A stretch of 64,000 bases of DNA, from IMG/VR virus record IMGVR_UViG_3300005582_000001, positions 48,931 through 112,930 of that record; one strand, given 5' to 3'. The first letter of the stretch is position 1, and each line of letters begins with the position of its first letter. The notes under the pieces are model-generated. The model was given only the letters and a program-made list of their open reading frames with translations, was not told the origin of the DNA and ran no database searches. Source of the DNA: a virus. Below, in pieces: positions 1-64,000 of this stretch. Position numbers and translations under genes: made by a program.

Positions 1-1381
1 CGTTGCCGCCGTCTCGCGGGACGGAGTGCGCGGCAGTCACCGGCCGCGACGTGATCGGCAACCCCGTCTGGTCGTCGAACCCACGCGCCACGTCGATCGC
101 CGAGACCGTCGGCACGGGATGCGTCTTCGCTGCCGCCATGTCGCGACGATAGGCCGCCACATGCTCGTCGCTGCCGAGCGCCTTGGCTTGGGCGGGTGTC
201 AGTTCATGCCCGCGCACCCCCGCCGCGTAGGCGTGATGCTGGCGAGCTTCCCGTCGTTCCCGAGATTCGTCCGACTCGTCGATCAGGTCTTCGACTTCCT
301 CGCCCAGCAGGCCGGGACAGCCCTTGTCGATCACCCCGTCGTCGTCCACATGCACGGATGAGCCGCCGACTTTCGTCCAGCCCGATTCCCCGTTGTCCGT
401 CGGGGCTTTCTTCTTTTTCCCGGCCTTTTCTTCTTCCTTGAGAACGTCGTGGTGCGTCCGCTTCTTGTCGATCAGGCGTCGAAACGGCTGCGTCGGCAGG
501 GTGTGCGACCGCCCGAATTCGACAGGACCGAACTCGTCATCGCGGGAGAAGGATTGCGTCTCGTGATCTTTCGCGGCACGCATGATGTCCCCGTAGTTGA
601 GTGGGTTGCCCGTCTCGGGGTTGGATGTGCCGTGCCAGCCCGTGATCGACTTCGCGCCAGACATCTGCGCGGCGAGAAGTCTTCGTCGATTCGAGGACTG
701 CATCACGCCGGGCTTACCATCCACGTCGTACACGCTGATCGGGGGCGGCTTGTGGCCATCCTTGAGCCAGTTGACGTAGGCCGTGACGGAGCCGCTTTTC
801 TTCATGTGGGCGCGTTCGTAATCCGCCGACTGCTCATGTTCGCTGCTATTGAGCTTTGAGGGATCGAACTCTCTCAGGAAATCCACATAGGCTTCGTTGG
901 TGTTACCCGTGGAGTGTCGAGGCCAGCCGATTCTCGCCGTCCCGAGTGGATGATCCTCGTAGTCAAGCGTCGGCCCCACGACATCGTGCATCTGGCTGCT
1001 GGGGGCGACATATCTGGCGCGCCGCGCCAGTTCGTCCGGATGCGTCTCCAGCACACTCTTGACGGCGGCGGGCGGGATGTTGAACCGCTGGGCAACAGCG
1101 TGATGCACCGGCGAGAACTCTTCGGCCTGTTCGTGAAACGCGAACTCCCCCTGCCCCGGCAGCGGCTTGGGCTTCTTCGCCTCCTCATCGGCGATTGACT
1201 CCAGCAGTGACGGCCGGGGAGCCACTGGCGTCTTCGGACGACCCGGCGACGGCGCGCGTGGGGCGGCACTCGCCCCAAACAGCGACTTCTGCCCCGGCAG
1301 TGCGCCTTGGGAGAACTCCACAGAATCGCCCGTACAGTTCTGAAAAACAGCGGCGAGGGCGTCGAGATCGAGGTGGCTCAT
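1..1381 (-). CDS. Partial polyvalent-style phage protein, cut by the left edge
   Basis: An open frame runs from an ATG at 1381 leftwards for about 460 codons with no stop, so the C-terminus lies outside the window. There is no signal peptide or membrane segment. Charged, low-complexity linkers alternate with short folded stretches, as in large phage polyvalent proteins. Residues about 28-36 read LPGQKSLFG; similar Q-x-x-[LM]-F pentads recur in the 2655-aa protein at 42838. Residues about 205-255 (PPPISVYDVDG, then SSNRRRLLAAQ) weakly resemble a ParB-like fold. FSRDDEFGPVEF parallels FSRSLDEIGPVEF in the next gene upstream, so the two are probably functional partners. The start lies six bases after the upstream stop. 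Function unknown. Confidence 0.75.
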   Translation of the reverse strand, partial: MSHLDLDALAAVFQNCTGDSVEFSQGALPGQKSLFGASAAPRAPSPGRPKTPVAPRPSLLESIADEEAKKPKPLPGQGEFAFHEQAEEFSPVHHAVAQRFNIPPAAVKSVLETHPDELARRARYVAPSSQMHDVVGPTLDYEDHPLGTARIGWPRHSTGNTNEAYVDFLREFDPSKLNSSEHEQSADYERAHMKKSGSVTAYVNWLKDGHKPPPISVYDVDGKPGVMQSSNRRRLLAAQMSGAKSITGWHGTSNPETGNPLNYGDIMRAAKDHETQSFSRDDEFGPVEFGRSHTLPTQPFRRLIDKKRTHHDVLKEEEKAGKKKKAPTDNGESGWTKVGGSSVHVDDDGVIDKGCPGLLGEEVEDLIDESDESRERREARQHHAYAAGVRGHELTPAQAKALGSDEHVAAYRRDMAAAKTHPVPTVSAIDVARGFDDQTGLPITSRPVTAAHSVPRDGGN

Positions 1382-1387
1382 CGGGTG

Positions 1388-2368
1388 TCAGTCCTGCTGG
1401 GTATCTTCTCGGAACCAGTCTTCAAGCGTCGCTGTGACATCGCCAACCGGCAGGATGATCTGGTTGGCTGATGTGGCCCACGAGAATCCGCCGCTGCTCG
1501 CGTTGTGACGCCTCTCTTCAGATTCGGGGACGTAATGGTCGGAGACGCGGAACCTGTGCCCCGTGTCGCGATTCTTGTAATAGCGGGAAGACCCGCTTTG
1601 GTTCTCCAATTCGTAGCCTCTAGCGACGAGCCAGCCGTTCGCCTCTTGCTGCTGCCGAGATAGCTTCTCGGATTCCCGCCGCTCTGCCTCGGCACCAATT
1701 AGCGCATTGCCCATTATGTGCCGATAGTGCATTCCAGCGCGGCCGGATTTCATGACCTCGTAGGCAGCTTCTTTGACGGGTCCGGTTGCGTTTTCCATGA
1801 CGTGCGAAAGTGCCGAGTCGCTCGCCGAGCGAAGCGATTCGGATGCTGCGGAGACTTTGTTTTTCCGCCCGCTCGCCAGCGAGGCGGCTTGATTGGCGGA
1901 ATCTAGGGCTGACGAAAACTCCCCCGCATTCTCCGGCTGCCCCCGTGGATGATCGGCTTCGTTCCACGCCGAGAACTCCACCGGCCCGATCTCGTCGAGG
2001 GAGCGAGAGAAGGACTGCGGAGTGGCGGGCTGCGTTCGGCTGAACTGGACGCAGCGCAAGTGACGCGCCGCTTCGTGTCGTTCACGGATGCCGTCCATGA
2101 GCGCCGAAATTCGCACCAAAGGATCATGGTCGCGACTGAACTGCCGCCCACCGTTCACGATCAGGCCGATCCGGTCGATCAGGTTCAATCGCTCCGGCGG
2201 CAGGACATCGGGATTCCGTCCGTTGTGCCAGACCGCCTTGTCGTAGGCGTGCATCTCGTTTCCGAGTTTCAGGTACGCCGCCTTCTGCTGCGGGTCATCG
2301 CGCGCAACCTCCCAGAGGGCTTCATAGTCCTCTCCATGAAAAATCGGATACGTGTCTTCGCCAGCCAT
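1388..2368 (-). CDS. Phage protein with E-x-x-HPRG motif, function unknown
   Basis: 326 aa from an ATG preceded by AAGGACGCAAA; a longer in-frame start at 2425 lacks a comparable ribosome site. The middle carries WNEADHPRGQPENAGEF. An aromatic-E-x-x-HPRG-x-x-G pattern of this kind is seen in phage head-morphogenesis and polyvalent proteins, and the 2655-aa protein here has a related WDEDLHPRGDHGKW. Alanine/serine-rich and helical central part, probably coiled. It is last but one in the leftward replication block, directly before the truncated polyvalent-style gene. I infer a virion or injected protein, but no enzymatic motif is visible. Confidence 0.8.
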   Translation of the reverse strand: MAGEDTYPIFHGEDYEALWEVARDDPQQKAAYLKLGNEMHAYDKAVWHNGRNPDVLPPERLNLIDRIGLIVNGGRQFSRDHDPLVRISALMDGIRERHEAARHLRCVQFSRTQPATPQSFSRSLDEIGPVEFSAWNEADHPRGQPENAGEFSSALDSANQAASLASGRKNKVSAASESLRSASDSALSHVMENATGPVKEAAYEVMKSGRAGMHYRHIMGNALIGAEAERRESEKLSRQQQEANGWLVARGYELENQSGSSRYYKNRDTGHRFRVSDHYVPESEERRHNASSGGFSWATSANQIILPVGDVTATLEDWFREDTQQD

Positions 2369-2434
2369 TTTGCGTCCTTGAGTTCGTGAATCTGGCAATT
2401 CTACCGCCGAGTCAGTCGCGATCAAACGCGGGAT

Positions 2435-2737
2435 TTAGTGCCGAATCTTCGCCTTCCGCTTCCGGACCTTCTTGGGCGGCACCACGGCATTGGGATCAAC
2501 CACCACCGGAATCATCGCCGTCCCCATCATGCGGCAGCAGGTCGGACACCAGCGCCACCCCGCCTCGCCCGTCTTGTCGTAGTGCTTCCCGTGATCCCCC
2601 AACGGGATGTAAGGCAGCATCTGCCCCGGCGTCGCCCCGCAGACCGTGTTCTGGATCCCGCTCCCCACGTAGTGGATCGGAGGGTTCGCGTCCGGGGTGA
2701 ACGCCGAATAGCAAAATGAATCATCGTCGCGTTCCAT
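2435..2737 (-). CDS. Small hypothetical protein with CPTCC cluster
   Basis: 100 aa from an ATG with AGGAA eight bases upstream; an in-frame start at 2770 is less well placed. The C-terminal half contains WCPTCC and an earlier single Cys, suggesting metal binding, and the tail is very basic (KKVRKRKAKIRH), which could contact nucleic acid. It lies between the DnaB-type helicase and the HPRG protein on the same strand. Not recognised as a named family. Confidence 0.7.
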   Translation of the reverse strand: MERDDDSFCYSAFTPDANPPIHYVGSGIQNTVCGATPGQMLPYIPLGDHGKHYDKTGEAGWRWCPTCCRMMGTAMIPVVVDPNAVVPPKKVRKRKAKIRH

Positions 2738-2797
2738 CGCCTGGTTCCTGTCTGTCGTTGAAAGTGCCAATAAAACGTCTTGAAAGTTCTGCTGTAA

Positions 2798-4132
2798 CTA
2801 CATGCCGCTCATGGCATCTTCTCGCTCGCGATCCAGCGTCTCCGCTCGCTGTCGAGCAAAGTTAATCTTCATCATCACCAAGTCTTCGCGGATGCCTCGG
2901 TTGCGGTTCTTGCGGCAGTAGATGCGATATTCGCTCGCGTCTTGGTAGGTGTCGTCGTAGCGCTTCGGCCAGAACGGCATCAGGACCACATCGGCATCCA
3001 TCCCCATCGCGGCCGAGTCGCGAATGTCGGCCAGTTGCGGAGTCGGGTCGGGGCGTTTGTCGATGTCGCGGTTCAGCTGCGCCAGCAAGATCACGCGAAT
3101 CCCATGCTTCATGGCGACCCCCTTCATGCGGGCGGATACGTCCGCAACCTTCTCCTGCTTGTTGAAACCTTCCCCGACCAGAATCTGGGCGTAGTCCACG
3201 CAGACCACCTTCACGCCGTGCTTTTTGACGGCTTCCGCGATCTCGCGCTCAGCGCGGCCGATCGTGTGGCACTTCTCCGTCACCCAGATCGGGGCCGAAT
3301 TGGCAAAGTGTTCCTTGGCTTCAAACCGGAGTTGCTTCGAGGACTTCATCCACTCGGAGTCAGGCATCGCCGAGACCATCGCCATCGTTCGTGACGCCAG
3401 CATCGCCGAGGCCATTTCCTCGGAGACGATCATGCCAGGGACGCCGTGAGAGGCCGCGGCGTGCAGCCACTGGAGGCCCAGCAGCGTCTTCCCGATGCTC
3501 GTCGAGGCGGCAATCACAATCAACTCGCCAGGGGCCGACCCGCGAATCAGCAGGTCGATGTCGCCGATCCCATCGTACAGCGACGGGCTGATGCCCGCCT
3601 CAAGATCGTCGATCATCTCATCGACCAATTCGGACAGGGGCCGGAGGCGGCGGACGGCCGTGTCTGATGCCATCTCCCCGAGTGACGCCGCCGCCTTGAG
3701 CGCGGCTTCCACAACCTCGCCCTCGTCGGAGGTGGCGTTGTAGGACGACTCGATCAGCTTGCGGCCGATCTCAATGGCCTTGCGCCTGTTCGACCGAGAC
3801 ACCACGACGCTCGCGTAGTAGGCCGCGTGGGCTGAGTGCGGGACGGTTTCGAGGATTTCCATCAGGTACTGCGGGCCACCCACTTCAGCCAGTGACCCGC
3901 GAGACTCCAGTTCCTGCGCCAGCATCACGACATCCACAGCGGAGTCGGACTCAGACAGGGACACGATCGCCGAGTAGATCGCGCCGTGAGTGTCGGCGTA
4001 GAAGTCCGCCGCCTGAATCAGCGGCTGCACCTCGGCAAGCCTGTTCGGATCGAGCATCAGTGCCCCGAGCAGGCTGCGCTCGGCGGTCAGGTCTTGCGGG
4101 GGTAGTCGGCAGTCGTTCGGTTTCATGTTCAA
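2798..4132 (-). CDS. dnaB: Replicative DNA helicase, DnaB family
   Basis: 444 aa, the usual length for phage DnaB-type helicases. The N-terminal domain starts with LPPQDLTAERSLLGALMLD, the hallmark of the primase-interacting DnaB N domain. Walker A is AASTSIGKT at about 208-216 (Ser-Ile replace the more usual Gly/Val-Gly before GKT), and Walker B is VVCVDYAQIL at about 309-318. RDSAAMGMDADVVL is the C-terminal arginine/sensor region. The protein unwinds the phage replication fork. It follows the initiator directly: a TTG at 4132 overlaps the initiator stop, with an ATG two codons later as alternative start. The pair forms an initiator-helicase unit like lambda O-P or phi80-type modules. Confidence 0.95.
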   Translation of the reverse strand: MNMKPNDCRLPPQDLTAERSLLGALMLDPNRLAEVQPLIQAADFYADTHGAIYSAIVSLSESDSAVDVVMLAQELESRGSLAEVGGPQYLMEILETVPHSAHAAYYASVVVSRSNRRKAIEIGRKLIESSYNATSDEGEVVEAALKAAASLGEMASDTAVRRLRPLSELVDEMIDDLEAGISPSLYDGIGDIDLLIRGSAPGELIVIAASTSIGKTLLGLQWLHAAASHGVPGMIVSEEMASAMLASRTMAMVSAMPDSEWMKSSKQLRFEAKEHFANSAPIWVTEKCHTIGRAEREIAEAVKKHGVKVVCVDYAQILVGEGFNKQEKVADVSARMKGVAMKHGIRVILLAQLNRDIDKRPDPTPQLADIRDSAAMGMDADVVLMPFWPKRYDDTYQDASEYRIYCRKNRNRGIREDLVMMKINFARQRAETLDREREDAMSGM

Positions 4133-5193
4133 AATGGGGCGTCCTGTGAGAGTTGGGCGAGAAGTTCATCACCAAGATTCAAGTGCGGTCGTGCTGGAGT
4201 CAGTGGCGGATTTTCCGTCGTGCGCCGCGTTTGGAGTACCTTCGATGGGTCGGGCGCGGAGACTCGCGGCTTGGGGGGATGGCCAGACAGACCACGCGAC
4301 TTTTCCCACACATCGACGCCCCACTCGGCCGGGTCTTCTGCGTATCCCCCGGACTTCAGCCACGCCGCAGGTGCCGGAATTCCTGTTCTGGGAGAAGTCG
4401 CGACAAACTTGGACGCCCCGTATTCCGCTGCCTTGGCCAACAGGTGATCTACGCACCGTTGATCGTCCCAGCCGTGCCTGTCGCGGAGATTGACCATCTC
4501 GACTTCCAGTGCCTCATCAACGTCATTCGGCTTAACTTTCTTCGGATACGCTGCGATGAACTGATCGACCCATTTGTTCAGTGGAGTCATGAGCATCAGT
4601 CGGTCAGCTTTCGCCTGGTCTTCCTTCGATAGCCCCACCGGAAGGGATCGCCACTCGGAACCGTCATGAGCGGCTGGGTCATGGCCTTTCAGAATCGAAG
4701 ATGCAGGGAGAGAGAAATCTTCTTTTTCTTTCTTTGAAGCTGATTCTGATTCTGAAGCTGCTTCTGATGTACTGACAGTGCTGACATTCTCTGACATTCT
4801 CTGACATTCTCTGACATCCTCTGACGCTTTCTTTCGTTCTCTCGTCTGTCGCTGATGTTCGGCGTTCTTGATCTTTCTGTCTTCCGCGTCAAGTTTTTCG
4901 CGGTATTTTCCGTGGTTCAGCAGGCACCAGCCACCATCGACGGCCTTGATGCGTCGGCCATCAAAGTCCTTGGTGCGCGAGTATTTGTCGGGGGACAGCA
5001 GGCGATTCAAGCTCTCCTCGGTTTCCTCAATTGTTAGCCGCGCGATGGTAGCGAGGCCCGGAATCGACGACTGGACCTCTCCGTACTTGTCCGCCATCGC
5101 GAGCATCGTGATCCAGAGGACTTTGGTTTCCTTCGACTCGCCCCAGATCGTGGAAGCGAGAATTGAACCAAACAGCTTCGTGTAACCGTTCAT
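4129..5193 (-). CDS. Replication initiator / helicase-loader-like protein
   Basis: 354 aa. The N-terminal 110 residues (MNGYTKLFGSILASTIWG, then LTIEETEESLNRLL) look like the winged-helix domain of phage replication initiators of the O/DnaD-like kind. A Ser/Glu/Lys-rich linker follows at about 115-160, then a helical C-terminal domain. It sits immediately upstream of dnaB and overlaps it, which fits a loader or initiator role. The linker is encoded by four tandem 10-bp repeats next to a pyrimidine-rich AT-rich tract, an arrangement like the lambda origin inside gene O. Family assignment is from context and fold pattern, not from a definite signature. Confidence 0.8.
   Translation of the reverse strand: MNGYTKLFGSILASTIWGESKETKVLWITMLAMADKYGEVQSSIPGLATIARLTIEETEESLNRLLSPDKYSRTKDFDGRRIKAVDGGWCLLNHGKYREKLDAEDRKIKNAEHQRQTRERKKASEDVRECQRMSENVSTVSTSEAASESESASKKEKEDFSLPASSILKGHDPAAHDGSEWRSLPVGLSKEDQAKADRLMLMTPLNKWVDQFIAAYPKKVKPNDVDEALEVEMVNLRDRHGWDDQRCVDHLLAKAAEYGASKFVATSPRTGIPAPAAWLKSGGYAEDPAEWGVDVWEKSRGLSGHPPKPRVSAPDPSKVLQTRRTTENPPLTPARPHLNLGDELLAQLSQDAPF
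4711..4780. other. AT-rich, pyrimidine-biased tract inside the initiator gene
   Basis: On the plus strand this is a CT/AT-rich run (AAATCTTCTTTTTCTTTC and following TTCTGAT repeats) unlike the GC-rich surroundings. It directly abuts the four decamers at 4781 on the side facing dnaB. I read it as a possible DNA-unwinding element of an origin; the evidence is composition and position only. Confidence 0.4.
4781..4826. repeat. Four tandem 10-bp iteron-like repeats inside the initiator gene
   Basis: Three perfect copies of CTGACATTCT followed by CTGACATCCT and a partial CTGACG, all in register at 10 bp, one helical turn. The unit is not a multiple of three, so it is not explained by a repeated peptide. 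The core CTGACAT recurs, inverted, in the three decamers upstream of the same gene and in the 25.2 kb control region. Candidate initiator binding sites. Confidence 0.6.
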
Positions 5194-5210
5194 GTGAACC
5201 GCTCCGTCAG

Positions 5211-5240
5211 GTGATGTCAGGTGATGTCAGGTGATGTCAG
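5211..5240. repeat. Three tandem 10-bp repeats upstream of the initiator gene
   Basis: GTGATGTCAG occurs three times without gap, preceded by a partial copy (CCGTCAG). Its complement, CTGACATCAC, shares CTGACAT with the repeats inside the gene. The block lies between the leader terminator at 5279 and the ATG at 5193, where a bound protein could act as autorepressor or origin element. Confidence 0.6.
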
Positions 5241-5278
5241 GTTTTTTCGTGACGCCCAACGAGTCTGGCCCGCGCGTG

Positions 5279-5324
5279 AAAAAAGCGTCGCGAAAGCGCC
5301 CCTACCACAGGACTTTCGCGACGC
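5279..5324 (-). terminator. Strong intrinsic terminator in the initiator leader
   Basis: On the minus strand GCGTCGCGAAAG and CTTTCGCGACGC form a perfect 12-bp stem with a 16-nt loop, followed at once by six U. This would stop transcription arriving from the genes to the right, before the initiator start at 5193. Confidence 0.85.
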
Positions 5325-5398
5325 CACCAAGCCCCCAAAGGGGAACCTGAATTGAATTTGCTCGCCGCTCGCCGTGGTAGGGCTACGCGACATTTGTT
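5279..5398 (-). ncRNA. Attenuator-like leader or small RNA ahead of the initiator
   Basis: Between a probable start point near 5398 and the terminator at 5279 the RNA holds CCCTACCAC (5382-5374), perfectly complementary to GTGGTAGGG in the terminator loop (5308-5300), and GTCGCG (5391-5386), complementary to CGCGAC (5292-5287) in the terminator's 3' arm. The long-range pairing and the terminator's 3' arm are mutually exclusive, the geometry of a transcription attenuator. The same sequence could instead be a short regulatory RNA. There is no convincing ORF in it. Confidence 0.5.
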
Positions 5399-5404
5399 TT
5401 TGCC

Positions 5405-5432
5405 ATCCTATCAACCGACTCGGAAGAATCAA
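5405..5432 (-). promoter_or_regulatory. Possible sigma70-type promoter for the initiator leader
   Basis: TTGATT (5432-5427), a 16-bp spacer and TAGGAT (5410-5405) on the minus strand, just after the stop of the upstream gene at 5457. Each hexamer matches four or five consensus positions. The predicted start falls just before the segment that pairs with the terminator. Confidence 0.4.
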
Positions 5433-5456
5433 GAACTTCCTTGAATCTTCTGAAAG

Positions 5457-5732
5457 CTAAGGGGCAGCGACCGGTTCCTTGGCGACACTCAACCGCGCCG
5501 CCTGCTGCTCGGCCTCATCCGCCCAATCCATCAAGTGCCCGGCGAGCTTCCGCGCCACCTTCGGGCCAAGCGAGAACCTCAAGGTCTCACACCGCTCGAT
5601 CTGCGCGGTCCCGGCCCCCACAAACTCGACTTGCCGCTCGTAGACCGACAGCACCGCCTCGATCTCGGGGACGATCTCGCCCTCGACCAAGTTGTGCCGG
5701 ATGTTTCTTGCCGTCGAAAATAGCTCTTTCAT
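5457..5732 (-). CDS. Hypothetical helical protein
   Basis: 91 aa beginning MKELFSTARNIRHNLVEGEI, nearly all helix with many Glu/Ala. No motif recognised and no membrane segment. The ribosome site is weak (GGAG twelve bases upstream). It is the last gene before the terminator at 5279, so it closes a leftward transcription unit. Confidence 0.7.
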   Translation of the reverse strand: MKELFSTARNIRHNLVEGEIVPEIEAVLSVYERQVEFVGAGTAQIERCETLRFSLGPKVARKLAGHLMDWADEAEQQAARLSVAKEPVAAP

Positions 5733-5765
5733 CGGAAGTTTTGCTCCGGACCTCTTGCGAGGCGT

Positions 5766-6020
5766 TCAGGGATTGCAACACACGTCGTGGAAGGCATCTG
5801 CCGTTTCGGCCAAGCTGCTTTGACTAATAAGGTTCCCCGACTCCATCAGCATCTTAGACAGATAAGCCATGTCTATTGCTATACACTCATTAACATCACG
5901 AGACCCCTGGCCCGACTCCCAGTGCGAGCGTTTCTCTATCGAGACCTCTTCTCGATCACCAATGGTTCCGTCGGCGTCTGATTCGATCGTCACACTGATC
6001 TTCCATCGCTGCTTTGCCAT
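5766..6020 (-). CDS. Hypothetical protein
   Basis: 84 aa from the ATG at 6020, which overlaps the upstream stop as TGATG, showing coupled translation; a longer in-frame start at 6203 would lie inside the upstream gene. MAKQRWKISVTIESDADG suggests a beta-strand N-terminus, followed by a helical half ending in paired Cys (VCCNP). Not recognised. Confidence 0.7.
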   Translation of the reverse strand: MAKQRWKISVTIESDADGTIGDREEVSIEKRSHWESGQGSRDVNECIAIDMAYLSKMLMESGNLISQSSLAETADAFHDVCCNP

Positions 6021-6448
6021 CAACCTTGCCCCCCTGTCTCTTTCTTTGTTTCGAGGACGTAAGCCTTGCTCTCCTCGTCCCACACAATCCCCGGATACTG
6101 GAGTTCCTCCTGCAACGCCCGCCACAGCACCTTGGCGTGGTTCGAGCCTTTCGCGTTGAGCCTCTTCAGCAACTCCGTGATGTCGCTGACTCCGTAATCC
6201 CACAACCTCGGCACGGTGACGACTCTCAGATGTCCGCTCCCGGCTTTTTTCAACGCAATGTTTAACATTTCAGAGAACTCATACTCCCCAGCCTTGCCGA
6301 CGACGCACATATCGCGGCCGCTGTCCACGATGCCCGCTGCCTGCGGATTCAGATACTCAATTACGACTTCCCCGAACTCGTTGATCTTCCAAAGGAAGCA
6401 TGTCACACCCGTCTTAGGGGCTTCAAAGATCGAGTCATAAAACGACAT
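6020..6448 (-). CDS. Hypothetical protein
   Basis: 142 aa from the ATG at 6448 with AAGGTG about nine bases upstream; the in-frame start at 6481 has no ribosome site. The sequence mixes beta strands (GVTCFLWKINEFGEVVIEYL) with a helical C-terminal half. It is translationally coupled to the 84-aa gene downstream. Not recognised. Confidence 0.75.
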   Translation of the reverse strand: MSFYDSIFEAPKTGVTCFLWKINEFGEVVIEYLNPQAAGIVDSGRDMCVVGKAGEYEFSEMLNIALKKAGSGHLRVVTVPRLWDYGVSDITELLKRLNAKGSNHAKVLWRALQEELQYPGIVWDEESKAYVLETKKETGGQG

Positions 6449-6514
6449 CTGTATACACCTTTTTATAACGTGTGCCCGCAATTACTTTTATGCACCGACA
6501 AACCTCACGCCCAC

Positions 6515-6571
6515 TACTACGCCAATCCCCATTTCAGGTTCAAGCGAAATCGTCATCGCCGAAGAGATTGC
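6515..6571 (-). repeat. Diverged copy of the 3' end of the 6971 gene
   Basis: TACTACGCCAATCCCCATT is identical to 6943-6961. After a diverged stretch, the minus strand again encodes NLFGDDDF followed by one Ala and a stop, as at the end of the 126-aa gene (NLFGDDDF, stop). No gene body is attached here. The 112-aa gene at 6577 is thus bracketed by two direct copies. Confidence 0.65.
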
Positions 6572-6576
6572 AACAA

Positions 6577-6915
6577 CTAGCGGGACCAGTCGTACTCGCC
6601 ACTATTTACCCAGCCCAGCTTTTCCATCGCCGCCGTGAACGACTCCAGACCCTCATCGACCCAGTCCATCGCACTCAGCTTGCAGACCACGGCCGACATA
6701 TGCTCGTGCCAAGAATACTCCATGATTGTGAAGTCCAGAAAATTGAAGTCTGCGACTCCTTCAACCGTGTCAATCGGGAACACGCTCGAACCAACCGGCA
6801 ACAGCACCGGCATCGCCACGAGTTTCACGAAGTCTTCGCACCATTGATGATCTGCGTTGTCTGAGCAGCGCATCATCAGCAGTACCGGTGCCGCGATAAC
6901 TGTTGGAAATCCCAT
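6577..6915 (-). CDS. Hypothetical protein, bracketed by direct repeats
   Basis: 112 aa from the ATG at 6915, chosen because AAAGGAGA sits eight bases upstream; an in-frame start at 6960 lies in the repeat. MGFPTVIAAPVLLMMRCSDN and GSSVFPIDTVEGV suggest an alpha/beta protein with a hydrophobic N-terminus but not a clear signal peptide. The stop abuts the orphan NLFGDDDF copy at 6515. It may be an inserted cassette. Not recognised. Confidence 0.7.
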   Translation of the reverse strand: MGFPTVIAAPVLLMMRCSDNADHQWCEDFVKLVAMPVLLPVGSSVFPIDTVEGVADFNFLDFTIMEYSWHEHMSAVVCKLSAMDWVDEGLESFTAAMEKLGWVNSGEYDWSR

Positions 6916-6942
6916 TGTCGTCTCCTTTAGTGTGCGAAAGGT

Positions 6943-6999
6943 TACTACGCCAATCCCCATTCAATGTTAATCAGAAATCGTCGTCGCCAAAAAGATTCC
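6943..6999 (-). repeat. Direct repeat partner at the 3' end of the 126-aa gene
   Basis: Second copy of the element at 6515-6571: identical first 19 bases, then the AATCTTTTTGGCGA-type stretch encoding NLFGDDDF. It contains the real stop of the 6971 gene and the spacer before the 112-aa gene. Confidence 0.65.
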
Positions 7000-7351
7000 C
7001 CGACATCGCCAGCCGCTTGGCCTTCAGGGTGATTTTCTTCTGCGGAGGAGTCGCGATCACCACTGGGGTTAGCGGCGGCAGGCCGACGGCGGCTCGCCCG
7101 GCGTCAGTCAGCGTGAAGGACAAGGTGCCGGATTTCGTGGTTGCCACGAAATCGCCCCGTTCGGCATCCGTTGGTTCCGGCATATCCGGCACCCACACGA
7201 AGCCCATCCGATAGGCGTCATTCACCAGCGGGAGGATGCGCGCGTCGTGGTACGAGCCATAGAGATCATGGCAAATCGTGGCCACCGAGTTGCAGTCCTC
7301 GAAGCTGACAAGGAAGCGTCGCAAGGTTTCGTTTATTGAGTAGCCAGCCAT
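6971..7351 (-). CDS. Winged-helix-like small protein with acidic aromatic tail
   Basis: 126 aa from the ATG at 7351, which overlaps the end of the methyltransferase gene and has GAGG six bases upstream. The central part (DAYRMGFVWVPDMPEPTDAERGD, beyond it TLSFTLTDAGRAAVGL) looks like a winged helix with a closing FTLTDAGRAAV segment typical of such domains. The last residues are GNLFGDDDF; an acidic run ending in Phe resembles the partner-binding C-terminal tip of SSB. Function unknown. Confidence 0.7.
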   Translation of the reverse strand: MAGYSINETLRRFLVSFEDCNSVATICHDLYGSYHDARILPLVNDAYRMGFVWVPDMPEPTDAERGDFVATTKSGTLSFTLTDAGRAAVGLPPLTPVVIATPPQKKITLKAKRLAMSGNLFGDDDF

Positions 7352-8148
7352 GCCATCCTCGCTTTCGTAAGTTCGACCTGGCACTCGCGGTTGTCGATCC
7401 CGTGACCGACGCGCCCGAGAGACACCGCCGCGTCGATAGTTGTGCCAGATCCACTGAAGGGGTCTAGTACGATCCCGCCGGGGTTCGTGAGTGCCTCAAT
7501 GAACGGCGAGATCAGCTTTTTCGGGTAAGGAGCCTCGTTGGAAGACGCGCCCGACCAGCCGAGATGCCCGCCGCCAACAGTGACTCGATGCACATCGCGG
7601 GGTCGAGCCAGCTTGCCCGTCGGGTACTCGTTGCCAAGCCGTCGCTCCCCGGTCTCGGTGCGTTGCCGGAATCGCCCGCCGTTGGTGAACTTCGGCGGTG
7701 TCGCGATCGCTTCCCAGTTCCAGACGTGCGGCTTCTTCCTGTCCTTGAACGCGAGGACGTATTCCCAGTCGTTGCCGAACCAGTCCTTCCGATTCGGCGG
7801 CGCGTTCTTATGCCACACGACCGGGCGTTCCACCAGCAGGCCGCGATCGTCGCATTCGATCATCAGCCGCTCGCAGGCCGCGTTATACTGCCCGGCCTTG
7901 ACGGAGCCGTTCACCACGAAGATCGCGTAGCCCCGGCTGAGGCGCGTCGAGGCCACGACGACATCGGCCATCCACGAGGCCCACTCCTTCGGAGAGAGGG
8001 GCTTGTTCTTCCCGCCGATATAGCGCCGCATCTTTCCGCAGTACGGGGGCGAGCCAATGACGAGATCGACACTCTCGGGCGACATCGCGCGCATCACCTC
8101 AAGGCAATCACCGACTTGGACCGACCAGGCTGCTTGTTCGTCACTCAA
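7333..8148 (-). CDS. DNA methyltransferase, beta-group amino-methylase
   Basis: 271 aa. Motif IV SPPY is at residues 33-36 and the AdoMet-binding motif I DPFSGSGTT at 229-237. This catalytic-first order defines the beta group of N4-cytosine/N6-adenine DNA methyltransferases. SPPY rather than DPPY or NPPY favours N4-cytosine but does not settle it. No restriction endonuclease gene accompanies it, so it is probably a solitary phage methylase protecting the genome or marking sites. The start is a TTG with AAGGA seven bases upstream. Confidence 0.9.
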   Translation of the reverse strand: MSDEQAAWSVQVGDCLEVMRAMSPESVDLVIGSPPYCGKMRRYIGGKNKPLSPKEWASWMADVVVASTRLSRGYAIFVVNGSVKAGQYNAACERLMIECDDRGLLVERPVVWHKNAPPNRKDWFGNDWEYVLAFKDRKKPHVWNWEAIATPPKFTNGGRFRQRTETGERRLGNEYPTGKLARPRDVHRVTVGGGHLGWSGASSNEAPYPKKLISPFIEALTNPGGIVLDPFSGSGTTIDAAVSLGRVGHGIDNRECQVELTKARMAWLATQ

Positions 8149-8172
8149 TTGGAAATCCTTTTCATCGCTGTT

Positions 8173-8955
8173 TTAGAGCAGCATCGTGGCCGCTGTGATG
8201 ATCTCACCCATCAGGGTGTAGCACTTCCGGCCGTTCCCGCTCGGCCACTCTTCCCGATAGAGCCGTTCTATCGCGTCCCAGTTCTCGTAAATTGCGTTCC
8301 AGACGCGACCATGTTTGACATCAGACAGACGCGGCAGCTTGACCCGCAGCTCCGGCACGGCATCGAGTAGCCTCGCGCACCGCCCGAAATCGGCGGGATC
8401 GTGCGGATGATTGTTTTCTATGAAGAGGCCGCGATCCGACAACACAGACGCGAGATACTTACTACTCAGTCCGGTGTCATCTGAGATGAACCATGCGTCC
8501 AGTCCCATGTCCGCGCGAGCCAGCCGCTCCGGCGTTCGCAGCACGCGGACAATCTCATCCGCAGCCGCGATGGTGGCGTTCAGGTGACGTGGGCAGAGCG
8601 AGAGCGTCTTCCCGTGCTTGGCGGCGAGGTGATTCCAGATCGCTGCCAGCAGGCCAATCTGGCCGACGAAGATCGAACCGTCAGCGTTGGGCGGGTCGAT
8701 CTCCGGATCCGCATCATCGTCGAGGTCGCTCGCTTCCTCAGAGTCGTCGCGGTTCCGCAGCGCATCGGCCCTCAATTTGCCGATCTCGTCCAGCAGCTCG
8801 CCGTTTTGCTTGGACAGTTCGTCGCGATCCGCCGTCACGGATTCCAGCCAGTCCAAGACTTGGGTGATCTCTCCCATCCTCACAGCAGGCCAGCCATCCG
8901 GCTCGTGATCGTCTTCGAGCAGCCGCAGTTTCGCGATTGTGTCATCAATCAGCAT
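8173..8955 (-). CDS. Hypothetical coiled-coil protein
   Basis: 260 aa. Residues about 20-75 are a heptad-like coiled coil (VTADRDELSKQNGELLDEIG), followed by a very acidic linker (DLDDDADPEIDPPN) and a globular C-terminal half with KHGKTLSLCPRHLNATIAAA. The next gene upstream stops two bases before its ATG, so the two are co-expressed with the exonuclease. Not recognised. Confidence 0.75.
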   Translation of the reverse strand: MLIDDTIAKLRLLEDDHEPDGWPAVRMGEITQVLDWLESVTADRDELSKQNGELLDEIGKLRADALRNRDDSEEASDLDDDADPEIDPPNADGSIFVGQIGLLAAIWNHLAAKHGKTLSLCPRHLNATIAAADEIVRVLRTPERLARADMGLDAWFISDDTGLSSKYLASVLSDRGLFIENNHPHDPADFGRCARLLDAVPELRVKLPRLSDVKHGRVWNAIYENWDAIERLYREEWPSGNGRKCYTLMGEIITAATMLL

Positions 8956-8956
8956 T

Positions 8957-9688
8957 TCAGTTCCCCGAGTAGTGTTCGACCGTAAACCGCAAGTCGTCGT
9001 CCATGTCCGTCATGCCACCCGGTGAGAGCATCCACGCCAGATAGGAGCGTGGGACATCCTGCCAGAGCATCCCTTTGTGCTTGCCGAACTTGCATCGCGA
9101 CAGCAGGATCGGTTCGGCGACCCACTGCATCAGATACTCGACCGTGCGTTGCTCGTCGGTCGTCGCACGGGCCAGCACTTCCGTCAGTTCACGCAGCAGC
9201 AGGCACGCCGTCACGACCGCATCGGGGAAGGCCCGGTGCATCGGTAACAGCTTGATCTCGGCGGGGATATCGAGCTTCAGGTGATACCGCAGGAACTGGT
9301 TTCCATACGATTCCAAGTCCGGCCACAGCTTCTGAGCCAGCCGCATCGTGCAGAGAAACGGCCGCTTGATTTCGGGCAGGAACGCCGAGTCGAACCGTGC
9401 GTTGTGGGCCACAGGGAGCAACGACGAACGAAGCAGGTCGAGTTGAAACACGGCGAGTTCCAGTGTCGGCTCGCCAATCACGTCATGATCCACCAGATGG
9501 TGGATGGCCGACGCCGCAGCCGGAATCGGAACCAGAGGGTCAACAAGACTCCCTCTAGTCCCCAAGACGAGTACACCCTCCGTGAGCGAGCAAGGGACGG
9601 CGGCGATCTCAACCACCCGGTGGATTGCCGGGTCCAGACCTGTCGTCTCGATGTCAATCACATCGAACTCTGTATCTATAATGTTCAC
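8957..9688 (-). CDS. DEDDh 3'-5' exonuclease, ExoX/DnaQ-like
   Basis: 243 aa. Exo I motif FDVIDIETTGLD near residues 8-19, Exo II HNARFDSAFL near 97-106 and Exo III HRAFPDA near 151-157 give the DEDDh set. The C-terminal CKFGKHKGMLWQDVPRSYL is the small domain that follows the nuclease in ExoX-type proteins. It degrades DNA ends or proofreads, and fits the recombination/replication block. The start is GTG, overlapping the upstream stop as GTGA. Confidence 0.9.
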   Translation of the reverse strand: MNIIDTEFDVIDIETTGLDPAIHRVVEIAAVPCSLTEGVLVLGTRGSLVDPLVPIPAAASAIHHLVDHDVIGEPTLELAVFQLDLLRSSLLPVAHNARFDSAFLPEIKRPFLCTMRLAQKLWPDLESYGNQFLRYHLKLDIPAEIKLLPMHRAFPDAVVTACLLLRELTEVLARATTDEQRTVEYLMQWVAEPILLSRCKFGKHKGMLWQDVPRSYLAWMLSPGGMTDMDDDLRFTVEHYSGN

Positions 9689-10005
9689 TTGTTTTTCCTC
9701 GCTTGGAGCATCGCATCCGCGTAAATGTAACGAGCCTTCGCTTCCGCCATTTTATAATGCACGGCAGGGAGATAGTCGTCTTCCTTGATCCCAAGGAACC
9801 GGGCAACATCACCAATGGACGTTCCCGAGATGGAATCCACCACCCCAATCCGCGCGTTCACCGCAAAGTGATCCCGCAGCGTGAGGCCCGTCGAGTTCGT
9901 GTGGAAGACTTCATCCGTAACAGTCATTGAATACTCAAGCATCGGATAAACCGGCCCCCCGTCGTCGATATAGTCGGCGTCAATCGGATGTTCGCTGTCG
10001 GACAT
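9685..10005 (-). CDS. Small phage protein of the LTLRDHFA...ADAMLxAR type
   Basis: 106 aa. GLTLRDHFAVNAR in the middle and ARYIYADAMLQARKNK at the end are the recurring pattern of a small protein found next to replication and exonuclease genes in many tailed phages; its function is not known. ATG with AGGGA just upstream. It is the first gene after the terminator at 10025, so a promoter probably lies in the short gap. Confidence 0.75.
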   Translation of the reverse strand: MSDSEHPIDADYIDDGGPVYPMLEYSMTVTDEVFHTNSTGLTLRDHFAVNARIGVVDSISGTSIGDVARFLGIKEDDYLPAVHYKMAEAKARYIYADAMLQARKNK

Positions 10006-10024
10006 ATATCCCTGCTTTCTAAAG

Positions 10025-10092
10025 AAAAAACCGTCGCCGCCTGCCCCGCAGAGTGCTGCGCCACGGGGCTGGATGCGCTCCAGCGACGACGG
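10025..10092 (-). terminator. Branched intrinsic terminator
   Basis: On the minus strand CCGTCGTCGC and GCGGCGACGG pair (one G-U), enclosing two smaller hairpins (GCTGGA/TCCAGC and CCCCG/CGGGG), then six U. It ends the transcription unit coming from the right. Confidence 0.75.
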
Positions 10093-10102
10093 CCTTGGAG
10101 AT

Positions 10103-10366
10103 TCACTTCACGAACTGTTTGACCGCGTTGTGCTGATTGAGCAGGTCCATTGCGACCCGCGCTTCGACGGAACCCGCCTTCGTGGCCAAGTACCGGTCAA
10201 GCAGCCGCAAGGAGAACTCGCACAGGTGGTGCGACTGCCCGCTCTCGGGGGAATCCGCCTTGGGGCGGCGATCCACCTTCGTGCGTTGCCGCGTGGTGCC
10301 GATAATGTTGTTGCGTCCAACATGAGCGGACTTCTTGCTGCCTAAGTTTGGTATCACGATCGTCAC
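10103..10366 (-). CDS. Hypothetical basic protein
   Basis: 87 aa from a GTG at 10366 that overlaps the upstream stop (GTGA) and has GAAGGAG eight bases upstream; a TTG at 10405 is unlikely. MTIVIPNLGSKKSAHVGRNN starts it, and a basic stretch (RQRTKVDRRPK) suggests nucleic-acid contact, followed by a helical C-terminus. It is followed directly by the terminator. Not recognised. Confidence 0.7.
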   Translation of the reverse strand: MTIVIPNLGSKKSAHVGRNNIIGTTRQRTKVDRRPKADSPESGQSHHLCEFSLRLLDRYLATKAGSVEARVAMDLLNQHNAVKQFVK

Positions 10367-10599
10367 TTCGCGGACTCCTTCGGGTAATGGTAAGCCGCTG
10401 GCCAAGGTCCGCCTCGACCGCGCGTATGACTCTTGATGATCGCCACGGGAGCGAGTAGCCCCACTCCCGACGCGGTGGTAAACAGCACTGTGCTAGGGTC
10501 CGCCTGCGAGACCCCGTAGAACTCGATCACGTCGTCCACGGCGAACGCGAATCGCCCGATGGAGAACTCGGCGGTGACGACGCGCTCATACTCACGCAT
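10363..10599 (-). CDS. Hypothetical small beta-rich protein
   Basis: 78 aa from the ATG at 10599, overlapping the end of the upstream gene. MREYERVVTAEFSIGRFAFA and DDVIEFYGVSQADPSTVLF suggest a small beta barrel. Coupled to its neighbours on both sides. Not recognised. Confidence 0.65.
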   Translation of the reverse strand: MREYERVVTAEFSIGRFAFAVDDVIEFYGVSQADPSTVLFTTASGVGLLAPVAIIKSHTRGRGGPWPAAYHYPKESAK

Positions 10600-10867
10600 C
10601 GCTGGACTCGACTTCACTGGTCGGGTTCGGTTGATACGCCCACTGGCGGTTCAACTGACCAAACAGGGCGCCTCGGTCCTTCTCGGCGGCGTCCAATTTC
10701 TCGCCAAGCCGCAGCAACGTGGCCTCGAAAGTAACGCGATCGGCTGTGTAAACCCGAGTTGAGTTTTGAAAACTGCGATCTCTCGACGCGAGTGCCCATC
10801 GGCACCACACCGCATCCATGCAGGACACGAGACCCACCAGTAATAGGACCACTCCGGTATCCGTCAT
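10592..10867 (-). CDS. Small membrane-anchored protein
   Basis: 91 aa. The N-terminal 20 residues (TGVVLLLVGLVSCMDAVW) form one transmembrane helix; the rest is a charged helix (FEATLLRLGEKLDAAEKDRG). ATG at 10867 overlaps the CsrA-like stop (ATGA). It may be an inner-membrane effector or spanin-like part, but nothing specific supports that. Confidence 0.65.
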   Translation of the reverse strand: MTDTGVVLLLVGLVSCMDAVWCRWALASRDRSFQNSTRVYTADRVTFEATLLRLGEKLDAAEKDRGALFGQLNRQWAYQPNPTSEVESSDA

Positions 10868-11085
10868 TTCGCACCCACTTCCGTGGTTTGAGTTTCCAGT
10901 GGCCGCGCGCGCGGAACGAACGTAAGTTCACCGCGATAGATCGCGACTTCCGGGCCGAAGTCGAAGCCGAGCCGCACGCGGTTGCCTCGGATCTCTTGGA
11001 ATGAGACCGTGCCGATGTATTCCCCGGTGACGACGTTTGTCAGCCGGACTTCATTGTTTTTGAGATCGCGAGTTAGCACCAACAT
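10864..11085 (-). CDS. csrA: CsrA/RsmA-family RNA-binding regulator
   Basis: 73 aa from the ATG at 11085. It opens with MLVLTRDLKNNEVRLTN, has the beta-rich centre GEYIGTVSFQEIRGNRVRLG and ends the core with PEVAIYRGELTF, matching CsrA (MLILTR, ...VRIG..., PKEVSVHREEI), including the RNA-contacting Arg near the end. CsrA binds GGA-containing leaders and controls translation or mRNA decay. A phage copy could act on host carbon or stress regulation or on phage leaders, several of which here contain GGA. An in-frame start at 11199 has no support. Confidence 0.85.
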   Translation of the reverse strand: MLVLTRDLKNNEVRLTNVVTGEYIGTVSFQEIRGNRVRLGFDFGPEVAIYRGELTFVPRARPLETQTTEVGAK

Positions 11086-11125
11086 GGTTTTCGATTCCGT
11101 TCGTTTGTGAGTGAGTGAGTGAGTT

Positions 11126-12232
11126 TCAAATCGACGATTCGTCTTCGGTGTCACCCAGTGGCTGGCCGCTGTGGCGACAGCACGGGCGAAAATCCTCATT
11201 GAGCGCCACGTCGCCGATCTCGATCAGCCGTCGAATCGCATCGACGGCGGCACTGCGGCTGATGACCCAGTGATTCGGCAGGTCGAGCAATGACAGCTCG
11301 AGTGCCAGCGGCGATTGCGATTCGGTTTCCGGCTCGGATTGTGCCACTGAGCCAGCAATGTCATCGGGCAGACTGAACGCGGCGTAGACCGTATCGACGC
11401 AGGCCGCGATGTCCTGTCGAGCCAGCTTGTCAGCACCGATCGCCCCGAGTCTCGCCACCTCAGATGCCGCTTCGCGACTCAGGCGATCCTGTTCCGCGCG
11501 CTGTGCGGCAGCGGCAGCTTCCAGCCGGGCGCGTTCGGCGTCGTTCGCTTCTCGCTCGCGGTCGATTCGGCGTTGTTCCGCCCGCTGAGCCGCCGCCGCG
11601 TCGTCCTGCTTCTTGCGTTCAGCGGCGAGTAACTCTTCCTGTTCGCGTCGGAGGCGGGCCAGTTCTGCGCGTTCGAGCCGCAGGGCTTCCGCCTCGTCGG
11701 CCAGCCGCTTCTTCTCGATGGCTTCGGCGGCTTCGCGTTCAATCCGGTTCAGCGTCTCGATCTTGACGCGGGCCAGTTCAGCGAGGAACTCGTCCTCCTT
11801 CATCAGCCGCAAGAACTTCTCGGACACCGCACCGCCCGCCTCCACGATCATGGCGTGACGGGCCGCAAACACCGCGTCCTCTTTTTCCTTGGCGAGCCGC
11901 GCGATCTCGCGCTCGACAAGCTCCTCCTGATTCGTCAGGTGCAGCTCGATCGGCTCGATCAGCGACGTGAGCCGCTTGGCTTCCGCGTCCACCTTCTGGC
12001 CGTAGCGGAGCGACTCCTCCTTCGCTTCCTTGCGCGTTTTTTCGATGGCAACGCGAGCGCCACGACAGAGCAGCCGCGCCGCCTTGACAACCTTCAGGCC
12101 TTCCTTGTCTTCGATCCCCGCCACCGTGAGCGGCAGGTATTTCGCCGACATCTCCGAGATCGTCTCCTTCGTCACCGAATAGAGAATCATGGACTGCGTG
12201 GCGGGTTCCTTGGCAATGGTCTTCGTGGTCAC
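11126..12232 (-). CDS. Long coiled-coil protein adjoining recT
   Basis: 368 aa from a GTG preceded by TAAGGACGCAAC, the same leader pattern as at 2368. Residues about 55-270 form a long charged coiled coil rich in Ala/Arg/Glu (for example RRIDREREANDAERARLEAA); a small globular C-terminus follows (PNHWVISRSAAVDAIRRLI). Phage genes of this kind often sit next to recT and exonuclease genes. I infer a recombination accessory or nuclease modulator; no catalytic motif is seen. Confidence 0.75.
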   Translation of the reverse strand: MTTKTIAKEPATQSMILYSVTKETISEMSAKYLPLTVAGIEDKEGLKVVKAARLLCRGARVAIEKTRKEAKEESLRYGQKVDAEAKRLTSLIEPIELHLTNQEELVEREIARLAKEKEDAVFAARHAMIVEAGGAVSEKFLRLMKEDEFLAELARVKIETLNRIEREAAEAIEKKRLADEAEALRLERAELARLRREQEELLAAERKKQDDAAAAQRAEQRRIDREREANDAERARLEAAAAAQRAEQDRLSREAASEVARLGAIGADKLARQDIAACVDTVYAAFSLPDDIAGSVAQSEPETESQSPLALELSLLDLPNHWVISRSAAVDAIRRLIEIGDVALNEDFRPCCRHSGQPLGDTEDESSI

Positions 12233-12271
12233 GTTGCGTCCTTACAGTTGGTGAAAAAAACAGTTTAGAAC

Positions 12272-13324
12272 TTACTTCTGGGCTGAATTGCCGAGATCGC
12301 CGATCCGGGCGTCGAACGCGGCCATCGCCACCGACAGCTCGTTCTTCGTCGTGCCTTTGGATCCCCGCAGCTTGGCGAGCATCACGTCGGCTTCCTGTAC
12401 TGACCGAGCGTCTTGGAGGTCGTACAGAAACTCGGAAAACGCGCCGGATTTCTCGGATTTATTGAGGGGCTGGTCGCCGTCGGATTCGCTCTCGCCGCGC
12501 TCGTCACTTTGGGGTTCGAGGTCCGCCACGGCTGAGGTCGTCTGGTGCGAGGCGCCTTCCGTGGCCACCGTAAAAGACGGCGATGGCTGCGATTCCTGTG
12601 TGATGCGGGCCGTCTTCTGTGCCGCCAGTCGCTCGGCGAGTGCGTCCTGCTTGGGCTTGGCCTCGGCGGCTTGGCTCGACTCGTGCTGATCGCGCAGGCG
12701 GTCCATCTCCTCCTTGCAGTACATCGCGGCCAGCGTGCTAGGGAACGCCTTGCGGAGTGCCGACGATTCCGCACATTTCACGATCATTCCCGCTGGGTCC
12801 GTCGCCCATCGGCTGCGGCCCGTGTTGAACGTGGATAGATTCAGTGAATCGTAGGACGCAATATTCCGGTCTCGGCGGTGAACTCGCGCCCACGCTCCAA
12901 CCAGAACCTCGCCATTCAAAAGCAGATCACCCTGCCGCTCCGTGATGGCGTCTCCGCGAGCGACGACGACACCGGATTCCATGCCGTCAAATTCCGGGCT
13001 GGCCTCTGCTCGTTTGAGCATGGCCGAGTGAGCGGTGATGAGACTGAACTGTGGCCCATCCTTCCCGTCGTACCCGCATAAAAAACAGTCATTTGTCCAC
13101 GGATTCAGGCTCTGCGCCTTCGAGAGCATAATGAACTTCATGACCTGCTCATCGGTCGGCAACTTCCCCGACTTCGTGGGGATGCACAAAAACTGCTTCA
13201 CTCGCGAGAGCGTCAGGTGAATCTCCTCCTGCTCGCCAAGGGGGATGAAGCTGATGGTCTGCTCTTTCGGCCTGCTTGCGACAACAGACGTGTGCTGTGA
13301 TGCGGTGGTAGTAGTCGTCGTCAT
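12272..13324 (-). CDS. recT: Single-strand annealing recombinase, RecT/Bet family
   Basis: 350 aa. KAQSLNPWTNDCFLCGY, LITAHSAMLKRAEASP and the late AGMIVKCAESSALRKAFP are the core signatures of the Bet/RecT annealase fold. The last 120 residues are an acidic, Ser-rich tail, longer than usual. It anneals complementary single strands exposed by the neighbouring exonuclease. ATG overlaps the exonuclease stop (ATGA), so the two-component system is co-translated. Confidence 0.95.
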   Translation of the reverse strand: MTTTTTTASQHTSVVASRPKEQTISFIPLGEQEEIHLTLSRVKQFLCIPTKSGKLPTDEQVMKFIMLSKAQSLNPWTNDCFLCGYDGKDGPQFSLITAHSAMLKRAEASPEFDGMESGVVVARGDAITERQGDLLLNGEVLVGAWARVHRRDRNIASYDSLNLSTFNTGRSRWATDPAGMIVKCAESSALRKAFPSTLAAMYCKEEMDRLRDQHESSQAAEAKPKQDALAERLAAQKTARITQESQPSPSFTVATEGASHQTTSAVADLEPQSDERGESESDGDQPLNKSEKSGAFSEFLYDLQDARSVQEADVMLAKLRGSKGTTKNELSVAMAAFDARIGDLGNSAQK

Positions 13325-14238
13325 AGTGCGGCCCCTGTCAGAAGTTTGTTGCCCGACTCAATCGCGGGCGTACTCGTCCCGCTCAGTTTTTGTTCTTTCA
13401 GCTTCGAGTGCCGCAGCACGCGGAACGTCGATTCCTCGACCGTGTAAGACTTCCGCGTCTGCTGCCGGTATGAAAAAGTTCCGCCCGGCCATGACGCGCC
13501 ATCCGCATCCCCGAGAGACGCGAGCAACGCGGCCTGTGCCGTCTCCTTCAACTTGCTGGCCTTGGACGCCATGTCCGCAGCGGCGAGGTATTCCATCGCC
13601 AATTCTTCAGGGACCGGGACGATCTTCCCCTCGGTGCGACACATCCGCTTCACGGTGTCGAGATGCGGGATCTCGCTCGGCGGACAGCGTGTCAGGACGT
13701 GATCTCGCCAGAACCGTTCAGACTCTTCTAAAATCATGTTCTGCAAGGAATCGTGTCGCTCGACCACATACATCAGGAATCCGCGACCGCCGATCAGCGC
13801 GGGCACCCAGGTCTTGGACTCGCCCGTGACGAGCATCTGGGAGTTGACCTGAAGAATGATCGCATCAGGCAGCGCGTCGCCGCCATCTCCCCATGCGTCG
13901 AAGTCAGCAGGCCCGACGATCCCGTGGGACTTGGCTTCCACTGGCTCGCCCGTTGGCAGCCGCCCGTCCAGAGTGCAGGCGTTGATCCCGTTTGAGTGAA
14001 TCAGGAACTGAGCCGGAAGGATTTCCCCGAGTTGCTGCGATGCCCACTGGAGGATCACCGGCTCCAGCAGGTTCCCCGCTTCGGTCGCATCGTTGCCATC
14101 CCAGCGAGTGAGCGGCTCCGTCTTGTCGAGGTACACGTCCCGCGCGTTGCGGTACGGGCTGGCACCCAGAATGGCCGCCACATCCGTCGCCGTCACGTAC
14201 CCCTTGCGGCGTTCGAGTTCCATCGGAGAGAGAGACAT
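13321..14238 (-). CDS. YqaJ-type viral recombinase exonuclease
   Basis: 305 aa. GYVTATDVAAILGASPY begins the PD-(D/E)XK fold; EAGNLLEPVI supplies the first acid, TLDG the Asp and VEAKSHG the E-x-K, followed by the conserved Gln region (ILQVNSQM). This is a 5'-3' exonuclease that makes 3' tails for the RecT protein encoded next door. ATG has GAGGTGA just upstream. Confidence 0.93.
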   Translation of the reverse strand: MSLSPMELERRKGYVTATDVAAILGASPYRNARDVYLDKTEPLTRWDGNDATEAGNLLEPVILQWASQQLGEILPAQFLIHSNGINACTLDGRLPTGEPVEAKSHGIVGPADFDAWGDGGDALPDAIILQVNSQMLVTGESKTWVPALIGGRGFLMYVVERHDSLQNMILEESERFWRDHVLTRCPPSEIPHLDTVKRMCRTEGKIVPVPEELAMEYLAAADMASKASKLKETAQAALLASLGDADGASWPGGTFSYRQQTRKSYTVEESTFRVLRHSKLKEQKLSGTSTPAIESGNKLLTGAAL

Positions 14239-14328
14239 GATTCACCTCACAGCTTGATGTCAAAAAACCAGCACACCACGCCCGCCACCACCGCGATGGA
14301 CGGGCCGATCAGTTGCTCGCAGCCGAAC

Positions 14329-14445
14329 TCAAGGCACATCGCAATCCGCCTTCCTGAAGAACTCGCGCACCAGCCCGGCAAACGCCAGTGAGTACGCGAT
14401 CACCACACACGCCACCACGAACATCTCATCCATTGAGAACGGCAT
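14329..14445 (-). CDS. Tiny membrane protein
   Basis: 38 aa from an ATG with AAGGA eight bases upstream. MDEMFVVACVVIAYSLAFAGLV is a single transmembrane helix, followed by a basic tail (REFFRKADCDVP). It overlaps the possible 32-aa ORF upstream as TGATG. Function unknown; such micro-proteins are common at the head of phage early operons. Confidence 0.55.
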   Translation of the reverse strand: MPFSMDEMFVVACVVIAYSLAFAGLVREFFRKADCDVP

Positions 14446-14543
14446 CAGTCGGATCCTTCCCCGTTGCGAGATGTGAAGGGCCGAGCCGGTTTCGGCTTCC
14501 CGTCGCAGTCGCAGCATTGTTTTGAAAGTTCTGTATTCCTCAT
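14445..14543 (-). CDS. Possible 32-aa Cys-cluster peptide
   Basis: ATG at 14543; sequence MRNTELSKQCCDCDGKPKP with a QCCDCDG cluster that could bind zinc. It ends in TGATG with the next start, the main reason to believe it; the ribosome site is poor. Low certainty. Confidence 0.35.
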   Translation of the reverse strand: MRNTELSKQCCDCDGKPKPARPFTSRNGEGSD

Positions 14544-14707
14544 GTGTGCTACTACGTGGAAATCGCTTGTCAGGCTCCTTTTATTTTGCCGAAATCCAGA
14601 TTTCTTCGCGCAGTTGACTTGTCGTGTGATGATGCAACAATTACGCAACGCTTCTGGAACACCGGAGGCGATTCCTAGAAAAACCGCAACAGAAGAAGGG
14701 GCGGAAC
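14544..14707. promoter_or_regulatory. Divergent control gap between leftward and rightward genes
   Basis: Between the minus-strand micro-ORFs and the plus-strand gene at 14708. It contains AT-rich stretches (CTTTTATTTTGCCG) and on the minus strand AAAAGGAG. It must hold the start for the YqaJ-RecT operon, but I cannot fix a promoter by eye. Confidence 0.35.
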
Positions 14708-15067
14708 ATGGCTGTCGAGATGTGGACTGTGCAAGAGTTGGAGTTACTCGTCGAGGATGGAATCTCGGCCTTCAAACGCATCGGGGATGTGTGCAACAAG
14801 ATGCGACGAGCAGAGGTGAACGAGATCGCGCTCCAGGCCCGAACGGCCATGACGATCTACCGGCAGACACTGGTCAGACTCTCAGGGACCATCGAGTCCG
14901 AGTTCCAAGACCAGTTGAACTGCAAGCGCACCGGCATGACTCCGGCTTGGCAGATGAACCAGCGCAAGGTCGAGGCGGCCCGCAATCGCAAGGCCGCCGC
15001 CGCCAAAGACAAAGAGGAGCGGCGGAAGGACATCAAGCCACGCGAAGAAGAAGACGAGCGCAAGTGA
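14708..15067 (+). CDS. Hypothetical helical protein on the plus strand
   Basis: 119 aa, an isolated plus-strand gene in a minus-strand block. GAAGGGGCGGAAC gives a ribosome site. Almost wholly helical: MWTVQELELLVEDGISAFKR, then a very basic, charged C-terminus (RKAAAAKDKEERRKDIKPRE). Divergent orientation and charge suggest a regulator or DNA-binding accessory, but no known fold is recognised. Confidence 0.65.
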   Translation: MAVEMWTVQELELLVEDGISAFKRIGDVCNKMRRAEVNEIALQARTAMTIYRQTLVRLSGTIESEFQDQLNCKRTGMTPAWQMNQRKVEAARNRKAAAAKDKEERRKDIKPREEEDERK

Positions 15068-15070
15068 GCC

Positions 15071-15511
15071 TCACGGCTGACTCGCGACGAGCTTCTTTTT
15101 GCGTCGCGAGTCCGAAGGGAACACCACGTCCACGATCACTGTGCCGGGGTTCGCCGCCTGCTGGGCCTTGGCGTGTTCGATGTCGTTGGTCTTGGCTATG
15201 GCGCAGTTGTGGGGAATGACGAGATACAAAGTGTCAGAGTCCGTTCTTTGAGAGTGGTAGTGGCAGAAATCTTGATCGCAAACATCGCGGGCCTGCTCAC
15301 GGAGCGACTCCGCACGCCGTCCCATTTCGTCTTGAAATCGCCGCGAGAGTTCCAGCACCGGTGGGCCGGTGATGACGCCGCCGTAGAGGGTCTTTGATTC
15401 CAGTCTGGTGACGCAGATCGGGCAGATCGACCCGAGAATCAGATCGTGAACCCAGCCCGCCGTGGCGTCCGCAAACGGGCTGCTGATGTTGCAGTAGGAG
15501 CAATCGCTCAT
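15071..15511 (-). CDS. Zn-binding hypothetical protein
   Basis: 146 aa from the ATG at 15511 with AAGGA seven bases upstream. Cys pairs CSYC (residues 4-7) and CPIC (about 33-36) form a zinc-ribbon-like pair, and CDQDFCHYH follows later. Basic C-terminal tail (RRKKKLV). Overlaps the next gene upstream as ATGA. Probably nucleic-acid or protein binding. Confidence 0.7.
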   Translation of the reverse strand: MSDCSYCNISSPFADATAGWVHDLILGSICPICVTRLESKTLYGGVITGPPVLELSRRFQDEMGRRAESLREQARDVCDQDFCHYHSQRTDSDTLYLVIPHNCAIAKTNDIEHAKAQQAANPGTVIVDVVFPSDSRRKKKLVASQP

Positions 15512-15717
15512 GGCTTGTCCTTCAAGATCACGTTGCAGATTTCGATGAGCAGAGAACCATCCAGTGGGCCTTGCTTCAACATCAACATCATCCGCAGCCG
15601 CTGGACTTGCTTCGTCATCAACACGAGCTTGGCGCAAGTCCCCGTCATGCCGAGATGCTCGACCCACGGGACTCCACAAGATCGGCACGGCGGGAGGTCG
15701 TCAGGTTCGTCTTCCAT
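15508..15717 (-). CDS. Small Cys-containing hypothetical protein
   Basis: 69 aa with PPCRSCGVPWVEHLGMTGTC near the N-terminus, a single zinc-finger-like cluster, then an amphipathic helix. AGGTGA lies five bases before ATG. Coupled to the 146-aa Zn protein. Confidence 0.65.
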   Translation of the reverse strand: MEDEPDDLPPCRSCGVPWVEHLGMTGTCAKLVLMTKQVQRLRMMLMLKQGPLDGSLLIEICNVILKDKP

Positions 15718-15725
15718 GAAGTCAC

Positions 15726-16034
15726 CTACTCAATTGGGAATCGCGGCCGAACACCTTCCGACCAAAGCCTGCGGAACGTGTCTTCTCCGTCGTCGCCGCT
15801 CACCAGCCAATCGACGCGATGCACCATGTCGCCAACGCGACGCAGTTCGTGAGCCGTCTCGCGGAATCGAGCGAGGATGTCAGGCGGGAATGAGTCGTGG
15901 TGAGTGGGCGCGTACTTGGGGTCCACGTCCTCGTCGTACTCGATCGGCAATCCGCTGCGAGCGATCAGCTTGTCGAGCTGGTCCGCCATGTCCTCGAACC
16001 GATGCTGCTGATAGTCAAAGAATCCGCCGCTCAA
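15726..16034 (-). CDS. Conserved phage hypothetical protein (YFxxHQHRFxDxAD type)
   Basis: 102 aa. FFDYQQHRFEDMADQLDKLI at the start and RVDWLVSGDDGEDTFRRLW near the end are the pattern of a small protein seen in many phages of soil and water bacteria; its role is unknown. The start is a TTG with GGGGAG eight bases upstream. It follows the tRNA-like element. Confidence 0.75.
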   Translation of the reverse strand: MSGGFFDYQQHRFEDMADQLDKLIARSGLPIEYDEDVDPKYAPTHHDSFPPDILARFRETAHELRRVGDMVHRVDWLVSGDDGEDTFRRLWSEGVRPRFPIE

Positions 16035-16054
16035 TTTCGCGTCTCCCCAAAAAA

Positions 16055-16158
16055 CCGGCCGTGCGGGAGTTGAACCCGCCTACTGTTCTTCAACAGCCAC
16101 AACAAGATGCCCGCGCCACTGGCTTCGTGGCAGCTAACCACTACTGACTCCAGTGCCG
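16055..16158 (-). tRNA. tRNA-like element, possibly degenerate class II tRNA
   Basis: On the minus strand: acceptor CGGCACT against ACGGCCG (five of seven pairs), a D-loop-like AGTGGTTA, a perfect 5-bp anticodon-type stem GCCAC/GTGGC with 7-nt loop GAAGCCA, a 35-nt variable region with hairpin CTGTT/AACAG, then a canonical T arm GCGGG-TTCAACT-CCCGC and six U after the discriminator. The anticodon loop lacks U33 and the acceptor has two mismatches, so a decoding role is doubtful. It may be a decayed tRNA or a tRNA mimic. Confidence 0.4.
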
Positions 16159-16267
16159 CTTCCGGCAGAGATTGTCGCTGCGCTTCACCGCGAGCGCCCA
16201 CGGCCACCAAACATCCTGTCGCGTCGATCCTTCGACGATCCCAACAATCCTTTCGGCCTCGTGCCGC

Positions 16268-16528
16268 TTAGGTACATCCGTGATTCATGGCCCGCACCGC
16301 TTCCGACGCTGGGCAGGTTGGCCCGCGACGCGACTTGAGCAACAGACCTGCGGCGATCAGGCTCTCATCAGAGGCTTGACCCGCCAGCATCTGACGGCGG
16401 AAGCAGGCCATGCACGCCGTGCAGACGCCGCGTCGCTCGCTATCTCGCACGCACTTCGGGACGAGACACTTGGAGCTTGAAGCGGGCTTCGAGGTTGCGC
16501 TGGGCTTGTGCGTAATCCGTCTGGTCAT
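16268..16528 (-). CDS. Small Cys-rich hypothetical protein
   Basis: 86 aa from the ATG at 16528 with AAGGA eight bases upstream. SSKCLVPKCVRDSERRGVC followed by TACMAC gives a four/five-Cys zinc knuckle after a basic N-terminus (MTRRITHKPS). It overlaps the excisionase-like gene by 89 bases in another frame, which is unusual, so one of the two ends may be wrong. Confidence 0.55.
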   Translation of the reverse strand: MTRRITHKPSATSKPASSSKCLVPKCVRDSERRGVCTACMACFRRQMLAGQASDESLIAAGLLLKSRRGPTCPASEAVRAMNHGCT

Positions 16529-16739
16529 CTTTTCGATCCTTCGATGGTGCCTCGGGGGGGTTCTTCGCCGCTGGACGGAACGAGGCCGCGATCCACGCCT
16601 CGGTCGTGCGGTAGCGCCCGCCGACCATGACCGCACACAGCAGGCCGGACTTCATCCAGCGCATGACCGTCTTCTCCGTGACGCCACAGATTTCGGCCGC
16701 TTGGCGAACTGTCGTTTGAGGCGTCATCGCTGCGTTCAT
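16440..16739 (-). CDS. Excisionase/MerR-like helix-turn-helix protein
   Basis: 99 aa. TTVRQAAEICGVTEKTVMRW followed by SGLLCAVMVGGRYRTTEAW is the HTH_17 fold used by excisionases and small directionality factors. It sits 1.0 kb from integrase, is transcribed away from it and heads the leftward early block. It is therefore a good candidate for recombination directionality factor and/or early repressor. Confidence 0.75.
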   Translation of the reverse strand: MNAAMTPQTTVRQAAEICGVTEKTVMRWMKSGLLCAVMVGGRYRTTEAWIAASFRPAAKNPPEAPSKDRKDDQTDYAQAQRNLEARFKLQVSRPEVRAR

Positions 16740-17022
16740 GTCACGTTATCCTGTCGTTACCGTCGCGTTATCGTGATGATGTTTTTACAGAATGTTCTTA
16801 GATAAGTCAAACCATATTCTTTCCTCGCTCTCGCAGTGCCATTTGCTCTCTTGTTTTCGGGAAATCTCCGTAATGAGGCAAAATTCAATGGATATTGCGG
16901 TAGCCGCCGCAATAATGTGACGAATCCGTTGCGTTTCCGTTATTTACTGATCACAGCGGAACTCATGCGATTATGCGATTATGCGTGGGTATGTGGGTAT
17001 GTGGGTATGTGGGTATGTGGGT
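16740..17022. promoter_or_regulatory. Divergent control region of the lysogeny module
   Basis: AT-richer than its surroundings, between the leftward HTH gene and the rightward gene at 17023. It contains an 8-bp inverted repeat at 16893-16914 and an octamer repeat at its right end. It probably carries the early switch. Confidence 0.5.
16893..16914. promoter_or_regulatory. Operator-like inverted repeat
   Basis: TATTGCGG and CCGCAATA, perfect 8-bp arms with a 6-bp spacer, in the middle of the divergent control region. It could be the operator of the HTH protein at 16440. Confidence 0.5.
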
Positions 17023-17024
17023 AT
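16985..17024 (+). repeat. Octamer simple-sequence repeat overlapping a gene start
   Basis: Five tandem copies of an 8-bp unit (TGGGTATG) run into the ATG at 17023, preceded by two copies of a TGCGATTA-type unit. Every unit contains an ATG and eight is not a multiple of three, so gain or loss of a unit changes which upstream ATG is in frame and the spacing to any ribosome site. Confidence 0.75.
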
Positions 17025-17367
17025 GGCTAAGAAAACGAAATCAGCAGAAACTCTCGTTGGAGCGGTTGCTCGCGCGATGCCGGATGGTCGCGTCAATCCA
17101 GCCGACACCCGCAGGGGAATTGTCTCGATGCACGCTGTTTTGACAGACGTGCAGACGTGCCGAGATATCCTGGCGTACATCGAGGCCACGGCTAAGCTGG
17201 CGATCGACCGTGGTGCCGTCAGCTTGGAAACCGACGGCGTGACGCAGCTCGATGCGGCGAGGAAGCTCCTCGGCACGGCATCGGGGCATCTCGCCAAAGC
17301 CTACCTCAGCGACGTGGCATCACGGCGACCCCACAGCGAGACACACACAGTCACCGACACAGAATAG
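17023..17367 (+). CDS. Hypothetical protein, possibly phase variable
   Basis: 114 aa from the ATG that ends the octamer tract; the same frame is open upstream through the repeats to 16981. MAKKTKSAETLVGAVARAMP starts a helical protein with no known motif. It lies between the control region and the att site. Not recognised. Confidence 0.6.
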   Translation: MAKKTKSAETLVGAVARAMPDGRVNPADTRRGIVSMHAVLTDVQTCRDILAYIEATAKLAIDRGAVSLETDGVTQLDAARKLLGTASGHLAKAYLSDVASRRPHSETHTVTDTE

Positions 17368-17379
17368 CCACCCGGAATC

Positions 17380-17400
17380 TGAGACGCTTCTGAGACGCTT
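17380..17400 (+). repeat. Arm-type repeat pair left of the att core
   Basis: TGAGACGCTT occurs at 17380-17389 and 17391-17400, 11 bp apart. Copies of TGAGACG[CG]TT also lie right of the core and inside int. The spacing and flanking of the core suggest integrase arm-binding sites. Confidence 0.6.
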
Positions 17401-17526
17401 TGCGAAGCACGAGAGACATGTCTAGCGGTTTTTTCATCATGTTCCCAACCAGACTGTCCGACACGCAAATGACGCAAATCACTCAAAAACAACAACATAC
17501 GTCAATTTTCGCCACAGAAACGGGTT

Positions 17527-17569
17527 GCTTCCCAAGCTTTAGACGGGGGTTCGATTCCCCTCACCCGCT
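17527..17569 (+). other. attP core: 3' half of tRNA-Gly(CCC)
   Basis: GCTTCCCAAGC is the anticodon loop of a glycine tRNA with anticodon CCC. It is followed by the T arm GGGGGTTCGATTCCCCT and the 3' acceptor strand CACCCGC with discriminator T. The 5' half of a tRNA is absent upstream, so this is the portion a phage carries to restore the host gene on integration. It lies 183 bp before integrase. Crossover in a tRNA anticodon loop is typical of tyrosine recombinases. Confidence 0.85.
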
Positions 17570-17636
17570 TCGGTTTGCAATGTGTTGTGAGTGTTGATGT
17601 TGCGGCGAATCTTGGTAGTGAAATCTGACGGCGGGC

Positions 17637-17667
17637 TGAGACGGTTTTTTGGAGTGGTGAGACGCTT
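17637..17667 (+). repeat. Arm-type repeat pair right of the att core
   Basis: TGAGACGGTT at 17637-17646 and TGAGACGCTT at 17658-17667, 21 bp apart (two helical turns), between the core and the integrase start. Confidence 0.6.
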
Positions 17668-17751
17668 TCGGATGCAGCGGAAATTTGCCCGCAACATCCC
17701 GCAGCATCCCGCAATTTGTCCGCACAACATCCCGCAGCCAGTTGACTCGCC

Positions 17752-18963
17752 ATGAGGACGCCACCGACACAACTGAAGCAGGACAAGACCACTGGCCGCG
17801 CGTTTGCACGCTGGCAGGGCAAGAAAGTCTACTTCGGTAAGTGGGACACCGCCGAGGCTTCCAAGGCGTTCGGGGCTTGGCTGGCAGGGTTGCACGCCAC
17901 GCCGACGGCACCGGACCTGTCACAGAACCTGACCGTCTTGCAGTGCGTCGAGCAGTACCTCTACCACGCCGAGTCCTACTACTCGAAGGACGGGCAGACG
18001 ACGCAGGAGTACCGGAACGTCTGCGCGGCGATGCAGACGCTGATCTGGCACGCGGGGGGGCCAAAGGATTTGGCGCGGGACTTCGGGCCACGGAAGCTGA
18101 TCGCGCTCCAGAAGGCGATGGCGACTGAGACGGTTTCTGAGACGGTTTCGACGCTGCGATATGCGCGGAACACGATCAACTCGCGGATCGGCAAAATCCG
18201 ACGCTGCTTCCGCTGGTGCGCGGCACAGGAGCTGATCCCGGCCGAGATCGTGACAGCCTTGGAGATGGTGGACGGCGTGCCCGAAGGGCGTGGGATGGCG
18301 CGGGAGTCGCCGGAGGTCGGGTCGGTCACGATCGCGACCGTGATCGCGACGTTGCCGCATCTCTCCCCCACTGTCGCGGCAATGGTGCAGGTCCAGCTCC
18401 TCTGTGGGATGCGCCCGCAGGACGTGTGTGGCATGACCTGGGGGCAGATCGATCGCACGGGCGATGTCTGGCTGTACCGCCCGCTGCGGCACAAGATGCA
18501 GCACAAGCGGCAGTCGCTCGTGAAGGCGATCCCCGTCGCCGCGCAGCAACTGCTGACACCACTACTGCGGGAGGGACGCGACGAGCTGATCTTCTCGCCG
18601 GTCGATGCCAGCGAGTTCTGGCGGTCACAGGAGCGGAAGCCGCGCACAGTGCCGAAGGTGCGGGAGTGCGCGCGGGGGCCGTATGCGACCAGCGCCTACG
18701 GGCGAGCCGTGGTCTACGCCATCGCTCGGGCGAACAAGTCGGGCGCGACGGTGCCGCACTGGACGCCCAACCAGCTACGACACGCCATCGCCTCGCAGTT
18801 GCGGGGAACGAGCGGGATCGAGGCGGCGCAGGTGTTTCTCGGCCATGCCAAGCCCGACGCGACGCTCATTTATGCGGAGCAGTCGGAGGCGCGATTGATT
18901 GAGATCGCGCGGGCGCTGGTTTCACCGCTTCCCAGTCCGTCTCCTGCGGCGAAAACTGACTGA
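17752..18963 (+). CDS. int: Tyrosine-type site-specific integrase
   Basis: 403 aa. An N-terminal arm-binding-like domain is followed by a SAM-like core-binding domain (about 60-165) and the catalytic domain. Catalytic residues visible: Arg in LLCGMRPQD (R221), Arg/His in PNQLRHAIAS (R343, H344), His in FLGHAKPDA (H365) and the nucleophile in TLIYAE (Y374). The usual His of HxLRH is Asn, as in planctomycete-style integrases. It integrates the phage at tRNA-Gly using the adjacent core. TGAGACGGTT also occurs twice inside the gene (18126 and 18138). Weak ribosome site, so expression may be low. Confidence 0.93.
   Translation: MRTPPTQLKQDKTTGRAFARWQGKKVYFGKWDTAEASKAFGAWLAGLHATPTAPDLSQNLTVLQCVEQYLYHAESYYSKDGQTTQEYRNVCAAMQTLIWHAGGPKDLARDFGPRKLIALQKAMATETVSETVSTLRYARNTINSRIGKIRRCFRWCAAQELIPAEIVTALEMVDGVPEGRGMARESPEVGSVTIATVIATLPHLSPTVAAMVQVQLLCGMRPQDVCGMTWGQIDRTGDVWLYRPLRHKMQHKRQSLVKAIPVAAQQLLTPLLREGRDELIFSPVDASEFWRSQERKPRTVPKVRECARGPYATSAYGRAVVYAIARANKSGATVPHWTPNQLRHAIASQLRGTSGIEAAQVFLGHAKPDATLIYAEQSEARLIEIARALVSPLPSPSPAAKTD
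18126..18147 (+). repeat. Arm-like repeat pair inside int
   Basis: TGAGACGGTT at 18126-18135 and 18138-18147, the same motif as around the att core, here coding for ETVSETVS. It could be a coincidental repeat of codons or a third arm site. Confidence 0.4.
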
Positions 18964-19072
18964 CCACGGCGATGTGCCCGGTCAGATCCTTGATCGCTCG
19001 CGCCGCAGACAGCGCCTCACTGGCCGAGGCGTAGACCGCCAACCCTACGCGCCAAAACGATGAGATACACAT
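18866..19072 (-). CDS. Small hypothetical protein convergent with int
   Basis: 68 aa from the ATG at 19072. AVYASASEALSAARAIKDLTG followed by HIAVVS looks like a small alpha/beta protein. Its 3' end overlaps the last 98 bases of int on the other strand. The ribosome site is weak, so it could be a chance frame, but the hydrophobic pattern argues for a real protein. Confidence 0.45.
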   Translation of the reverse strand: MCISSFWRVGLAVYASASEALSAARAIKDLTGHIAVVSQFSPQETDWEAVKPAPARSQSIAPPTAPHK

Positions 19073-19130
19073 TGTGGCCCCTTTTGTATTCACAGCAATC
19101 CAGCACACCAGACAGGCGAGAGTCGAGCTG

Positions 19131-19170
19131 GCTTGAATTGGCTTGAATTGGCTTGAATTGGCTTGAATTG
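19131..19170. repeat. Four tandem decamers GCTTGAATTG
   Basis: Four identical copies at exactly 10 bp, placing each on the same face of the helix. No gene runs through them convincingly. The 10-bp period is shared with the iteron-like blocks at 4781 and 5211, but the sequence differs. Confidence 0.7.
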
Positions 19171-19316
19171 ATGATCAAAGAGTACGCAGCAGGAAATCCG
19201 ATTACCACAGTGGCTGGCTGGAATTAATGCGCCGCAGATTCGATGCAGCCGCTCAGGCCTCGCCGCCTACCATTGGGATCGCCTTGACGATTCCGTAAAG
19301 TCCTGGATACTGATGA

Positions 19317-19403
19317 CGCCAGCCACACGAGCCGCCGTCGAAAATTCCTCTTGGAGCCAATGAAGGAGGTGATCTCACGATCAGCAATTCCGTGTGGCTG
19401 GCG
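19317..19403 (+). promoter_or_regulatory. Long-range inverted repeat enclosing a super Shine-Dalgarno
   Basis: CGCCAGCCACACG (19317-19329) and CGTGTGGCTGGCG (19391-19403) are perfect complements. The 61-nt loop contains AAGGAGGTGATC, a twelve-base match to the 16S rRNA 3' end, which itself overlaps a possible 18-codon leader ORF (ATG at 19360, stop at 19414-19416). It could gate translation of the TTG-started gene at 19426. Confidence 0.45.
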
Positions 19404-19425
19404 CTTCTCTTTCTAAGGCAATCCC

Positions 19426-19920
19426 TTGCAAGTCAACTTCCAGAATCTCGGGCGTCACATCACTTGGCGCAACGGCTTGTTTGCCGCCGCCGCCCTCTTG
19501 GCTGTGGTCTGCGTGGCCAACGTCTCCGGCGCACGAGCCTACTCGGCCAGCGCGGAGGCCGACCCTGCGATTGCCCTACAGGGCTGGCTCTTGTCGGTCG
19601 CTCCCGGTGCCTTGGCGGCGCTGGCGGGCCTCGTGGCGAGCTTCCTCGGCGTGCCGCCCGAGTACGTCGCGGCGATGAAAGCCTTCGCGAAGAATCCGGA
19701 CCTCGAAGCGATCGAGAAGCGGGCCGTCAACGCCGCGTTCGAGTTCATTCTCCCTCGGTTCGGTAAGTACCCGGAGCTACTGATGTCGCTGCTCCGCACC
19801 ATAGCCCCACAGTTCGTCAGCGATCCCGAAGTCGCGAAAGCCATCTCGGCCCTCGGGCAAGCATTGGCTAAGAACTTCCTGTCTATTCCGGCTCCAGAGT
19901 CTGAGGTGCGCAAGACGTGA
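19426..19920 (+). CDS. Membrane or exported hypothetical protein
   Basis: 164 aa from a TTG with AAGG eight bases upstream. LFAAAALLAVVCVANVSGAR is a signal-anchor or signal peptide; a second hydrophobic segment (GALAALAGLVASFLGV) follows at about 62-77, then a helical soluble part. It overlaps a possible next ORF as GTGA. It may belong to a lysis or envelope module, but there is no signature. Confidence 0.65.
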   Translation: MQVNFQNLGRHITWRNGLFAAAALLAVVCVANVSGARAYSASAEADPAIALQGWLLSVAPGALAALAGLVASFLGVPPEYVAAMKAFAKNPDLEAIEKRAVNAAFEFILPRFGKYPELLMSLLRTIAPQFVSDPEVAKAISALGQALAKNFLSIPAPESEVRKT

Positions 19921-19989
19921 TCGAGGCGACGCGCGAAGCGGAAGACGGGTTGTACCGGTTGTGTTACAGGCTCCAGTGGAAATCGGATC

Positions 19990-20391
19990 ATGCGGCGAAT
20001 TGTTCCGTGCCTAATTTTTGTGCTGGTGGGCTGCTTTCAGCCAGCACTGCCAGTGCGCCAGTTCGATCCCACGCGGCCCGCGACGCCGACGCCGATCGTT
20101 GTGACGCCACAACTGCGCGACGACGTGTTCCATCCCGCCAGTCAGTCCCAGTCACTGGCTCGGCTCGCCCAGAGGCAGTCTGAATCCGCTTCGGTCACGG
20201 ATGGATCACGCCGACTCGATGCCGTGCTGAACGAGTTGGTGCGCGATGGCGTCCCCGCCGACTACTGCGCCCGCGTGCGGCTGGCGGTCACGGATGACAC
20301 CGGCAAGCCGGTAATCCGCGTCGCGACGAAGCTGGCCCCCGCCCGCAATCTCACCGAGGCGGAAATCAAGAAACTTGAGGCCGCGCGATGA
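19990..20391 (+). CDS. Predicted lipoprotein
   Basis: 133 aa. MRRIVPCLIFVLVGC ends in a lipobox (LVGC), followed by a Pro/Thr-rich linker and a helical C-terminal domain (SRRLDAVLNELVRDGV). It is predicted to be anchored by lipid outside the inner membrane. Overlaps the acetyltransferase start (ATGA). A spanin role is possible but unproven. Confidence 0.65.
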   Translation: MRRIVPCLIFVLVGCFQPALPVRQFDPTRPATPTPIVVTPQLRDDVFHPASQSQSLARLAQRQSESASVTDGSRRLDAVLNELVRDGVPADYCARVRLAVTDDTGKPVIRVATKLAPARNLTEAEIKKLEAAR

Positions 20392-20849
20392 TCGACGCCG
20401 GAACCAGTGTCGCGATTCGCTGGCTCGTGCAACGCGACCTGAAGGCCGTGGTGACGATCGAAGACAAGTGCTTTGCGTTCACTTGGTCCGCTGCGGACTT
20501 TCTGGAATGCCTGCGACAGCGCAACGCCATCGGGATGGTGGCGACGCGGGATGAGCGTGTGGTGGGGTTCATGGTCTACGAACTGCGCAAATCAGAACTA
20601 CACATCCTGAACTTTGCGGTGGACCCCGAGTTGATGCGCACCGGCGTCGGCACGGCGATGCTCGACAAGCTGAAAGAGAAGATTCGGCAGCAGCGGCGGA
20701 CGGTGATTACGGTCGGAGTGCGCGAGTCGAATCTCGCCGCCCAACTGTTCTTTCGCAACGCCGACTTCCTTTGCATCGGCACGGTGCGCGGATTCTACCA
20801 GCAGACCGACGAAGACGCCTACATTTTTCGTTGGGCGTTGCCCGTGTAA
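20388..20849 (+). CDS. RimI-like GNAT N-acetyltransferase
   Basis: 153 aa. VVGFMVYELRKSELHILNFA and VDPELMRTGVGTAMLDKLKE are motif A of GNAT, with the acetyl-CoA loop R-x-G-x-G, followed by VRESNLAAQLFFRNADF (motif B). The order and length match RimI, which acetylates the N-terminus of ribosomal protein S18. A phage copy could modify a host ribosomal or another protein; the target is unknown. It lies in an operon with two peptidases. Confidence 0.85.
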   Translation: MIDAGTSVAIRWLVQRDLKAVVTIEDKCFAFTWSAADFLECLRQRNAIGMVATRDERVVGFMVYELRKSELHILNFAVDPELMRTGVGTAMLDKLKEKIRQQRRTVITVGVRESNLAAQLFFRNADFLCIGTVRGFYQQTDEDAYIFRWALPV

Positions 20850-20858
20850 GGAGTGGCG

Positions 20859-21872
20859 ATGGCCGACTTTTCAGATTTCCCAACCGGCTACGTGGACTCC
20901 CCCAAGGCGCGCGAGGTCCAGCTCGATGCGTTCGCAGCGGCGGGCGTAGACCTGACGACGCGCACCGTGGCGGGCGAGTTCCAGCGGCTCGTCTCACAGG
21001 GTGTCTCCTACGTCAATCTCCATGACGCCGAGGCGGACTTCATCCGTGGCGCGGGAGCGGGGCTAGTCCGTTCTCTGCGCAACATCACCCCCTGCGGGAT
21101 TCTGGAGCCGTTCGGCCAGCAGACCGGCATCTGCAACGGGTGCAGTCACTCGACGGGTGCCTGGCTGTCGTGGTGCAACCGGTTCGTGGCGTCGGGGGAC
21201 TGTCCGACGCCGCGTGAAGTGACGTTTCTGGGCGGATACTTGCTCGGCCGCGAGCTGACGATGCTGTCACGAGGCGACTCCGGGGCGTTCCCGTCGTACA
21301 CCATCGCCGGGTTTCACGACTTCGGCGTGTTGCCCGTGGACTGTGGCGGCAAGTTCAACTTCCGCGCACTGCCGCCCCACGGACCCACCAGCCAAGAGTC
21401 GCTCTGCGTGCAAATGCGCGACCGACCGGCCCTCTATCCCGAGTGGCTCGAAGCGATGCACCCGCTCAAGACCCGCGTCTTCCAGCCGACGAACGAAGCG
21501 GCCGTGCTGGACTGTCTCGCCAGCCGGTATGCCGTCACGTTTGGCTCGTCGTATCAGGCGCGGGACTCGTCGCGTGCCAATCCCGTGTCGGCGCTCTACA
21601 TGCTCACCGATGGCTGGGGGCGACCGGCCGGACACGAGACGTGCGGGAGCGGTTTCTTCGTCTATCGCGGCCGCGCGGGCCTGCTCAAGACCGAGTCATG
21701 GTGGAACGCCAATCAGTACCCCGGCGGCGACCATCACGAGAAGCGGGTCGTGATCCAGACCGACAGCGGACCCCGCCAGTTGTATCGCGGCCAGTGCGCC
21801 ATCTGGGCGGACGAGTGGCTGCGATCGAAACCAGAATCATGGGCCGTCGGCTGGCCGGGATCGGCGGCATGA
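20859..21872 (+). CDS. Papain-like cysteine peptidase
   Basis: 337 aa from an ATG with AAGGAG five bases upstream. GQQTGICNGCSHSTGAWLSW at 87-106 has the papain-type Q...C arrangement (Gln preceding Cys92/Cys95, then an aromatic helix). Later GHETCGSGFFVYRGR supplies a His, and TESWWNAN a likely Asn in an N-S-W-like position. No signal peptide, so probably cytoplasmic or virion-borne. It may mature a phage protein or attack host proteins. The assignment rests on motif order, and which Cys is the nucleophile is uncertain. Confidence 0.65.
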   Translation: MADFSDFPTGYVDSPKAREVQLDAFAAAGVDLTTRTVAGEFQRLVSQGVSYVNLHDAEADFIRGAGAGLVRSLRNITPCGILEPFGQQTGICNGCSHSTGAWLSWCNRFVASGDCPTPREVTFLGGYLLGRELTMLSRGDSGAFPSYTIAGFHDFGVLPVDCGGKFNFRALPPHGPTSQESLCVQMRDRPALYPEWLEAMHPLKTRVFQPTNEAAVLDCLASRYAVTFGSSYQARDSSRANPVSALYMLTDGWGRPAGHETCGSGFFVYRGRAGLLKTESWWNANQYPGGDHHEKRVVIQTDSGPRQLYRGQCAIWADEWLRSKPESWAVGWPGSAA

Positions 21873-22267
21873 GCAAGCCGACACCCGCCCCCGGTGCGAG
21901 ACGACTGGCCCGCTTCGGCGATCGGTCGAAGTACGGCAAGCGACACGTTCCCGGCGTGATGAACGCCACGGAGTCGCGGTACGCCGAAGTGCTGCAACTC
22001 AAGAAGCTAAGCGGTGAAGTCCTTGAATGGCTGTTCGAGGCCCAGACCTTCAAGTTGGCCGACGACTGCCGCTTCACGCCCGATTTCATGGTGTTGTACG
22101 CCGACGGCACGATTCAGTTCGTGGATGTCAAAGGGGGCGGGCCGATCGACCCCAAGAGCGTCGTCAAGGTGAAGTGCGCCGCCGAGAAGTTCTGGTGCTA
22201 CCGGTGGTCGGTGGCCAAGGCCCGCACCAAGAAGGACGGCGGCGGTTTCGAGATCACGGATTACTAA
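21869..22267 (+). CDS. DUF1064-type phage nuclease, resolvase-like
   Basis: 132 aa from the ATG overlapping the previous stop (ATGA). ATESRYAEVLQLKKLSGEV, then CRFTPDFMVLYADGT and FVDVKGG give E, D and D-x-K of the PD-(D/E)XK fold as in DUF1064, a family proposed to resolve branched phage DNA. Basic N-terminus (GARRLARFGDRSKYGKR). It would process recombination or packaging intermediates. Confidence 0.85.
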   Translation: MSKPTPAPGARRLARFGDRSKYGKRHVPGVMNATESRYAEVLQLKKLSGEVLEWLFEAQTFKLADDCRFTPDFMVLYADGTIQFVDVKGGGPIDPKSVVKVKCAAEKFWCYRWSVAKARTKKDGGGFEITDY

Positions 22268-22282
22268 CAGAAGGGCTTTGAA

Positions 22283-24085
22283 GTGACCGAGCAACCTCAA
22301 CGACAGATCGCTTCCCCGTGGATGTGGTGGTTCGTCACCTTCGCCATCCTGTTCTACGCCACCTCCTGCTACGGCGATCCCTACGACGCGCGGACCCGCA
22401 CCGCCGCCGCCAAGGTGGCCTCCGAGGCTGCCGATCAACCGATTCTGCCCGATGCCCCGCCCAACGTGCGGTTGAGCATCAAGCGGATGGCCGTCGCGGC
22501 TGTCGGCCCCGAGGCAGAGGAGCAAGGCGTCTGCCCGGAAGAAGCGTCGGTGCTGATCTCGATCAACGGCCGACTGCATGGCAGCGGGGTCTACGTGATG
22601 CACAATGGCGTGCCGCTGTTACTGACGGCGGCGCACGTCGTCGAGGAGCATCGCGAGCCGTTCGTCATCAAGGCGGGGGACGCGGTAGCGCAGCGCGTGC
22701 TGGTCGATCACAAGACGGACATCGCCGTGCTGTACGCTGGCCCTCATGCGGCCATTGAACTGGCTCCCGCCGATCCGGCGCGCGGCGACGCCGTGACGAC
22801 ATGGGGCATGGACAAACACAGCACGCTGTCCGAGGTCGCAGATGTGGTGGCGGACGTGCTGGAAAACAGCGGCTGGCGTGACCTGCCGGGAATCTCCTGC
22901 CAGACCTTTCCGCCACTCGGGCGCTCGGGCGGCGGGCTGTTCCGCAATGGGGCGCTCGTGGGCGTGTTGCACTTCCGCGATCCCGCGCCACGCTCCGGGG
23001 TCTACTCGCGTCTCGCCACGCTCCGCAGCGTGTTGGAGCGCGTGAATCTCTCGGGCCGTCGGCGAGCCGTGGTCTATACCGGCGAGGACGTGCATGGGAG
23101 CAACTGGTGCGTGAACTGCCCGGCCCTCAAGGCCAAGCTGCGCGAGGGCAACGAATCACTCGACATCACCTACAGCCGGGCCGTTGCTCCCGGTGACGTG
23201 CAACTGTACCCCGCCGTCCGGTTCGTGGACCTCACGGGGACCGAGTGCTATCCCGCACGTCCCGTCGGCGGCAAACTGGAGTACCACACCGTCGCCAGTT
23301 GCGGGGAACTGCTGGAGTTCATCGAACGGAGCAACCCGCCGTGCCGGATCCCGGCCCCCGTGGCAGGCATGGGTGGACGCCGACGGGAGCAACGTGAGCA
23401 GCAGGGCCGGGCCGCGTTGTCGATGCAGGGCCGCGACCGTGTGATTGCCGCCATCGCCTACGCCCAACAGTGGGTGCCCGATTCGGAAGGCGTCACTGAT
23501 CTCCAGCAACTGGCCGACGCAACCGTCTCCCTGACGTGGCAACGCAACGGGGCGAGCAAGCTCCCGCTCTTGGCCGCCGAGCAGTGGACATCTGTACAGT
23601 TGTTCGGGACGCACGGTCACTTCCGGTTCATCACCCCCAAGGGGTCAACGCCGGTGCGCGAGTTCGGGACCGGCTACCAATTGCGAACGCGGCCTGACGG
23701 GGGCGAGACGGTGCATCTGACGCCCGACCCGGTGGACATCGACCTGCGGGCACCAGGCGAAGCCCCGTCGTCGTCATCCGAGGCGTGTGGCTTCGATCCG
23801 ATCACGCTCGGGCTGACGGTCATCAACGTGATCTCGGGTCTGTGGCAACTGGCTCATCCTGAGTTTTCGCTCACGTTGGGACCGGATATCGAGGTGACGG
23901 GCCGCATCAGCGGTGAGTCGCTACTCGTCGGCTTCAATTCTGATTGCCCGTCGATCGAGGCCAAGGCATGGTTCCTCCGCGCCACGTTGCGCGTCACGTC
24001 GGTCGAGGTCTCGCCGGAGCGAGTCCGGTTCCGGTTCGAGAAGAACTGGACGGGGATTACTCAGCGCGATTTGATCGTCGAGTAA
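22283..24085 (+). CDS. Secreted trypsin-like serine protease
   Basis: 600 aa from a GTG with AGAAGGG upstream. WMWWFVTFAILFYATSCYG at 13-31 is a signal peptide or anchor. The catalytic triad is visible: His118 in LLTAAHVV, Asp146 in TDIAVLY and Ser215 in LGRSGGGLF. A Cys pair in WCVNCPALK and a C-terminal beta-rich region with FDPITLGLTVINVISGLW follow. It probably acts in or beyond the periplasm. Planctomycetes carry many such proteases, so it may be of host origin. Roles could include envelope degradation, superinfection exclusion or lysogenic conversion. Confidence 0.85.
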   Translation: MTEQPQRQIASPWMWWFVTFAILFYATSCYGDPYDARTRTAAAKVASEAADQPILPDAPPNVRLSIKRMAVAAVGPEAEEQGVCPEEASVLISINGRLHGSGVYVMHNGVPLLLTAAHVVEEHREPFVIKAGDAVAQRVLVDHKTDIAVLYAGPHAAIELAPADPARGDAVTTWGMDKHSTLSEVADVVADVLENSGWRDLPGISCQTFPPLGRSGGGLFRNGALVGVLHFRDPAPRSGVYSRLATLRSVLERVNLSGRRRAVVYTGEDVHGSNWCVNCPALKAKLREGNESLDITYSRAVAPGDVQLYPAVRFVDLTGTECYPARPVGGKLEYHTVASCGELLEFIERSNPPCRIPAPVAGMGGRRREQREQQGRAALSMQGRDRVIAAIAYAQQWVPDSEGVTDLQQLADATVSLTWQRNGASKLPLLAAEQWTSVQLFGTHGHFRFITPKGSTPVREFGTGYQLRTRPDGGETVHLTPDPVDIDLRAPGEAPSSSSEACGFDPITLGLTVINVISGLWQLAHPEFSLTLGPDIEVTGRISGESLLVGFNSDCPSIEAKAWFLRATLRVTSVEVSPERVRFRFEKNWTGITQRDLIVE

Positions 24086-24277
24086 GTCGCGCAGCTTGTC
24101 GTTCGCGGCGTCGAGTGCTGTGAGAAGTGCGTGTCGGTCGCGGATGCCATCCGTGGCAAGATCAAGGTAGTCACCGAAGACGTGAATTTTCCCGCTATCG
24201 GCAACGCGGTCGGGGTGATGTGCAATGGCATCTCTCGCGCGAATCGCCTCAATCTCTGCCGCTGTTGGGGTAGTCAT
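23921..24277 (-). CDS. Small phage protein with hybrid, possibly truncated 3' end
   Basis: 118 aa from the ATG at 24277 with AAGGA nine bases upstream. MTTPTAAEIEAIRARDAIA and DRHALLTALDAANDKLRDLL follow the common phage pattern in which EIEAIRARD opens a protein with the late helix ALLAALD. The last third is antisense to the protease's end (165 bp), which suggests the original C-terminus was lost when the protease block was joined. Confidence 0.55.
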   Translation of the reverse strand: MTTPTAAEIEAIRARDAIAHHPDRVADSGKIHVFGDYLDLATDGIRDRHALLTALDAANDKLRDLLDDQIALSNPRPVLLEPEPDSLRRDLDRRDAQRGAEEPCLGLDRRAIRIEADE

Positions 24278-24290
24278 TTTCGTCGTCCTT

Positions 24291-24545
24291 CTATGGTTGG
24301 TCGTAGGAAGGGTCATCCATCACGCGGTAACAGTGGTTCGGCGTCTCCGGTGTCGAGCGGTCCACGCCGATCACATTGACCCAGTGATTCCATGCTTCAT
24401 CGGAGAGTAGATTGGCTGTCTCGACTGCAATACATAGCGATCGGACGCTACGGCTGTGCTGATCGCATCTCTCTCGCACCGCCCATGCCGCTAGGAAGCT
24501 GGCCGCGAACTGTCGCTTGAATTCAGCTTCATCTCGTTCGTGCAT
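24291..24545 (-). CDS. Hypothetical helical protein
   Basis: 84 aa from the ATG at 24545 with GGAGA seven bases upstream; upstream in-frame starts lie in non-coding sequence. MHERDEAEFKRQFAASFLAA starts a mostly helical protein, ending in VMDDPSYDQP. Not recognised. Confidence 0.6.
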   Translation of the reverse strand: MHERDEAEFKRQFAASFLAAWAVRERCDQHSRSVRSLCIAVETANLLSDEAWNHWVNVIGVDRSTPETPNHCYRVMDDPSYDQP

Positions 24546-24990
24546 CGTGGTCTCCGGAAGAGTCGTTTTAAAACAAAAACCTAAATTTTTTCTACAAGGC
24601 GCGCTGATCAAATCAGACAGGGGATTGATGCAACACCAACGGCGCATGGTGCGGTTCCGGCGACGGGAGCATCTTGAGCGCTTCGCTTGAGGAGTAGGAT
24701 TCCGACTGCGTCGGCAGAGTGACTCCAGCCTTGCGGCTGTCGTAGGACTTGAACTTGCTTGGTGGGGAGAGAGTGAGCAACCGACAGATTCCCCTACTAT
24801 CCCCAGCTTTGCAGCAGTGAGGACAGGAGGCTGTCGGCTACGAAAACCTGCCCGGCGGCTTCGGTCGTTCGCAGACTCTTTCAACGGCATAGTCTCGCGT
24901 TGCCGTCGGGCCGGGGAGTTGCACCCCGTTGTCGAGCAGACCCAGATTCCACGCGGACGGCTTGCGGCAGTCACTCGCGCGGGGTCGATC
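24546..24990. other. Non-coding stretch with several short hairpins
   Basis: No gene with plausible start, composition and ribosome site on either strand. On the plus strand CGGCA/TGCCG, CGGGG/CCCCG around AGTTGCA, and an outer GCCGTC/GACGGC pair (24902-24962) form a nested set, so a structured RNA is possible. AT-rich AACAAAAACCTAAATTTTTT at 24573-24592 may hold the promoter of the 84-aa gene. Confidence 0.4.
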
Positions 24991-25039
24991 AAAAAGAAAA
25001 ACCCCGCGACAGTCCGTTGCAGGGAGAGTTGTCGCGGGG
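24991..25039 (-). terminator. Intrinsic terminator of the small RNA
   Basis: Minus strand: CCCCGCGACA and TGTCGCGGGG form a perfect 10-bp stem with an 18-nt loop, followed by U5-C-U5. No coding gene lies immediately upstream on this strand. Confidence 0.85.
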
Positions 25040-25096
25040 CATCGGTTTACGCCCGAGGGCGATAGTCGAGAGCTTAGACAGTCCTGCAACGGACTG
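24991..25096 (-). ncRNA. Probable stand-alone small RNA of about 100 nt
   Basis: It has its own promoter (25102-25130) and terminator (24991-25039) and no ORF. The 5' end CAGTCCGTTGCAG (25096-25084) is perfectly complementary to CTGCAACGGACTG (25022-25010), which is most of the terminator loop plus two bases of its 3' arm, so a pseudoknot or alternative fold is possible. A small hairpin CGCC-CTCG-GGCG lies between. The design parallels the initiator leader at 5279. Confidence 0.6.
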
Positions 25097-25101
25097 CAAA
25101 C

Positions 25102-25130
25102 ATCATCGAGATGTTTCTTGGAATTGTCAA
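25102..25130 (-). promoter_or_regulatory. Sigma70-type promoter of the small RNA
   Basis: Minus strand: perfect TTGACA (25130-25125), 17-bp spacer, GATGAT (25107-25102). The predicted start at about 25095-25096 coincides with the first base of the pairing segment. Confidence 0.6.
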
Positions 25131-25210
25131 GGATGTTCTTTTACTAGCCTCGACCTGCTGATAGCAGCCCGATGGGTCAGCCATGCGTTTGCCATCGTTT
25201 TCGGGTGAGT

Positions 25211-25270
25211 CTGTCAGCTCTGCGTCAGAGGATGTCAGGTGGTGTCATCGCTGTCAGGTCATGTCAGGTG
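25211..25270. repeat. Cluster of CTGACAT-type motifs
   Basis: Reading plus: CTGTCAG, GCGTCAG, GATGTCAGGT, GGTGTCATCG, CTGTCAGGTC and ATGTCAGGTG follow each other at about 10-bp intervals. ATGTCAG is the complement of the CTGACAT core of the repeats at 4781 and 5211. No gene runs through. Likely binding sites for the same protein. Confidence 0.6.
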
Positions 25271-25401
25271 TAACGGGTGACGTAACGTAACGCGCGTTAC
25301 GGGCGCGTAACGGGTGTGAACCAAACGTGAACCCACCTTCAACGAAACCGCAACGCTCGTTGAACCAAACACGAACCACCGTTGAACCCACCTTCACCCC
25401 A
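25271..25401. repeat. 16-bp palindrome and nested direct repeats
   Basis: CGTAACGCGCGTTACG at 25286-25301 is a perfect palindrome, flanked by further GTAACG copies on both sides. After it TGAACCAAAC occurs twice and GAACCCACCTTCA twice in a tandem imperfect array up to about 25400. Together with the CTGACAT cluster this is a dense protein-binding or origin-like region ahead of the late genes. Confidence 0.55.
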
Positions 25402-25513
25402 CCTCCACGCAGAACTTTCCAGAACATCCGCTGAAGTCGCGTTGGAGTTCTGGGAGACTCCGGTCAAACTGGCTGGGACGTTCGGCCCTCACCCTGCCCC
25501 GACGCCCCGCAAC

Positions 25514-25954
25514 ATGAAGTCTCCCAACATGATTTCCCACGCCACCGGGCTGATGTCCGAAGTGTCCCTGACGCTGTTGATCCTGTTCACCGCCTCGGCG
25601 GACCTCGCCGTCAAGATGGAGGTGGCCACGCCGGACCAAATCCTGATCTTGTGGTGCCTGGTCGGTGGCCTGATCGGCTCGATCGTCTCGCTGCGGATTT
25701 TCCGCGTGAAAGACATCAACGACGGGACATGGCAACTGCTGGCGAACCTCGGCATCTCGTCGATGGTCGCCCCGATCCTGACGGACCTGGTTGGAAAATA
25801 CAGCGGCTACCCCGTCGGCGTGCGATTGGCGCTGCCGGTGGCCTTGGTGCTGGGCATCGTGGGCGAACAGGCCGTGGCGCTGCTGATCCCGATCGCCAAA
25901 CGCTGGTTCGTGGCCAAGGCGTCTGTCGCCGCTGGCGAGCCGCAGCAGCCCTAG
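25514..25954 (+). CDS. Multi-span membrane protein, holin-like
   Basis: 146 aa from the ATG at 25514; upstream in-frame starts lie in the repeat region. At least three hydrophobic segments: SLTLLILFTASADLAV, ILILWCLVGGLIGSIVSL and LALPVALVLGIVGEQAVALL, then a basic tail. Size and topology fit a holin at the head of the late operon, but there is no endolysin next to it, so the role is inference. Confidence 0.5.
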   Translation: MKSPNMISHATGLMSEVSLTLLILFTASADLAVKMEVATPDQILILWCLVGGLIGSIVSLRIFRVKDINDGTWQLLANLGISSMVAPILTDLVGKYSGYPVGVRLALPVALVLGIVGEQAVALLIPIAKRWFVAKASVAAGEPQQP

Positions 25955-26028
25955 TGGAACGCGATCGCTGTGATACAATCAGCATCTCCGCGAATGTTCC
26001 ACCCAATTCCACTCAAGGATCCCTGTCC

Positions 26029-26226
26029 ATGACCGTCGTTGAAATGGCTCACAGCTACGTCGAAATCGTCCAGCGCGAACGCGAGCAACTGCTCAAGCAG
26101 ATCACGGAAACCAACACCCGTGTCCAGCAGTACGATCAGCACCTGAACGAGTGCCGGGAGTGCCTCGCCGCACAGGTTCCAGCCCTCGCACCGGCTCCCG
26201 ATGACGTGACGCTGGCAGACGAGTAA
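26029..26226 (+). CDS. Small coiled-coil protein
   Basis: 65 aa from an ATG with AAGGA eight bases upstream. HSYVEIVQREREQLLKQITE starts a coiled coil, followed by a CREC pair and an Ala/Pro-rich tail. Likely a small structural or chaperone-like protein of the tail module. Confidence 0.65.
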   Translation: MTVVEMAHSYVEIVQREREQLLKQITETNTRVQQYDQHLNECRECLAAQVPALAPAPDDVTLADE

Positions 26227-26267
26227 CAGAAGTTTCCAGACAGTTCTATCGAGTAAGGAGCGGCATT

Positions 26268-26606
26268 ATGGCTGAGCGAGTGGATAGCGTTCTCGGAACA
26301 GAAGTGGTCAGCGGACTGACCACGGTCAAGATGCTGGCCTCGATCCCCTTTGAGGCGGATGGCGTCACGCGCCGACCGTGCCGCGTCCGCATCCAGTGCG
26401 ATCCCGTCGTTGGCGGCGTTGCGGGCAACGCCGTGCGATACACGTCTGACGGTTCCACGCCGACGAGCGACTACGGTTTCTATCTGGCTCCGGGCAGCAC
26501 TGTCGTCACAACGACCAGTTTGCAATCGCTCAAGTTTCTTGGAGTGGCTTCCCCAGCAAGACTTCACGTCCAATACGAGATTTACCCCGGCCCCCATCCC
26601 TCGTGA
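26268..26606 (+). CDS. Hypothetical structural protein
   Basis: 112 aa with TAAGGAGCGGCATT before the ATG. Beta-rich (GLTTVKMLASIPFEADGVTR; YTSDGSTPTSDYGFYLAPGS), a pattern of small tail or baseplate-associated proteins. It overlaps the next gene as GTGA, in the operon leading to the tail fibre. Confidence 0.65.
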   Translation: MAERVDSVLGTEVVSGLTTVKMLASIPFEADGVTRRPCRVRIQCDPVVGGVAGNAVRYTSDGSTPTSDYGFYLAPGSTVVTTTSLQSLKFLGVASPARLHVQYEIYPGPHPS

Positions 26607-26854
26607 TCTCCACAGCACCGCAATTACGGAAGGCGGGTGATCGGATCTTCACGAAAGACGAAACCGTCCGGGTGTTGCATGGCTCATTTGCCGGGCGCTG
26701 CGGTGTCGTTCTCGCGCTGGTCGGGAACGAAGAGTCGCTCTTGCTAGAGATTCAGGTTCAAGGCGAGCCGGACACGACACTGCATCAGACCTCGGCCCTG
26801 TCGCGGGTCTATGACGACCACGCCCGTACAGGAAGCAGACCCTCATGTCGCTGA
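26603..26854 (+). CDS. Small KOW-motif protein
   Basis: 83 aa from a GTG overlapping the previous stop. KDETVRVLHGSFAGRCGVVL is a KOW motif (V-x-G-x-F-x-G-x-x-G-x-V), which binds RNA or proteins in ribosomal proteins and NusG. The rest is beta-rich. Its 3' end overlaps the tail fibre start by ten bases. Confidence 0.65.
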   Translation: MISTAPQLRKAGDRIFTKDETVRVLHGSFAGRCGVVLALVGNEESLLLEIQVQGEPDTTLHQTSALSRVYDDHARTGSRPSCR

Positions 26855-29800
26855 TCTTCCCACTGATCCCCTCGCTGAATTTAGCAGATGTCGTCAACGC
26901 GGCGACGGCGAGGTCGAATCTCGGCCTGGCCATTGGCTCAAACGTGCAAGCCTACAACGCCAACACAACCGTACTCGGCAACACTACGACCGGCACAGGG
27001 TCGATTGTACTAGCAACATCGCCGACGTTCGTCACGCCTGTACTCGGGGCCGCATCAGCAACGAGCCTCGCCTGCCCGACGTTCACATCTGCGGCTGCGA
27101 TGGGGTTCACTCCTGCGAGCGGGAGCGGCTTCAGCGTCACGCTGGCGGGTGCTGGTGACTTCGCTGTCAACACGAATCAGTTGTGTGTTGATACCTCGCT
27201 CGGCAACGTCGGTATCGGCACGTCATCGCCCGGCTCTAAGCTAGAAGTATCCACGACAACCGGAACCAATGGTATAGCGATTACAAATTCAAGCGTTTCA
27301 AACAGAGGATTTATATTTTATCCTGTAACGAACGGCTCAAACACAGACGTGAGGTTTTATGAAAGCAGCCTAACGTCTGGTGACAGAGTGACATTTCAAG
27401 CTGGTGGCAACGTCGGCATCGGCACAACATCGCCATCAGCCAAACTCCACGCCATATCGACAACCGAGCAACTACGCTTGGGATATGATGCCTCGAACTA
27501 CTACTCCACCACAGTCTCGTCGGCGGGGTCTGTAAATTTCGCTGCCACGGGGGCCAGTGCTGCGTTCGCCTTTAATGCTACCGTGACGGCATCCGGTGGG
27601 TTCATTACCGGAAATATTATACTTTACTCATCAACGGTCTCAGTACCGACAGCGACTAACGTCACAATCAATGTCAGGGCCAACACGTCAACAATGGCGA
27701 CAGGCTACTGTTATCGCGTCAGGCTGAATACGGCGGGGACAGGTACTGTAACCGGGGCTGTCTATATCATCAACCAGACATCCATCACACCGACGTGGGT
27801 TGCGACAGCGGTATCCGTCGCTGGTAGCACGACAAATCACCCATTGCTTATAGTATCTGGCTCGAACATTCAGGTTTATCACAATCACGGCTCAACCTAC
27901 TTGGTCAGCTATGTGGTTGAGACCATCGCACACAACAACGGTACTGCTAACGCAGCAACAATCTGGGGAGCAGACTCGTTATTTACCGGCACAGACAGTA
28001 CGTCAATTACGACCGCATCAGGCTACGCACTTGGTGTCGGAACATCGCCATCAGCAAAAATCCACGGCATATCAACGACCGAGCAACTGAGACTCGGATA
28101 CGACGCATCAAACTATTATTCAACTACAGTTTCTTCTGCTGGAGCGGTCACGTTCGATGCTGTCGGAGCAAGCTCTGGTTTTACGTTCAGTGATGCTGTA
28201 ACAGTGTCCGTTGCAACGCCTCTAGTGACATTTAAGCCAACTGCTAATAATCAGGATTGTGGACTTAAGGTACTTGATAGTGTCGGTGCGATTGCCGGAT
28301 ATCTGTCGATTGTCCCAAATACCATCGGGACCAACTCCAAATTCTTCATGTATCTCGGCGGTGCTGCTGCTGCTGATATTAAGATGACTGTTGATGACGA
28401 CGGTGTGACTAACATCAAGCGAGATGCCAGCAATTACTGCACTATAACCCCGTCTTCCGTTGGGCTAATAACTTTTGACGCTGTAGGTTCTGCTGCTGCG
28501 TTTACGTTTGCCGATAACGTAAGTGTGACCAATACGGCGGGCGACTGCATTGTAACCGCGACGGGCGGAACTCCATCTACTACAGCGGGCGATGGTTACT
28601 TACTTCTTACTTCATCTCGAACAGACACCGGCGTCGGCCACGTTTGCAAATTACGTTCAGTCGCACCATCAGCAGGTAAAGCTGACTTAGCGTTTCTAAC
28701 GCAGCCATCAAACGGTGTTTACACCGAGCGAATGCGGATAGATAATGCGGGCAACGTCGGCATCGGTATGACCCCGACTTATCTCGTCGATATTCTCTCG
28801 CCGACGCTCACGAATTTCGGAACGCAATGGTTCATGCGGGCACGCGGGCCGAGCAGTTGCACGACCAACGGTACGAATTACATGCTCGCGTTCGACATGG
28901 ATGTGTCGAATATGTCCGTGTCGGCTGGAGTGACAGACTCAGGCTACAGAATGGGCGTGCGAGGTGACGCCTACTCCAGTGTCGCGGGATTCGCCGGGAC
29001 ACTCGCAACACAATATGGAGTTTACGGCAGGGCCGGAATAAACGTCGCGACAGCGGGGGCAGCGGTCACGAATGCCGAGGGGCTGCACGGCGAGGTGTTA
29101 AATTCGGTTGCTGGCACAACAATTACCAACGGTTTCGGGCTAAAGGTCGTCAACACCGGCACGACGGGTACGATGACAAATCGCTGGGGCGTTTACGTTG
29201 ATACTGCGACCGGCGGCAAGAACTATTTTTCGCACGCTGTCGGAGTTGGCTCAACGACGATATCCGCACAAATCCATGCTACATCGACGACTGAGCAACT
29301 AAGACTCGGATACGACGCCTCAAACTACTACTCGACGACAGTCTCGTCGGGTGGAGCGGTCACGTTCGATGCTGTAGGAGCCAGTGCTAGGTTTACGTTT
29401 TCCGACCCGGTAACAGCACAGTCGTCGCTCACGCTCGGAGTAGCAAGTACTACAACAGGTTCACTGGTTCTGTGCGGTAGTGGTGGGGCCAACACGCACA
29501 CCATCAAAGCAGCAGCAATCCCTGCGGCAACGAATAGTTATGTCTGGCCGAGTGCCAGCCCGACAGCCAGTCAGGTGTTGACGGCATCGGCTCCGGCAAC
29601 GGGAGTTGTGACGCTATCATGGTCCACGAGTAGTGTCGGTGATGTCGTGGGGCCAGCGAGTTCGACCGCCAATGCGGCCAGCGTGTTCAGTGGCACGACG
29701 GGTAAGCTGCTGCGGGCCTCGCCAACCGTGACCTATTACTCTGTCGCAGCGGGGGTCGAGGACAAGATCGAGTTCGGGGCGACGTTCAAGGACTTTCGCA

Positions 29801-30444
29801 CGGCGACGGATGGCGCGACGGTCACATTCGACTTAGACCTTTCGGATCAGTGGCAAGTCACTTTCGCGGGCAACCGCACGCTGGCCGTCAGCAATGCCAG
29901 TATCGGGCAGGTGATCACGATTTTGCGGTATCAGGATGCGACGGGGAATCGGACGCCCACATGGTGGAGCAACATCACATGGAACAATGGTCTTGCCCCG
30001 GTCGATGACCCCACGGCAAGCGGCTGGAGCATGACGGTCCTCGCCTGCGAGGGACTCGACGCCTACAGCGTGCCGAAGTGGAAGGAAGTCTGCCGCTCGA
30101 CGAGTGCCCCGCTTCGAGGCATTACGACGGCGACGGATGGTGCGACGGTCACGTTCGACCTGCGAGTCTGCCAGACGCAGCGCGTCACGTTGGCGGGCAA
30201 CCGCACGCTGGCGCTGACGAGCGGCTCGTTCTACGTCGGACAGATGTTCGACATCAAGCTGACTCAAGATGCCACCGGATCACGCACTGTGACGTGGTTC
30301 AGCGCGGTCAAGTGGACAGGCGGCACGATACCGACACTCACGACCACGGCGGGCAGGAGCGACTGGTTTCGATTTATCTGCACCAACGCCAGTGGCTCTC
30401 CAACATTTGATTGCCTGGGCACGTCAATGAATTTGGTGGCGTGA
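26845..30444 (+). CDS. Tail fibre protein
   Basis: 1199 aa. The N-terminus has the phage fibre signature ATARSNLGLAIGSNVQAYN. The shaft repeats NVGIGTTSPSAKL-type blocks and three longer blocks starting TTEQLRLGYDASNYYSTT (nucleotides about 27460, 28080 and 29285). Two C-terminal modules begin ATDGATVTFDL and contain AGNRTLA. It recognises the host surface. The middle (about 27250-29450) is AT-richer with different codon choice from its neighbours, suggesting transfer. No lyase or sialidase motif seen. Confidence 0.9.
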   Translation: MSLIFPLIPSLNLADVVNAATARSNLGLAIGSNVQAYNANTTVLGNTTTGTGSIVLATSPTFVTPVLGAASATSLACPTFTSAAAMGFTPASGSGFSVTLAGAGDFAVNTNQLCVDTSLGNVGIGTSSPGSKLEVSTTTGTNGIAITNSSVSNRGFIFYPVTNGSNTDVRFYESSLTSGDRVTFQAGGNVGIGTTSPSAKLHAISTTEQLRLGYDASNYYSTTVSSAGSVNFAATGASAAFAFNATVTASGGFITGNIILYSSTVSVPTATNVTINVRANTSTMATGYCYRVRLNTAGTGTVTGAVYIINQTSITPTWVATAVSVAGSTTNHPLLIVSGSNIQVYHNHGSTYLVSYVVETIAHNNGTANAATIWGADSLFTGTDSTSITTASGYALGVGTSPSAKIHGISTTEQLRLGYDASNYYSTTVSSAGAVTFDAVGASSGFTFSDAVTVSVATPLVTFKPTANNQDCGLKVLDSVGAIAGYLSIVPNTIGTNSKFFMYLGGAAAADIKMTVDDDGVTNIKRDASNYCTITPSSVGLITFDAVGSAAAFTFADNVSVTNTAGDCIVTATGGTPSTTAGDGYLLLTSSRTDTGVGHVCKLRSVAPSAGKADLAFLTQPSNGVYTERMRIDNAGNVGIGMTPTYLVDILSPTLTNFGTQWFMRARGPSSCTTNGTNYMLAFDMDVSNMSVSAGVTDSGYRMGVRGDAYSSVAGFAGTLATQYGVYGRAGINVATAGAAVTNAEGLHGEVLNSVAGTTITNGFGLKVVNTGTTGTMTNRWGVYVDTATGGKNYFSHAVGVGSTTISAQIHATSTTEQLRLGYDASNYYSTTVSSGGAVTFDAVGASARFTFSDPVTAQSSLTLGVASTTTGSLVLCGSGGANTHTIKAAAIPAATNSYVWPSASPTASQVLTASAPATGVVTLSWSTSSVGDVVGPASSTANAASVFSGTTGKLLRASPTVTYYSVAAGVEDKIEFGATFKDFRTATDGATVTFDLDLSDQWQVTFAGNRTLAVSNASIGQVITILRYQDATGNRTPTWWSNITWNNGLAPVDDPTASGWSMTVLACEGLDAYSVPKWKEVCRSTSAPLRGITTATDGATVTFDLRVCQTQRVTLAGNRTLALTSGSFYVGQMFDIKLTQDATGSRTVTWFSAVKWTGGTIPTLTTTAGRSDWFRFICTNASGSPTFDCLGTSMNLVA

Positions 30445-30463
30445 CCACGCCGAGGACGATGCA

Positions 30464-31228
30464 GTGACCGCTTCAACCGCACAACCGAGACGATACCGCG
30501 AGCAGCAGGCTGCTGAGCGTCCGTCGCTTGGCCCGTATCGACCCGTCACCGAGCCGTCGCGGATTCAGGGATCGCAGCGACTTGTCGTGACCATCGCCAC
30601 GGGCGAGAAGTATCTTGCGATTTTGGGTTTGACTCGCCGACCAATGCAGGACTACTCCGAGCGCTGCGGCGCAGACTTCATCGAGATTACTGACAGCACG
30701 CAGGACTGGCCGCTCTACGAGAAGTTCCGGTTGCGAACGATTGCCGAGCGTTACGACCAGACGCTGTTTCTGGACGCGGATTGTCTCGTTCGCCGCAGGT
30801 GCCCGAACCTGTTCAGGATGTTCCCGAGCGGCGTGGCGATGCGCGATGACGCCTCGCTTTGGCCTGCCGATTGGATGCAGGCCCGTTGGACTGCGGTGAT
30901 GTCGTCGCAAGGGATTGCTCGGTCGTTGCAGGAGCCGATCCGAGCGTGGAACACGGGTGTCGTGCTGTGTGACCGCGACCATGCGTTCTTGTGGGAGCCG
31001 CCAGAGCGACCGCTATCGGACGGGCACGAGTCAGAGCAAGTTTGGGTGCAGGCGACTCTGCAAGATCGGCTCGTCGAAGTGCAAGACATCGGGCCGGGAT
31101 TCAATGACCAATACTACTACCCGACCTTCCGTCAAACCCTACCGCAGACGCAGATCGCTCACTTCGCACTTTGCCCTGACCGGCTGAACGAGATCGCGAA
31201 ACTCAAAGCGGAATGGTGCCAGCCGTGA
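30464..31228 (+). CDS. GT-A-type glycosyltransferase
   Basis: 254 aa from a GTG. The N-terminal 35 residues are basic and disordered. RLVVTIATGEKYLAIL opens the nucleotide-binding fold, LFLDADCLV carries the D-x-D (D104, D106) and IRAWNTGVVLCDR matches the NTG segment of GT8-like enzymes. It transfers a sugar, probably to the fibre, another virion protein or a host glycan. Directly follows the tail fibre and overlaps the radical SAM gene. Confidence 0.8.
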   Translation: MTASTAQPRRYREQQAAERPSLGPYRPVTEPSRIQGSQRLVVTIATGEKYLAILGLTRRPMQDYSERCGADFIEITDSTQDWPLYEKFRLRTIAERYDQTLFLDADCLVRRRCPNLFRMFPSGVAMRDDASLWPADWMQARWTAVMSSQGIARSLQEPIRAWNTGVVLCDRDHAFLWEPPERPLSDGHESEQVWVQATLQDRLVEVQDIGPGFNDQYYYPTFRQTLPQTQIAHFALCPDRLNEIAKLKAEWCQP

Positions 31229-32751
31229 ACGAATCAGAAGCTCTCTTGAAGATGGTCTCGCCGCGTGATCGGCGTCCCGGCGCTTGGCGTGGCGGTGTGA
31301 TGCAGATCATGGTCACGCGCGCTTGCGACAAGGCGTGCTTCGGCTGTACCCAAGGGAGCAATCTGGGCGGCAAGCCCGTGTTCATGTCGCCGGATCAGTT
31401 CGAGGAATCTCTGCTCTCGCTCAAAAGCTACTTCGGCGTGATCGCGCTGTTCGGCGGCAACCCGGCCATTCACCCGCAGTTCCCTGAGCTGTGCCGAATC
31501 ATGCGTCAGCACGTCCCGTATGCTCAGCGCGGCTTGTGGTGCAACCATCCGCTGGGTCACGGCGCGTTGATGCGCGAGACGTTCAACCCTTCTGTCAGCA
31601 ACATCAATGTGCATCTCGATCCAGAGGCTCGGGCCGAGTTCGAGCGGGACTGGCCGGAGAACACACGGCTGCTCGGGACCGACACAGACTCACGTCACAG
31701 CCCGCCGTTCGTCGCGATGCGGGACGTGATCGCCGATGAGTCCGAGCGATGGGAGTTGATCTCAAACTGTGACGTGAATCAGCGGTGGTCGGCACTGATC
31801 GGCGTGTTCCGGGGCGAACTGCGAGGCTACTTCTGCGAGTTGGCCTACGCTCAGTCCGCACTCCATCAGCACGAGCCGGACTATCCCGACACGGGCCTGC
31901 CGATCTCTCCCGGTTGGTGGGATCAGGGGATGGACGACTTCGCTTCGCAGGCCCGCAAACACTGCCACGACTGTGGCATTCCGTTGCGTGGTCACGGAGA
32001 ATTGGCCATCGGCGGACAGACCGAGCAAGTCAGTGCGACTCACGCCGCAGCGTTCCACCCGAAGCGACGAGACCGGGCTGTCGAACTGGTTCAACTGCGA
32101 ACGCAGCTTGGCGCGACGCTGGACGTGGCGACGAACTACATCGAGAACGCGACGCGGATTGCGGAAGCCCCTGCTGCCGCACCGCCGGTCGATCTGGATT
32201 GCAACCCGCACACTGAACCCAGTGTCGCGGGTCTGATTCGCACGACACGCCGCGAGCTGGCTCGGATCATCGAACTGCTGCCGCCGAACGCGCGTCTGCT
32301 GGAGATCGGCACGGCCAGCGGAGGCACCGCCGCCCGGATCGCCGACGCCCGCCCTGACGTGCAGATCACCTGTATCGACATCTTCGCGGAATGGCCCGAT
32401 CACTCTGTCATGCACCGGCCAGCCAACTGGAGGACCAACCAGCGGCCGAACATGCACCTCTGGGTGGGCGATGTCGCCAGCTACGCAGCCCAATGCGGGG
32501 TACTGTTTGACGTGGTGCTGATCGACGGCGACCACACCGAGGCGGGTGTCTCGCGTGACTTGGTGACGGCTCCCGAGTTGCTGGCTCCAACAGGTCTGCT
32601 GCTCGCGCACGACTACACCGATCCGAACTGGCCCGGTGTCCGAGCGGCGGTGGATCGGTTTTGCGATCAGGCATCGCAGAGCCACGACCACATTTTAGGT
32701 GGATGGAGAGTCGAGGAATGCTGCTGGTCCTTGGCAGTGCTTCGTCGATGA
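31225..32751 (+). CDS. Radical SAM enzyme fused to a SAM-dependent methyltransferase
   Basis: 508 aa from a GTG overlapping the previous stop (GTGA); an ATG at 31213 is the alternative. TRACDKACFGCTQ gives the CxxxCxxC iron-sulfur site, followed by FGGNPAIHP. A second Cys-rich segment (KHCHDCGIPLRGHG) about residue 245 may bind an auxiliary cluster. From about 355 a class I methyltransferase follows: ARLLEIGTASGGTAARIAD (motif I) and VLIDGDHTEAG. It probably installs a modification on a peptide or sugar. Fusion of the two domains beside a fibre and a glycosyltransferase is uncommon. Confidence 0.85.
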   Translation: MNESEALLKMVSPRDRRPGAWRGGVMQIMVTRACDKACFGCTQGSNLGGKPVFMSPDQFEESLLSLKSYFGVIALFGGNPAIHPQFPELCRIMRQHVPYAQRGLWCNHPLGHGALMRETFNPSVSNINVHLDPEARAEFERDWPENTRLLGTDTDSRHSPPFVAMRDVIADESERWELISNCDVNQRWSALIGVFRGELRGYFCELAYAQSALHQHEPDYPDTGLPISPGWWDQGMDDFASQARKHCHDCGIPLRGHGELAIGGQTEQVSATHAAAFHPKRRDRAVELVQLRTQLGATLDVATNYIENATRIAEAPAAAPPVDLDCNPHTEPSVAGLIRTTRRELARIIELLPPNARLLEIGTASGGTAARIADARPDVQITCIDIFAEWPDHSVMHRPANWRTNQRPNMHLWVGDVASYAAQCGVLFDVVLIDGDHTEAGVSRDLVTAPELLAPTGLLLAHDYTDPNWPGVRAAVDRFCDQASQSHDHILGGWRVEECCWSLAVLRR

Positions 32752-32802
32752 CCCGGACACAGTACGACTGACGTGTAACTTTGACATAAGGAAAACCGTA
32801 TC

Positions 32803-33093
32803 ATGGCATCAATTACATTCGAGGGGCCGAACCCAGCAGACCTGACCGCACGCAGCACGGTCGTGGTCACGATGGCTGACGAGGCTCTACTCTCAGTGGT
32901 GCAGGCGTTCTGCGAATTAGAGGGCTATAATCCCGAGACGCATGGCGGGCCGGGGCTGTTTACGATTCAGAAAACAGTGGATTTTTGGACACAGAAGGCA
33001 GAGTACAATATACGGTCTAAGGCCCGCACAGCCGTGGACATCTCTACCGACGAGCAGGTTGGGCCGATGAAAGAGTCGATTACCATCGTGTAG
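32803..33093 (+). CDS. Hypothetical structural protein
   Basis: 96 aa with AAGGA ten bases before ATG. MASITFEGPNPADLTARSTV begins a beta-rich N-terminus, then helix (FWTQKAEYNIRSKARTAVDI). Likely a small tail component, by position only. Confidence 0.6.
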   Translation: MASITFEGPNPADLTARSTVVVTMADEALLSVVQAFCELEGYNPETHGGPGLFTIQKTVDFWTQKAEYNIRSKARTAVDISTDEQVGPMKESITIV

Positions 33094-33129
33094 CGGGCGA
33101 CAGGCGGTTTTTAGGGAGCGGTATTCGCA

Positions 33130-33705
33130 ATGGCAAAAACACTCGAAGTGAAAGCCCCCTCGGGGATGACATTGACCGCCGAAATCTTTATGCGCGGCGG
33201 CAACACGCTCATCGAGACCGTGGCGCTGACGGAGAAGACGGTTGCCAAGACGATCTACGAAGGGACGCTGGCGACCGCCTCGGGAAACAACTACGAGGTC
33301 GCGCTGAAAAGCGGCGCGAGCTACATCGGCACCGACGAGGTTTATGTGGGGACTGCGGCCACGGCGACCTATCGCGGCAGGTCGTGCGTCAACATGGATC
33401 AAGCGGCGGGCAGCGAAACGGCCGCCACGGTCATCGCCGCGATCAATGCGGCCCTCAAAACCGGGACCGTCGATACCGGCACATTCTCGCCGACCACGCT
33501 GGCGTTCGAGACGAGCCTGACGCAGAACTCGGACGAGTACACGAATCAGGCGATCCTGTGGACGACGGGAGCCAATGCGGGACTGACCTCGCGCATCGTG
33601 ACCTATGCCTACGCGAACGCGAAGGACAAGTTCACGGTGGGGACGGCCCTGCCGAACACGCCGACGAGCGGAGATGCGTTCGTGATCTTGGGTCGCCTCG
33701 AATAA
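33130..33705 (+). CDS. Tail/baseplate-associated structural protein
   Basis: 191 aa with GGAGCGGTATTCGCA before ATG. The N-terminal half is a beta sandwich (LEVKAPSGMTLTAEIFMRGG). The C-terminal half has NQAILWTTGANAGLTSRIVT and GDAFVILGRLE, a short domain that phages attach to structural proteins. Role inferred from neighbours. Confidence 0.65.
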   Translation: MAKTLEVKAPSGMTLTAEIFMRGGNTLIETVALTEKTVAKTIYEGTLATASGNNYEVALKSGASYIGTDEVYVGTAATATYRGRSCVNMDQAAGSETAATVIAAINAALKTGTVDTGTFSPTTLAFETSLTQNSDEYTNQAILWTTGANAGLTSRIVTYAYANAKDKFTVGTALPNTPTSGDAFVILGRLE

Positions 33706-33727
33706 ACACCAGTATCGTCTAAAGATT

Positions 33728-33823
33728 CCCCCGAAAAGCCGCGTTTGAGTGATGGGCTGGCGGGGGTAAACTGGCCAAAAACAGCCAGTTCCCGAGCATT
33801 CGCGGCTCGGAAACCGCGAGTGC
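33728..33823 (+). other. Three consecutive hairpins in an intergenic gap
   Basis: CCCCCG/CGGGGG (33728-33766) with an inner GCC/GGC pairing, AACTGGC/GCCAGTT (33769-33790, 8-nt loop), and GCATTCGCGG/CCGCGAGTGC (33796-33823, one T-G pair). They occupy most of the 142-bp gap before the gene at 33848. No U tract follows any of them, so they are not simple terminators; a structured leader is possible. Confidence 0.5.
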
Positions 33824-33847
33824 CGCCACCGCACCAAGGGAATTTTC

Positions 33848-34447
33848 ATGACGATTCAACAGTCGATCACCGTCCGAAATGCGGCTCTGGATGCGTTCGA
33901 GACCACCGCCGGGGCCACCGCCGTACTCCAGATTCGTTCGGGTTCCCAGCCCGCGACGTGCGCCACGGCCTCTAGCGGCACCCTGCTCTGTTCGATAACG
34001 CTCCCGTCAGACTGGATGTCGGCCGCTGCGTCGGGAGCCAAGGCCAAGCTCGGCACCTGGTCGGGCACGGCCGCCGCGACTGGCACCGCCGCGCACTTCC
34101 GTATTTTTGAATCGACCGCGACCACATGCCACATACAGGGTGTGGCGGGGATTCTCGGCGGCACGACCTCGACGGGTTCACTGACGCTGAACTCGACCGC
34201 CTCGACCCTGACCGCCTCGAACGCGAACATCGTCCCCGGCATGGCTGTCTCGGGGACCGGCGTCCAGTTCGGCACGACCGTGGCCTCGATCTCGGGCACG
34301 TCGCTGGTTCTCAGCCAGAACGCCTTGATTGCCGGTGCGTCTGTCACGTTGACGTTCACCAGTGACATGACGATCGACAACACGAGCATCGCGACGAGCC
34401 AGACCGTCACCGTCACCACGTTCACCCTGACCGCCGGAAATGCGTGA
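33848..34447 (+). CDS. Phage structural protein (VRNAALDAFETTxGA type)
   Basis: 199 aa. SITVRNAALDAFETTAGATA with LQIRSGSQPATC and LPSDWMSAAASG is the pattern of a small phage structural family, normally about 140-150 aa. Here an inserted Thr/Ser-rich segment (TGSLTLNSTASTLTASNANI) of roughly 60 residues lengthens it. ATG preceded by AAGGGAATTTTC. Confidence 0.7.
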   Translation: MTIQQSITVRNAALDAFETTAGATAVLQIRSGSQPATCATASSGTLLCSITLPSDWMSAAASGAKAKLGTWSGTAAATGTAAHFRIFESTATTCHIQGVAGILGGTTSTGSLTLNSTASTLTASNANIVPGMAVSGTGVQFGTTVASISGTSLVLSQNALIAGASVTLTFTSDMTIDNTSIATSQTVTVTTFTLTAGNA

Positions 34448-34481
34448 CGCTGGCAACTCCGATCAGCATTGGAGTTGACTC

Positions 34482-35981
34482 GTGACGCCTTTCCAATTCT
34501 TTCTCGATGTCGGCACACCCAGACGGCTGGATGCGCCGCTCATCTTGTCTGGCGTCACGCTGGCGTCGGATGTCGCCGTCGCGCTCAATGTCGTGGCTGC
34601 GCCGACGCTCTCAGATGTCACGCTGGCGTCGGACCTCGCGCTGGGCCTGTCTCTGGTCGCGGCTCCGGCACTCGGCGATGTCAGCCTGTCCAGCGAACTG
34701 GCCGTGGGATTGGCTGTGTCCGCGAGCGCCACGCTGGGCGACGTGGTGCTATCGAGCGCTCTCGCGACGGATGTCGCGCTGGTGTCCGCAACCACGTTGG
34801 GCGACGTGACGCTCAGCGGTAATCTCGCGGTCGGGCTGGCTCTGGTGTCCGCGTCCACACTCGGCGATGTGACACTCAGCAGCGACGTGGCATCCGCGTC
34901 CGCACTGATGGCGGCCGTGGCCCTAGATGGCGTCACGCTGACGAGTGACCTCGCCGTCGAGCTGGCATTGAGCGCGACAGCCACGCTCGATGACGTGACA
35001 CTGACGAGCGGCCTGACGGCGGAAGCCGCGCTGGTCGCGGGAATCACGCTGGAGGGCGTGACACTGTCGTCCGCCGCCACTGTGGGCCTGTCGCTCACCG
35101 AGAGCGCGACGCTGGCCGATGTCGTGCTGTCCAGCGACGTGACCGCAGTCCTCGCGCTGGTGGTGAACACGACGCTGGCGGGAGTGAGTCTGTCGAGCGA
35201 CGTGATCAGTGCAGCGCCGGTCGTCGTGACGCTGGATGACGTGACCTTGACGGGTGCTTTGGCCGTCGCGCTGGACCTCGTATCGGCCCCGACGCTCGAC
35301 AGTGTGACGCTGGCAGCCAGTGCGATGGTCGGAGTCGAGATTACCCACACGGCCACGCTCGGCGATGTTGTTTTGGTCGGGTTGGTCTCGGTCGGGTTGG
35401 TCTCGGTCGAGTCGGCAGTGGGGCTGTCTGTCACGCTGGACGACATGACCACAAACGCCACGGCGGCGGCGGGGATCGCGATCGGCGGGGTGATCGCACT
35501 GGAGAACACGTCTCTCGGGTCAGGCACAATCCGTGGACTGGTGTCGTGCGGCCTGTCGGCTACGCTCGACAACATCGTCTGCGTCTCAGAACCGGAGGAG
35601 AATTCACTCGGCACGCTCTGCGTCGCCGCGTCGCAAGTCGTCTCTTCGGGCGCGGCGCAGGTCCGCGTGCTGTGCCCCGAGGTGAGTGCCAGTCAGATCA
35701 CCCATCTGGACGCCGCGCAGGTGCGGGTACTCTGTCTGGGGCTGAGTGCCGATCAAGTCGCCTGCTTGGACGCGGTGCAGGTCCAGATCCTGTCTCCGGG
35801 GCTGAGTGCCGCTCAAGTCCTCTATTCAGACGCCGCGCAGGTCCGGATACTGCACCCCGAGTTGGTCGCGGGTCAAATCGCCTATTTGGGCGCCGCGCAG
35901 GTCCGGGTACTATGTCCGGGTCTAAGTGCTGGTCAAATCGTCTACGGTGGCTCCGTCGCCGCCGTCTCTGGCTGTCCATAG
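34482..35981 (+). CDS. Repeat protein with two different solenoid-like repeat families
   Basis: 499 aa from a GTG with GGAG eight bases upstream. Residues about 20-310 hold some fourteen copies of a 21-residue unit of the type ATLGDVTLSSDLAVGLALVS. Residues about 395-495 hold five copies of a different 20-residue unit of the type AAQVRVLCPGLSASQIxxLD. Both predict beta-solenoid folds. The gene lies among tail structural genes, so a fibre, spike or adhesin role is likely. No known family recognised. Confidence 0.75.
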   Translation: MTPFQFFLDVGTPRRLDAPLILSGVTLASDVAVALNVVAAPTLSDVTLASDLALGLSLVAAPALGDVSLSSELAVGLAVSASATLGDVVLSSALATDVALVSATTLGDVTLSGNLAVGLALVSASTLGDVTLSSDVASASALMAAVALDGVTLTSDLAVELALSATATLDDVTLTSGLTAEAALVAGITLEGVTLSSAATVGLSLTESATLADVVLSSDVTAVLALVVNTTLAGVSLSSDVISAAPVVVTLDDVTLTGALAVALDLVSAPTLDSVTLAASAMVGVEITHTATLGDVVLVGLVSVGLVSVESAVGLSVTLDDMTTNATAAAGIAIGGVIALENTSLGSGTIRGLVSCGLSATLDNIVCVSEPEENSLGTLCVAASQVVSSGAAQVRVLCPEVSASQITHLDAAQVRVLCLGLSADQVACLDAVQVQILSPGLSAAQVLYSDAAQVRILHPELVAGQIAYLGAAQVRVLCPGLSAGQIVYGGSVAAVSGCP

Positions 35982-36003
35982 TAGAATCGTCGCGAGGTTT
36001 CCC

Positions 36004-36375
36004 ATGAGTTGCTGTGCTGCCGGGGAGGGGTCGATCGCGGGCAGCTCGGCTGTCGTGCTGGCGCGGGTGCGCGCAATCAACCAGTCCTACATCACGCGGG
36101 CCACCACGGTGTCGATCTCCCGCACGATCTATCTCGCGTCCAACAGCGCGGTTCTGAGTGGGCCGACATCGCTCGTCGTGGCGAGTACCGTATTCGACAC
36201 GTTGCAGACGGACTACGGGTGGAACGCCGACGTGACCGGCTACAATTTTCGCGACGCAATCCTCGGCTCGGCGCTCACGACCGTCGGCAAGATCGTCCTC
36301 GTCTACTCCTTGGTCGATAGCGACGGCCTCACGTCGCTGTACCGGATCGAACACACCGTTAAGGCAGTCGTCTAG
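36004..36375 (+). CDS. Hypothetical structural protein
   Basis: 123 aa from the ATG at 36004, since GAGG lies seven bases upstream. After a Cys-containing start (MSCCAAGEGS) it is beta-rich (YITRATTVSISRTIYLASNS). Position suggests a tail-associated protein. Confidence 0.6.
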   Translation: MSCCAAGEGSIAGSSAVVLARVRAINQSYITRATTVSISRTIYLASNSAVLSGPTSLVVASTVFDTLQTDYGWNADVTGYNFRDAILGSALTTVGKIVLVYSLVDSDGLTSLYRIEHTVKAVV

Positions 36376-36417
36376 TTTCGTTTGTTTCGGATAAGTTCTC
36401 TCTGCGAGGCGCGGTGC

Positions 36418-37008
36418 ATGTCGTTGATCGTGGGTTTTTGCGGGCACTCCGGAGTCGGGAAAGACACTTGTGCCCGACTCCTTCCGGTAGTGCTGCCGGG
36501 GGTTTCCGTCGATAGTGTGGCGCTGGCGGGCCGCGTCAAGTTGGTGGCGCATTCGCTCTACGGGCATCTGGGCCTTGAGCATCCCTCCCACTACGACGCG
36601 AACCGTCAGGCCCGCCACGTCAAGTTGCCGCTCATCGGCAAGTCAGCGCTGGAACTCTGGTGTGAGATCGGCGACGGGATGCGACGAGTCTACGGGAACA
36701 CCTGGGTGGACCTCGCGCTCAATTATGCGAACTCCAGCACCAGCGACGTGGTCTGCGTCACGGATGTGCGCTACCCTAACGAGGCCGAGTCAATCCAACG
36801 GGCGGGCGGATTCGTCGTCAAGATTCACAACCCCCGCACCAAGCCGCTCGCGACGCAGGCCGATCACGCGCTCGACGGCTGGGCGGGTCACTACGATTAC
36901 GATCTGCTCAACGACGGGACCGAGACCGACCTCGAAAACCGGCTCCACAAATTCGGCAAACATCTCGCCAAACGGCTGCAACTCGACAGAAAACAGAACT
37001 GTCTGTAA
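36418..37008 (+). CDS. Deoxynucleoside monophosphate kinase
   Basis: 196 aa from an ATG with GAGG nine bases upstream. The P-loop GHSGVGKDT at 9-17 and VCVTDVRYPNEAESIQRAGG match phage dNMP kinases of the T4 gp1 type, with the adenylate-kinase-like fold. It phosphorylates dNMPs to feed phage DNA synthesis. Placed at the end of the structural block, ahead of the SPFH gene. Confidence 0.85.
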   Translation: MSLIVGFCGHSGVGKDTCARLLPVVLPGVSVDSVALAGRVKLVAHSLYGHLGLEHPSHYDANRQARHVKLPLIGKSALELWCEIGDGMRRVYGNTWVDLALNYANSSTSDVVCVTDVRYPNEAESIQRAGGFVVKIHNPRTKPLATQADHALDGWAGHYDYDLLNDGTETDLENRLHKFGKHLAKRLQLDRKQNCL

Positions 37009-37030
37009 AGTTCTGCAATGAGGCAGTTTC

Positions 37031-37573
37031 ATGCACGCCTTCGATTGGCTTTCCGACTTCACCCACCTGCTGGTCAGTCTGATCCCCAGACTGGTCGTCG
37101 TGAGGCAAACTCACGCCGGTGTGATTTTCCGGCGCGGCCTCGCCAAGAAGATCGGGCCGGGCATTCACCTCTACTGGCCGATCCTCTCCGAGTGCGTCCA
37201 AGTCTGCACGGTGAGGCAGTCGCTCAACCTCAGCTACCAGTGCCTGCTGACGGTGGACGGCCAAGCGATCGTCGTCGCGGCCATCGTGGTCTATCGGATC
37301 GAGGACGCTTTTCTCGCGCTGACCGAGACCGACAACGCCCAAGATACAATCCACGATGTCTCGATGTCGGCCATCCGCCGCGTCGTCAACGGCTGCACAT
37401 TCTCCGAGGTGCAGAAAAACACGACCGCCAAGGGCAACTCACTGGACGCCATGCTGCGCAAGCGACTGCAAGCCGATCTCTCGACGTATGGCGTGGCGAT
37501 CGACCGCGCGTTTCTGAGTGACCTGTCAAAGCCGATCATTCTGCGTCACCTTGGCGACCCCCTGTCAAACTGA
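37031..37573 (+). CDS. SPFH/band 7 domain protein
   Basis: 180 aa. After a hydrophobic start (WLSDFTHLLVSLIPRLVVV) comes RQTHAGVIFRRGLAKKIGPG and HLYWPIL, then LTVDGQAIVVAAIVVYRIED, the recognisable core of stomatin/HflK-like SPFH domains, and a helical tail. Such proteins assemble on membranes. HflK/C regulate the FtsH protease and the lysis-lysogeny choice in lambda, so a phage copy could interfere there; this is inference. Confidence 0.8.
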   Translation: MHAFDWLSDFTHLLVSLIPRLVVVRQTHAGVIFRRGLAKKIGPGIHLYWPILSECVQVCTVRQSLNLSYQCLLTVDGQAIVVAAIVVYRIEDAFLALTETDNAQDTIHDVSMSAIRRVVNGCTFSEVQKNTTAKGNSLDAMLRKRLQADLSTYGVAIDRAFLSDLSKPIILRHLGDPLSN

Positions 37574-37584
37574 AGGACCAGAAC

Positions 37585-37881
37585 TTGACCAAGAAGACGA
37601 CCCCGACCCCGCGCGTCCAGAAGTCTCCCGCGCCGCGACCCACGGCGGGCCAGCGATCCCTGCTAGATGCCGTGCTTGCCGTCACTCCCCGCAACTCGCT
37701 GGACGCGCTCGACGCGCAGACGCGAGCGCAAGTCATCGAGGTCGCGAAGGCGTTCATCTCCGGAGAGCTGTCCCTCAGCAAGAAGCAGATCCTCACCACC
37801 CTCGCGCATCAAGGCGTCCCACTCGGGCGCTACACGTTCGACAAACTGCTCGAATCCATCGTATCGGGAGCGAGAAAGTGA
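37585..37881 (+). CDS. Small helical DNA-binding-like protein
   Basis: 98 aa from a TTG with AAGGA seven bases upstream. Basic, Pro-rich N-terminus (MTKKTTPTPRVQKSPAPRPT), then a compact helical domain (KKQILTTLAHQGVPLGRYTF) with HTH-like spacing. Overlaps the metallophosphoesterase start as GTGA. Not recognised. Confidence 0.6.
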   Translation: MTKKTTPTPRVQKSPAPRPTAGQRSLLDAVLAVTPRNSLDALDAQTRAQVIEVAKAFISGELSLSKKQILTTLAHQGVPLGRYTFDKLLESIVSGARK

Positions 37882-38921
37882 AGAAAAAATCACTGTTGGA
37901 CGCTGTGAATTCAGAAGAATCCCATGCCAAAGCTCGGGAGTCGGAGCGAAAGCTCGCTAGGGCCGAGAACGACGCCAGGTCTTGGAAGGCGAAGTACGAG
38001 AGTGCCTGCGAAGAGTTGGAGATGGCCGAGTCTCGCACCGGGATCATGAAGGCGATTCGCCAGCCGATCCCAGCCGACGCCATCAAGCGGCTGAAAACCG
38101 GCGGCGATGCCGTCGCAGTGCTGGCCCTGTCGGACTGGCACGTCGAGGAGCGGGTTGATCCGGCTGTTATCAACGGCATCAACTCATACTCCCCCGAGAT
38201 CGCCACCAAGAGAGTCGAGGAAGTATTTCGCCGCGCAGCCATGCTCATCGACTTTTCGCGAGGCTTCTCCAAGATCGACACCGCTGTTGTCTGGCTCGGC
38301 GGTGACATGATCACGGGATACATCCACGACGAACTCATGGAATCCAATTTCATGTCCCCTACGGAGGCGATCCTGTTCGTGCAGGAACTCATCGTGAAGG
38401 GGATTCGCTTCCTGAAGCGAGAAGCCAAGCTCAAGAAGATCATCATCCCGACCAGCTTCGGTAATCACGGTCGAACGACCGAGAAGCGGCGAGTTGCCAC
38501 GAGCGCGGCCAACTCCCACGAGTGGCTGATGTACCACAACTTGGCATCGTTCGTGAAAGACGCAGGGTTCGAGTGGAAGGTGGAAAATGGCTATTTCAAT
38601 TTTGTCAGGCTGTTCGATAAGTTCGATATCCGGTTCCATCACGGCGACAACATTCGCTTTGCGGGTGGCGTTGGTGGAATCACAATTCCAGTCAACAAGG
38701 CCCTGTCCCAATGGTCGAAGATTCAGCGGGTGAATTACGACGTTTTCGGGCATTATCATCAAAGTATCGACATGACCCGATGGACATGCAACGGCAGCTT
38801 GATCGGCTTCAACGCCTTCGCCCTGTCGATTAAGGCCGAGCCTGAAGAACCGAGCCAGACGCTTTCGATCATCTCCAAAGACAGGGGCAAGGTACTGACG
38901 ATGAGAGTTTTTGCACAGTGA
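37878..38921 (+). CDS. Metallophosphoesterase, calcineurin-like
   Basis: 347 aa from a GTG with GGGAG upstream. A coiled-coil N-terminus (about 1-60) precedes the catalytic core: LSDWHVEE (D-x-H), WLGGDMITG (G-D), TSFGNHGRT (G-N-H), FHHGDN (H) and VFGHYHQS (G-H-x-H). All metal ligands are present. Related phage enzymes are thought to act as DNA phosphoesterases or exonucleases. It lies directly upstream of the SSB-like gene, supporting a DNA-metabolism role. Confidence 0.85.
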   Translation: MKKKSLLDAVNSEESHAKARESERKLARAENDARSWKAKYESACEELEMAESRTGIMKAIRQPIPADAIKRLKTGGDAVAVLALSDWHVEERVDPAVINGINSYSPEIATKRVEEVFRRAAMLIDFSRGFSKIDTAVVWLGGDMITGYIHDELMESNFMSPTEAILFVQELIVKGIRFLKREAKLKKIIIPTSFGNHGRTTEKRRVATSAANSHEWLMYHNLASFVKDAGFEWKVENGYFNFVRLFDKFDIRFHHGDNIRFAGGVGGITIPVNKALSQWSKIQRVNYDVFGHYHQSIDMTRWTCNGSLIGFNAFALSIKAEPEEPSQTLSIISKDRGKVLTMRVFAQ

Positions 38922-38955
38922 GTCCGCCCATCCAGCTAAAACGATAGGAAATAAA

Positions 38956-39282
38956 TTGGCCTACGAGCAGCGCGATATGCAAGGAAGTTTGTTTGTCAAC
39001 GATCGCAAGGAGAAGGACAGCCACCCCGACTGGAGCGGCTCGATCATGATAAACGGGAAGGAATATTGGCTCTCGGGATGGACGAAGCAGGGCACTCGTG
39101 GCGAGTTCTATTCACTCGCCGTGAAGCCCAAGGAGGATCGGCCAGCCAGCCCTGAGCCTCGCCGCCAAGAGCCATCACGACAGGAACCAGCCCGGCGTGA
39201 GCCACCGCGCGCCGCAGCACGCCCCGGCCCGGTCGAGCCGCCATTCAGCGACGGCATTGGGGATGAATTGATCCCGTTTTGA
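38956..39282 (+). CDS. Single-strand-binding-like protein with acidic tip
   Basis: 108 aa from a TTG with AGGAA seven bases upstream. MQGSLFVNDRKEKDSHPDWS and SIMINGKEYWLSGWTK form a compact beta-barrel-like domain seen in small phage proteins. A disordered Pro/Arg linker follows, and the protein ends DGIGDELIPF, closely resembling the DDDIPF tip of bacterial SSB. I infer a phage SSB analogue that recruits repair and replication partners. There is no SSB fold signature beyond length and tip. Confidence 0.65.
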   Translation: MAYEQRDMQGSLFVNDRKEKDSHPDWSGSIMINGKEYWLSGWTKQGTRGEFYSLAVKPKEDRPASPEPRRQEPSRQEPARREPPRAAARPGPVEPPFSDGIGDELIPF

Positions 39283-39285
39283 AGC

Positions 39286-39852
39286 TCAGGCAACGTCCAG
39301 CATCCGGCGGATTTGGCAACGCGCGCTGAGCGACCGGCGCTTGACCTCCGAGAGATGGCACAGCACGCTCTCCGAAATCTCGCGCAACTGCTCTCCGCAA
39401 CAGAATCGCCACAACGCTTCTGATTGTCTTTCAGGGAGTCGGGACAGGCACCCCTTGGCTCGACTCACGTCCTCGGCGACAATCGCGGCCTCCAGCGGAT
39501 TGGCCTCGCGCGACTCGAACAGCGACACGAAATCCTCCTCATCCTCGCGGCCACCGCTCGGGCCAGAGAGAGTCTCGGGGTGTCGCTGCCGCGCACGACA
39601 CAAATCGGCAATCCGGTTTCTCGCGATCCGCCGGACCCACGGCCGAAACGCCCTGCCCGGCTCGAACGTGTGCCGTCTGGCCACGACTCGCAACAGGACT
39701 TCGGAAGTCAGATCATCCGCGTCATTGTGGTTCAGGCCGTGTCCGCGCGCCAGTGAGTGGATGATCGACGACGCGAGGGGATGCAGCGCGGTGAACGCCG
39801 CATCATCACCATCGCGGTATCGCGACATGAGATCGTCTTCGGGGTGCGTCAT
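39286..39852 (-). CDS. ECF-family RNA polymerase sigma factor
   Basis: 188 aa. Region 2: DADDLTSEVLLRVVARRHTF and AFRPWVRRIARNRIADLCR. Region 4: CLSRLPERQSEALWRFCCGE followed by SEVKRRSLSARCQIRRML. The linker between them is long and acidic. It would direct host RNA polymerase to phage (late?) promoters or act in host takeover. ATG overlaps the stop of the upstream gene. Convergent with the SSB-like gene. Confidence 0.88.
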   Translation of the reverse strand: MTHPEDDLMSRYRDGDDAAFTALHPLASSIIHSLARGHGLNHNDADDLTSEVLLRVVARRHTFEPGRAFRPWVRRIARNRIADLCRARQRHPETLSGPSGGREDEEDFVSLFESREANPLEAAIVAEDVSRAKGCLSRLPERQSEALWRFCCGEQLREISESVLCHLSEVKRRSLSARCQIRRMLDVA

Positions 39853-40313
39853 ACCATCACCGCCTTCCGTGCCGTGGAGTTGATCAGTTTCAGGACATCG
39901 AGCGCCTGCACTTCGCGGAATCGTCCCTCGTCGTCAGGGAGTTCGAGGCCGTAGGAGTTGCGGAACACGAGGCCGCTGTCGTGGTAGTAGTAGTCCCCCT
40001 GACTCCAGCTCCCCCCGTCGCTGTCGCAGCGCCGCCACCCGTCGGGGAGTTTTTTTCTCGCGATCACCCGATACACGGCCTCACGCGCCTCGGAATCAAT
40101 CCGTTCATGCGTCACCGCTTCGCGAAACGGAATCCCGTAACAGAGTTCGGCGATGTTGTCGCAGAAGCCCTCAACCTCCCGGTCGAGGCAGATGCCAAAC
40201 ATGGTGGCGACGTGACGCCGACGTGACGCATCGCCCTCCTCCAGTGCGCGAAACACCGAGAACTTGTTGACCCCGATTTGGCACATGGCCTTGAGCTTGT
40301 CGATTGCTTGCAT
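39849..40313 (-). CDS. Hypothetical protein coupled to the sigma factor
   Basis: 154 aa. MQAIDKLKAMCQIGVNKFSV starts a helical domain; the middle has REVEGFCDNIAELCYGIPFR and GDYYYHDSGLVFRNSYGLEL. The stop overlaps the sigma start (ATGA), an arrangement common for anti-sigma or activator partners, but no zinc anti-sigma motif (HxxxCxxC) is visible. Confidence 0.65.
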   Translation of the reverse strand: MQAIDKLKAMCQIGVNKFSVFRALEEGDASRRRHVATMFGICLDREVEGFCDNIAELCYGIPFREAVTHERIDSEAREAVYRVIARKKLPDGWRRCDSDGGSWSQGDYYYHDSGLVFRNSYGLELPDDEGRFREVQALDVLKLINSTARKAVMV

Positions 40314-40357
40314 GGTCTCCCTCTCAGTTAAAAAGAATCGTCTCGCCAGTTCTGTTT

Positions 40358-40720
40358 TTAAAACACGCCGCTGCTGAGCGCGTAACTCAGGTAGCGCGAC
40401 CGCTGCTCACGGTACGCCTGTAGATCCAGAGCATCGAAATCCTCGGTCTCGACGGCGAGCAGCAGGTCGGCCGCGATCAGCACGGCGTCCTCCGAGCAGT
40501 CGATGATCCCGCCGCAATCGGCATCGACCACGAGCGCCTCAGTGACGGTGGCGATGTCTTCCCCCGACAGAACTCGCCGATACGCTTCGATGGACCGGCT
40601 GAACAGCACTTCGGCGAACCAGTCGCCTCGCTCCCAGCGGTAGACCCGATCGGGTCCGCCGTAGATCGCGCTGACCGTCCACGTTTCATGCTCCAGCAGC
40701 AGGATGGGTTTCGTTTTCAT
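40358..40720 (-). CDS. Hypothetical protein
   Basis: 120 aa with AGGGAG before the ATG. KTKPILLLEHETWTVSAIYG opens a beta-rich N-terminus; acidic helical C-terminus (AADLLLAVETEDFDALDLQ). First gene of the short leftward unit that ends with the sigma factor. Not recognised. Confidence 0.65.
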   Translation of the reverse strand: MKTKPILLLEHETWTVSAIYGGPDRVYRWERGDWFAEVLFSRSIEAYRRVLSGEDIATVTEALVVDADCGGIIDCSEDAVLIAADLLLAVETEDFDALDLQAYREQRSRYLSYALSSGVF

Positions 40721-40919
40721 GTCGCTCCCTTTTCAATGGAATTGCCTAGAAGTTTCCACATGATATAGATTTAGTCGGTACTGTAAAGTCTCGAAATAGC
40801 GATGTTCCCAGCGAATTGTCCAAAACGCGCCGCCACGCGCTCCGAAACATTTGTGAGAATATTTTTCGCAATTCCAAGAAATCTGTGTCCTGAGGGGCCG
40901 TTTCTCCGTACTCAGGGGC
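40721..40919. promoter_or_regulatory. Divergent control gap with an inverted repeat
   Basis: AT-richer gap between the leftward hypothetical gene and the rightward RHH gene. CCTGAG (40889-40894) and CTCAGG (40911-40916) form an inverted repeat just before the RHH start, a possible autoregulatory operator. No clear -35/-10 pair by eye. Confidence 0.4.
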
Positions 40920-41126
40920 ATGACCACCACACCCACCATCGACAGACGCCGCAAGGCTGCTCACGAGCGACAATCCACTCAGGTCGTGTTTCTCGCGACG
41001 GAGGAATTTCGCGACCTACTCGACCGCGCGGCGTCGGCAGCGGGCTACTCCACCCGCACGGGCTGGATGACTCAGGTTCTAAACCGCGCGGCCCATCGCG
41101 CTCTCTCACAGAAAGCGACTCCTTGA
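40920..41126 (+). CDS. Ribbon-helix-helix-like regulator
   Basis: 68 aa. STQVVFLATEEFRDLLDRAA and YSTRTGWMTQVLNRAAH fit the beta-helix-helix layout of Arc/MetJ-type DNA binders. AGGGG lies just before the ATG. It overlaps the clamp gene and may repress this operon through the inverted repeat upstream. Confidence 0.65.
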   Translation: MTTTPTIDRRRKAAHERQSTQVVFLATEEFRDLLDRAASAAGYSTRTGWMTQVLNRAAHRALSQKATP

Positions 41127-42223
41127 AAGCCACCTTCCACCGACAGTCTCTCGCGTCGGCCGTGCGCGATGCCTCCCAGATCGTGCCGACGCGCACCACG
41201 AAGGACATCCTCAAGTGCGTCAAATTGACGATCGCCGGGGACGAGTGCCGGATCGAGGCCAATGACGGCGAGTCCCACGTTGTGCGCTATCTGCGGGGCG
41301 TCGAATGCGCACGCCCCGGCTCGGTGCTGATCCCGGCGGCCAAGCTCAACGCGATCCTGTCTGAAGTGACCGCCGAGTCGATCGCCCTCGACATGAACGG
41401 GACGGACTGCCGGATCGTGTGCGGCCGCGTCAAGCTCACACTGCCCACGCAGCCCGCCGAAGACTTCCCTTCGATCGCCGAGTGGGCGTTCGACTCGTAC
41501 CATACGATCAGCGCCGGTGAACTCAGCCGCGCGCTCAGGCGGACGCTCGTGTTCTGCGATACCGTCTCGACCCGCTACGCACTCGGCGGGGTGAATCTGG
41601 CCGTGGCGAATGGTGTCCGGGCGTCGTTCCAGTCCACGGATTCGCTGCGGGCCGCCGAGCAGATCGCGACTGTCGTGACCACGGGTGAGGACTCGCCACT
41701 GCACGGGGTGACTGTGGTCCCTCACCGGGGAGCATCGGCTCTGCTGTCGATGCTGGATGTCGATCCCGTGGACTTCGCGGCCGACGCCAATTCGCTCTAC
41801 GCACGGAGCGGCGACTTCACGCTGAAACTGCAATTCGTGCAGGGCCGGTTTCCGGATTTCAACAAGATTTTCCTGCCGATCGAAAACGTGATCCCGGTGG
41901 TGGTGGGGCCGCTGCGCGATGCGTTTCGGCAGTCTCTGCTGACAACCTCGCCGGACTCCAAGGGGGTGGGGATGACGTTCGGCGGCGGCACGCTGCTGCT
42001 CTCCAGCAAAACGGCCGACGAAGGCAGTTCGGAAGTGGACATTCCTGTCGAGTTCGCGGGCGAGCTGAAGATGTGCCAGAACGCCACCCTGCTGATGTCC
42101 GCGCTAAAGTTGTTCGACGGTGCGGATGTCCTCCGGATGTCGGTCTCAGAAAAATCGCTGACGATGACGCTGGCGACCGAAGACGGCTGGCGATTCATGC
42201 AGATGGGCTTGGCGGTCGAGTAA
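41123..42223 (+). CDS. dnaN: DNA polymerase III beta sliding clamp
   Basis: 366 aa from a TTG overlapping the upstream stop, exactly the usual clamp length; longer in-frame starts read through the RHH gene. The three-domain pattern is visible: LKATFHRQSLASAVRDASQI at the start, SVLIPAAKLNAILSEV, the domain-2 start FDSYHTISAGELSRALRRTL and the end WRFMQMGLAVE in place of the common PMR/L tail. A phage clamp tethers polymerase and binds partners through Q-x-x-[LM]-F-like peptides, several of which occur in this window. Confidence 0.92.
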   Translation: MKATFHRQSLASAVRDASQIVPTRTTKDILKCVKLTIAGDECRIEANDGESHVVRYLRGVECARPGSVLIPAAKLNAILSEVTAESIALDMNGTDCRIVCGRVKLTLPTQPAEDFPSIAEWAFDSYHTISAGELSRALRRTLVFCDTVSTRYALGGVNLAVANGVRASFQSTDSLRAAEQIATVVTTGEDSPLHGVTVVPHRGASALLSMLDVDPVDFAADANSLYARSGDFTLKLQFVQGRFPDFNKIFLPIENVIPVVVGPLRDAFRQSLLTTSPDSKGVGMTFGGGTLLLSSKTADEGSSEVDIPVEFAGELKMCQNATLLMSALKLFDGADVLRMSVSEKSLTMTLATEDGWRFMQMGLAVE

Positions 42224-42241
42224 ACACGAAAGGCAACGAAA

Positions 42242-42454
42242 ATGGATCAGGAAATTCGGGACATTCTTCAATCGCGCGGCGAGGCCACATTCGACGAGGT
42301 GTGCGACGCAGTCGGGTGCTACTTCGATGTGGATCGCGGTGCGGTGCGGCAATCGCTCGTCGGCATCCATGCCGCGCAGCTCGGCGAGTGCAAGATTATC
42401 GGCTCGACGATCTTTTTTCCCCGCAACGTCGGGATGGACGGGTGGTGGGACTGA
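42242..42454 (+). CDS. Small winged-helix-like protein
   Basis: 70 aa with AAGG nine bases before the ATG. MDQEIRDILQSRGEATFDEV and VDRGAVRQSLVGIHAAQLGE suggest a small winged helix. Stop overlaps the next ATG (TGATG). Follows the clamp in the same operon. Confidence 0.65.
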   Translation: MDQEIRDILQSRGEATFDEVCDAVGCYFDVDRGAVRQSLVGIHAAQLGECKIIGSTIFFPRNVGMDGWWD

Positions 42455-42828
42455 TGTCGAAGTCCCCATCTTTCGCCGAGATCATCGCGGACTGGAGAGT
42501 ACGGCTGCTCGTGTCCGAGCGGGACGCTGTCGTCGCGCGAGAGAGCCACCAGCGGGTGGCGACATTGGCGCTGCGCAACCTGCTCAGTGGCATCGCCAAA
42601 ACACATGACGCGCCGATGTCATCCGAAGCACATCTCGACACGGCTATCGCCGCACTGGCGTCCGCCACGGACTGGCGACCGCAGAACGCGGAACTCGCCG
42701 AGATACTCGCCGACGCGATTGAGTTCGTGTCGCTCACGCGAGGCAGCGGATCAGCAAAACTCGCGTCGGAGTCAGGGGAACCCACCGGTAGAATGTGGCA
42801 ACCCGATTCCGAATCTTCCCCCGAATAA
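42454..42828 (+). CDS. Hypothetical protein
   Basis: 124 aa from the ATG overlapping the previous stop. MSKSPSF begins a mostly helical protein with ERDAVVARESHQRVATLALR and an Ala-rich middle. It ends ten bases before the giant gene. Not recognised. Confidence 0.6.
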   Translation: MSKSPSFAEIIADWRVRLLVSERDAVVARESHQRVATLALRNLLSGIAKTHDAPMSSEAHLDTAIAALASATDWRPQNAELAEILADAIEFVSLTRGSGSAKLASESGEPTGRMWQPDSESSPE

Positions 42829-42837
42829 GGCTGCACC

Positions 42838-45800
42838 ATGCCCGCTGATTTCCTCGAAGCCCTCGCCGTTGCCGCCGCCCATTACCTGCCCGAGCATGAG
42901 TTTTCGGCAATGCCAGCCGATCTACCGCAGACGAAATATACAGGGAACAAGCCATACACAGGGAAGTTGCCGACCGGAACGGTAGGGCGCAAAGTCGCCT
43001 TACCTCCACCGCCACTCATCCACGGGACGGACGCCGCCGGATACCGGACTTCATTCGCGCCGACAGGCGGCGCGACCAAGGCAGCGGCCGATCCATACAC
43101 GGGCACATTCGGCCCGAAGCCACCTCCACCGCCAGAGATGGTAAGATTGAAGGAGCCGAGTCACTCGGACTTCCAAGTGCCGTTCCCCGCTGACGCACAC
43201 CGCGAACACCTCAGTGGCCTGGCCAGCATAGCAAAAAGCAATCCGGCGGCACTCCACCGGGACGATCACGCGGCCCTGTTGAGGCACTTCAGCACTCAGG
43301 CAAATCGGTTCTCCGATCGCGTCAAACGCGGCGAAAAAGTATGGCAGGGCGAGGCCGATCACTTCCAAGATGCCTCGCGAAGCCTGTCGAACCACATGAC
43401 CAGGCAGCAGCAGTTTTCTCGGCGATCCACCCCCGAGGAGATCGCGGCGAACGAAGCCGAGCCGACGCATATCCGGCGTCTCAAGATGCCGGACCACAAG
43501 GATTTCCATTCCGGCTATAGCTACGGCGAGACGTTTCACGGGCACGTCAACGACATGGCCGACCTGGCCGTAGCTGACCCGAGCCGCATTCACCCCGACG
43601 ACCATCCGGCACTGCATCACTATTTCGGGAAAAATCTGCACATCAAGCGCATGGGGCAGGCGTCCAAAATTCTGCGGGAACATGCCGCCAAGTCAGCAGA
43701 GTCAGCCAAGAAGCCATCGCCGCAGAAGCCCAACTATCGCGTGACGTTCTCGCGCGAGGAGACGGCGACGGAGTTCGCCCGCAAGGCCAAACCCGCCGCC
43801 GGTCAGAAGTCGATGTTTGGCGATGACGACGACGAGCCGAGCGCACCCGCTCCAGCACCAGCGGCGCAGGCGATCACACCCACCAAGGCCGGTGCCGGAG
43901 ACTGGGACGAAGACTTGCACCCGCGCGGCGATCACGGCAAGTGGGCGCTGGCGGAATCGCACGAGCCGCAGCCGAACCACATCCACGCTGACGTGCGCGA
44001 CCACGAAGGCGAGACGATGGGCTATCTCTCGCATCCTCACGACGGGACGACGAATGGCATCCGCGCGGCCCACGCCGAGGCCAAGGAGGGGTTGACCTCG
44101 GCCGGTCACGACTGGTCGAGTCCTCACACTCGCTGGGGCGCGACAGACCACACTGGGGAGCCACGGCATCACATCAGTCACGACGGCCAGCAATTGACGG
44201 ACGTGGCCGATCCCCGCAACGCCCAGCGCGGCCCAGGTGGCTTTGAGGCACCGCCGAAGAAGGCGCGACCAGCACCATACCCGAAGGCGCCGGAACGAGA
44301 AGACCGCAAAGCGGAAAGGGAAAGCGCATTCTATCCCAAGCAGGCAGCGGAGCCAGCCATCCCCGCCGACCTCGCCGAAAAGTACCCGTCGTTGGTGGAG
44401 CCGCACGCCGCTGCCCCCGAGCCGGAGCAGCACTGGTATGGGATGCACAACCGCCCGCCCGCGATCGGCGCGATCCCCAAGGGGAACTACGACCACAAGC
44501 CCCACGACGAGTTCCGGCACGGGCAGATTTCGTATGGCAGGCCGCTCACTGAAAAGGAGCAGTACGACTACGAACTGACTCCGATTCGCAACGATTCAGA
44601 AATTCCCGCGCTGGCGAGGGGCGTTGCCGAACGAATGGGACCGTACGTCGCGAAGTATTTGGCACCGGGCGCAGAGAAGCTGCTCAATGGGTTTCTCCGC
44701 CATGGACAATCCGCAAAAGATCTTGGGCACGTCGATCCCGAGAAGATTAAGGCCGAACTGCGGAAACAGCACGGATCAACCGAATCCACTCCCAGCGTCG
44801 CGGCCCAGGAGGAAGCTCCAGTCGGGAAACCGGCGAGCGACGCGCAGGAGGGGGCCAGTGACGGCCGGGAATCCGTAAGCAACGACACGCTGTTCAAGCG
44901 ATCCGGCCAGCAGTTCGAGGAAATTCAAAAGTCACTCGGCATCACCAAGCCGCAGATGGGACAGCAGGGAGCCGACGCCGTGCGCAAGGCTTTGGCGTCT
45001 CGCGTCGGCGGCCCCGTGATCGCCGAGATGCTCAAGGTCCACGAGCATAGCCCGGACGCATTCGCGAGACACGGATTCGCCACCGGCACCGAGGCTTATC
45101 GCGACTCGCTGAGTGGGAAGTTCTCGAAAGAGCAGTTGCTCGACGCCTCGCGATTCGCGGCCGGACACGAAAACGGCGATATGTCGCGGTTCGTGCGCGA
45201 CAGCATTCGCGGCGCGACAGCGACAGACGGTGGTGTTAGCGCCGAGGACCACGCACGCGCGCATCAGGCTGGCAGCCTAGATCGTCTCGCGAAATCGCAA
45301 GGCGCAGATGAGGCGAAGGCGACGAAGCGGCAGGCCGATGATTTGATGGTTCCGTCACCGCCCGCGTCAGGTGACGCGAATCATGGCTCGCCAGCTTCTT
45401 CCGAGGCTGACTCAGAATGGAACCACCAGCACTCCGACCAAGAGAAGGGCTATCGAGAGCAGGAGCGGACGTTTAGCGAGGTCATGAATGATCCGAGCAA
45501 GTCGTCGCTGAGGGATTTGACGCTGGCGTATGGACAGGGCACGCACCTGATGCGGCACTGGGACCGTCGCGCCGAACGCGGAGAGATCACAGCCCAGCAG
45601 CGCGACGACCACAATGACGGGATGCGGCGTGAACTCGACCACATCAGTAGCCTCCAGAGGGACTACATCAACGGGCGGAAAGCCGCGCCCGCCGACGACA
45701 TGAGCCGCGCCGAGAAGATTGCCGAAGAGGCGTATCACTCGAAGACGCCGCTGGAGTCAGTCGCTCGCAACATGGGATTGACCAAGAGCGAATGGCATGA

Positions 45801-48800
45801 CGAACGAGCCGCAGCATCGAAGCTCCACGGCGAGTTGAGTCAGTACGATGGCGAGCCTGCGCAGCCGAGCAAGGCCCGCGCGAAGGCGATGGCGAGTCAG
45901 CAGGCCAAGCAGGCAGCGGAGCCGCTCCCCGCCGACATCGCCGAGAAGTACCCGTCGTTGGTGGAGCCGAAGCCAAGCCACAAGCACATCCCTCTGTACC
46001 AGAACCCGCCAAAACGAGAGGGCGATCTCGAAGTTGACCACGACCCCGACTACCATGTGACGCGACACGCCGACAGGCTGAATGACGCAATCACAGACGC
46101 CAAGGAGAGCGGCGGGATAGACGCACCGTCGATCCAGAGCCGACACCGAATCGCCAAGGGGCTGAGTCCCGACGAGATGACGCGGCTCGGCGAGCATCTC
46201 GGGATCGAAGACACCTCGCCCCGTGGTGTGCAGGAACACATTCAGGCTCAATTGGAAGACGCGATCAGCCAGCACGGACAGAACACCTACGCCGCCGCCG
46301 GATCGAACCCCGGCAATCGCCCAGACGACTCATCGGGAGCAGAACGCCGAGTCAAGGCCGCCGCCGCGAAGCTAGTGGAACTGGACGACAAGCCGTTCTC
46401 GCCGTACTGGCAAGACAAACGATCCGAGGCCAAGAAGGAACTCGCCGCCGCTAAGGACGAGATGAATCGGTCCACGAATGCCGCGCGAGACTCCAAGCCG
46501 GAGGCAGCGAAGCCATTCCGGCCCGAGGCGGTCCCCGGCCAACAGATGGGCATGTTCGGCGAGGAGAGATCGGGACAAAAGCAACTCTTCAACGTCGTGA
46601 AGCCGAAGCGAGGCGACAAGCCGCAAGCTGTCGCGCCGTCAGAATTGGAGAGGATCGGCGACGAGATTGACGCACGTCAGGCGGAACGTCAGCCGCTGCC
46701 GGGGCAGAAGTCGATCGCGGAACCTGAAGATCAAGAAGACGAGAAGACGTTTCCATCGCAATCTGAAGTCGATTTCGCGAAGACTCTAGCCCAAAAACAT
46801 GGTTCTCCAGTCTCTCCCGTAACATCAGCAAGCGGGCGACATGAGTTGGCGTCTCGGTTCAGTAACATGCTGGAAAGGGCCGCAGGCAAGTCCACAGACG
46901 AATTGGAGTTGGAACAAATCCTGTCAGCGGCAAAGGGGAAGACGGATGAGAGCCGCGTTGCATGGGCGATTGCAAACAATCCGCATTCAAGCGACGCCGT
47001 GTTCGAGAAAGCAAAAGCAAACGAGGCGATGAGGGAGATGTCTCCCGATTCCGCCATCAGCCACCTTGATGCCCGCCGAGCCGAATTGAGGAAGAATCGC
47101 GGCCTTGCGGCACCATCGCAGTCGATCGAGGAGCAGTACCCGTCGCTGAAGGAGCCACCGGCAGGCGATATCGCCAAGCGAGTCTCGAACGACGAGTTCG
47201 CCGACGGGGACTGGGATCAGGCCCACAGCGGACTCGCCAGCGAAATCGTCCAGTCGAAGATGGTTCAGGGCATGAAGGGGATCGAAGGCCGCGAGTACGG
47301 GATGCGCGAGCATTCCCCCGGCAAGTGGCAGATGGTTTCACGACCGGGCAAGACGGCGGAACAGATCAAACGAGACAAGCCATCAACCCAGCGAGAAGCA
47401 GACGAAGCAGTCGTCTCGTCGAATATGCGATCCAATCTCTTTGATGAAATGAGGGACGAAAAAACGCAGTCGGATCGCAAGGAAAAAGTATCGAAATGGA
47501 GGGGCCAGTACGCCGATTCGCCGCGAGAGAACATCGCCTCTGGAGACATAGCAAGGCACGACTGGGAAAAGGCTATTCAAAACGGAGTTGCGCCAGCACG
47601 TCTCTCCGAGATGGTTGAAGACGCAATCAGGTCGGGCGCTTTAGACGCCGGTGTCGGGAAGCACCTGAAGGAAAAATTCTCCGTCGAGGAGCAGTACCCG
47701 TCGCTGAAGGAGCCAGCGGCACCCGAAGGCGCGGATGAGTCGCACTACCGCGACAACCTGAAGGACATAAAGAAACACGCGGCGACTGCTAAGGCCGTCG
47801 CAAACTCAGGCGTCAACGCCGGTCACAGTGTGCAGAAAATGATGTCGGACTTCCGAGATAACGGGATGATGGAGGGGGACGCGCGCCGGACAATTCTCGA
47901 CGCATTCGACCGCACGGGTGTCCCTGTCAATCACGGAGACGCGAAGACGGCGGAACCAGCGTCCGTCGATCACAAAGAGGCCGAGCTACTCCGACAGCAG
48001 ATCGCGAAACTGGAGGGACACGCTGAGAAGCTGGACAAGGGCGCGGCGTCACTCAAGGCGAAAGAATACAAGCCGAACAGCGGGCGGATCACGAAGCTCG
48101 ACCAGTTCGGCGAAGAGGTGGGAACGCAATCCATCGGCGACGTGAACGAGAGGCGTCGATCAAGGTCGATTGACCTATCGAGCCACCAGTCACAGGAGAA
48201 CCGCGAACTCGTCGCGAAGCTCAAGGGGAAACTCGCTGCCACCGAGAAGCGGATCGAGAGGGATGCGCCGTATCAGGACGACGGCAAAACAGAAGACGAA
48301 CTGATGGGCGAATGGCTGAAGGAGACTCACCCGGAGCTGGCAAACAAGTCTCCGAAGGCTGAACCGCCAACTTCCGGCCGAGAGAACAACGCAAAGATCA
48401 TCCGCGCCGAGAAGAAAATCTCTGACCTGCGACAGGAGAAGGCGCGGCTCGCGCCGGGCCTGAAGATCCCCCACAAGGCCAGCGAGGCGGAACTCGGGAT
48501 CGCGGCTCTCGATGCCAGGATCGCGAAGGCGCAAAAGTCACTGGATCAGGTGAAGGCCGAGTCCGGCTTCAAGTCCGCGCCGGACATCACCGACCAGTAC
48601 CCGTCGCTGAAGGAACCGGAAGCGGTGGCGAAGCAGCCTCATGAGATGACAAAGGACGAGTACGTCCGACAGTTGCCGGAAGGTGAAGAATACCAGCGGC
48701 ACGCCAAGGAGTGGGCAGCAATTTCCGGCGACAAGGAATTAAGGAGACTGTCAAGGCAGCAAGAGGAACATGGATGGGAGAAGCCTCCCACTTACAGCGA

Positions 48801-50805
48801 CAGGCGTCGCAAGTGGGATACCGACAATAGTCGAATAGAGGCCGCGATTTCATCTAGGGTTGCGTCGCTTGGCCTTCCACCAGAAGCAGAGCCTATGGTC
48901 AGAGTCCTGACCGTCCGCGAGGCGCAGCACAACAAGGCGATGGTGCAGAACGGGAAGACCCCGGAGCAGCAGTCAATCGACGAGCCGGAAGCGGTGGCGG
49001 ATAAAAACGCCAGCACTTCCGCGCAAGTGAGTGCGAAACGATCCACGGCAGAGTTCCTGAAGACGCACAAGGACCAAGTGGCGAAGCGGGCCAAGAAGAA
49101 CCCCTCTCCAAAATTCTCCCACGAGGCCGAAGCGGAAGCTGTGGCTCAGAACCGGGCCGCTGCCGATGCGAGGCAAGCCGCCAAGTCCACCGCCGACATC
49201 ACCCAGCAATACCCGTCACTCGCGGAACCGAAGGCGGAAGATTCAGCCGCAACAGAACCGGCACACAAGCAGTACGACATCTACGAAACGCACGCCAGGA
49301 ACCACCCCGACGGCGCGAGGACGATGCACGCCGTGGCCATGCGGGAAGACGGCAAGCGAGGATTCGGGGACACGCTCCACAACACCCACGAAGAGGCGGT
49401 CGCACACATTGAACATGCAAAGGTCGCCGCGAAGAACAAGCAGGAGTGGCAGGCCAAGGTTGCGGCCGACGAAGCAGACAAGGAGAAGGCCAAGGCCGAG
49501 AAAAACGACCTCGGCGGCTACGAAAGCACGCTATCTGCCGCCTCAAGAGGCAAGGCCGTCGAGCATCTCGACAAGCTGGCCAGGCTCGACGGGAAGGATG
49601 CCCGCCTCAAGGACCACGTCAAGCGGCTGGTGGAGGCGGGCGAGGTCACGTCCACCCGAGACGAGGACAAGGTGAAGCCGATGACGCGGACGCAGTTCAA
49701 CCGCGCCGACAACGCCCAACAAGAAGCCCACGAAAAGAAGATGAAAGCGGGCGGCACGAAGACCAACTACCTGCTCGGCGGCTGGAACGTAGGCAAGCTG
49801 GCCCATGACTACGCGAACCATCTGATCGCCAAGAAGGGGGCCGCTGACATCACGAAGCAATACCCGTCACTGGCGGAACCGAAGGCCAAGGAGCCGCACG
49901 AGATGACGTGGCAGGAGATCAAAGGCGGACACGCCAGCGAACGCGCAGCGATTCCGTCTCAAGTGGCGGCGGCGGAGTCCGAGTACGCACAGGCTCGATC
50001 GGGTTTCGACGCGGAGTCGAAAAAATCAATGGACCGCGTCAGGGCGATTTCCGCCAAGGTGAGACGACTGAATCCCACTGGCGACACTGCGGACATCGAC
50101 TCAGACAGCCAGAAGGCCGTTGAAAAGCTCAAGAGCGAATGGGACACGATCTCGAACAGGCTTCGCGATCAGGAAGCACCGCACCGCAGCGATTTTGTTG
50201 CCGCGCGGATGCCGCAAAGCAAGCTCCCATCTGGACAGCACGAACACCGAACTCTTGTGGCCAAGGCCATCTCGGACGGCAAGATCGCATCGCACCCCGA
50301 TTACCCAGAACTATCCGAAAAGGACGAACAGGAACCCGAGATGAACGGCTGGTCCCCCGAGAACCACGTCAAGGTCGCCGCCGACTCGATCCAGAAGCTA
50401 CGCGGCCAAGATGTTCACCGCCTGCTCGACTCAGCACCGCCCGAGGGAATGGAGAAAATGGCGAAGTACATCCTCAAGCACCGGCCAGAACTCGTGGGCG
50501 ACATCCGCGACGCCAAGATCGACATTCAGGACGAGCGAGGGCAACAGTTCAGCCGAGAGGAAGAGACCTGCGAGGGCGCGACCTGCTCGCCGCGCGAAGC
50601 CCTCGTCAAATGTCTCCACGAGTGCCTGAACCACGACGGGCAGGCCGACATCGAACACGAGGACACCGACGGCTCGATTGAGTCGATGATCCCCGCAGAC
50701 CCGAGCCAGCTTGACCGACACGTAGCGGAAACTATAAGAACTTTCGCGGAAGTTTCACCAAAACTGGCGAAGGCGCTGGCGGCATACCAAGGGGGACGAT
50801 CGTGA
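42838..50805 (+). CDS. Giant polyvalent-style phage protein (2655 aa)
   Basis: Single uninterrupted frame with the usual codon bias. Long charged linkers separate short folded units. Features by eye: a duplicated unit at about 100-185 and 205-275 (each has a D/H-x-D-F start and a DDH-x-AL centre); WDEDLHPRGDHGKW at about 358; coiled coils near 1700-1900; and seven copies of an x-QYPSLxEP motif at about 514, 1035, 1431, 1617, 1918, 2122 and 2339, with two vestiges. Q-x-x-[LM]-F pentads occur near 324 and 1237-1248. No enzyme motif recognised. Length and style suggest an internal virion protein injected with DNA or a large scaffold. Confidence 0.8.
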   Translation: MPADFLEALAVAAAHYLPEHEFSAMPADLPQTKYTGNKPYTGKLPTGTVGRKVALPPPPLIHGTDAAGYRTSFAPTGGATKAAADPYTGTFGPKPPPPPEMVRLKEPSHSDFQVPFPADAHREHLSGLASIAKSNPAALHRDDHAALLRHFSTQANRFSDRVKRGEKVWQGEADHFQDASRSLSNHMTRQQQFSRRSTPEEIAANEAEPTHIRRLKMPDHKDFHSGYSYGETFHGHVNDMADLAVADPSRIHPDDHPALHHYFGKNLHIKRMGQASKILREHAAKSAESAKKPSPQKPNYRVTFSREETATEFARKAKPAAGQKSMFGDDDDEPSAPAPAPAAQAITPTKAGAGDWDEDLHPRGDHGKWALAESHEPQPNHIHADVRDHEGETMGYLSHPHDGTTNGIRAAHAEAKEGLTSAGHDWSSPHTRWGATDHTGEPRHHISHDGQQLTDVADPRNAQRGPGGFEAPPKKARPAPYPKAPEREDRKAERESAFYPKQAAEPAIPADLAEKYPSLVEPHAAAPEPEQHWYGMHNRPPAIGAIPKGNYDHKPHDEFRHGQISYGRPLTEKEQYDYELTPIRNDSEIPALARGVAERMGPYVAKYLAPGAEKLLNGFLRHGQSAKDLGHVDPEKIKAELRKQHGSTESTPSVAAQEEAPVGKPASDAQEGASDGRESVSNDTLFKRSGQQFEEIQKSLGITKPQMGQQGADAVRKALASRVGGPVIAEMLKVHEHSPDAFARHGFATGTEAYRDSLSGKFSKEQLLDASRFAAGHENGDMSRFVRDSIRGATATDGGVSAEDHARAHQAGSLDRLAKSQGADEAKATKRQADDLMVPSPPASGDANHGSPASSEADSEWNHQHSDQEKGYREQERTFSEVMNDPSKSSLRDLTLAYGQGTHLMRHWDRRAERGEITAQQRDDHNDGMRRELDHISSLQRDYINGRKAAPADDMSRAEKIAEEAYHSKTPLESVARNMGLTKSEWHDERAAASKLHGELSQYDGEPAQPSKARAKAMASQQAKQAAEPLPADIAEKYPSLVEPKPSHKHIPLYQNPPKREGDLEVDHDPDYHVTRHADRLNDAITDAKESGGIDAPSIQSRHRIAKGLSPDEMTRLGEHLGIEDTSPRGVQEHIQAQLEDAISQHGQNTYAAAGSNPGNRPDDSSGAERRVKAAAAKLVELDDKPFSPYWQDKRSEAKKELAAAKDEMNRSTNAARDSKPEAAKPFRPEAVPGQQMGMFGEERSGQKQLFNVVKPKRGDKPQAVAPSELERIGDEIDARQAERQPLPGQKSIAEPEDQEDEKTFPSQSEVDFAKTLAQKHGSPVSPVTSASGRHELASRFSNMLERAAGKSTDELELEQILSAAKGKTDESRVAWAIANNPHSSDAVFEKAKANEAMREMSPDSAISHLDARRAELRKNRGLAAPSQSIEEQYPSLKEPPAGDIAKRVSNDEFADGDWDQAHSGLASEIVQSKMVQGMKGIEGREYGMREHSPGKWQMVSRPGKTAEQIKRDKPSTQREADEAVVSSNMRSNLFDEMRDEKTQSDRKEKVSKWRGQYADSPRENIASGDIARHDWEKAIQNGVAPARLSEMVEDAIRSGALDAGVGKHLKEKFSVEEQYPSLKEPAAPEGADESHYRDNLKDIKKHAATAKAVANSGVNAGHSVQKMMSDFRDNGMMEGDARRTILDAFDRTGVPVNHGDAKTAEPASVDHKEAELLRQQIAKLEGHAEKLDKGAASLKAKEYKPNSGRITKLDQFGEEVGTQSIGDVNERRRSRSIDLSSHQSQENRELVAKLKGKLAATEKRIERDAPYQDDGKTEDELMGEWLKETHPELANKSPKAEPPTSGRENNAKIIRAEKKISDLRQEKARLAPGLKIPHKASEAELGIAALDARIAKAQKSLDQVKAESGFKSAPDITDQYPSLKEPEAVAKQPHEMTKDEYVRQLPEGEEYQRHAKEWAAISGDKELRRLSRQQEEHGWEKPPTYSDRRRKWDTDNSRIEAAISSRVASLGLPPEAEPMVRVLTVREAQHNKAMVQNGKTPEQQSIDEPEAVADKNASTSAQVSAKRSTAEFLKTHKDQVAKRAKKNPSPKFSHEAEAEAVAQNRAAADARQAAKSTADITQQYPSLAEPKAEDSAATEPAHKQYDIYETHARNHPDGARTMHAVAMREDGKRGFGDTLHNTHEEAVAHIEHAKVAAKNKQEWQAKVAADEADKEKAKAEKNDLGGYESTLSAASRGKAVEHLDKLARLDGKDARLKDHVKRLVEAGEVTSTRDEDKVKPMTRTQFNRADNAQQEAHEKKMKAGGTKTNYLLGGWNVGKLAHDYANHLIAKKGAADITKQYPSLAEPKAKEPHEMTWQEIKGGHASERAAIPSQVAAAESEYAQARSGFDAESKKSMDRVRAISAKVRRLNPTGDTADIDSDSQKAVEKLKSEWDTISNRLRDQEAPHRSDFVAARMPQSKLPSGQHEHRTLVAKAISDGKIASHPDYPELSEKDEQEPEMNGWSPENHVKVAADSIQKLRGQDVHRLLDSAPPEGMEKMAKYILKHRPELVGDIRDAKIDIQDERGQQFSREEETCEGATCSPREALVKCLHECLNHDGQADIEHEDTDGSIESMIPADPSQLDRHVAETIRTFAEVSPKLAKALAAYQGGRS
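44378..49881 (+). repeat. Seven dispersed copies of an EQYPSLxEP-coding element
   Basis: The DNA core TACCCGTCG[CT]T or TACCCGTCACT is nearly invariant in all seven copies (start points near 44383, 45946, 47134, 47693, 48595, 49207, 49858) while the flanking sequence differs. Copies lie 0.6-1.6 kb apart at linker positions of the giant protein. Confidence 0.75.
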
Positions 50806-51398
50806 CTCGAAAGGAAACCGCGATCTACGTCACGGGGCTGCTGCTGGCGTGCGGGCTAATCTGGATGGGATCGTTGCCGATCGTCCCGCCAGCACCCGAG
50901 AGTGTCGTCGCGCCGCAGTTGTCACCGGCCCCTGCCCCAGCCATCGACGAGGCTCAGGCCGAAGCCGATCGCGATCCGTGGGAGGACGAGCCGGGAGGCG
51001 ACGCCCTGCCCTACGGCGCATCCGCGTCGCGGGGCAACGCTTGGGCCAAGGCTCGCGACGCCTACCGCAAAACGCACCCGACGTGCGCGGCGTGTGGTTG
51101 CTCGGGGTCGATCGCGATCCACCACGTCAGGCCCTGGCATCTGTGTGAGGCTGAAGAAGACCAGTGGATGAGGACCGATCCAGCGAATCTCGTTGCGCTC
51201 TGCACCTGCAACGGATCAGATGGCAGCGGAAAGCACAACTGCCACTGGATCCACGGCCACCTCGCTATGAACTGGAAGGCCAGCAATCCCAACGTGCGGG
51301 CCGACGCCGAACGATTCCGCCAAGCCCGCATTGCAGCCGCCCGTCAACTCGAACTCGAAAAGAATCCCGATGCCAGCGATCCCCGAAACTGCGAGTAA
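50802..51398 (+). CDS. Membrane-anchored HNH endonuclease
   Basis: 198 aa from a GTG overlapping the giant gene's stop. AIYVTGLLLACGLIWMGSLP at 7-26 is one transmembrane segment; a Pro/Ala-rich linker leads to the nuclease: THPTCAACGCSGSIAIHHVR (zinc pair and catalytic HH), DPANLVALC (Asn) and GKHNCHWIHGH (His). HNH enzymes of this position often help packaging or homing. The membrane anchor is unusual and could place the nuclease at the entry site of incoming DNA. Confidence 0.82.
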   Translation: MTRKETAIYVTGLLLACGLIWMGSLPIVPPAPESVVAPQLSPAPAPAIDEAQAEADRDPWEDEPGGDALPYGASASRGNAWAKARDAYRKTHPTCAACGCSGSIAIHHVRPWHLCEAEEDQWMRTDPANLVALCTCNGSDGSGKHNCHWIHGHLAMNWKASNPNVRADAERFRQARIAAARQLELEKNPDASDPRNCE

Positions 51399-51585
51399 GC
51401 CGATCCCCAATCCCGGCTCCAAGGAAGCCATCGAGCAAAATTGCTCGTGTGCAGTCCTCGATAACGGCCACGGGCGAGGCTGCGGGCGCTTCGACGAACA
51501 CGGGAAGCCGCTGTTCTGGATTACGTGGGAATGCCCGCTCCACTCACCGAAACCACCCGCCAAAAGCGAGGCCGCCCCTGTTTGA
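51370..51585 (+). CDS. Small Cys-containing phage protein (PNPGSKEA type)
   Basis: 71 aa from the ATG at 51370, inside the end of the HNH gene. IPNPGSKEAIEQNCSCAVLD and ITWECPLH match a small protein that recurs in phages of many bacteria; its function is unknown. Cys pairs suggest metal binding. Confidence 0.75.
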   Translation: MPAIPETASKPIPNPGSKEAIEQNCSCAVLDNGHGRGCGRFDEHGKPLFWITWECPLHSPKPPAKSEAAPV

Positions 51586-51586
51586 A

Positions 51587-52066
51587 TTGTGGTTCTACAA
51601 GGCCCAGTTCGGCACCTGGCAGGACAAGTTCATCTCGTGGTGGACGGTCGGCCCGTACTCGCATGTGGAACTCGTGTTTCCCGACGGCCGCTGCTTCTCG
51701 TCCAGCCCGCGCGATGACGGCGTCAGGGTGACGCGCATCCCGCCGTCAGATCACTGGACGGTGGTGAAGTTGCCGCAGATGCCCACCAGCCCGGCAGGCG
51801 CTCTCGCCGTGTCGCTGGAGTGCGCCCGATTCATCGGGCGGGGCTACGACTGGCTAGGCTGCTTCGGCTGCTGGACGGGCGTCTCCAGCGTCCACGACGG
51901 CAACCGCTGGTACTGCTCCGAGATCGTGATTCACATGCTCAATCGGTTCGCCGTCGGCCCGGCGATCCCCGAGCGACTGAATCCCAACAGGCTGTTCGAT
52001 CACTTGGCGACAGCAGGTCTTCGCGCCTCAAACCCGTCGGCCAGCACCTGCGCGACGCGCGACTGA
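51587..52066 (+). CDS. NlpC/P60-like permuted papain-fold protein
   Basis: About 159 aa. The start is uncertain: TTG at 51587, or CTG at 51578 which has GAGG six bases upstream. WTVGPYSHVELVFPDG gives a catalytic His-like SH and later NRWYCSEIVIHM the Cys, in the His-before-Cys order of permuted NlpC/P60 or YiiX-like enzymes. It could cleave peptidoglycan cross-bridges or lipids/amide bonds. The 3' end overlaps the convergent LPD29 gene by 67 bases. Confidence 0.7.
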   Translation: MWFYKAQFGTWQDKFISWWTVGPYSHVELVFPDGRCFSSSPRDDGVRVTRIPPSDHWTVVKLPQMPTSPAGALAVSLECARFIGRGYDWLGCFGCWTGVSSVHDGNRWYCSEIVIHMLNRFAVGPAIPERLNPNRLFDHLATAGLRASNPSASTCATRD

Positions 52067-52626
52067 ATCTCGCGATCCCGCAGCGCGAACTCGCCGTCGA
52101 GGATGCAGTTGTAGACGCCGCCCGAGAGATCGACTTCCTCGCCCCGTTCGGCCGAGACCGACAGGATCGCCTCGGCCCATGCCTCGGCCGGGATGTATTG
52201 GTTCGCGAACACATAGGTTGCACCGCCACGGACCAGCACGGCACCGGGTTGCGGGCAGTCTGTCGCGAACTCAGGCACGGCACCACGTTGACCGCGCGTT
52301 CCCTTGCAGGACGCCGGGGCAATCCGCCCGTCCGGCAGCAGCCAGCCCTCGGAACTGTATTCCATGTCGATCGAGCCATCGAAGCCGCCGAACTTGTAGC
52401 AGCGCGTGATCGCCTCAACGCTGTCCTGCATTGGGAAGCCGTCCCAATGGATGTTGACCGAGTTGTAGTCACTTGTGACAGAAAACTTGACGCCGGGGAA
52501 TTCACTGGCGAGGCGAGCCTTGACCAACTTGCCCACGTCCTTGGCACTGATGTGAGCGCAGCCGTCGCCGTCTCGGGAATCGCGGGCGGCTTTGATGATC
52601 TTGGTGATGGCGGGCGAGGGTTTCAT
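52000..52626 (-). CDS. LPD29-type domain protein
   Basis: 208 aa from the ATG at 52626; upstream in-frame starts lie in another gene. GKLVKARLASEFPGVKFSVT and VNIHWDGFPMQDSVEAITRC match the large polyvalent protein-associated domain 29 as I know it. A second half (VFANQYIPAEAWAEAILSVS) is alpha/beta. LPD domains occur in phage and conjugative polyvalent proteins thought to counter host defences; a specific role is unknown. Confidence 0.7.
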   Translation of the reverse strand: MKPSPAITKIIKAARDSRDGDGCAHISAKDVGKLVKARLASEFPGVKFSVTSDYNSVNIHWDGFPMQDSVEAITRCYKFGGFDGSIDMEYSSEGWLLPDGRIAPASCKGTRGQRGAVPEFATDCPQPGAVLVRGGATYVFANQYIPAEAWAEAILSVSAERGEEVDLSGGVYNCILDGEFALRDREIQSRVAQVLADGFEARRPAVAK

Positions 52627-52669
52627 GGTTCGTTTCGTTGTTGGTGGGCCGGTAATCATGGCGACACGC

Positions 52670-52840
52670 TCAAGCGGAGAGCAGATTCTCAAGTCGTTCC
52701 GCCCAGTAGGTCGCTTCAGGGTCGGTGAACCCCCGCTTGGCAATGCGGAAGATTTCGCACAGCGTGGACGAGACTGGAATCGTTTGCGGCGTCAACTCGG
52801 CGAGTTCAATGGCGGCTTCGAGTCGTTCGATGGGTGGCAT
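52670..52840 (-). CDS. 56-aa hypothetical protein
   Basis: ATG at 52840 with the leader AACGAAACGAACC shared with the LPD29 gene. MPPIERLEAAIELAELTPQT starts a helical protein ending AERLENLLSA, stop at 52670. The matching leader and the clean fit between neighbours support a real small gene. Confidence 0.65.
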   Translation of the reverse strand: MPPIERLEAAIELAELTPQTIPVSSTLCEIFRIAKRGFTDPEATYWAERLENLLSA

Positions 52841-52887
52841 GGTTCGTTTCGTTCTTTGGGGTAGTGTTGGGATTGCACTGGCCGGGA

Positions 52888-53163
52888 TCAGGCGGACGCT
52901 ATCGCGGCCTCAGTAGCGCGGGCGTTCTCGACAGCCGACTCGAATCCCGTCCAGTCCACGTCGAGAGATTGCAGCGAGTCCCACGCTGGTTCCTGACCTT
53001 CGGCGTGGACAAGAACTTGCGGCCATTCGCGGATGGCACCGTCAGCAGTCAGCGTCAATTCACCGAGTGTGTCGCGACCGTTCGTCGCGTCTTCGACGAG
53101 CAGCCCGAGAGAGACGGTCGTTGAATCGACAGTCACCAGCAGCGATTTCCAATTGATCTTCAT
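52888..53163 (-). CDS. Hypothetical protein
   Basis: 91 aa. MKINWKSLLVTVDSTTVSLG starts a small alpha/beta protein ending in an Ala-rich helix. It is preceded by a full copy of the leader module with AAGGGGAACGAAG before ATG. Not recognised. Confidence 0.65.
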   Translation of the reverse strand: MKINWKSLLVTVDSTTVSLGLLVEDATNGRDTLGELTLTADGAIREWPQVLVHAEGQEPAWDSLQSLDVDWTGFESAVENARATEAAIASA

Positions 53164-53240
53164 CTTCGTTCCCCTTGTTTGAGTTTCGTTCCGTCACCAC
53201 CAAGTGATACCCAAGGCCACCGCGTTGTTAGCGCGAAATC
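53164..53240 (-). repeat. Leader module copy A
   Basis: Minus strand: GATTTCGCGCTAACAAC, then GGTGGCC, GGGTATCAC and GAAACTCAAACAAGGGGAAC ending at the ATG. The first bases also encode the end of the upstream gene (ISR, stop). The same succession recurs in copies B and C. Confidence 0.75.
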
Positions 53241-53449
53241 TCTACCGGCATCACTTCCGACCAAGTGATGTCACCGCCCGAGTTTGGAGCCTCGGTTGAG
53301 GAGATGAACACAGCCTGACGGTTGCCGAAATCGTCGTACTGGAAGCCTCGATAACGATTCTTGATGCCCCGCACTGGCAGGCGAACCGCTCCGGTGATTC
53401 GCAGGACCATCTCGAAGTCTTCTCGGCTGGATGTTGTGGTCATTTTCAT
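53228..53449 (-). CDS. Hypothetical protein
   Basis: 73 aa; two close ATGs (MKMTTTSS). FEMVLRITGAVRLPVRGIKN suggests a beta-rich small domain; ends VEISR with the stop inside module copy A. Leader ACTCAAACAAGGGAAC. Not recognised. Confidence 0.6.
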   Translation of the reverse strand: MKMTTTSSREDFEMVLRITGAVRLPVRGIKNRYRGFQYDDFGNRQAVFISSTEAPNSGGDITWSEVMPVEISR

Positions 53450-53481
53450 GTTCCCTTGTTTGAGTTTCGTTGCGTGCGGAG

Positions 53482-53685
53482 TTACTCGCGAATAGTCGCG
53501 CCGAGTTTTTTGGCGTTGCGGTAGTAGTCGCCATTTCCAAACACGGCATCAGTGACATCGTCGTCATCCATGTCGGGATGCAGCGCCTGCACCTGTTCGC
53601 ACAGTTCCACAAATTCTGCCAAATCAGCCTCGGTTGCTTCGTTGCCGAGATGCTCTGTGTCCATGTTGCGGAAGTCAGTCGTCAT
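53482..53685 (-). CDS. Hypothetical acidic protein
   Basis: 67 aa from the ATG at 53685 after ACTCAAACGGGGAACGAAA. Very acidic (HPDMDDDDVTDAVFGNGDYY). Preceded by leader module copy B. Acidic DNA-mimic behaviour is conceivable but unsupported. Confidence 0.6.
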   Translation of the reverse strand: MTTDFRNMDTEHLGNEATEADLAEFVELCEQVQALHPDMDDDDVTDAVFGNGDYYRNAKKLGATIRE

Positions 53686-53762
53686 TTTCGTTCCCCGTTT
53701 GAGTGTCGTTTCCGTTGCCACCCAGTGATACCCACGGCCACTGAGTTGTTAGCGCGAAATCT
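53686..53762 (-). repeat. Leader module copy B
   Basis: Minus strand: GATTTCGCGCTAACAACTC, AGTGGCC, GGGTATCACTGGGTGGCAAC, GGAAACGACACTCAAACGG, GGAACGAAA then ATG. It is nearly identical to copy C and close to copy A. Confidence 0.75.
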
Positions 53763-53786
53763 GGCAGAAAATCGGTTAGTCCGAAA

Positions 53787-54095
53787 TCAGACGAACCGAT
53801 CAACCTGCGCGGCATCGAACCCGGCCCGCTTGGCGACGGCCCATGCGGCATCAATGGGCAGGTCCGTTTCCGTCGGCACGTCCGCATCGGGGTCGAACTC
53901 ACCGCCGAGGGCTGCGATGGCGTCGATCATGGCTTGATTCGCGTCGTAGAAGTCGTGGGAGGCGCAGCAGCCCGAATACTCGGGCGTCAGGTTGTGCCGC
54001 CGAATCTCGGCCAACTCCTCGGGCTGACACCACTCACTGAGGATGCGGCTGAACTCGCGGGCCAGATCGACCGCCTCGATTGTTGTGTCCGTCAT
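53787..54095 (-). CDS. Hypothetical protein
   Basis: 102 aa with GGAG seven bases before the ATG. EAVDLAREFSRILSEWCQPE and DAAWAVAKRAGFDAAQVDRF suggest a helical protein. Stop lies 24 bases before module copy B. Follows the HTH gene closely. Confidence 0.6.
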   Translation of the reverse strand: MTDTTIEAVDLAREFSRILSEWCQPEELAEIRRHNLTPEYSGCCASHDFYDANQAMIDAIAALGGEFDPDADVPTETDLPIDAAWAVAKRAGFDAAQVDRFV

Positions 54096-54098
54096 GAC

Positions 54099-54347
54099 TT
54101 ACTCCATCAGTTGTTTGATTGTCTTCAGCGGCGCGACCACGCGCCACCGCTTGAGGCCATACGGCTCGACCACGCAGCGCAGATCGAAGCCGATGGCTGT
54201 CAGCCGCTCCATGTCTCGGCGAACGGTCTTGAAATCGCAGCCGCGAGCCGTGGCCATCTGCTCGATGGACTGGCCGCGCCCCCGTAGCAGCGCGAGGATC
54301 GTGAACAGTTGCCGCCAGTGTGCGGCGATAGTCGGTGCCTTGGGCAT
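54099..54347 (-). CDS. Winged-helix regulator, DeoR/WYL-N type
   Basis: 82 aa. RQLFTILALLRGRGQSIEQM followed by ARGCDFKTVRRDMERLTAIG is the N-terminal HTH of DeoR- and WYL-type regulators, here without an effector domain. Probably a local repressor of the small-gene block. Confidence 0.75.
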   Translation of the reverse strand: MPKAPTIAAHWRQLFTILALLRGRGQSIEQMATARGCDFKTVRRDMERLTAIGFDLRCVVEPYGLKRWRVVAPLKTIKQLME

Positions 54348-54386
54348 TACTTGCGACTCCCGTAGTGAAGCGAACCGTTAGTTGTG

Positions 54387-54980
54387 TTACGCAGCGTCCG
54401 TCTCAGGGGACATCAGCACGTCGATGCTCGTATCACCGTTGCAGATACTGTAGATCGGGTCGCCGTCCGTGTAGTGAGGCTCGCCCTCGACGACAGCCTC
54501 GATCAGGATCGCCGCGGCGACGACAGTCTGCTCCGCAGTCAGGCCCATGTCGCGCGCCGATCCCGCGCGGTCGCAGTCCCACCATCCGGCTGACATCCAC
54601 TCGTCGGCCGAGTCGGCGTCGAAATCGGCATCCAGCCAGCCTTGTGCGGCGTCGCGAGCCACGCCGCCCGTGAATGCGTCGCCATGTCGGCTGACGGCCG
54701 CGATCATCTCGATCAGGGACGCGGGGAGCAGCTCCTCCTCGTCGCCCGTCGTCTCCGGCAGCAGGCCGTTCCACGACTCGAACGGAGTCGGGCCGCCCTC
54801 GTCGATCTCACAGCGGGTGATCGAGAGCGTCAGGTCGCTGCGGTCGTAGGATCGGCAGTAGAGATATCCGTCGTCTGCGTGACAGTAGCTGATCTCGACC
54901 GTTTGTTCGCCATCCTGAGGGAGCATGTGGTAGGTCAGTTTTTCGGCCTGTTCCAGCGTCTTCGTGTTGCTCGTCATCAT
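54387..54980 (-). CDS. Hypothetical acidic protein
   Basis: 197 aa from the ATG at 54980 after GAGGGAACACGAAC. KLTYHMLPQDGEQTVEISYC begins a beta-rich half; GWLDADFDADSADEWMSAGW marks a conserved-looking acidic middle. Upstream lies one of two identical GC hairpins. Not recognised. Confidence 0.65.
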   Translation of the reverse strand: MMTSNTKTLEQAEKLTYHMLPQDGEQTVEISYCHADDGYLYCRSYDRSDLTLSITRCEIDEGGPTPFESWNGLLPETTGDEEELLPASLIEMIAAVSRHGDAFTGGVARDAAQGWLDADFDADSADEWMSAGWWDCDRAGSARDMGLTAEQTVVAAAILIEAVVEGEPHYTDGDPIYSICNGDTSIDVLMSPETDAA

Positions 54981-55009
54981 GTTCGTGTTCCCTCGTTCGT
55001 GTTTCACTG

Positions 55010-55033
55010 GCCCGCCGCGATGTTGCGGCGGGC
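55010..55033. repeat. Repeated intergenic hairpin, copy 1
   Basis: GCCCGCCGC-GATGTT-GCGGCGGGC, a perfect 9-bp stem, in the gap ahead of the 197-aa gene. Identical to the hairpin at 55260-55283, together with about ten flanking bases. No U tract. Confidence 0.75.
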
Positions 55034-55048
55034 TGCTTGGTTGGTCAC

Positions 55049-55231
55049 TCAGTACGTCACCCATCCGACGTGGGGGATCAGCACAGCGCACAGCTTGTTG
55101 CTGTATTGCACCCACCCGACGTTTCGCACGAGGAAGAACCCGTCACCGTTGTCGTTTGTGGTGTGCATCCCGTCGATGATGTACTTGCCGTTCTGAGTCG
55201 TGGTTGGCGTTTCGAGCATCGTCTTCGTCAT
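55049..55231 (-). CDS. Small hypothetical protein
   Basis: 60 aa after ACAAGGGGAACGAAA. KYIIDGMHTTNDNGDGFFLV and GWVQYSNKLCAVLIPHVGWV suggest a compact beta protein. Lies between the two identical hairpins, so it looks like a movable cassette. Confidence 0.6.
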   Translation of the reverse strand: MTKTMLETPTTTQNGKYIIDGMHTTNDNGDGFFLVRNVGWVQYSNKLCAVLIPHVGWVTY

Positions 55232-55259
55232 TTTCGTTCCCCTTGTTCGTGTGTCACTG

Positions 55260-55283
55260 GCCCGCCGCGATGTTGCGGCGGGC
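55260..55283. repeat. Repeated intergenic hairpin, copy 2
   Basis: Same GCCCGCCGC/GCGGCGGGC hairpin as at 55010, again between two small genes. Confidence 0.75.
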
Positions 55284-55292
55284 TTTGGTTCT

Positions 55293-55511
55293 TCACTCCG
55301 TCGTGACGTGAATCACGTCGCGGTCGTGTTCGACGCTGATGATTGTCCCGAGTACAAATTCTGAACACTCCTCAGTGATTTCATGTGAGTCAGTGCCTGA
55401 TGCAATGACCGATGTTGTGTAGACGGTCCCTACGTTGTTTCCGTCTTCGTCCGTAACCACGAGTCCGGGTCGCGTTGGATGTTCCATATTTGAGATCGTG
55501 TAGCTCATCAT
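55293..55511 (-). CDS. Small hypothetical protein
   Basis: 72 aa (tandem ATGs at 55511/55508) after CAAACAGGGACACGAAA. PGLVVTDEDGNNVGTVYTTS and SEFVLGTIISVEHDRDVIHV form a small beta barrel-like protein. Preceded by diverged module copy E. Confidence 0.6.
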   Translation of the reverse strand: MMSYTISNMEHPTRPGLVVTDEDGNNVGTVYTTSVIASGTDSHEITEECSEFVLGTIISVEHDRDVIHVTTE

Positions 55512-55586
55512 TTTCGTGTCCCTGTTTGTGTTTCGTTCGTCCGATGGCACGTGATATTCGCCAAAGTCGGCTTGTCAGCGCGGAAT
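55512..55586 (-). repeat. Leader module, diverged copy E
   Basis: Minus strand ATTCCGCGCTGACAAG stands where copies A-C have ATTTCGCGCTAACAAC, followed by GAACGAAACACAAACAGGGA. The upstream gene again ends within it (IPR, stop instead of ISR, stop). Confidence 0.55.
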
Positions 55587-55916
55587 ATGCACCCCGCAAG
55601 ACAATTCGCAGTCGCTCATGTCGTGGTAGCCGAGCGGTCCCGACTTGCGATTCAAATGCCCGAGGCCGACGAGGTAATCAATGGCATCGGACAACTCGCC
55701 CCGCGTTGGCTTCCATCCGAATGGAGCGAACGCCTTGACCAGATCGCCGCGCTTGATTGTCCCGCCAGCACAGCGGACACCGATCATCACAGTGCGGGCC
55801 AGCTTGCGAACGGCCAGCCGAGCGGATTCGATTTGTTCTTGAGTCATGGTCACGTTCCTTTGGGTTTTGTCGGAGATGATTCGGAATCCGTTGAGTTGTG
55901 AGTCTGTCATTTTCAT
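55575..55916 (-). CDS. Hypothetical protein with winged-helix-like half
   Basis: 113 aa from the ATG at 55916 after ACTCAAACGCGGGAAC. TIKRGDLVKAFAPFGWKPTR and ELSDAIDYLVGLGHL suggest a winged helix. An internal MTQEQIESARLAVRKLA could be a second start. Preceded by module copy C. Confidence 0.6.
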   Translation of the reverse strand: MKMTDSQLNGFRIISDKTQRNVTMTQEQIESARLAVRKLARTVMIGVRCAGGTIKRGDLVKAFAPFGWKPTRGELSDAIDYLVGLGHLNRKSGPLGYHDMSDCELSCGVHIPR

Positions 55917-55989
55917 GTTCCCGCGTTTGAGTTTCGTTTCCGTTGCCACCCAGTGATACCCGCCGCCACCGCGTTGTTAGCGCGAAATC
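55917..55989 (-). repeat. Leader module copy C
   Basis: Minus strand: GATTTCGCGCTAACAACGC, GGTGGCGG, GGGTATCACTGGGTGGCAAC, GGAAACGAAACTCAAACG, GGGAAC then ATG. The upstream gene ends AISR with its stop inside the module, as in copy A. Confidence 0.75.
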
Positions 55990-56309
55990 GCTTCGGTTTC
56001 TTCGAGCATCGAGAGCATCCCGCGAACATTGTCGAGTTCAGCGGAGATGGCATCACGGATCGCCACGGCTGCACCCTTGGAACCGTTGCCGTCAGACGCT
56101 TCCGCAGCGACAGCCTCAGCACGCTCCCGTGTGTAGCTGTTGGCCATCGGCAGACCCCGCACGCTCACGCCCTCGTCCTGTGTGTAGCGAATGAATCCGC
56201 CGGGGAGTTGCACCACGTAGTTGCAGTCCACAACCGCCGAGGCGTAGGAGTCACGCATCCGCAGGAGATCGTTCAGGGAGTTGTTCAGAGTGGATTGGAT
56301 GTTGTGCAT
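55977..56309 (-). CDS. Hypothetical protein
   Basis: 110 aa. MHNIQSTLNNSLNDLLRMRD starts a helical N-terminus; FIRYTQDEGVSVRGLPMANS in the middle; ends EAISR with the stop inside module copy C. First gene of the leftward small-gene operon. Not recognised. Confidence 0.65.
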   Translation of the reverse strand: MHNIQSTLNNSLNDLLRMRDSYASAVVDCNYVVQLPGGFIRYTQDEGVSVRGLPMANSYTRERAEAVAAEASDGNGSKGAAVAIRDAISAELDNVRGMLSMLEETEAISR

Positions 56310-56516
56310 GATTCGTCCTATTTATTCCGCAACCGCGAAGTGCGATTGACTGCCGAACTATACATGTCCCGCCACAGTTGTTAGCGCGGTTTCTGGGGGA
56401 AAACGCGGAATGCCGGATTCTCAAAAATCGTGATATTTTGCGACCTGACAGCCGCTGACTGGCGAGTAGAGTGTGACGGGACAAGACTGGATGACACGCT
56501 AGCACGGGGAACGCAA
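56310..56516. promoter_or_regulatory. Divergent promoter region of the small-gene blocks
   Basis: It carries module core D on the minus strand (GCGCTAACAACTGTGGCGG, 56370-56388) followed by TATAGT at 56357-56362, a plausible -10 for the leftward operon. The rightward gene starts after GGGGAACGCAA. It separates the minus block (52-56.3 kb) from the plus block. Confidence 0.5.
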
Positions 56517-56753
56517 ATGACGAGTCAGAACACGGTGAGCCTGCCAACGATCCGCCGCCAAGCGGAGTCGGTCAGCCCGCACGGTTGGTACGTGATCCTG
56601 AGTGACGATATCAATCGTTGGAGCAAGACGACTGGCGTCTACGCCACGATTGAGCAGTGCTACGTCGAGGCGAGACAGATCGTGGCGAGGCAATTCCAGA
56701 TCCCAGCAGACGCGAGGATCGTCGATTTCCACGGTGAGTGGCCAGTTGCATGA
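56517..56753 (+). CDS. Hypothetical protein
   Basis: 78 aa from the ATG at 56517 after CACGGGGAACGCAA, the same style of leader as the minus-strand cassettes. SPHGWYVILSDDINRWSKTT and YATIEQCYVEARQIVARQFQ suggest a small alpha/beta domain. Not recognised. Confidence 0.6.
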   Translation: MTSQNTVSLPTIRRQAESVSPHGWYVILSDDINRWSKTTGVYATIEQCYVEARQIVARQFQIPADARIVDFHGEWPVA

Positions 56754-56803
56754 ACCACCAGCCCCACTGCAATCTCTCAGCGGGGCGTAACAGGAGTAAG
56801 GCC

Positions 56804-57073
56804 GTGATAAAGCGAGTGACAGGGGCGATTTTACTGGCGGCGATGTGTGGCTGTGGAGGAACCTCCGAGGACCGCGCTGCCCTAGACATCGTTGAGCAAC
56901 GCGAGAAGCAGGAACGCATCGCAGCTAAGGTGGCAGCGATTGAGGCCGACAAACGAGCGACGGAGAAGGCCAAACGAGCGGCAATGGAATCTGCCAAGAC
57001 CCCGGAACAACGTGCAGCCGAGAGGGCGTTGCGTTTTCCGGAACTGCCAACGTCGGACGGACCCGGATTCTGA
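56804..57073 (+). CDS. Predicted lipoprotein with charged helix
   Basis: 89 aa from a GTG with AGGAG and AAGG upstream. VIKRVTGAILLAAMCGCGG is a lipoprotein signal with GC at the cleavage site; the remainder is a highly charged helix (REKQERIAAKVAAIEADKR). It may be an outer-leaflet anchor or exclusion protein; typical planctomycete lipoproteins also end in CGG. Confidence 0.65.
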   Translation: MIKRVTGAILLAAMCGCGGTSEDRAALDIVEQREKQERIAAKVAAIEADKRATEKAKRAAMESAKTPEQRAAERALRFPELPTSDGPGF

Positions 57074-57090
57074 AAGCGAGAAATACTCAG

Positions 57091-57297
57091 ATGAAGACGA
57101 CCGCAACCAAATGCCGCAACGGGAACGCAGTCGAATCGTGGTACGACCGCTCCTGTCGGTCATGGGTCGTGCGTACCGTTGACGCTGACGGAAACCAACT
57201 CGGAGACGCGGCCTATGTTGGGACGCGCGCTGGGATGGACCGCGCCAGAGAGAGCGCGATCACACAGGGCAACACATTCAAGGGGGAGTTCAAGTGA
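57091..57297 (+). CDS. Hypothetical protein
   Basis: 68 aa. KCRNGNAVESWYDRSCRSWV and TVDADGNQLGDAAYVGTRAG suggest a small beta-rich protein. Overlaps the next gene as GTGA. Weak ribosome site. Confidence 0.6.
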   Translation: MKTTATKCRNGNAVESWYDRSCRSWVVRTVDADGNQLGDAAYVGTRAGMDRARESAITQGNTFKGEFK

Positions 57298-57905
57298 AGA
57301 AGCAAATGATCAACGACTACGAATGCACCGTCAGCTATCTCGCCTGCGAGGACGGTAGCTATGTCTGCCAGATCACATCCGTGTCAGGCGCGTCCGGATG
57401 GGACGGCATAGGCCCTCCGCGACAAGAGTTCGCATGGGAAGCCACAGGCCCGAGCCGCAAGATCGCTCGGGCGGCTGCGGAATCGGCGATGCTGGCCAGC
57501 GGCAGGATCGAGGAGGAGCGGGAACTGATCCGATTGTTCAGTGAAGACGACTACGAAATCGCCGACGCGCTGTTCACGTTTTTCGAGAACCACGGCCCCG
57601 GTGACTGCTGGATCGGCCTCGGTGATGAGGCCGCTCGACTGCACAAACTTCTGGAGGAGAGAACAGGCGAGTCAGTGACGCTCTATGAAATCGGAGCGAT
57701 TGCGGGCGCAGTAGCGGCCGAGGCGTACAATCGCGGGTTGCTCAACGCAGCGCGATACCTCGGCGTCCCCGCAGATGACTTGGTGTTCGGGGTGTCCGAA
57801 CTGCTCGATGGCGACAGGGAGCCGCTCACTGGCATTACGATCCCGGTATGGACTGGCGAGGCGCTCGATTCTGAGGAACTTGCCGGAATCCCCGAAAAGA
57901 GTTGA
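57294..57905 (+). CDS. Hypothetical protein
   Basis: 203 aa from a GTG overlapping the previous stop. The N-terminal strand-rich part (YECTVSYLACEDGSYVCQIT) is followed by a helical domain (EIADALFTFFENHGPGDCWI). Not recognised. Confidence 0.65.
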   Translation: MKKQMINDYECTVSYLACEDGSYVCQITSVSGASGWDGIGPPRQEFAWEATGPSRKIARAAAESAMLASGRIEEERELIRLFSEDDYEIADALFTFFENHGPGDCWIGLGDEAARLHKLLEERTGESVTLYEIGAIAGAVAAEAYNRGLLNAARYLGVPADDLVFGVSELLDGDREPLTGITIPVWTGEALDSEELAGIPEKS

Positions 57906-57963
57906 ACTCGACTCACCGGCGACCGTAGTGGTTTCAGGCGAACGAAACGAAACCACGCGGAGC

Positions 57964-58347
57964 ATGACCTTGAACGACGAGCCATTGACGATCGACTACT
58001 CGGACTTCGTGCGGCGACTCGCAAAACCGGGTCAGGACATCCTCGCCGGGATGACACCCGAGCAGGCCAACCTGATGCACATGGCCATCGGGATTGCCGA
58101 GGAGGCCGGGGAGCTACTCGGCGCGATCAAGAAACACGTCATCTACGGCAAGCCTCTGGATGTGGCCAACGTGATCGAGGAGCTAGGCGACCTATTTTTC
58201 TACATTGAGGGCATGAGCCAAGCTGTTGGCGTCTCGCGCAACCACGTCCTCCAGCAGAACGTCGCTAAGCTCGCCGTGCGCTACGAATCACTCCAGTACA
58301 GCGATCAGGCAGCAGCCGCACGGGCGGACAAGGCAGGTGAATCATGA
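57964..58347 (+). CDS. mazG: MazG-like nucleotide pyrophosphohydrolase
   Basis: 127 aa from the ATG at 57964 with GGAG close upstream. AIGIAEEAGELLGAIKKHVI and ANVIEELGDLFFYIEG give the E-x-x-E and E-x-x-D metal-binding pairs of all-alpha NTP pyrophosphatases. Phage MazG proteins hydrolyse (d)NTPs or lower ppGpp, or remove modified nucleotides. Overlaps the next gene as ATGA. Confidence 0.85.
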   Translation: MTLNDEPLTIDYSDFVRRLAKPGQDILAGMTPEQANLMHMAIGIAEEAGELLGAIKKHVIYGKPLDVANVIEELGDLFFYIEGMSQAVGVSRNHVLQQNVAKLAVRYESLQYSDQAAAARADKAGES

Positions 58348-58769
58348 CGACAATCAATCCGATGAGCCAAGGAGCTGTTCACACGCCGGGACCGTGGGAA
58401 TGTGAGAAAGATCACGATGAACCGTTCACGGAAATTGGAGAACCGATTGCCATCGTTGGCGGGGAAGAAACCGGCGAAGGAGTCCGATTCGTTATCGGCC
58501 GAACATGCGACTTCGGCCCACACGGCGACAGGCAGACAGCGGCGAACGCTCGTCTGATCGCAGCCGCTCCTGACCTGCTGGCCGCATGTGAGGCGGCGAT
58601 GCGGATAGCAATCCTGTGGTGCCCGGAGTCGTGCAGCGATCCTCTCCACATGGAGGAGCTTGCCGTTCTCGGGGCGCTAAAAGAGAAGATCAAGACTGCA
58701 ATCGAGAAGGCTACGAACAGATTCTGTTTGTCCGAATTCGGACGAACAGAAAAAGTGAATACGGCCTGA
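58344..58769 (+). CDS. Phage protein of the HTPGPW...LIAAAPDLL type
   Basis: 141 aa. AVHTPGPWECEKDHDEPF and TAANARLIAAAPDLLAACEA are the start and middle of a very common phage protein of unknown function. The C-terminal helix has an extra segment ending KATNRFCLSEF. Confidence 0.8.
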   Translation: MTTINPMSQGAVHTPGPWECEKDHDEPFTEIGEPIAIVGGEETGEGVRFVIGRTCDFGPHGDRQTAANARLIAAAPDLLAACEAAMRIAILWCPESCSDPLHMEELAVLGALKEKIKTAIEKATNRFCLSEFGRTEKVNTA

Positions 58770-59040
58770 TTGCCCAAGTCGTTGGTTTGTATGACTTTGT
58801 GGCCAACGGCACACGAAAAGACGCAAGTCGTTGGTCTATATGGCTTCACGTCGAAAAAGCGGAGAAAATTCGTCCCGTCGGACTTTCCCTTCCCTACAGG
58901 GAAGAGAATCGGGCAACACAACGGCAGGGAATCGGGAAGGGGATTGGAAGAGAATCAGGAAGAAGAACGGAAGAAGAACGGACTTCATTGCCAGTGTGCT
59001 GGCGTGACGCGGGGATGTTTACTCAAACGGGGAGATAGTG
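58770..59040 (+). other. Non-coding gap with direct repeat and hairpin
   Basis: CAAGTCGTTGGT opens two 23-bp copies (58775-58797 and 58824-58846; 20 of 23 identical), then hairpin CTTCCC-TACA-GGGAAG (58889-58904) and a purine-rich stretch with repeated AAGAACGG. Frames here look non-coding. The hairpin lacks a U tract. Confidence 0.5.
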
Positions 59041-59661
59041 ATGCGTGCATTGTTGCTGTCGGTTGCGTTGCTGTGCGGGACATCATTCGGCGCGGACGAG
59101 GTGCCCGCCAACGTGGCCGCATTCAAGGAGCGGTGCGAGGCGGCGAAGGTGAAGAATGTCGCGAGAATTGAGAAAGACTACGACGACGCCAAGTCGGCGG
59201 TGAAGGCCGCGACATCCAGCACCGAGAAGGCCAAGAGGGTCAAGAACCTCAAGGCGGCTCTGGAGAAAGTGAAGGAGGCCGAGGCGGAACCGTGGCACGC
59301 ACAGCGGACTCAGATCGACACCGCGACGGCGGGCAGCATCGGCGAGTTCTTCACGTCGGGCTACAACCACTCGCGGATCGGGGTCTATTTTCACGCCGAC
59401 AAGGTGACGGCCGACAAAGTCACGGGCTACATCGTGCATGACGGAGCGACGCCGAAGCTGCTCGTGCGCGCTGGGGGGGCAGTCGCGAACAATGTCTACT
59501 CCGAACCGGGGAAGGGTTCAAAACAGCCCGCCACGATCCTCGGCGGAACGGGGTTCACCGAGGGGAAGCAGGTGGTGATCAAGGGTCGCTACGAAGTGGT
59601 CACGACCAAGCCGCTCACGTTGAAGCCGTTCGACGTTGAACCGTTCCAGTCGCTCAAGTGA
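59041..59661 (+). CDS. Secreted hypothetical protein
   Basis: 206 aa from an ATG with GGGGAG six bases upstream. MRALLLSVALLCGTSFGAD is a typical signal peptide. A charged coiled coil (about 25-80) precedes a beta-rich domain (GVYFHADKVTADKVTGYIVH). Export suggests a periplasmic or surface role, perhaps lysogenic conversion. Not recognised. Confidence 0.65.
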   Translation: MRALLLSVALLCGTSFGADEVPANVAAFKERCEAAKVKNVARIEKDYDDAKSAVKAATSSTEKAKRVKNLKAALEKVKEAEAEPWHAQRTQIDTATAGSIGEFFTSGYNHSRIGVYFHADKVTADKVTGYIVHDGATPKLLVRAGGAVANNVYSEPGKGSKQPATILGGTGFTEGKQVVIKGRYEVVTTKPLTLKPFDVEPFQSLK

Positions 59662-59691
59662 TTGGGATCTCGCCGCGTTGGATGACTGGTG

Positions 59692-59733
59692 TTGAGTGAA
59701 CTCAAGTCGGCCCCGTTGCGGAAGTAGTCCGCA
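59692..59733. promoter_or_regulatory. Small palindrome and hairpin before the 59784 gene
   Basis: TTGAGT-GA-ACTCAA (59692-59705) and TGCGGA-AGTAG-TCCGCA (59717-59733) lie in the short intergenic gap. Possible operator and leader hairpin. Confidence 0.35.
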
Positions 59734-59783
59734 TGGGTGGTGGCGTTGGAAGCGGTTGTTGGCAAGTAAAGAGAAAGGCAAAG

Positions 59784-60056
59784 ATGGCTAAGCGAACCCC
59801 GTTTGCGGTACACGATTCGACGCTATTTGTGAAAGCAAAGTATTCCGGAATTCACCACCTGGTGATCATGTGTGATGGACTCCCGGTGACGTTTTTCGGC
59901 GAGGAGAAAACAGATTACATGAAAGTCTCCGAGGTGATCGAGTGGCACGAAAAAGAGCTGGCCGAAAGTGGCGGACAGAGCGGCGACAGGGGAGTTCTGG
60001 AGGCGTTGCAGGTCGCGATGGAAAAGTTCCAAGCTGGATCGTGCGTGGAAGCCTAG
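59784..60056 (+). CDS. Hypothetical protein
   Basis: 90 aa from the ATG at 59784 with AAAGG six bases upstream. SGIHHLVIMCDGLPVTFFGE suggests a beta sheet core, then a charged helix. Not recognised. Confidence 0.6.
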   Translation: MAKRTPFAVHDSTLFVKAKYSGIHHLVIMCDGLPVTFFGEEKTDYMKVSEVIEWHEKELAESGGQSGDRGVLEALQVAMEKFQAGSCVEA

Positions 60057-60145
60057 TTGCGGTCCTGTTGTTCACCGGTTGGGCATGGCAAGATGCTGCA
60101 TGTGCATGTGCCAATTACCACGGCGAGTTCGGCTGCGGGTCGTGA
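60041..60145 (+). CDS. Possible 34-aa exported Cys-rich peptide
   Basis: GTG at 60041 in another frame at the end of the previous gene. VRGSLVAVLLFTGWAWQDAA is signal-like, then CACANYHGEFGCG. The poor ribosome site and short length leave this uncertain. Confidence 0.3.
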   Translation: MRGSLVAVLLFTGWAWQDAACACANYHGEFGCGS

Positions 60146-60178
60146 CGGAGTGAATGGTTGTTGTTTAAGGGGCAGGAA

Positions 60179-60490
60179 ATGAAGCTGATTGAAAACAGAA
60201 TCGCAGACGAGGATACGCATCAGGAACTTCTGAGGGCGGAGCCGCACGGGAAACTATGCAGGGGCAAACTGTGCGGGGATTTGTTGTTGTTCTGGCCAGA
60301 GGCAGAGGATAGCGATAACGTCGCGGCCTATCGTTTCCGTGTCGCAGACATTGTTGACGACTGGATCAACAGCAATGTCGGCGGAGGGACGCGACAGTTC
60401 CACGGGGCCGACAAAAATAAAGCCAAGATGCTGATTAAAGACTTGGAGTCGATGATTCAGCGAATCAGAGACGCCATGCCGGGTGACTGA
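60179..60490 (+). CDS. Hypothetical protein
   Basis: 103 aa from the ATG at 60179 with AAGGGGCAGGAA directly upstream. MKLIENRIADEDTHQELLRA, a CRGKLCGDLLLFW segment and a basic helical C-terminus. Not recognised. Confidence 0.6.
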   Translation: MKLIENRIADEDTHQELLRAEPHGKLCRGKLCGDLLLFWPEAEDSDNVAAYRFRVADIVDDWINSNVGGGTRQFHGADKNKAKMLIKDLESMIQRIRDAMPGD

Positions 60491-60659
60491 GTAAATTTTA
60501 CTAGGGGGTGTTCTGTGAATCACTACGCTTGAGCCGTTCAATCACCTTGAGATCGGTTAGCCAACACAACCACCCCACCCCCCTTGACAGCCAGCATCCG
60601 TATAGTGAACATCTGTCCAGTACATGCAGTGTTCACTCATACCGGGGTCGATCAAAGTC
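60491..60659 (+). promoter_or_regulatory. Control region before the terminase genes
   Basis: A C-rich tract is followed by CTTGACA at 60583 and a long inverted repeat, AGTGAACA (60604-60611) and TGTTCACT (60630-60637), with an inner CTG/CAG pair. TATAGT at 60601 is only 11 bp from TTGACA, too close for a standard promoter. Candidate operator and start region for the packaging genes. Confidence 0.45.
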
Positions 60660-61235
60660 ATGGGAAGCCACCACAACAACAAGGGTCGCAATAAGGGTCA
60701 GGAATTAGCCGCGCCCGAAGCCCCCGAAGTGTTGACGGACCCGAACAGGACCAGATCAGATTGCCGTCTTGCCGCGCGGGCCATCAAGGAGCGCTGGGCC
60801 GTCAGCCCCACGGCGAAGACCGCCATCGTTGAGCGGCTGACTGAGATCGTGGAGAAGCGCTCCGTCACGGTCACGAGCCGCGAGGGCAATGTGGAAGAGT
60901 GCGAGGACACGGCGGACATGCACGCGATTGCGGCCTCCCGCGTCTTGGTGGCGATCGTCGGCCAGAATCAGGCTGACGAACACTTGCAGCTCAAGGCCGA
61001 GATGGCGGAAGACAGTGCCAAGTCGTCGGGCGACACGTACAACATCGGCGTCGTCGGCTCGATGATGCACGGGGGCGAGCCGGTGAGCATCGACCAAGCG
61101 CGGGCGCAGGCCATTGAGGCTGTCGCCAAGCTGATGGACCGCACCACGACTCCAGATCGCGTCCCCCCCGCTCAAGCCGCATCCCCGCAGACGGATTCGC
61201 TGGAACGGCACGGGGCTGGGCTGGAGGACATCTAG
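60660..61235 (+). CDS. Probable small terminase subunit
   Basis: 191 aa. A disordered basic start (GSHHNNKGRNKGQELAAPEA) is followed by a helical domain (CRLAARAIKERWAVSPTAKT) and an acidic oligomer-like middle. It lies six bases before the large terminase, the usual place of the small subunit that recognises the packaging site. No definite terS signature, so the call is from context. Confidence 0.55.
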   Translation: MGSHHNNKGRNKGQELAAPEAPEVLTDPNRTRSDCRLAARAIKERWAVSPTAKTAIVERLTEIVEKRSVTVTSREGNVEECEDTADMHAIAASRVLVAIVGQNQADEHLQLKAEMAEDSAKSSGDTYNIGVVGSMMHGGEPVSIDQARAQAIEAVAKLMDRTTTPDRVPPAQAASPQTDSLERHGAGLEDI

Positions 61236-61240
61236 CCCAG

Positions 61241-62881
61241 ATGCCTGCTCCGCTCGAATCCTCGCCTGAATTGATAAACGAGCTGGATTTTCTACTCGGC
61301 AACTGGGATCGACTCACGGACGCGGAGCGGGAGTTTTTAGTCTCCTGTTCTAGGTTCATCGACCGGGGCTACCGCGTCAATAAGTACATGATGGCAGTGC
61401 GGCCGAACCTGTATCCGAAGCAGCAGAAGTTCTTGGGTATGAACGACTTAGAGGTGTATACCGGAGGTTCCGGGGGTGGTGGAAAAAGCGATAGCCTTCT
61501 TCTGGCGGCCCTTCAGTTTGCGGATGTCCCCACGTATTCCGCTGTCGTGTTCCGCTCGACATTCAAGAACCTCAATCGCTCCGGCTCGATCATGGACCGT
61601 TGCCGGGACTGGCTGCGAGACTCCGACGCCCACTGGGACGGCAATGACTACCGGTTCACGTTCCCCGGCGGCGCGAAGATCGGGTTCGCCTACATGGAGT
61701 CACTCAAGCACGCGGACCAGCACCGATCGGCAGAGTACGTTTTTTGCGCCTACGACGAGGTGACGGAAATCCCCGAGGAATGCTACCGGTTCCTCTTCTC
61801 GCGTATGCGACGCAACAAGAACGGCCCCGCGATCCCGCTTCGCTGCCGCAGTGCCAGTAACCCCGGAGGGGAACACGCCGCGTGGGTCAAGTCCCGCTTC
61901 ATCCCGCCCGAGTATCTGGCGTGCAAGGACAACGACTACCGGTTCAGTCGCGCGTGGGAGAAGTCCGACCCGTGCGGCGACTGTGGCGGGACCGGGAAGC
62001 TCGACGACATCGAGTGCCTGTATTGCGACGGGCTGGGGAAGCAGGTCCGGGTGTTTCTCCCGTCGCGAGTGCAGGACAACCCGGCGCTCGACGCGAACGA
62101 GTACCGCAAGTCCCTGTCACGCATGACGTGGATCGAACGGATGCAGGTCGAACATGGGGACTGGGACATCACTGCCGAGGGTGGCGTCTTCCGCATGGCC
62201 TGGCTGCGATACTACACCGTCCAAGGGGAGTATCTGCGGCTCACTCGGTTCGATGAACACAACCGCCCGCTGCCGGACGTGATCGTCTCGCGCAGGGAGG
62301 CGATGGTGTTCGTGACGGCGGACACGGCAACCAAGGCCAAGACCAGCGCCGACTACTCGGTGATCGCAACATGGCTGTTTCATAGGGCTACTGGCTCACT
62401 GGCCCTCCTTGACGTAATCCGCAAGAAAGTGGACACTCCCGATCTGTTGCCGCTGTTGTCGGGTGCGTGCCTACAGGCCAAGGCCAAGTTTGTCTTGATT
62501 GAAGAGGCTTCGTCAGGGACGGAACTGATCCAGTTGTTGCGGAAAAACAACGCCTGTATCGGTGGCATCCCGGTCAAGTCGTATCTGACGGGATCGCTCG
62601 ACAAGGTGGCACGATCGGCCCCGGCTCAGTTACGGATGGAATCGGGGATGGTCTACTTCCCTGCGTTTGAGACGGCTTGGAAAGCCGAGTGCGTGGCCGA
62701 GTTGCTCTCGTTCCCGAAGTCGGTCAACGACGACTTTGTGGACAACGTGAGCATGGCGGCATGGTACGCCGAGAACCACAACTCGATTCACGTTGGCGGA
62801 AACAACGCCAGCAACCTGCCCTCCGAAATCGGCAGCGGCCCCCTGCTTTCATTCACTCGCAGTTCACTCGATGAGTATTGA
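61241..62881 (+). CDS. terL: Large terminase subunit with inserted zinc motif
   Basis: 546 aa. ATPase: Walker A VYTGGSGGGGKS (about 72-83), Walker B VFCAYDEVTE (167-176). Nuclease: FVTADTATKAKTSADYSV (about 357-374) with the first catalytic Asp. Between the domains PCGDCGGTGK (C245, C248) and ECLYCDGLGK (C259, C262) form a DnaJ-like CxxCxGxG zinc pair not usual in terminases. It cuts and pumps DNA into the prohead. Confidence 0.92.
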   Translation: MPAPLESSPELINELDFLLGNWDRLTDAEREFLVSCSRFIDRGYRVNKYMMAVRPNLYPKQQKFLGMNDLEVYTGGSGGGGKSDSLLLAALQFADVPTYSAVVFRSTFKNLNRSGSIMDRCRDWLRDSDAHWDGNDYRFTFPGGAKIGFAYMESLKHADQHRSAEYVFCAYDEVTEIPEECYRFLFSRMRRNKNGPAIPLRCRSASNPGGEHAAWVKSRFIPPEYLACKDNDYRFSRAWEKSDPCGDCGGTGKLDDIECLYCDGLGKQVRVFLPSRVQDNPALDANEYRKSLSRMTWIERMQVEHGDWDITAEGGVFRMAWLRYYTVQGEYLRLTRFDEHNRPLPDVIVSRREAMVFVTADTATKAKTSADYSVIATWLFHRATGSLALLDVIRKKVDTPDLLPLLSGACLQAKAKFVLIEEASSGTELIQLLRKNNACIGGIPVKSYLTGSLDKVARSAPAQLRMESGMVYFPAFETAWKAECVAELLSFPKSVNDDFVDNVSMAAWYAENHNSIHVGGNNASNLPSEIGSGPLLSFTRSSLDEY

Positions 62882-62911
62882 TTTTCAGAACATTCACAGG
62901 AGTTCTTTTCG

Positions 62912-63688
62912 ATGCCGGTTCCCGAGCGTGGTGTGGTGTATGTCGAGACCCCGAATTTCGAGCGTGTGACCACTCTCGTGGCGGTTCATTTCATGACATC
63001 CCCCCCGAGGTTTACGGCCAGCGTGTTCGAGGAGATTCTGTCCCGTCGCTGGGTCGATAAGCTCCAGTACGGCAGTTTCACCCACGGCCAGAGAACCCAA
63101 CTCATCGCCGCCATCCAAGCGTGGAACGCCGTTCACGATCCGATCATCAAACCTGTCGCCCCAGCCCCAGCCCCAGCTCCCGCGACTGCGAGGTTCCCTG
63201 CCATTGGCTATGTGTCGCTGGAGGTCATCCGCGACGGTGAGACATGGCGACTGGCGATGGGTAGTGAGCGACCTCACGGCACGCTCAATGTGTTCTTCCT
63301 GACTTCCATCGACGGCCACAACGCGGGCGACTACATCCAGATTGCTGACGGATTATGGGTGTCGAACTCGCACCCGATCGACCCGTCGCTGCTGCCGCAT
63401 GTTCTCGCCGAGATCGAGCGGTGGAAGGCCGAGCAGTCCCCCAAAATCGAGAACAAGCCCCCCGCCTACAGTGGCGAGAACAAGGGGTCGCCGGACGCGA
63501 TGATTGCCTGGCTCCGGAGGGACAAGTCAGCGTTGGCCACGGACGCGGCCGACGAGATCGAACGGCTCCGGGGCTGGCTGCTGCGGATGTACGAGCAGGC
63601 CGCCCGCAACAACTGGCACATCTACTCGTGCGTCGCCCATGACGCCCTGACGGGCAAACCGGTTCCAGAGCGAAAGGTCCAGGTATGA
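62912..63688 (+). CDS. Hypothetical protein
   Basis: 258 aa with AGGAG nine bases before the ATG. TASVFEEILSRRWVDKLQYG, a Pro/Ala linker (KPVAPAPAPAPAT) and a second domain (AMIAWLRRDKSALATDAADE). Sits directly after terminase; its stop overlaps the next start as ATGA. Not recognised. Confidence 0.65.
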   Translation: MPVPERGVVYVETPNFERVTTLVAVHFMTSPPRFTASVFEEILSRRWVDKLQYGSFTHGQRTQLIAAIQAWNAVHDPIIKPVAPAPAPAPATARFPAIGYVSLEVIRDGETWRLAMGSERPHGTLNVFFLTSIDGHNAGDYIQIADGLWVSNSHPIDPSLLPHVLAEIERWKAEQSPKIENKPPAYSGENKGSPDAMIAWLRRDKSALATDAADEIERLRGWLLRMYEQAARNNWHIYSCVAHDALTGKPVPERKVQV

Positions 63689-64000
63689 ACGAGCCGACGA
63701 CAAGTCTCCGTGAACGATTCGAGCTGTCTTATGCCGAGTTCCTGAAAGCGCAGGAAGGCTACTCTGACTGCGAAAGCATCCTCGCGACGGTCAGGCACTT
63801 GGATGAGTTGCTAATGCGGGAAGGGGCGGGTTCCTTGGAATACCACGAGAAGGAGACGCTGCGCGGTGGCGTGTACCACTCCGGTCGCAGGAGATCGTCA
63901 TCGCGCGACGAGGCGTCGGCCTATATGGACGCCCTCATGGCGCAGTTTATCGCCACGGAGTTCGCGAAACGTGGCGGGCAGGCCGGTGAGATGAAAAAGG
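63685..64000 (+). CDS. Hypothetical protein, cut by the right edge
   Basis: ATG at 63685 overlapping the previous stop; open for about 105 codons to the window end. MNEPTTSLRERFELSYAEFL starts a helical, charged protein (DEASAYMDALMAQFIATEFA). Function unknown; portal and head genes would be expected further right. Confidence 0.65.
   Translation, partial: MNEPTTSLRERFELSYAEFLKAQEGYSDCESILATVRHLDELLMREGAGSLEYHEKETLRGGVYHSGRRRSSSRDEASAYMDALMAQFIATEFAKRGGQAGEMKK

Follow-up and report, generated by a model that had tools for sequence, protein, structure and literature searches.

Two candidate attenuator-type RNA switches with complementary 5' and terminator loops in an uncultured temperate phage

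Introduction

The ColE1 RNAs RNAI and RNAII carry fully complementary hairpin loops of 6-7 nt. In phage lambda, the origin is situated inside the O gene itself. In pT181-type leaders, a 5' hairpin carries an antiterminator that sequesters the 5' portion of the stem of the terminator, and the antisense RNA first binds by kissing (PMC4878617). The repR leader of pIP501 is attenuated by RNAIII (PMC4981023). The CI RNA of the satellite phage P4 pairs with complementary leader sites, which leads to premature termination ahead of the replication genes (PMC4825925). Lambda OOP is a small terminated phage RNA near replication functions and is antisense to cII (PMC12197685), and the extrachromosomal prophages of some mycobacteriophages have RNA-based origins beside parABS (PMC7157519).

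In the present study we describe two elements, c1 (about 25096-24991, minus strand) and c2 (5400-5279, minus strand), in the right-hand 64 kb of an IMG/VR virus record that is 112,930 bases long. This 64,000-nucleotide stretch is referred to below as the window. The two copies share their anatomy: a 5' hairpin loop is complementary to the loop of an intrinsic terminator, and two alternative folds are predicted to be nearly equal in energy. We give about even credence to the reading that both are bistable attenuator-type RNA switches, with arrays of CTGACAT-type repeats suggesting a shared regulator, and both are probably tied to replication control.

The known systems resemble these elements in part. 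Like pT181 and pIP501, c2 is predicted to have two alternative leader folds around a 5' hairpin, terminator and antiterminator, before a putative replication initiator gene. The pT181 antiterminator takes the 5' part of the stem, whereas in the present elements the 5' strand would pair with the loop and with a portion of the 3' arm; the pT181 switch is set by an antisense RNA, but none is evident at c1 or c2. As with seqA and seqC of P4 CI, complementary segments lie within one phage leader. However, processed CI RNA acts in trans on up- and downstream sites, whereas c1 and c2 are compact units whose complementary partner lies in an intrinsic terminator loop. The ColE1 loops pair between two molecules, and those of c1 and c2 would pair within one RNA. 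In contrast to lambda OOP, c1 has no gene on the opposite strand. The mycobacteriophage origins are a further case of phage non-coding RNA linked with replication, but here an integrase gene is present and ParAB gave no match. Judged from the sequence, c1 and c2 appear to share the alternative-fold logic of known attenuators, with the complementary partner placed in the terminator's own apical loop. A limited test of the open-access literature found no described family with this geometry.

Results

Genomic context

The window contains the following genes, together with genes for RecT-like and RecE-like proteins.

2798-4132: DnaB, following the putative initiator gene
4129-5193, minus strand: putative replication initiator/helicase loader, downstream of c2 and adjoining dnaB
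17752-18963: integrase
22283-24085, plus strand: trypsin-like peptidase
25514-25954, plus strand: holin-like protein
61241-62881: large terminase

The product of 4129-5193 is called an initiator or loader mainly from its position and internal repeats, since its DnaD-like match is weak (E = 0.099). In its left part, the phage contig encodes a PhoH-like ATPase (L008:5060-5827). Tandem repeats of 8-10 bp occur between or near genes at 16965-17025, 17688-17714 and 19129-19170; examples are GTGGGTAT (five copies) and TGGCTTGAAT (four copies).

c1 is located in a non-coding interval of ~1 kb, from a small minus-strand ORF (24291-24545) to the holin-like gene. This ORF and a second small one on the same strand, 23921-24277, lie downstream of c1, and the second overlaps the 3' end of the plus-strand peptidase gene by ~165 bases. 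Non-coding sequence before the holin-like gene (25286-25409) contains a 16-bp palindrome, CGTAACGCGCGTTACG, followed by eight GAAC-type repeats with 11-bp phasing. A large structured RNA was also considered in 24550-24990 and rejected, the fold being no better than those of shuffles.

Anatomy of the first element

The features of c1 are as follows.

25130-25102, minus strand: promoter-like site, with TTGACA at 25130-25125, a 17-nt spacer and GATGAT at 25107-25102
25078-25097, minus strand: 5' hairpin GCAGUCC-GUUGCA-GGACUGU, apical loop 25090-25085
25083-25096, minus strand: 5' strand CAGTCCGTTGCAGG, complement of the terminator loop plus two bases of the stem
25050-25061, minus strand: minor middle hairpin
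25039-25002, minus strand: terminator hairpin, 10-bp stem and 18-nt loop
25022-25016, minus strand: apical terminator loop CTGCAAC
24991-25001, minus strand: U tract TTTTTCTTTTT

The TTGACA, the 17-nt spacing and the GATGAT of the initial annotation are all present on the minus strand. This site scores 10/12 against the consensus. Sites of its strength number six in the 113-kb contig (2.0 in shuffles), and two of the six have a perfect TTGACA (shuffles 0.4). The phage encodes a sigma-70 family factor (39286-39852, minus strand; Pfam regions 2 and 4, the latter below its curated cut-off), so some of its promoters may not be of the host type. Some 60 non-coding bases separate the promoter-like site from the terminator on the minus strand. 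The initial annotation had seen no ORF at c1, and the codon model likewise finds the interval non-coding; one 17-codon ATG frame crosses the terminator, without a clear Shine-Dalgarno sequence. Downstream, the only candidate genes lie at a distance of 445 nt and are small, with a weak coding signal.

The terminator reads CCCCGCGACA, 18-nt loop, TGTCGCGGGG, TTTTTCTTTTT, and in the predicted fold its top consists of 3 bp closed by the 7-nt loop CUGCAAC. A perfect 10-bp stem with a U-rich tail had been reported here and is borne out: by the perfect-stem criterion this is the sole such terminator on the minus strand of the 113 kb, and no comparable one (10-bp stem and at least nine T) arose in 40 window shuffles. 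In a looser scan, c2 is the second strong terminator of the phage.

The predicted RNA covers about 24991-25098 on the minus strand (~105 nt) and folds better than shuffled versions (z = -3.70; 0/200 equally good). The proposed complementarity between its 5' end and the terminator loop with two bases of the stem holds, at 14 nt and not the 13 given: 25083-25096 matches 25010-25023 exactly, over 12 loop and two stem bases. None of 1000 dinucleotide shuffles gave an equally strong pairing of upstream strand and loop. The initial annotation did not include the predicted 5' hairpin, which competes with the long-range pairing. Its loop, GUUGCA, is complementary over six bases to CUGCAAC of the terminator loop, and this loop-loop pairing, extended by strand exchange, yields the 14-bp helix.

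Forced folds of c1 gave -44.2 kcal/mol with the terminator and -41.6 kcal/mol with the long-range helix, and in the growing chain the long-range probability is ~1 at nt 86-94 and the terminator fold prevails from nt 98. These values, and those given below for c2, are equilibrium predictions, and kissing loops, pseudoknots and kinetics lie outside the energy model. Only two 3'-arm bases of the terminator fall within the long-range helix. The helix could therefore form a pseudoknot with a shortened terminator instead of excluding it.

A second element of the same design

c2, which had not been reported before, has the design and hairpin order of c1 with unrelated loop letters.

5364-5391, minus strand: 5' hairpin, apical loop CTACCAC at 5380-5374
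5391-5386, minus strand: GTCGCG, which can pair with the terminator 3' arm
5327-5350, minus strand: middle hairpin
5285-5324, minus strand: terminator, 12-bp stem, apical loop GTGGTAG at 5308-5302
5279-5284, minus strand: U tract (T6)

The loops CUACCAC of the 5' hairpin and GUGGUAG of the terminator match at 7/7 positions. Because GUCGCG can also pair with the CGCGAC in the 3' arm of the terminator, the long-range helix is predicted to be a genuine competitor of the terminator fold here. Forced folds gave -53.1 kcal/mol for the terminator and -52.4 kcal/mol for the long-range form. In the growing chain the long-range probability is ~1 at nt 98-114, after which the ensemble is shared with the terminator; at full length it is ~72% long-range and ~28% terminator. 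In c1 and c2 alike, the balance lies with the long-range form up to the point at which the terminator is almost complete.

An early gene (5457-5732) lies on one side of c2, and the putative initiator gene (4129-5193) and then dnaB lie on the other. The consensus scan found no good promoter of its own for c2, and on the opposite strand its sole candidate was a weak plus-strand site at 5400-5429, reading away from c2. Its place before these genes and the competition that the folding model predicts with the terminator arm both agree well with an attenuator. The same reading is weaker for c1 than for c2.

Beyond the shared design, no alignable sequence was seen between c1 and c2. Should the two be paralogues, both partners of the loop pairs have changed and yet stayed complementary; if not, the design arose twice within one genome. 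Either origin would speak for selection on loop pairing, although it does not replace a comparison across phages.

Alternatively, a phage protein could bind the c1 repeats as DNA, with CAGTCC-N6-GGACTG as a dyad operator at the transcript start and the other copy as a partial site. The 5' copy is indeed a dyad directly downstream of the -10 element. However, the second copy sits within the terminator loop and retains the asymmetric GTTGCAGG without one dyad half, and c2 repeats the geometry in unrelated letters, which makes an operator very improbable.

Rarity of the loop complementarity

Terminator loops were compared with the upstream 160 nt over 681 kb of phage sequence, and were complementary in two places only, both in this phage. 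Against dinucleotide shuffles of the upstream DNA, a loop-loop match of at least six bases has P = 5e-4 at c1, and the match observed at c2 was reached in 0/4000. Terminators were also counted under one common protocol. None of the 109 in 200 kb of E. coli K-12 has five or more matching loop bases. In this phage, two of 29 reach at least six, with the smaller loop fully covered in both. At other phage loci the count is 4/170 from two distinct sequences, in weaker terminators with apical loops of 19-21 nt. A looser scan of this phage and its relative G002, with 200 shuffles per terminator, returned p = 0 for the c1 and c2 loops; two weaker hairpins of G002 reached p = 0.005, about what is expected when some 47 candidates are tested. 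A search restricted to kissing hairpins whose stems are uninterrupted missed even c1 and c2; it was too strict and is uninformative.

These counts bear on the simplest explanation, that both are ordinary terminators with chance complementarity and that c1 is an unremarkable terminated transcript. This would agree with the single genome in which the elements occur, with no homologues found, and with the ~1-2% of terminators at other phage loci that reach six matching loop bases. The shuffle results for the loops, together with 0/1000 for the c1 strand pairing, argue against it, as does the sharing of the feature by two of this phage's strongest terminators. We regard chance as scarcely probable.

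Homologue and target searches

DNA patterns, blastn, neighbouring proteins and the terminase recovered no homologue of c1 or c2 in IMG/VR, GTDB genomes, phages or plasmids, and the material thus holds no covariation across species. The closest relatives found were a 6-kb contig at 96%, which stops short of the c1 region, and the 64.7-kb phage G002 (70% terminase identity), which lacks the element. Rfam gave no match in the window at gathering score, and only chance-level ones at c1 and c2. A match of c2 to ctRNA_pGA1 was discarded (18.2 of 45 bits).

Outside c1, the phage contains no complement longer than 12 nt, of the kind expected for RNAs of the P4 CI or P1 C4 type. Among trans targets in the phage, pairing of the c1 terminator loop and 5' strand was not enriched over shuffles. 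The middle segment exceeded 59/60 shuffles; it was one of three segments tried and folds on itself.

These searches are relevant to a different role for c1, as a stand-alone small RNA with trans targets such as host messages, which its CU-rich terminator loop would bind. The 5'-loop pairing would then serve as an internal lock or as a closed fold that adds stability, and c2 would be no more than a terminator with a similar closed fold. The overlap of two arm bases, the distance of 445 nt to small ORFs and the promoter-like site of its own make such an RNA a serious rival. A strong terminator, the lack of a convincing gene directly downstream and the compact fold would also suit it, and CUCUCCC in the loop could pair with Shine-Dalgarno sequences. 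However, neither the loop nor the 5' region is enriched for pairing with phage translation starts, and the position of c2 before the initiator gene would be left unexplained. On balance, trans action seems rather unlikely.

Repeat arrays and the link to replication

Three arrays of CTGACAT-type repeats, spaced by ~10 bp, were found, and arrays adjoin both elements.

4781-4825: CTGACATTCT array, 10-bp, inside the putative initiator gene
5206-5242: GTCAGGTGAT array, between c2 and the initiator gene
25212-25270: TGTCAG array (CTGACAT-type), 82-140 bases upstream of the c1 promoter

The arrays are probably origin or regulator sites. The putative initiator gene, with its internal array, resembles lambda O in this respect; the gene beside dnaB in G002 has internal repeats that differ from those here. 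Circumstantially, the position of c2 before the initiator gene and dnaB, together with the arrays, ties c1 and c2 to replication.

A link to replication had been suspected for c1 from the start, and this part is strengthened by c2 and by arrays at both elements. The accompanying idea of copy control is not supported in its antisense form. The phage has no ParA or ParB match and carries an integrase, and a plasmid lifestyle based on ParAB was rejected. Pairing between c1 and c2 was not significant, 21/200 shuffles giving an equally strong duplex. On the strand opposite c1, no replication primer or rep leader is known, and the neighbouring gene is holin-like. Lysis control, also mentioned earlier, would rest on the position of the holin-like gene, which lies on the opposite strand at a distance of 400 bases, and has no direct support.

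Related to both ideas, c1 could act like ColE1 RNAI or lambda OOP, as an antisense RNA to a plus-strand transcript running toward the holin-like gene, and so control lysis or replication. Plus-strand genes on either side, the nearby repeat arrays and the typical form of such RNAs (three hairpins, ~105 nt) are compatible with this. On the other hand, a consensus scan of 24.0-25.5 kb found no promoter-like site on the plus strand, the overlap would be non-coding and 400 bases from the holin-like start, and ParAB is not matched. The internal 14-nt complementarity would not be needed, and c2 would be unaccounted for. This antisense role is improbable.

Discussion

At the level of sequence anatomy, there is good support for the initial proposal of a phage regulatory RNA whose 5' end is complementary to the loop of its terminator. 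We infer that the c1 and c2 RNAs are made, that the loop pairing alters termination and that a trigger operates the switch. In the attenuator reading, the 5' strand of c1 would form the long-range helix during transcription by pairing with the loop of the terminator and with the beginning of its 3' arm, and the 5' hairpin would restrain this capturing strand. The terminator fold would win as soon as its arm is finished. c2 would set the share of transcription that reaches the replication genes. A DNA-binding regulator common to both elements, perhaps the initiator, may act through the CTGACAT arrays.

It is conceivable, and we suggest it tentatively, that the elements represent an undescribed class of phage RNA switch, in which intramolecular kissing between a 5' loop and the terminator loop sets termination, and which this genome would employ two or more times, each with an independent loop code, in the timing of replication. 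The loop letters differ between c1 and c2, and the loop code should therefore be swappable, so that compensatory mutation would test the mechanism directly. If confirmed, this would be a compact terminator design able to sense its own 5' end by pairing between loops, and it would show how RNA, in place of a protein antiterminator, might control the replication genes of an uncultured temperate phage.
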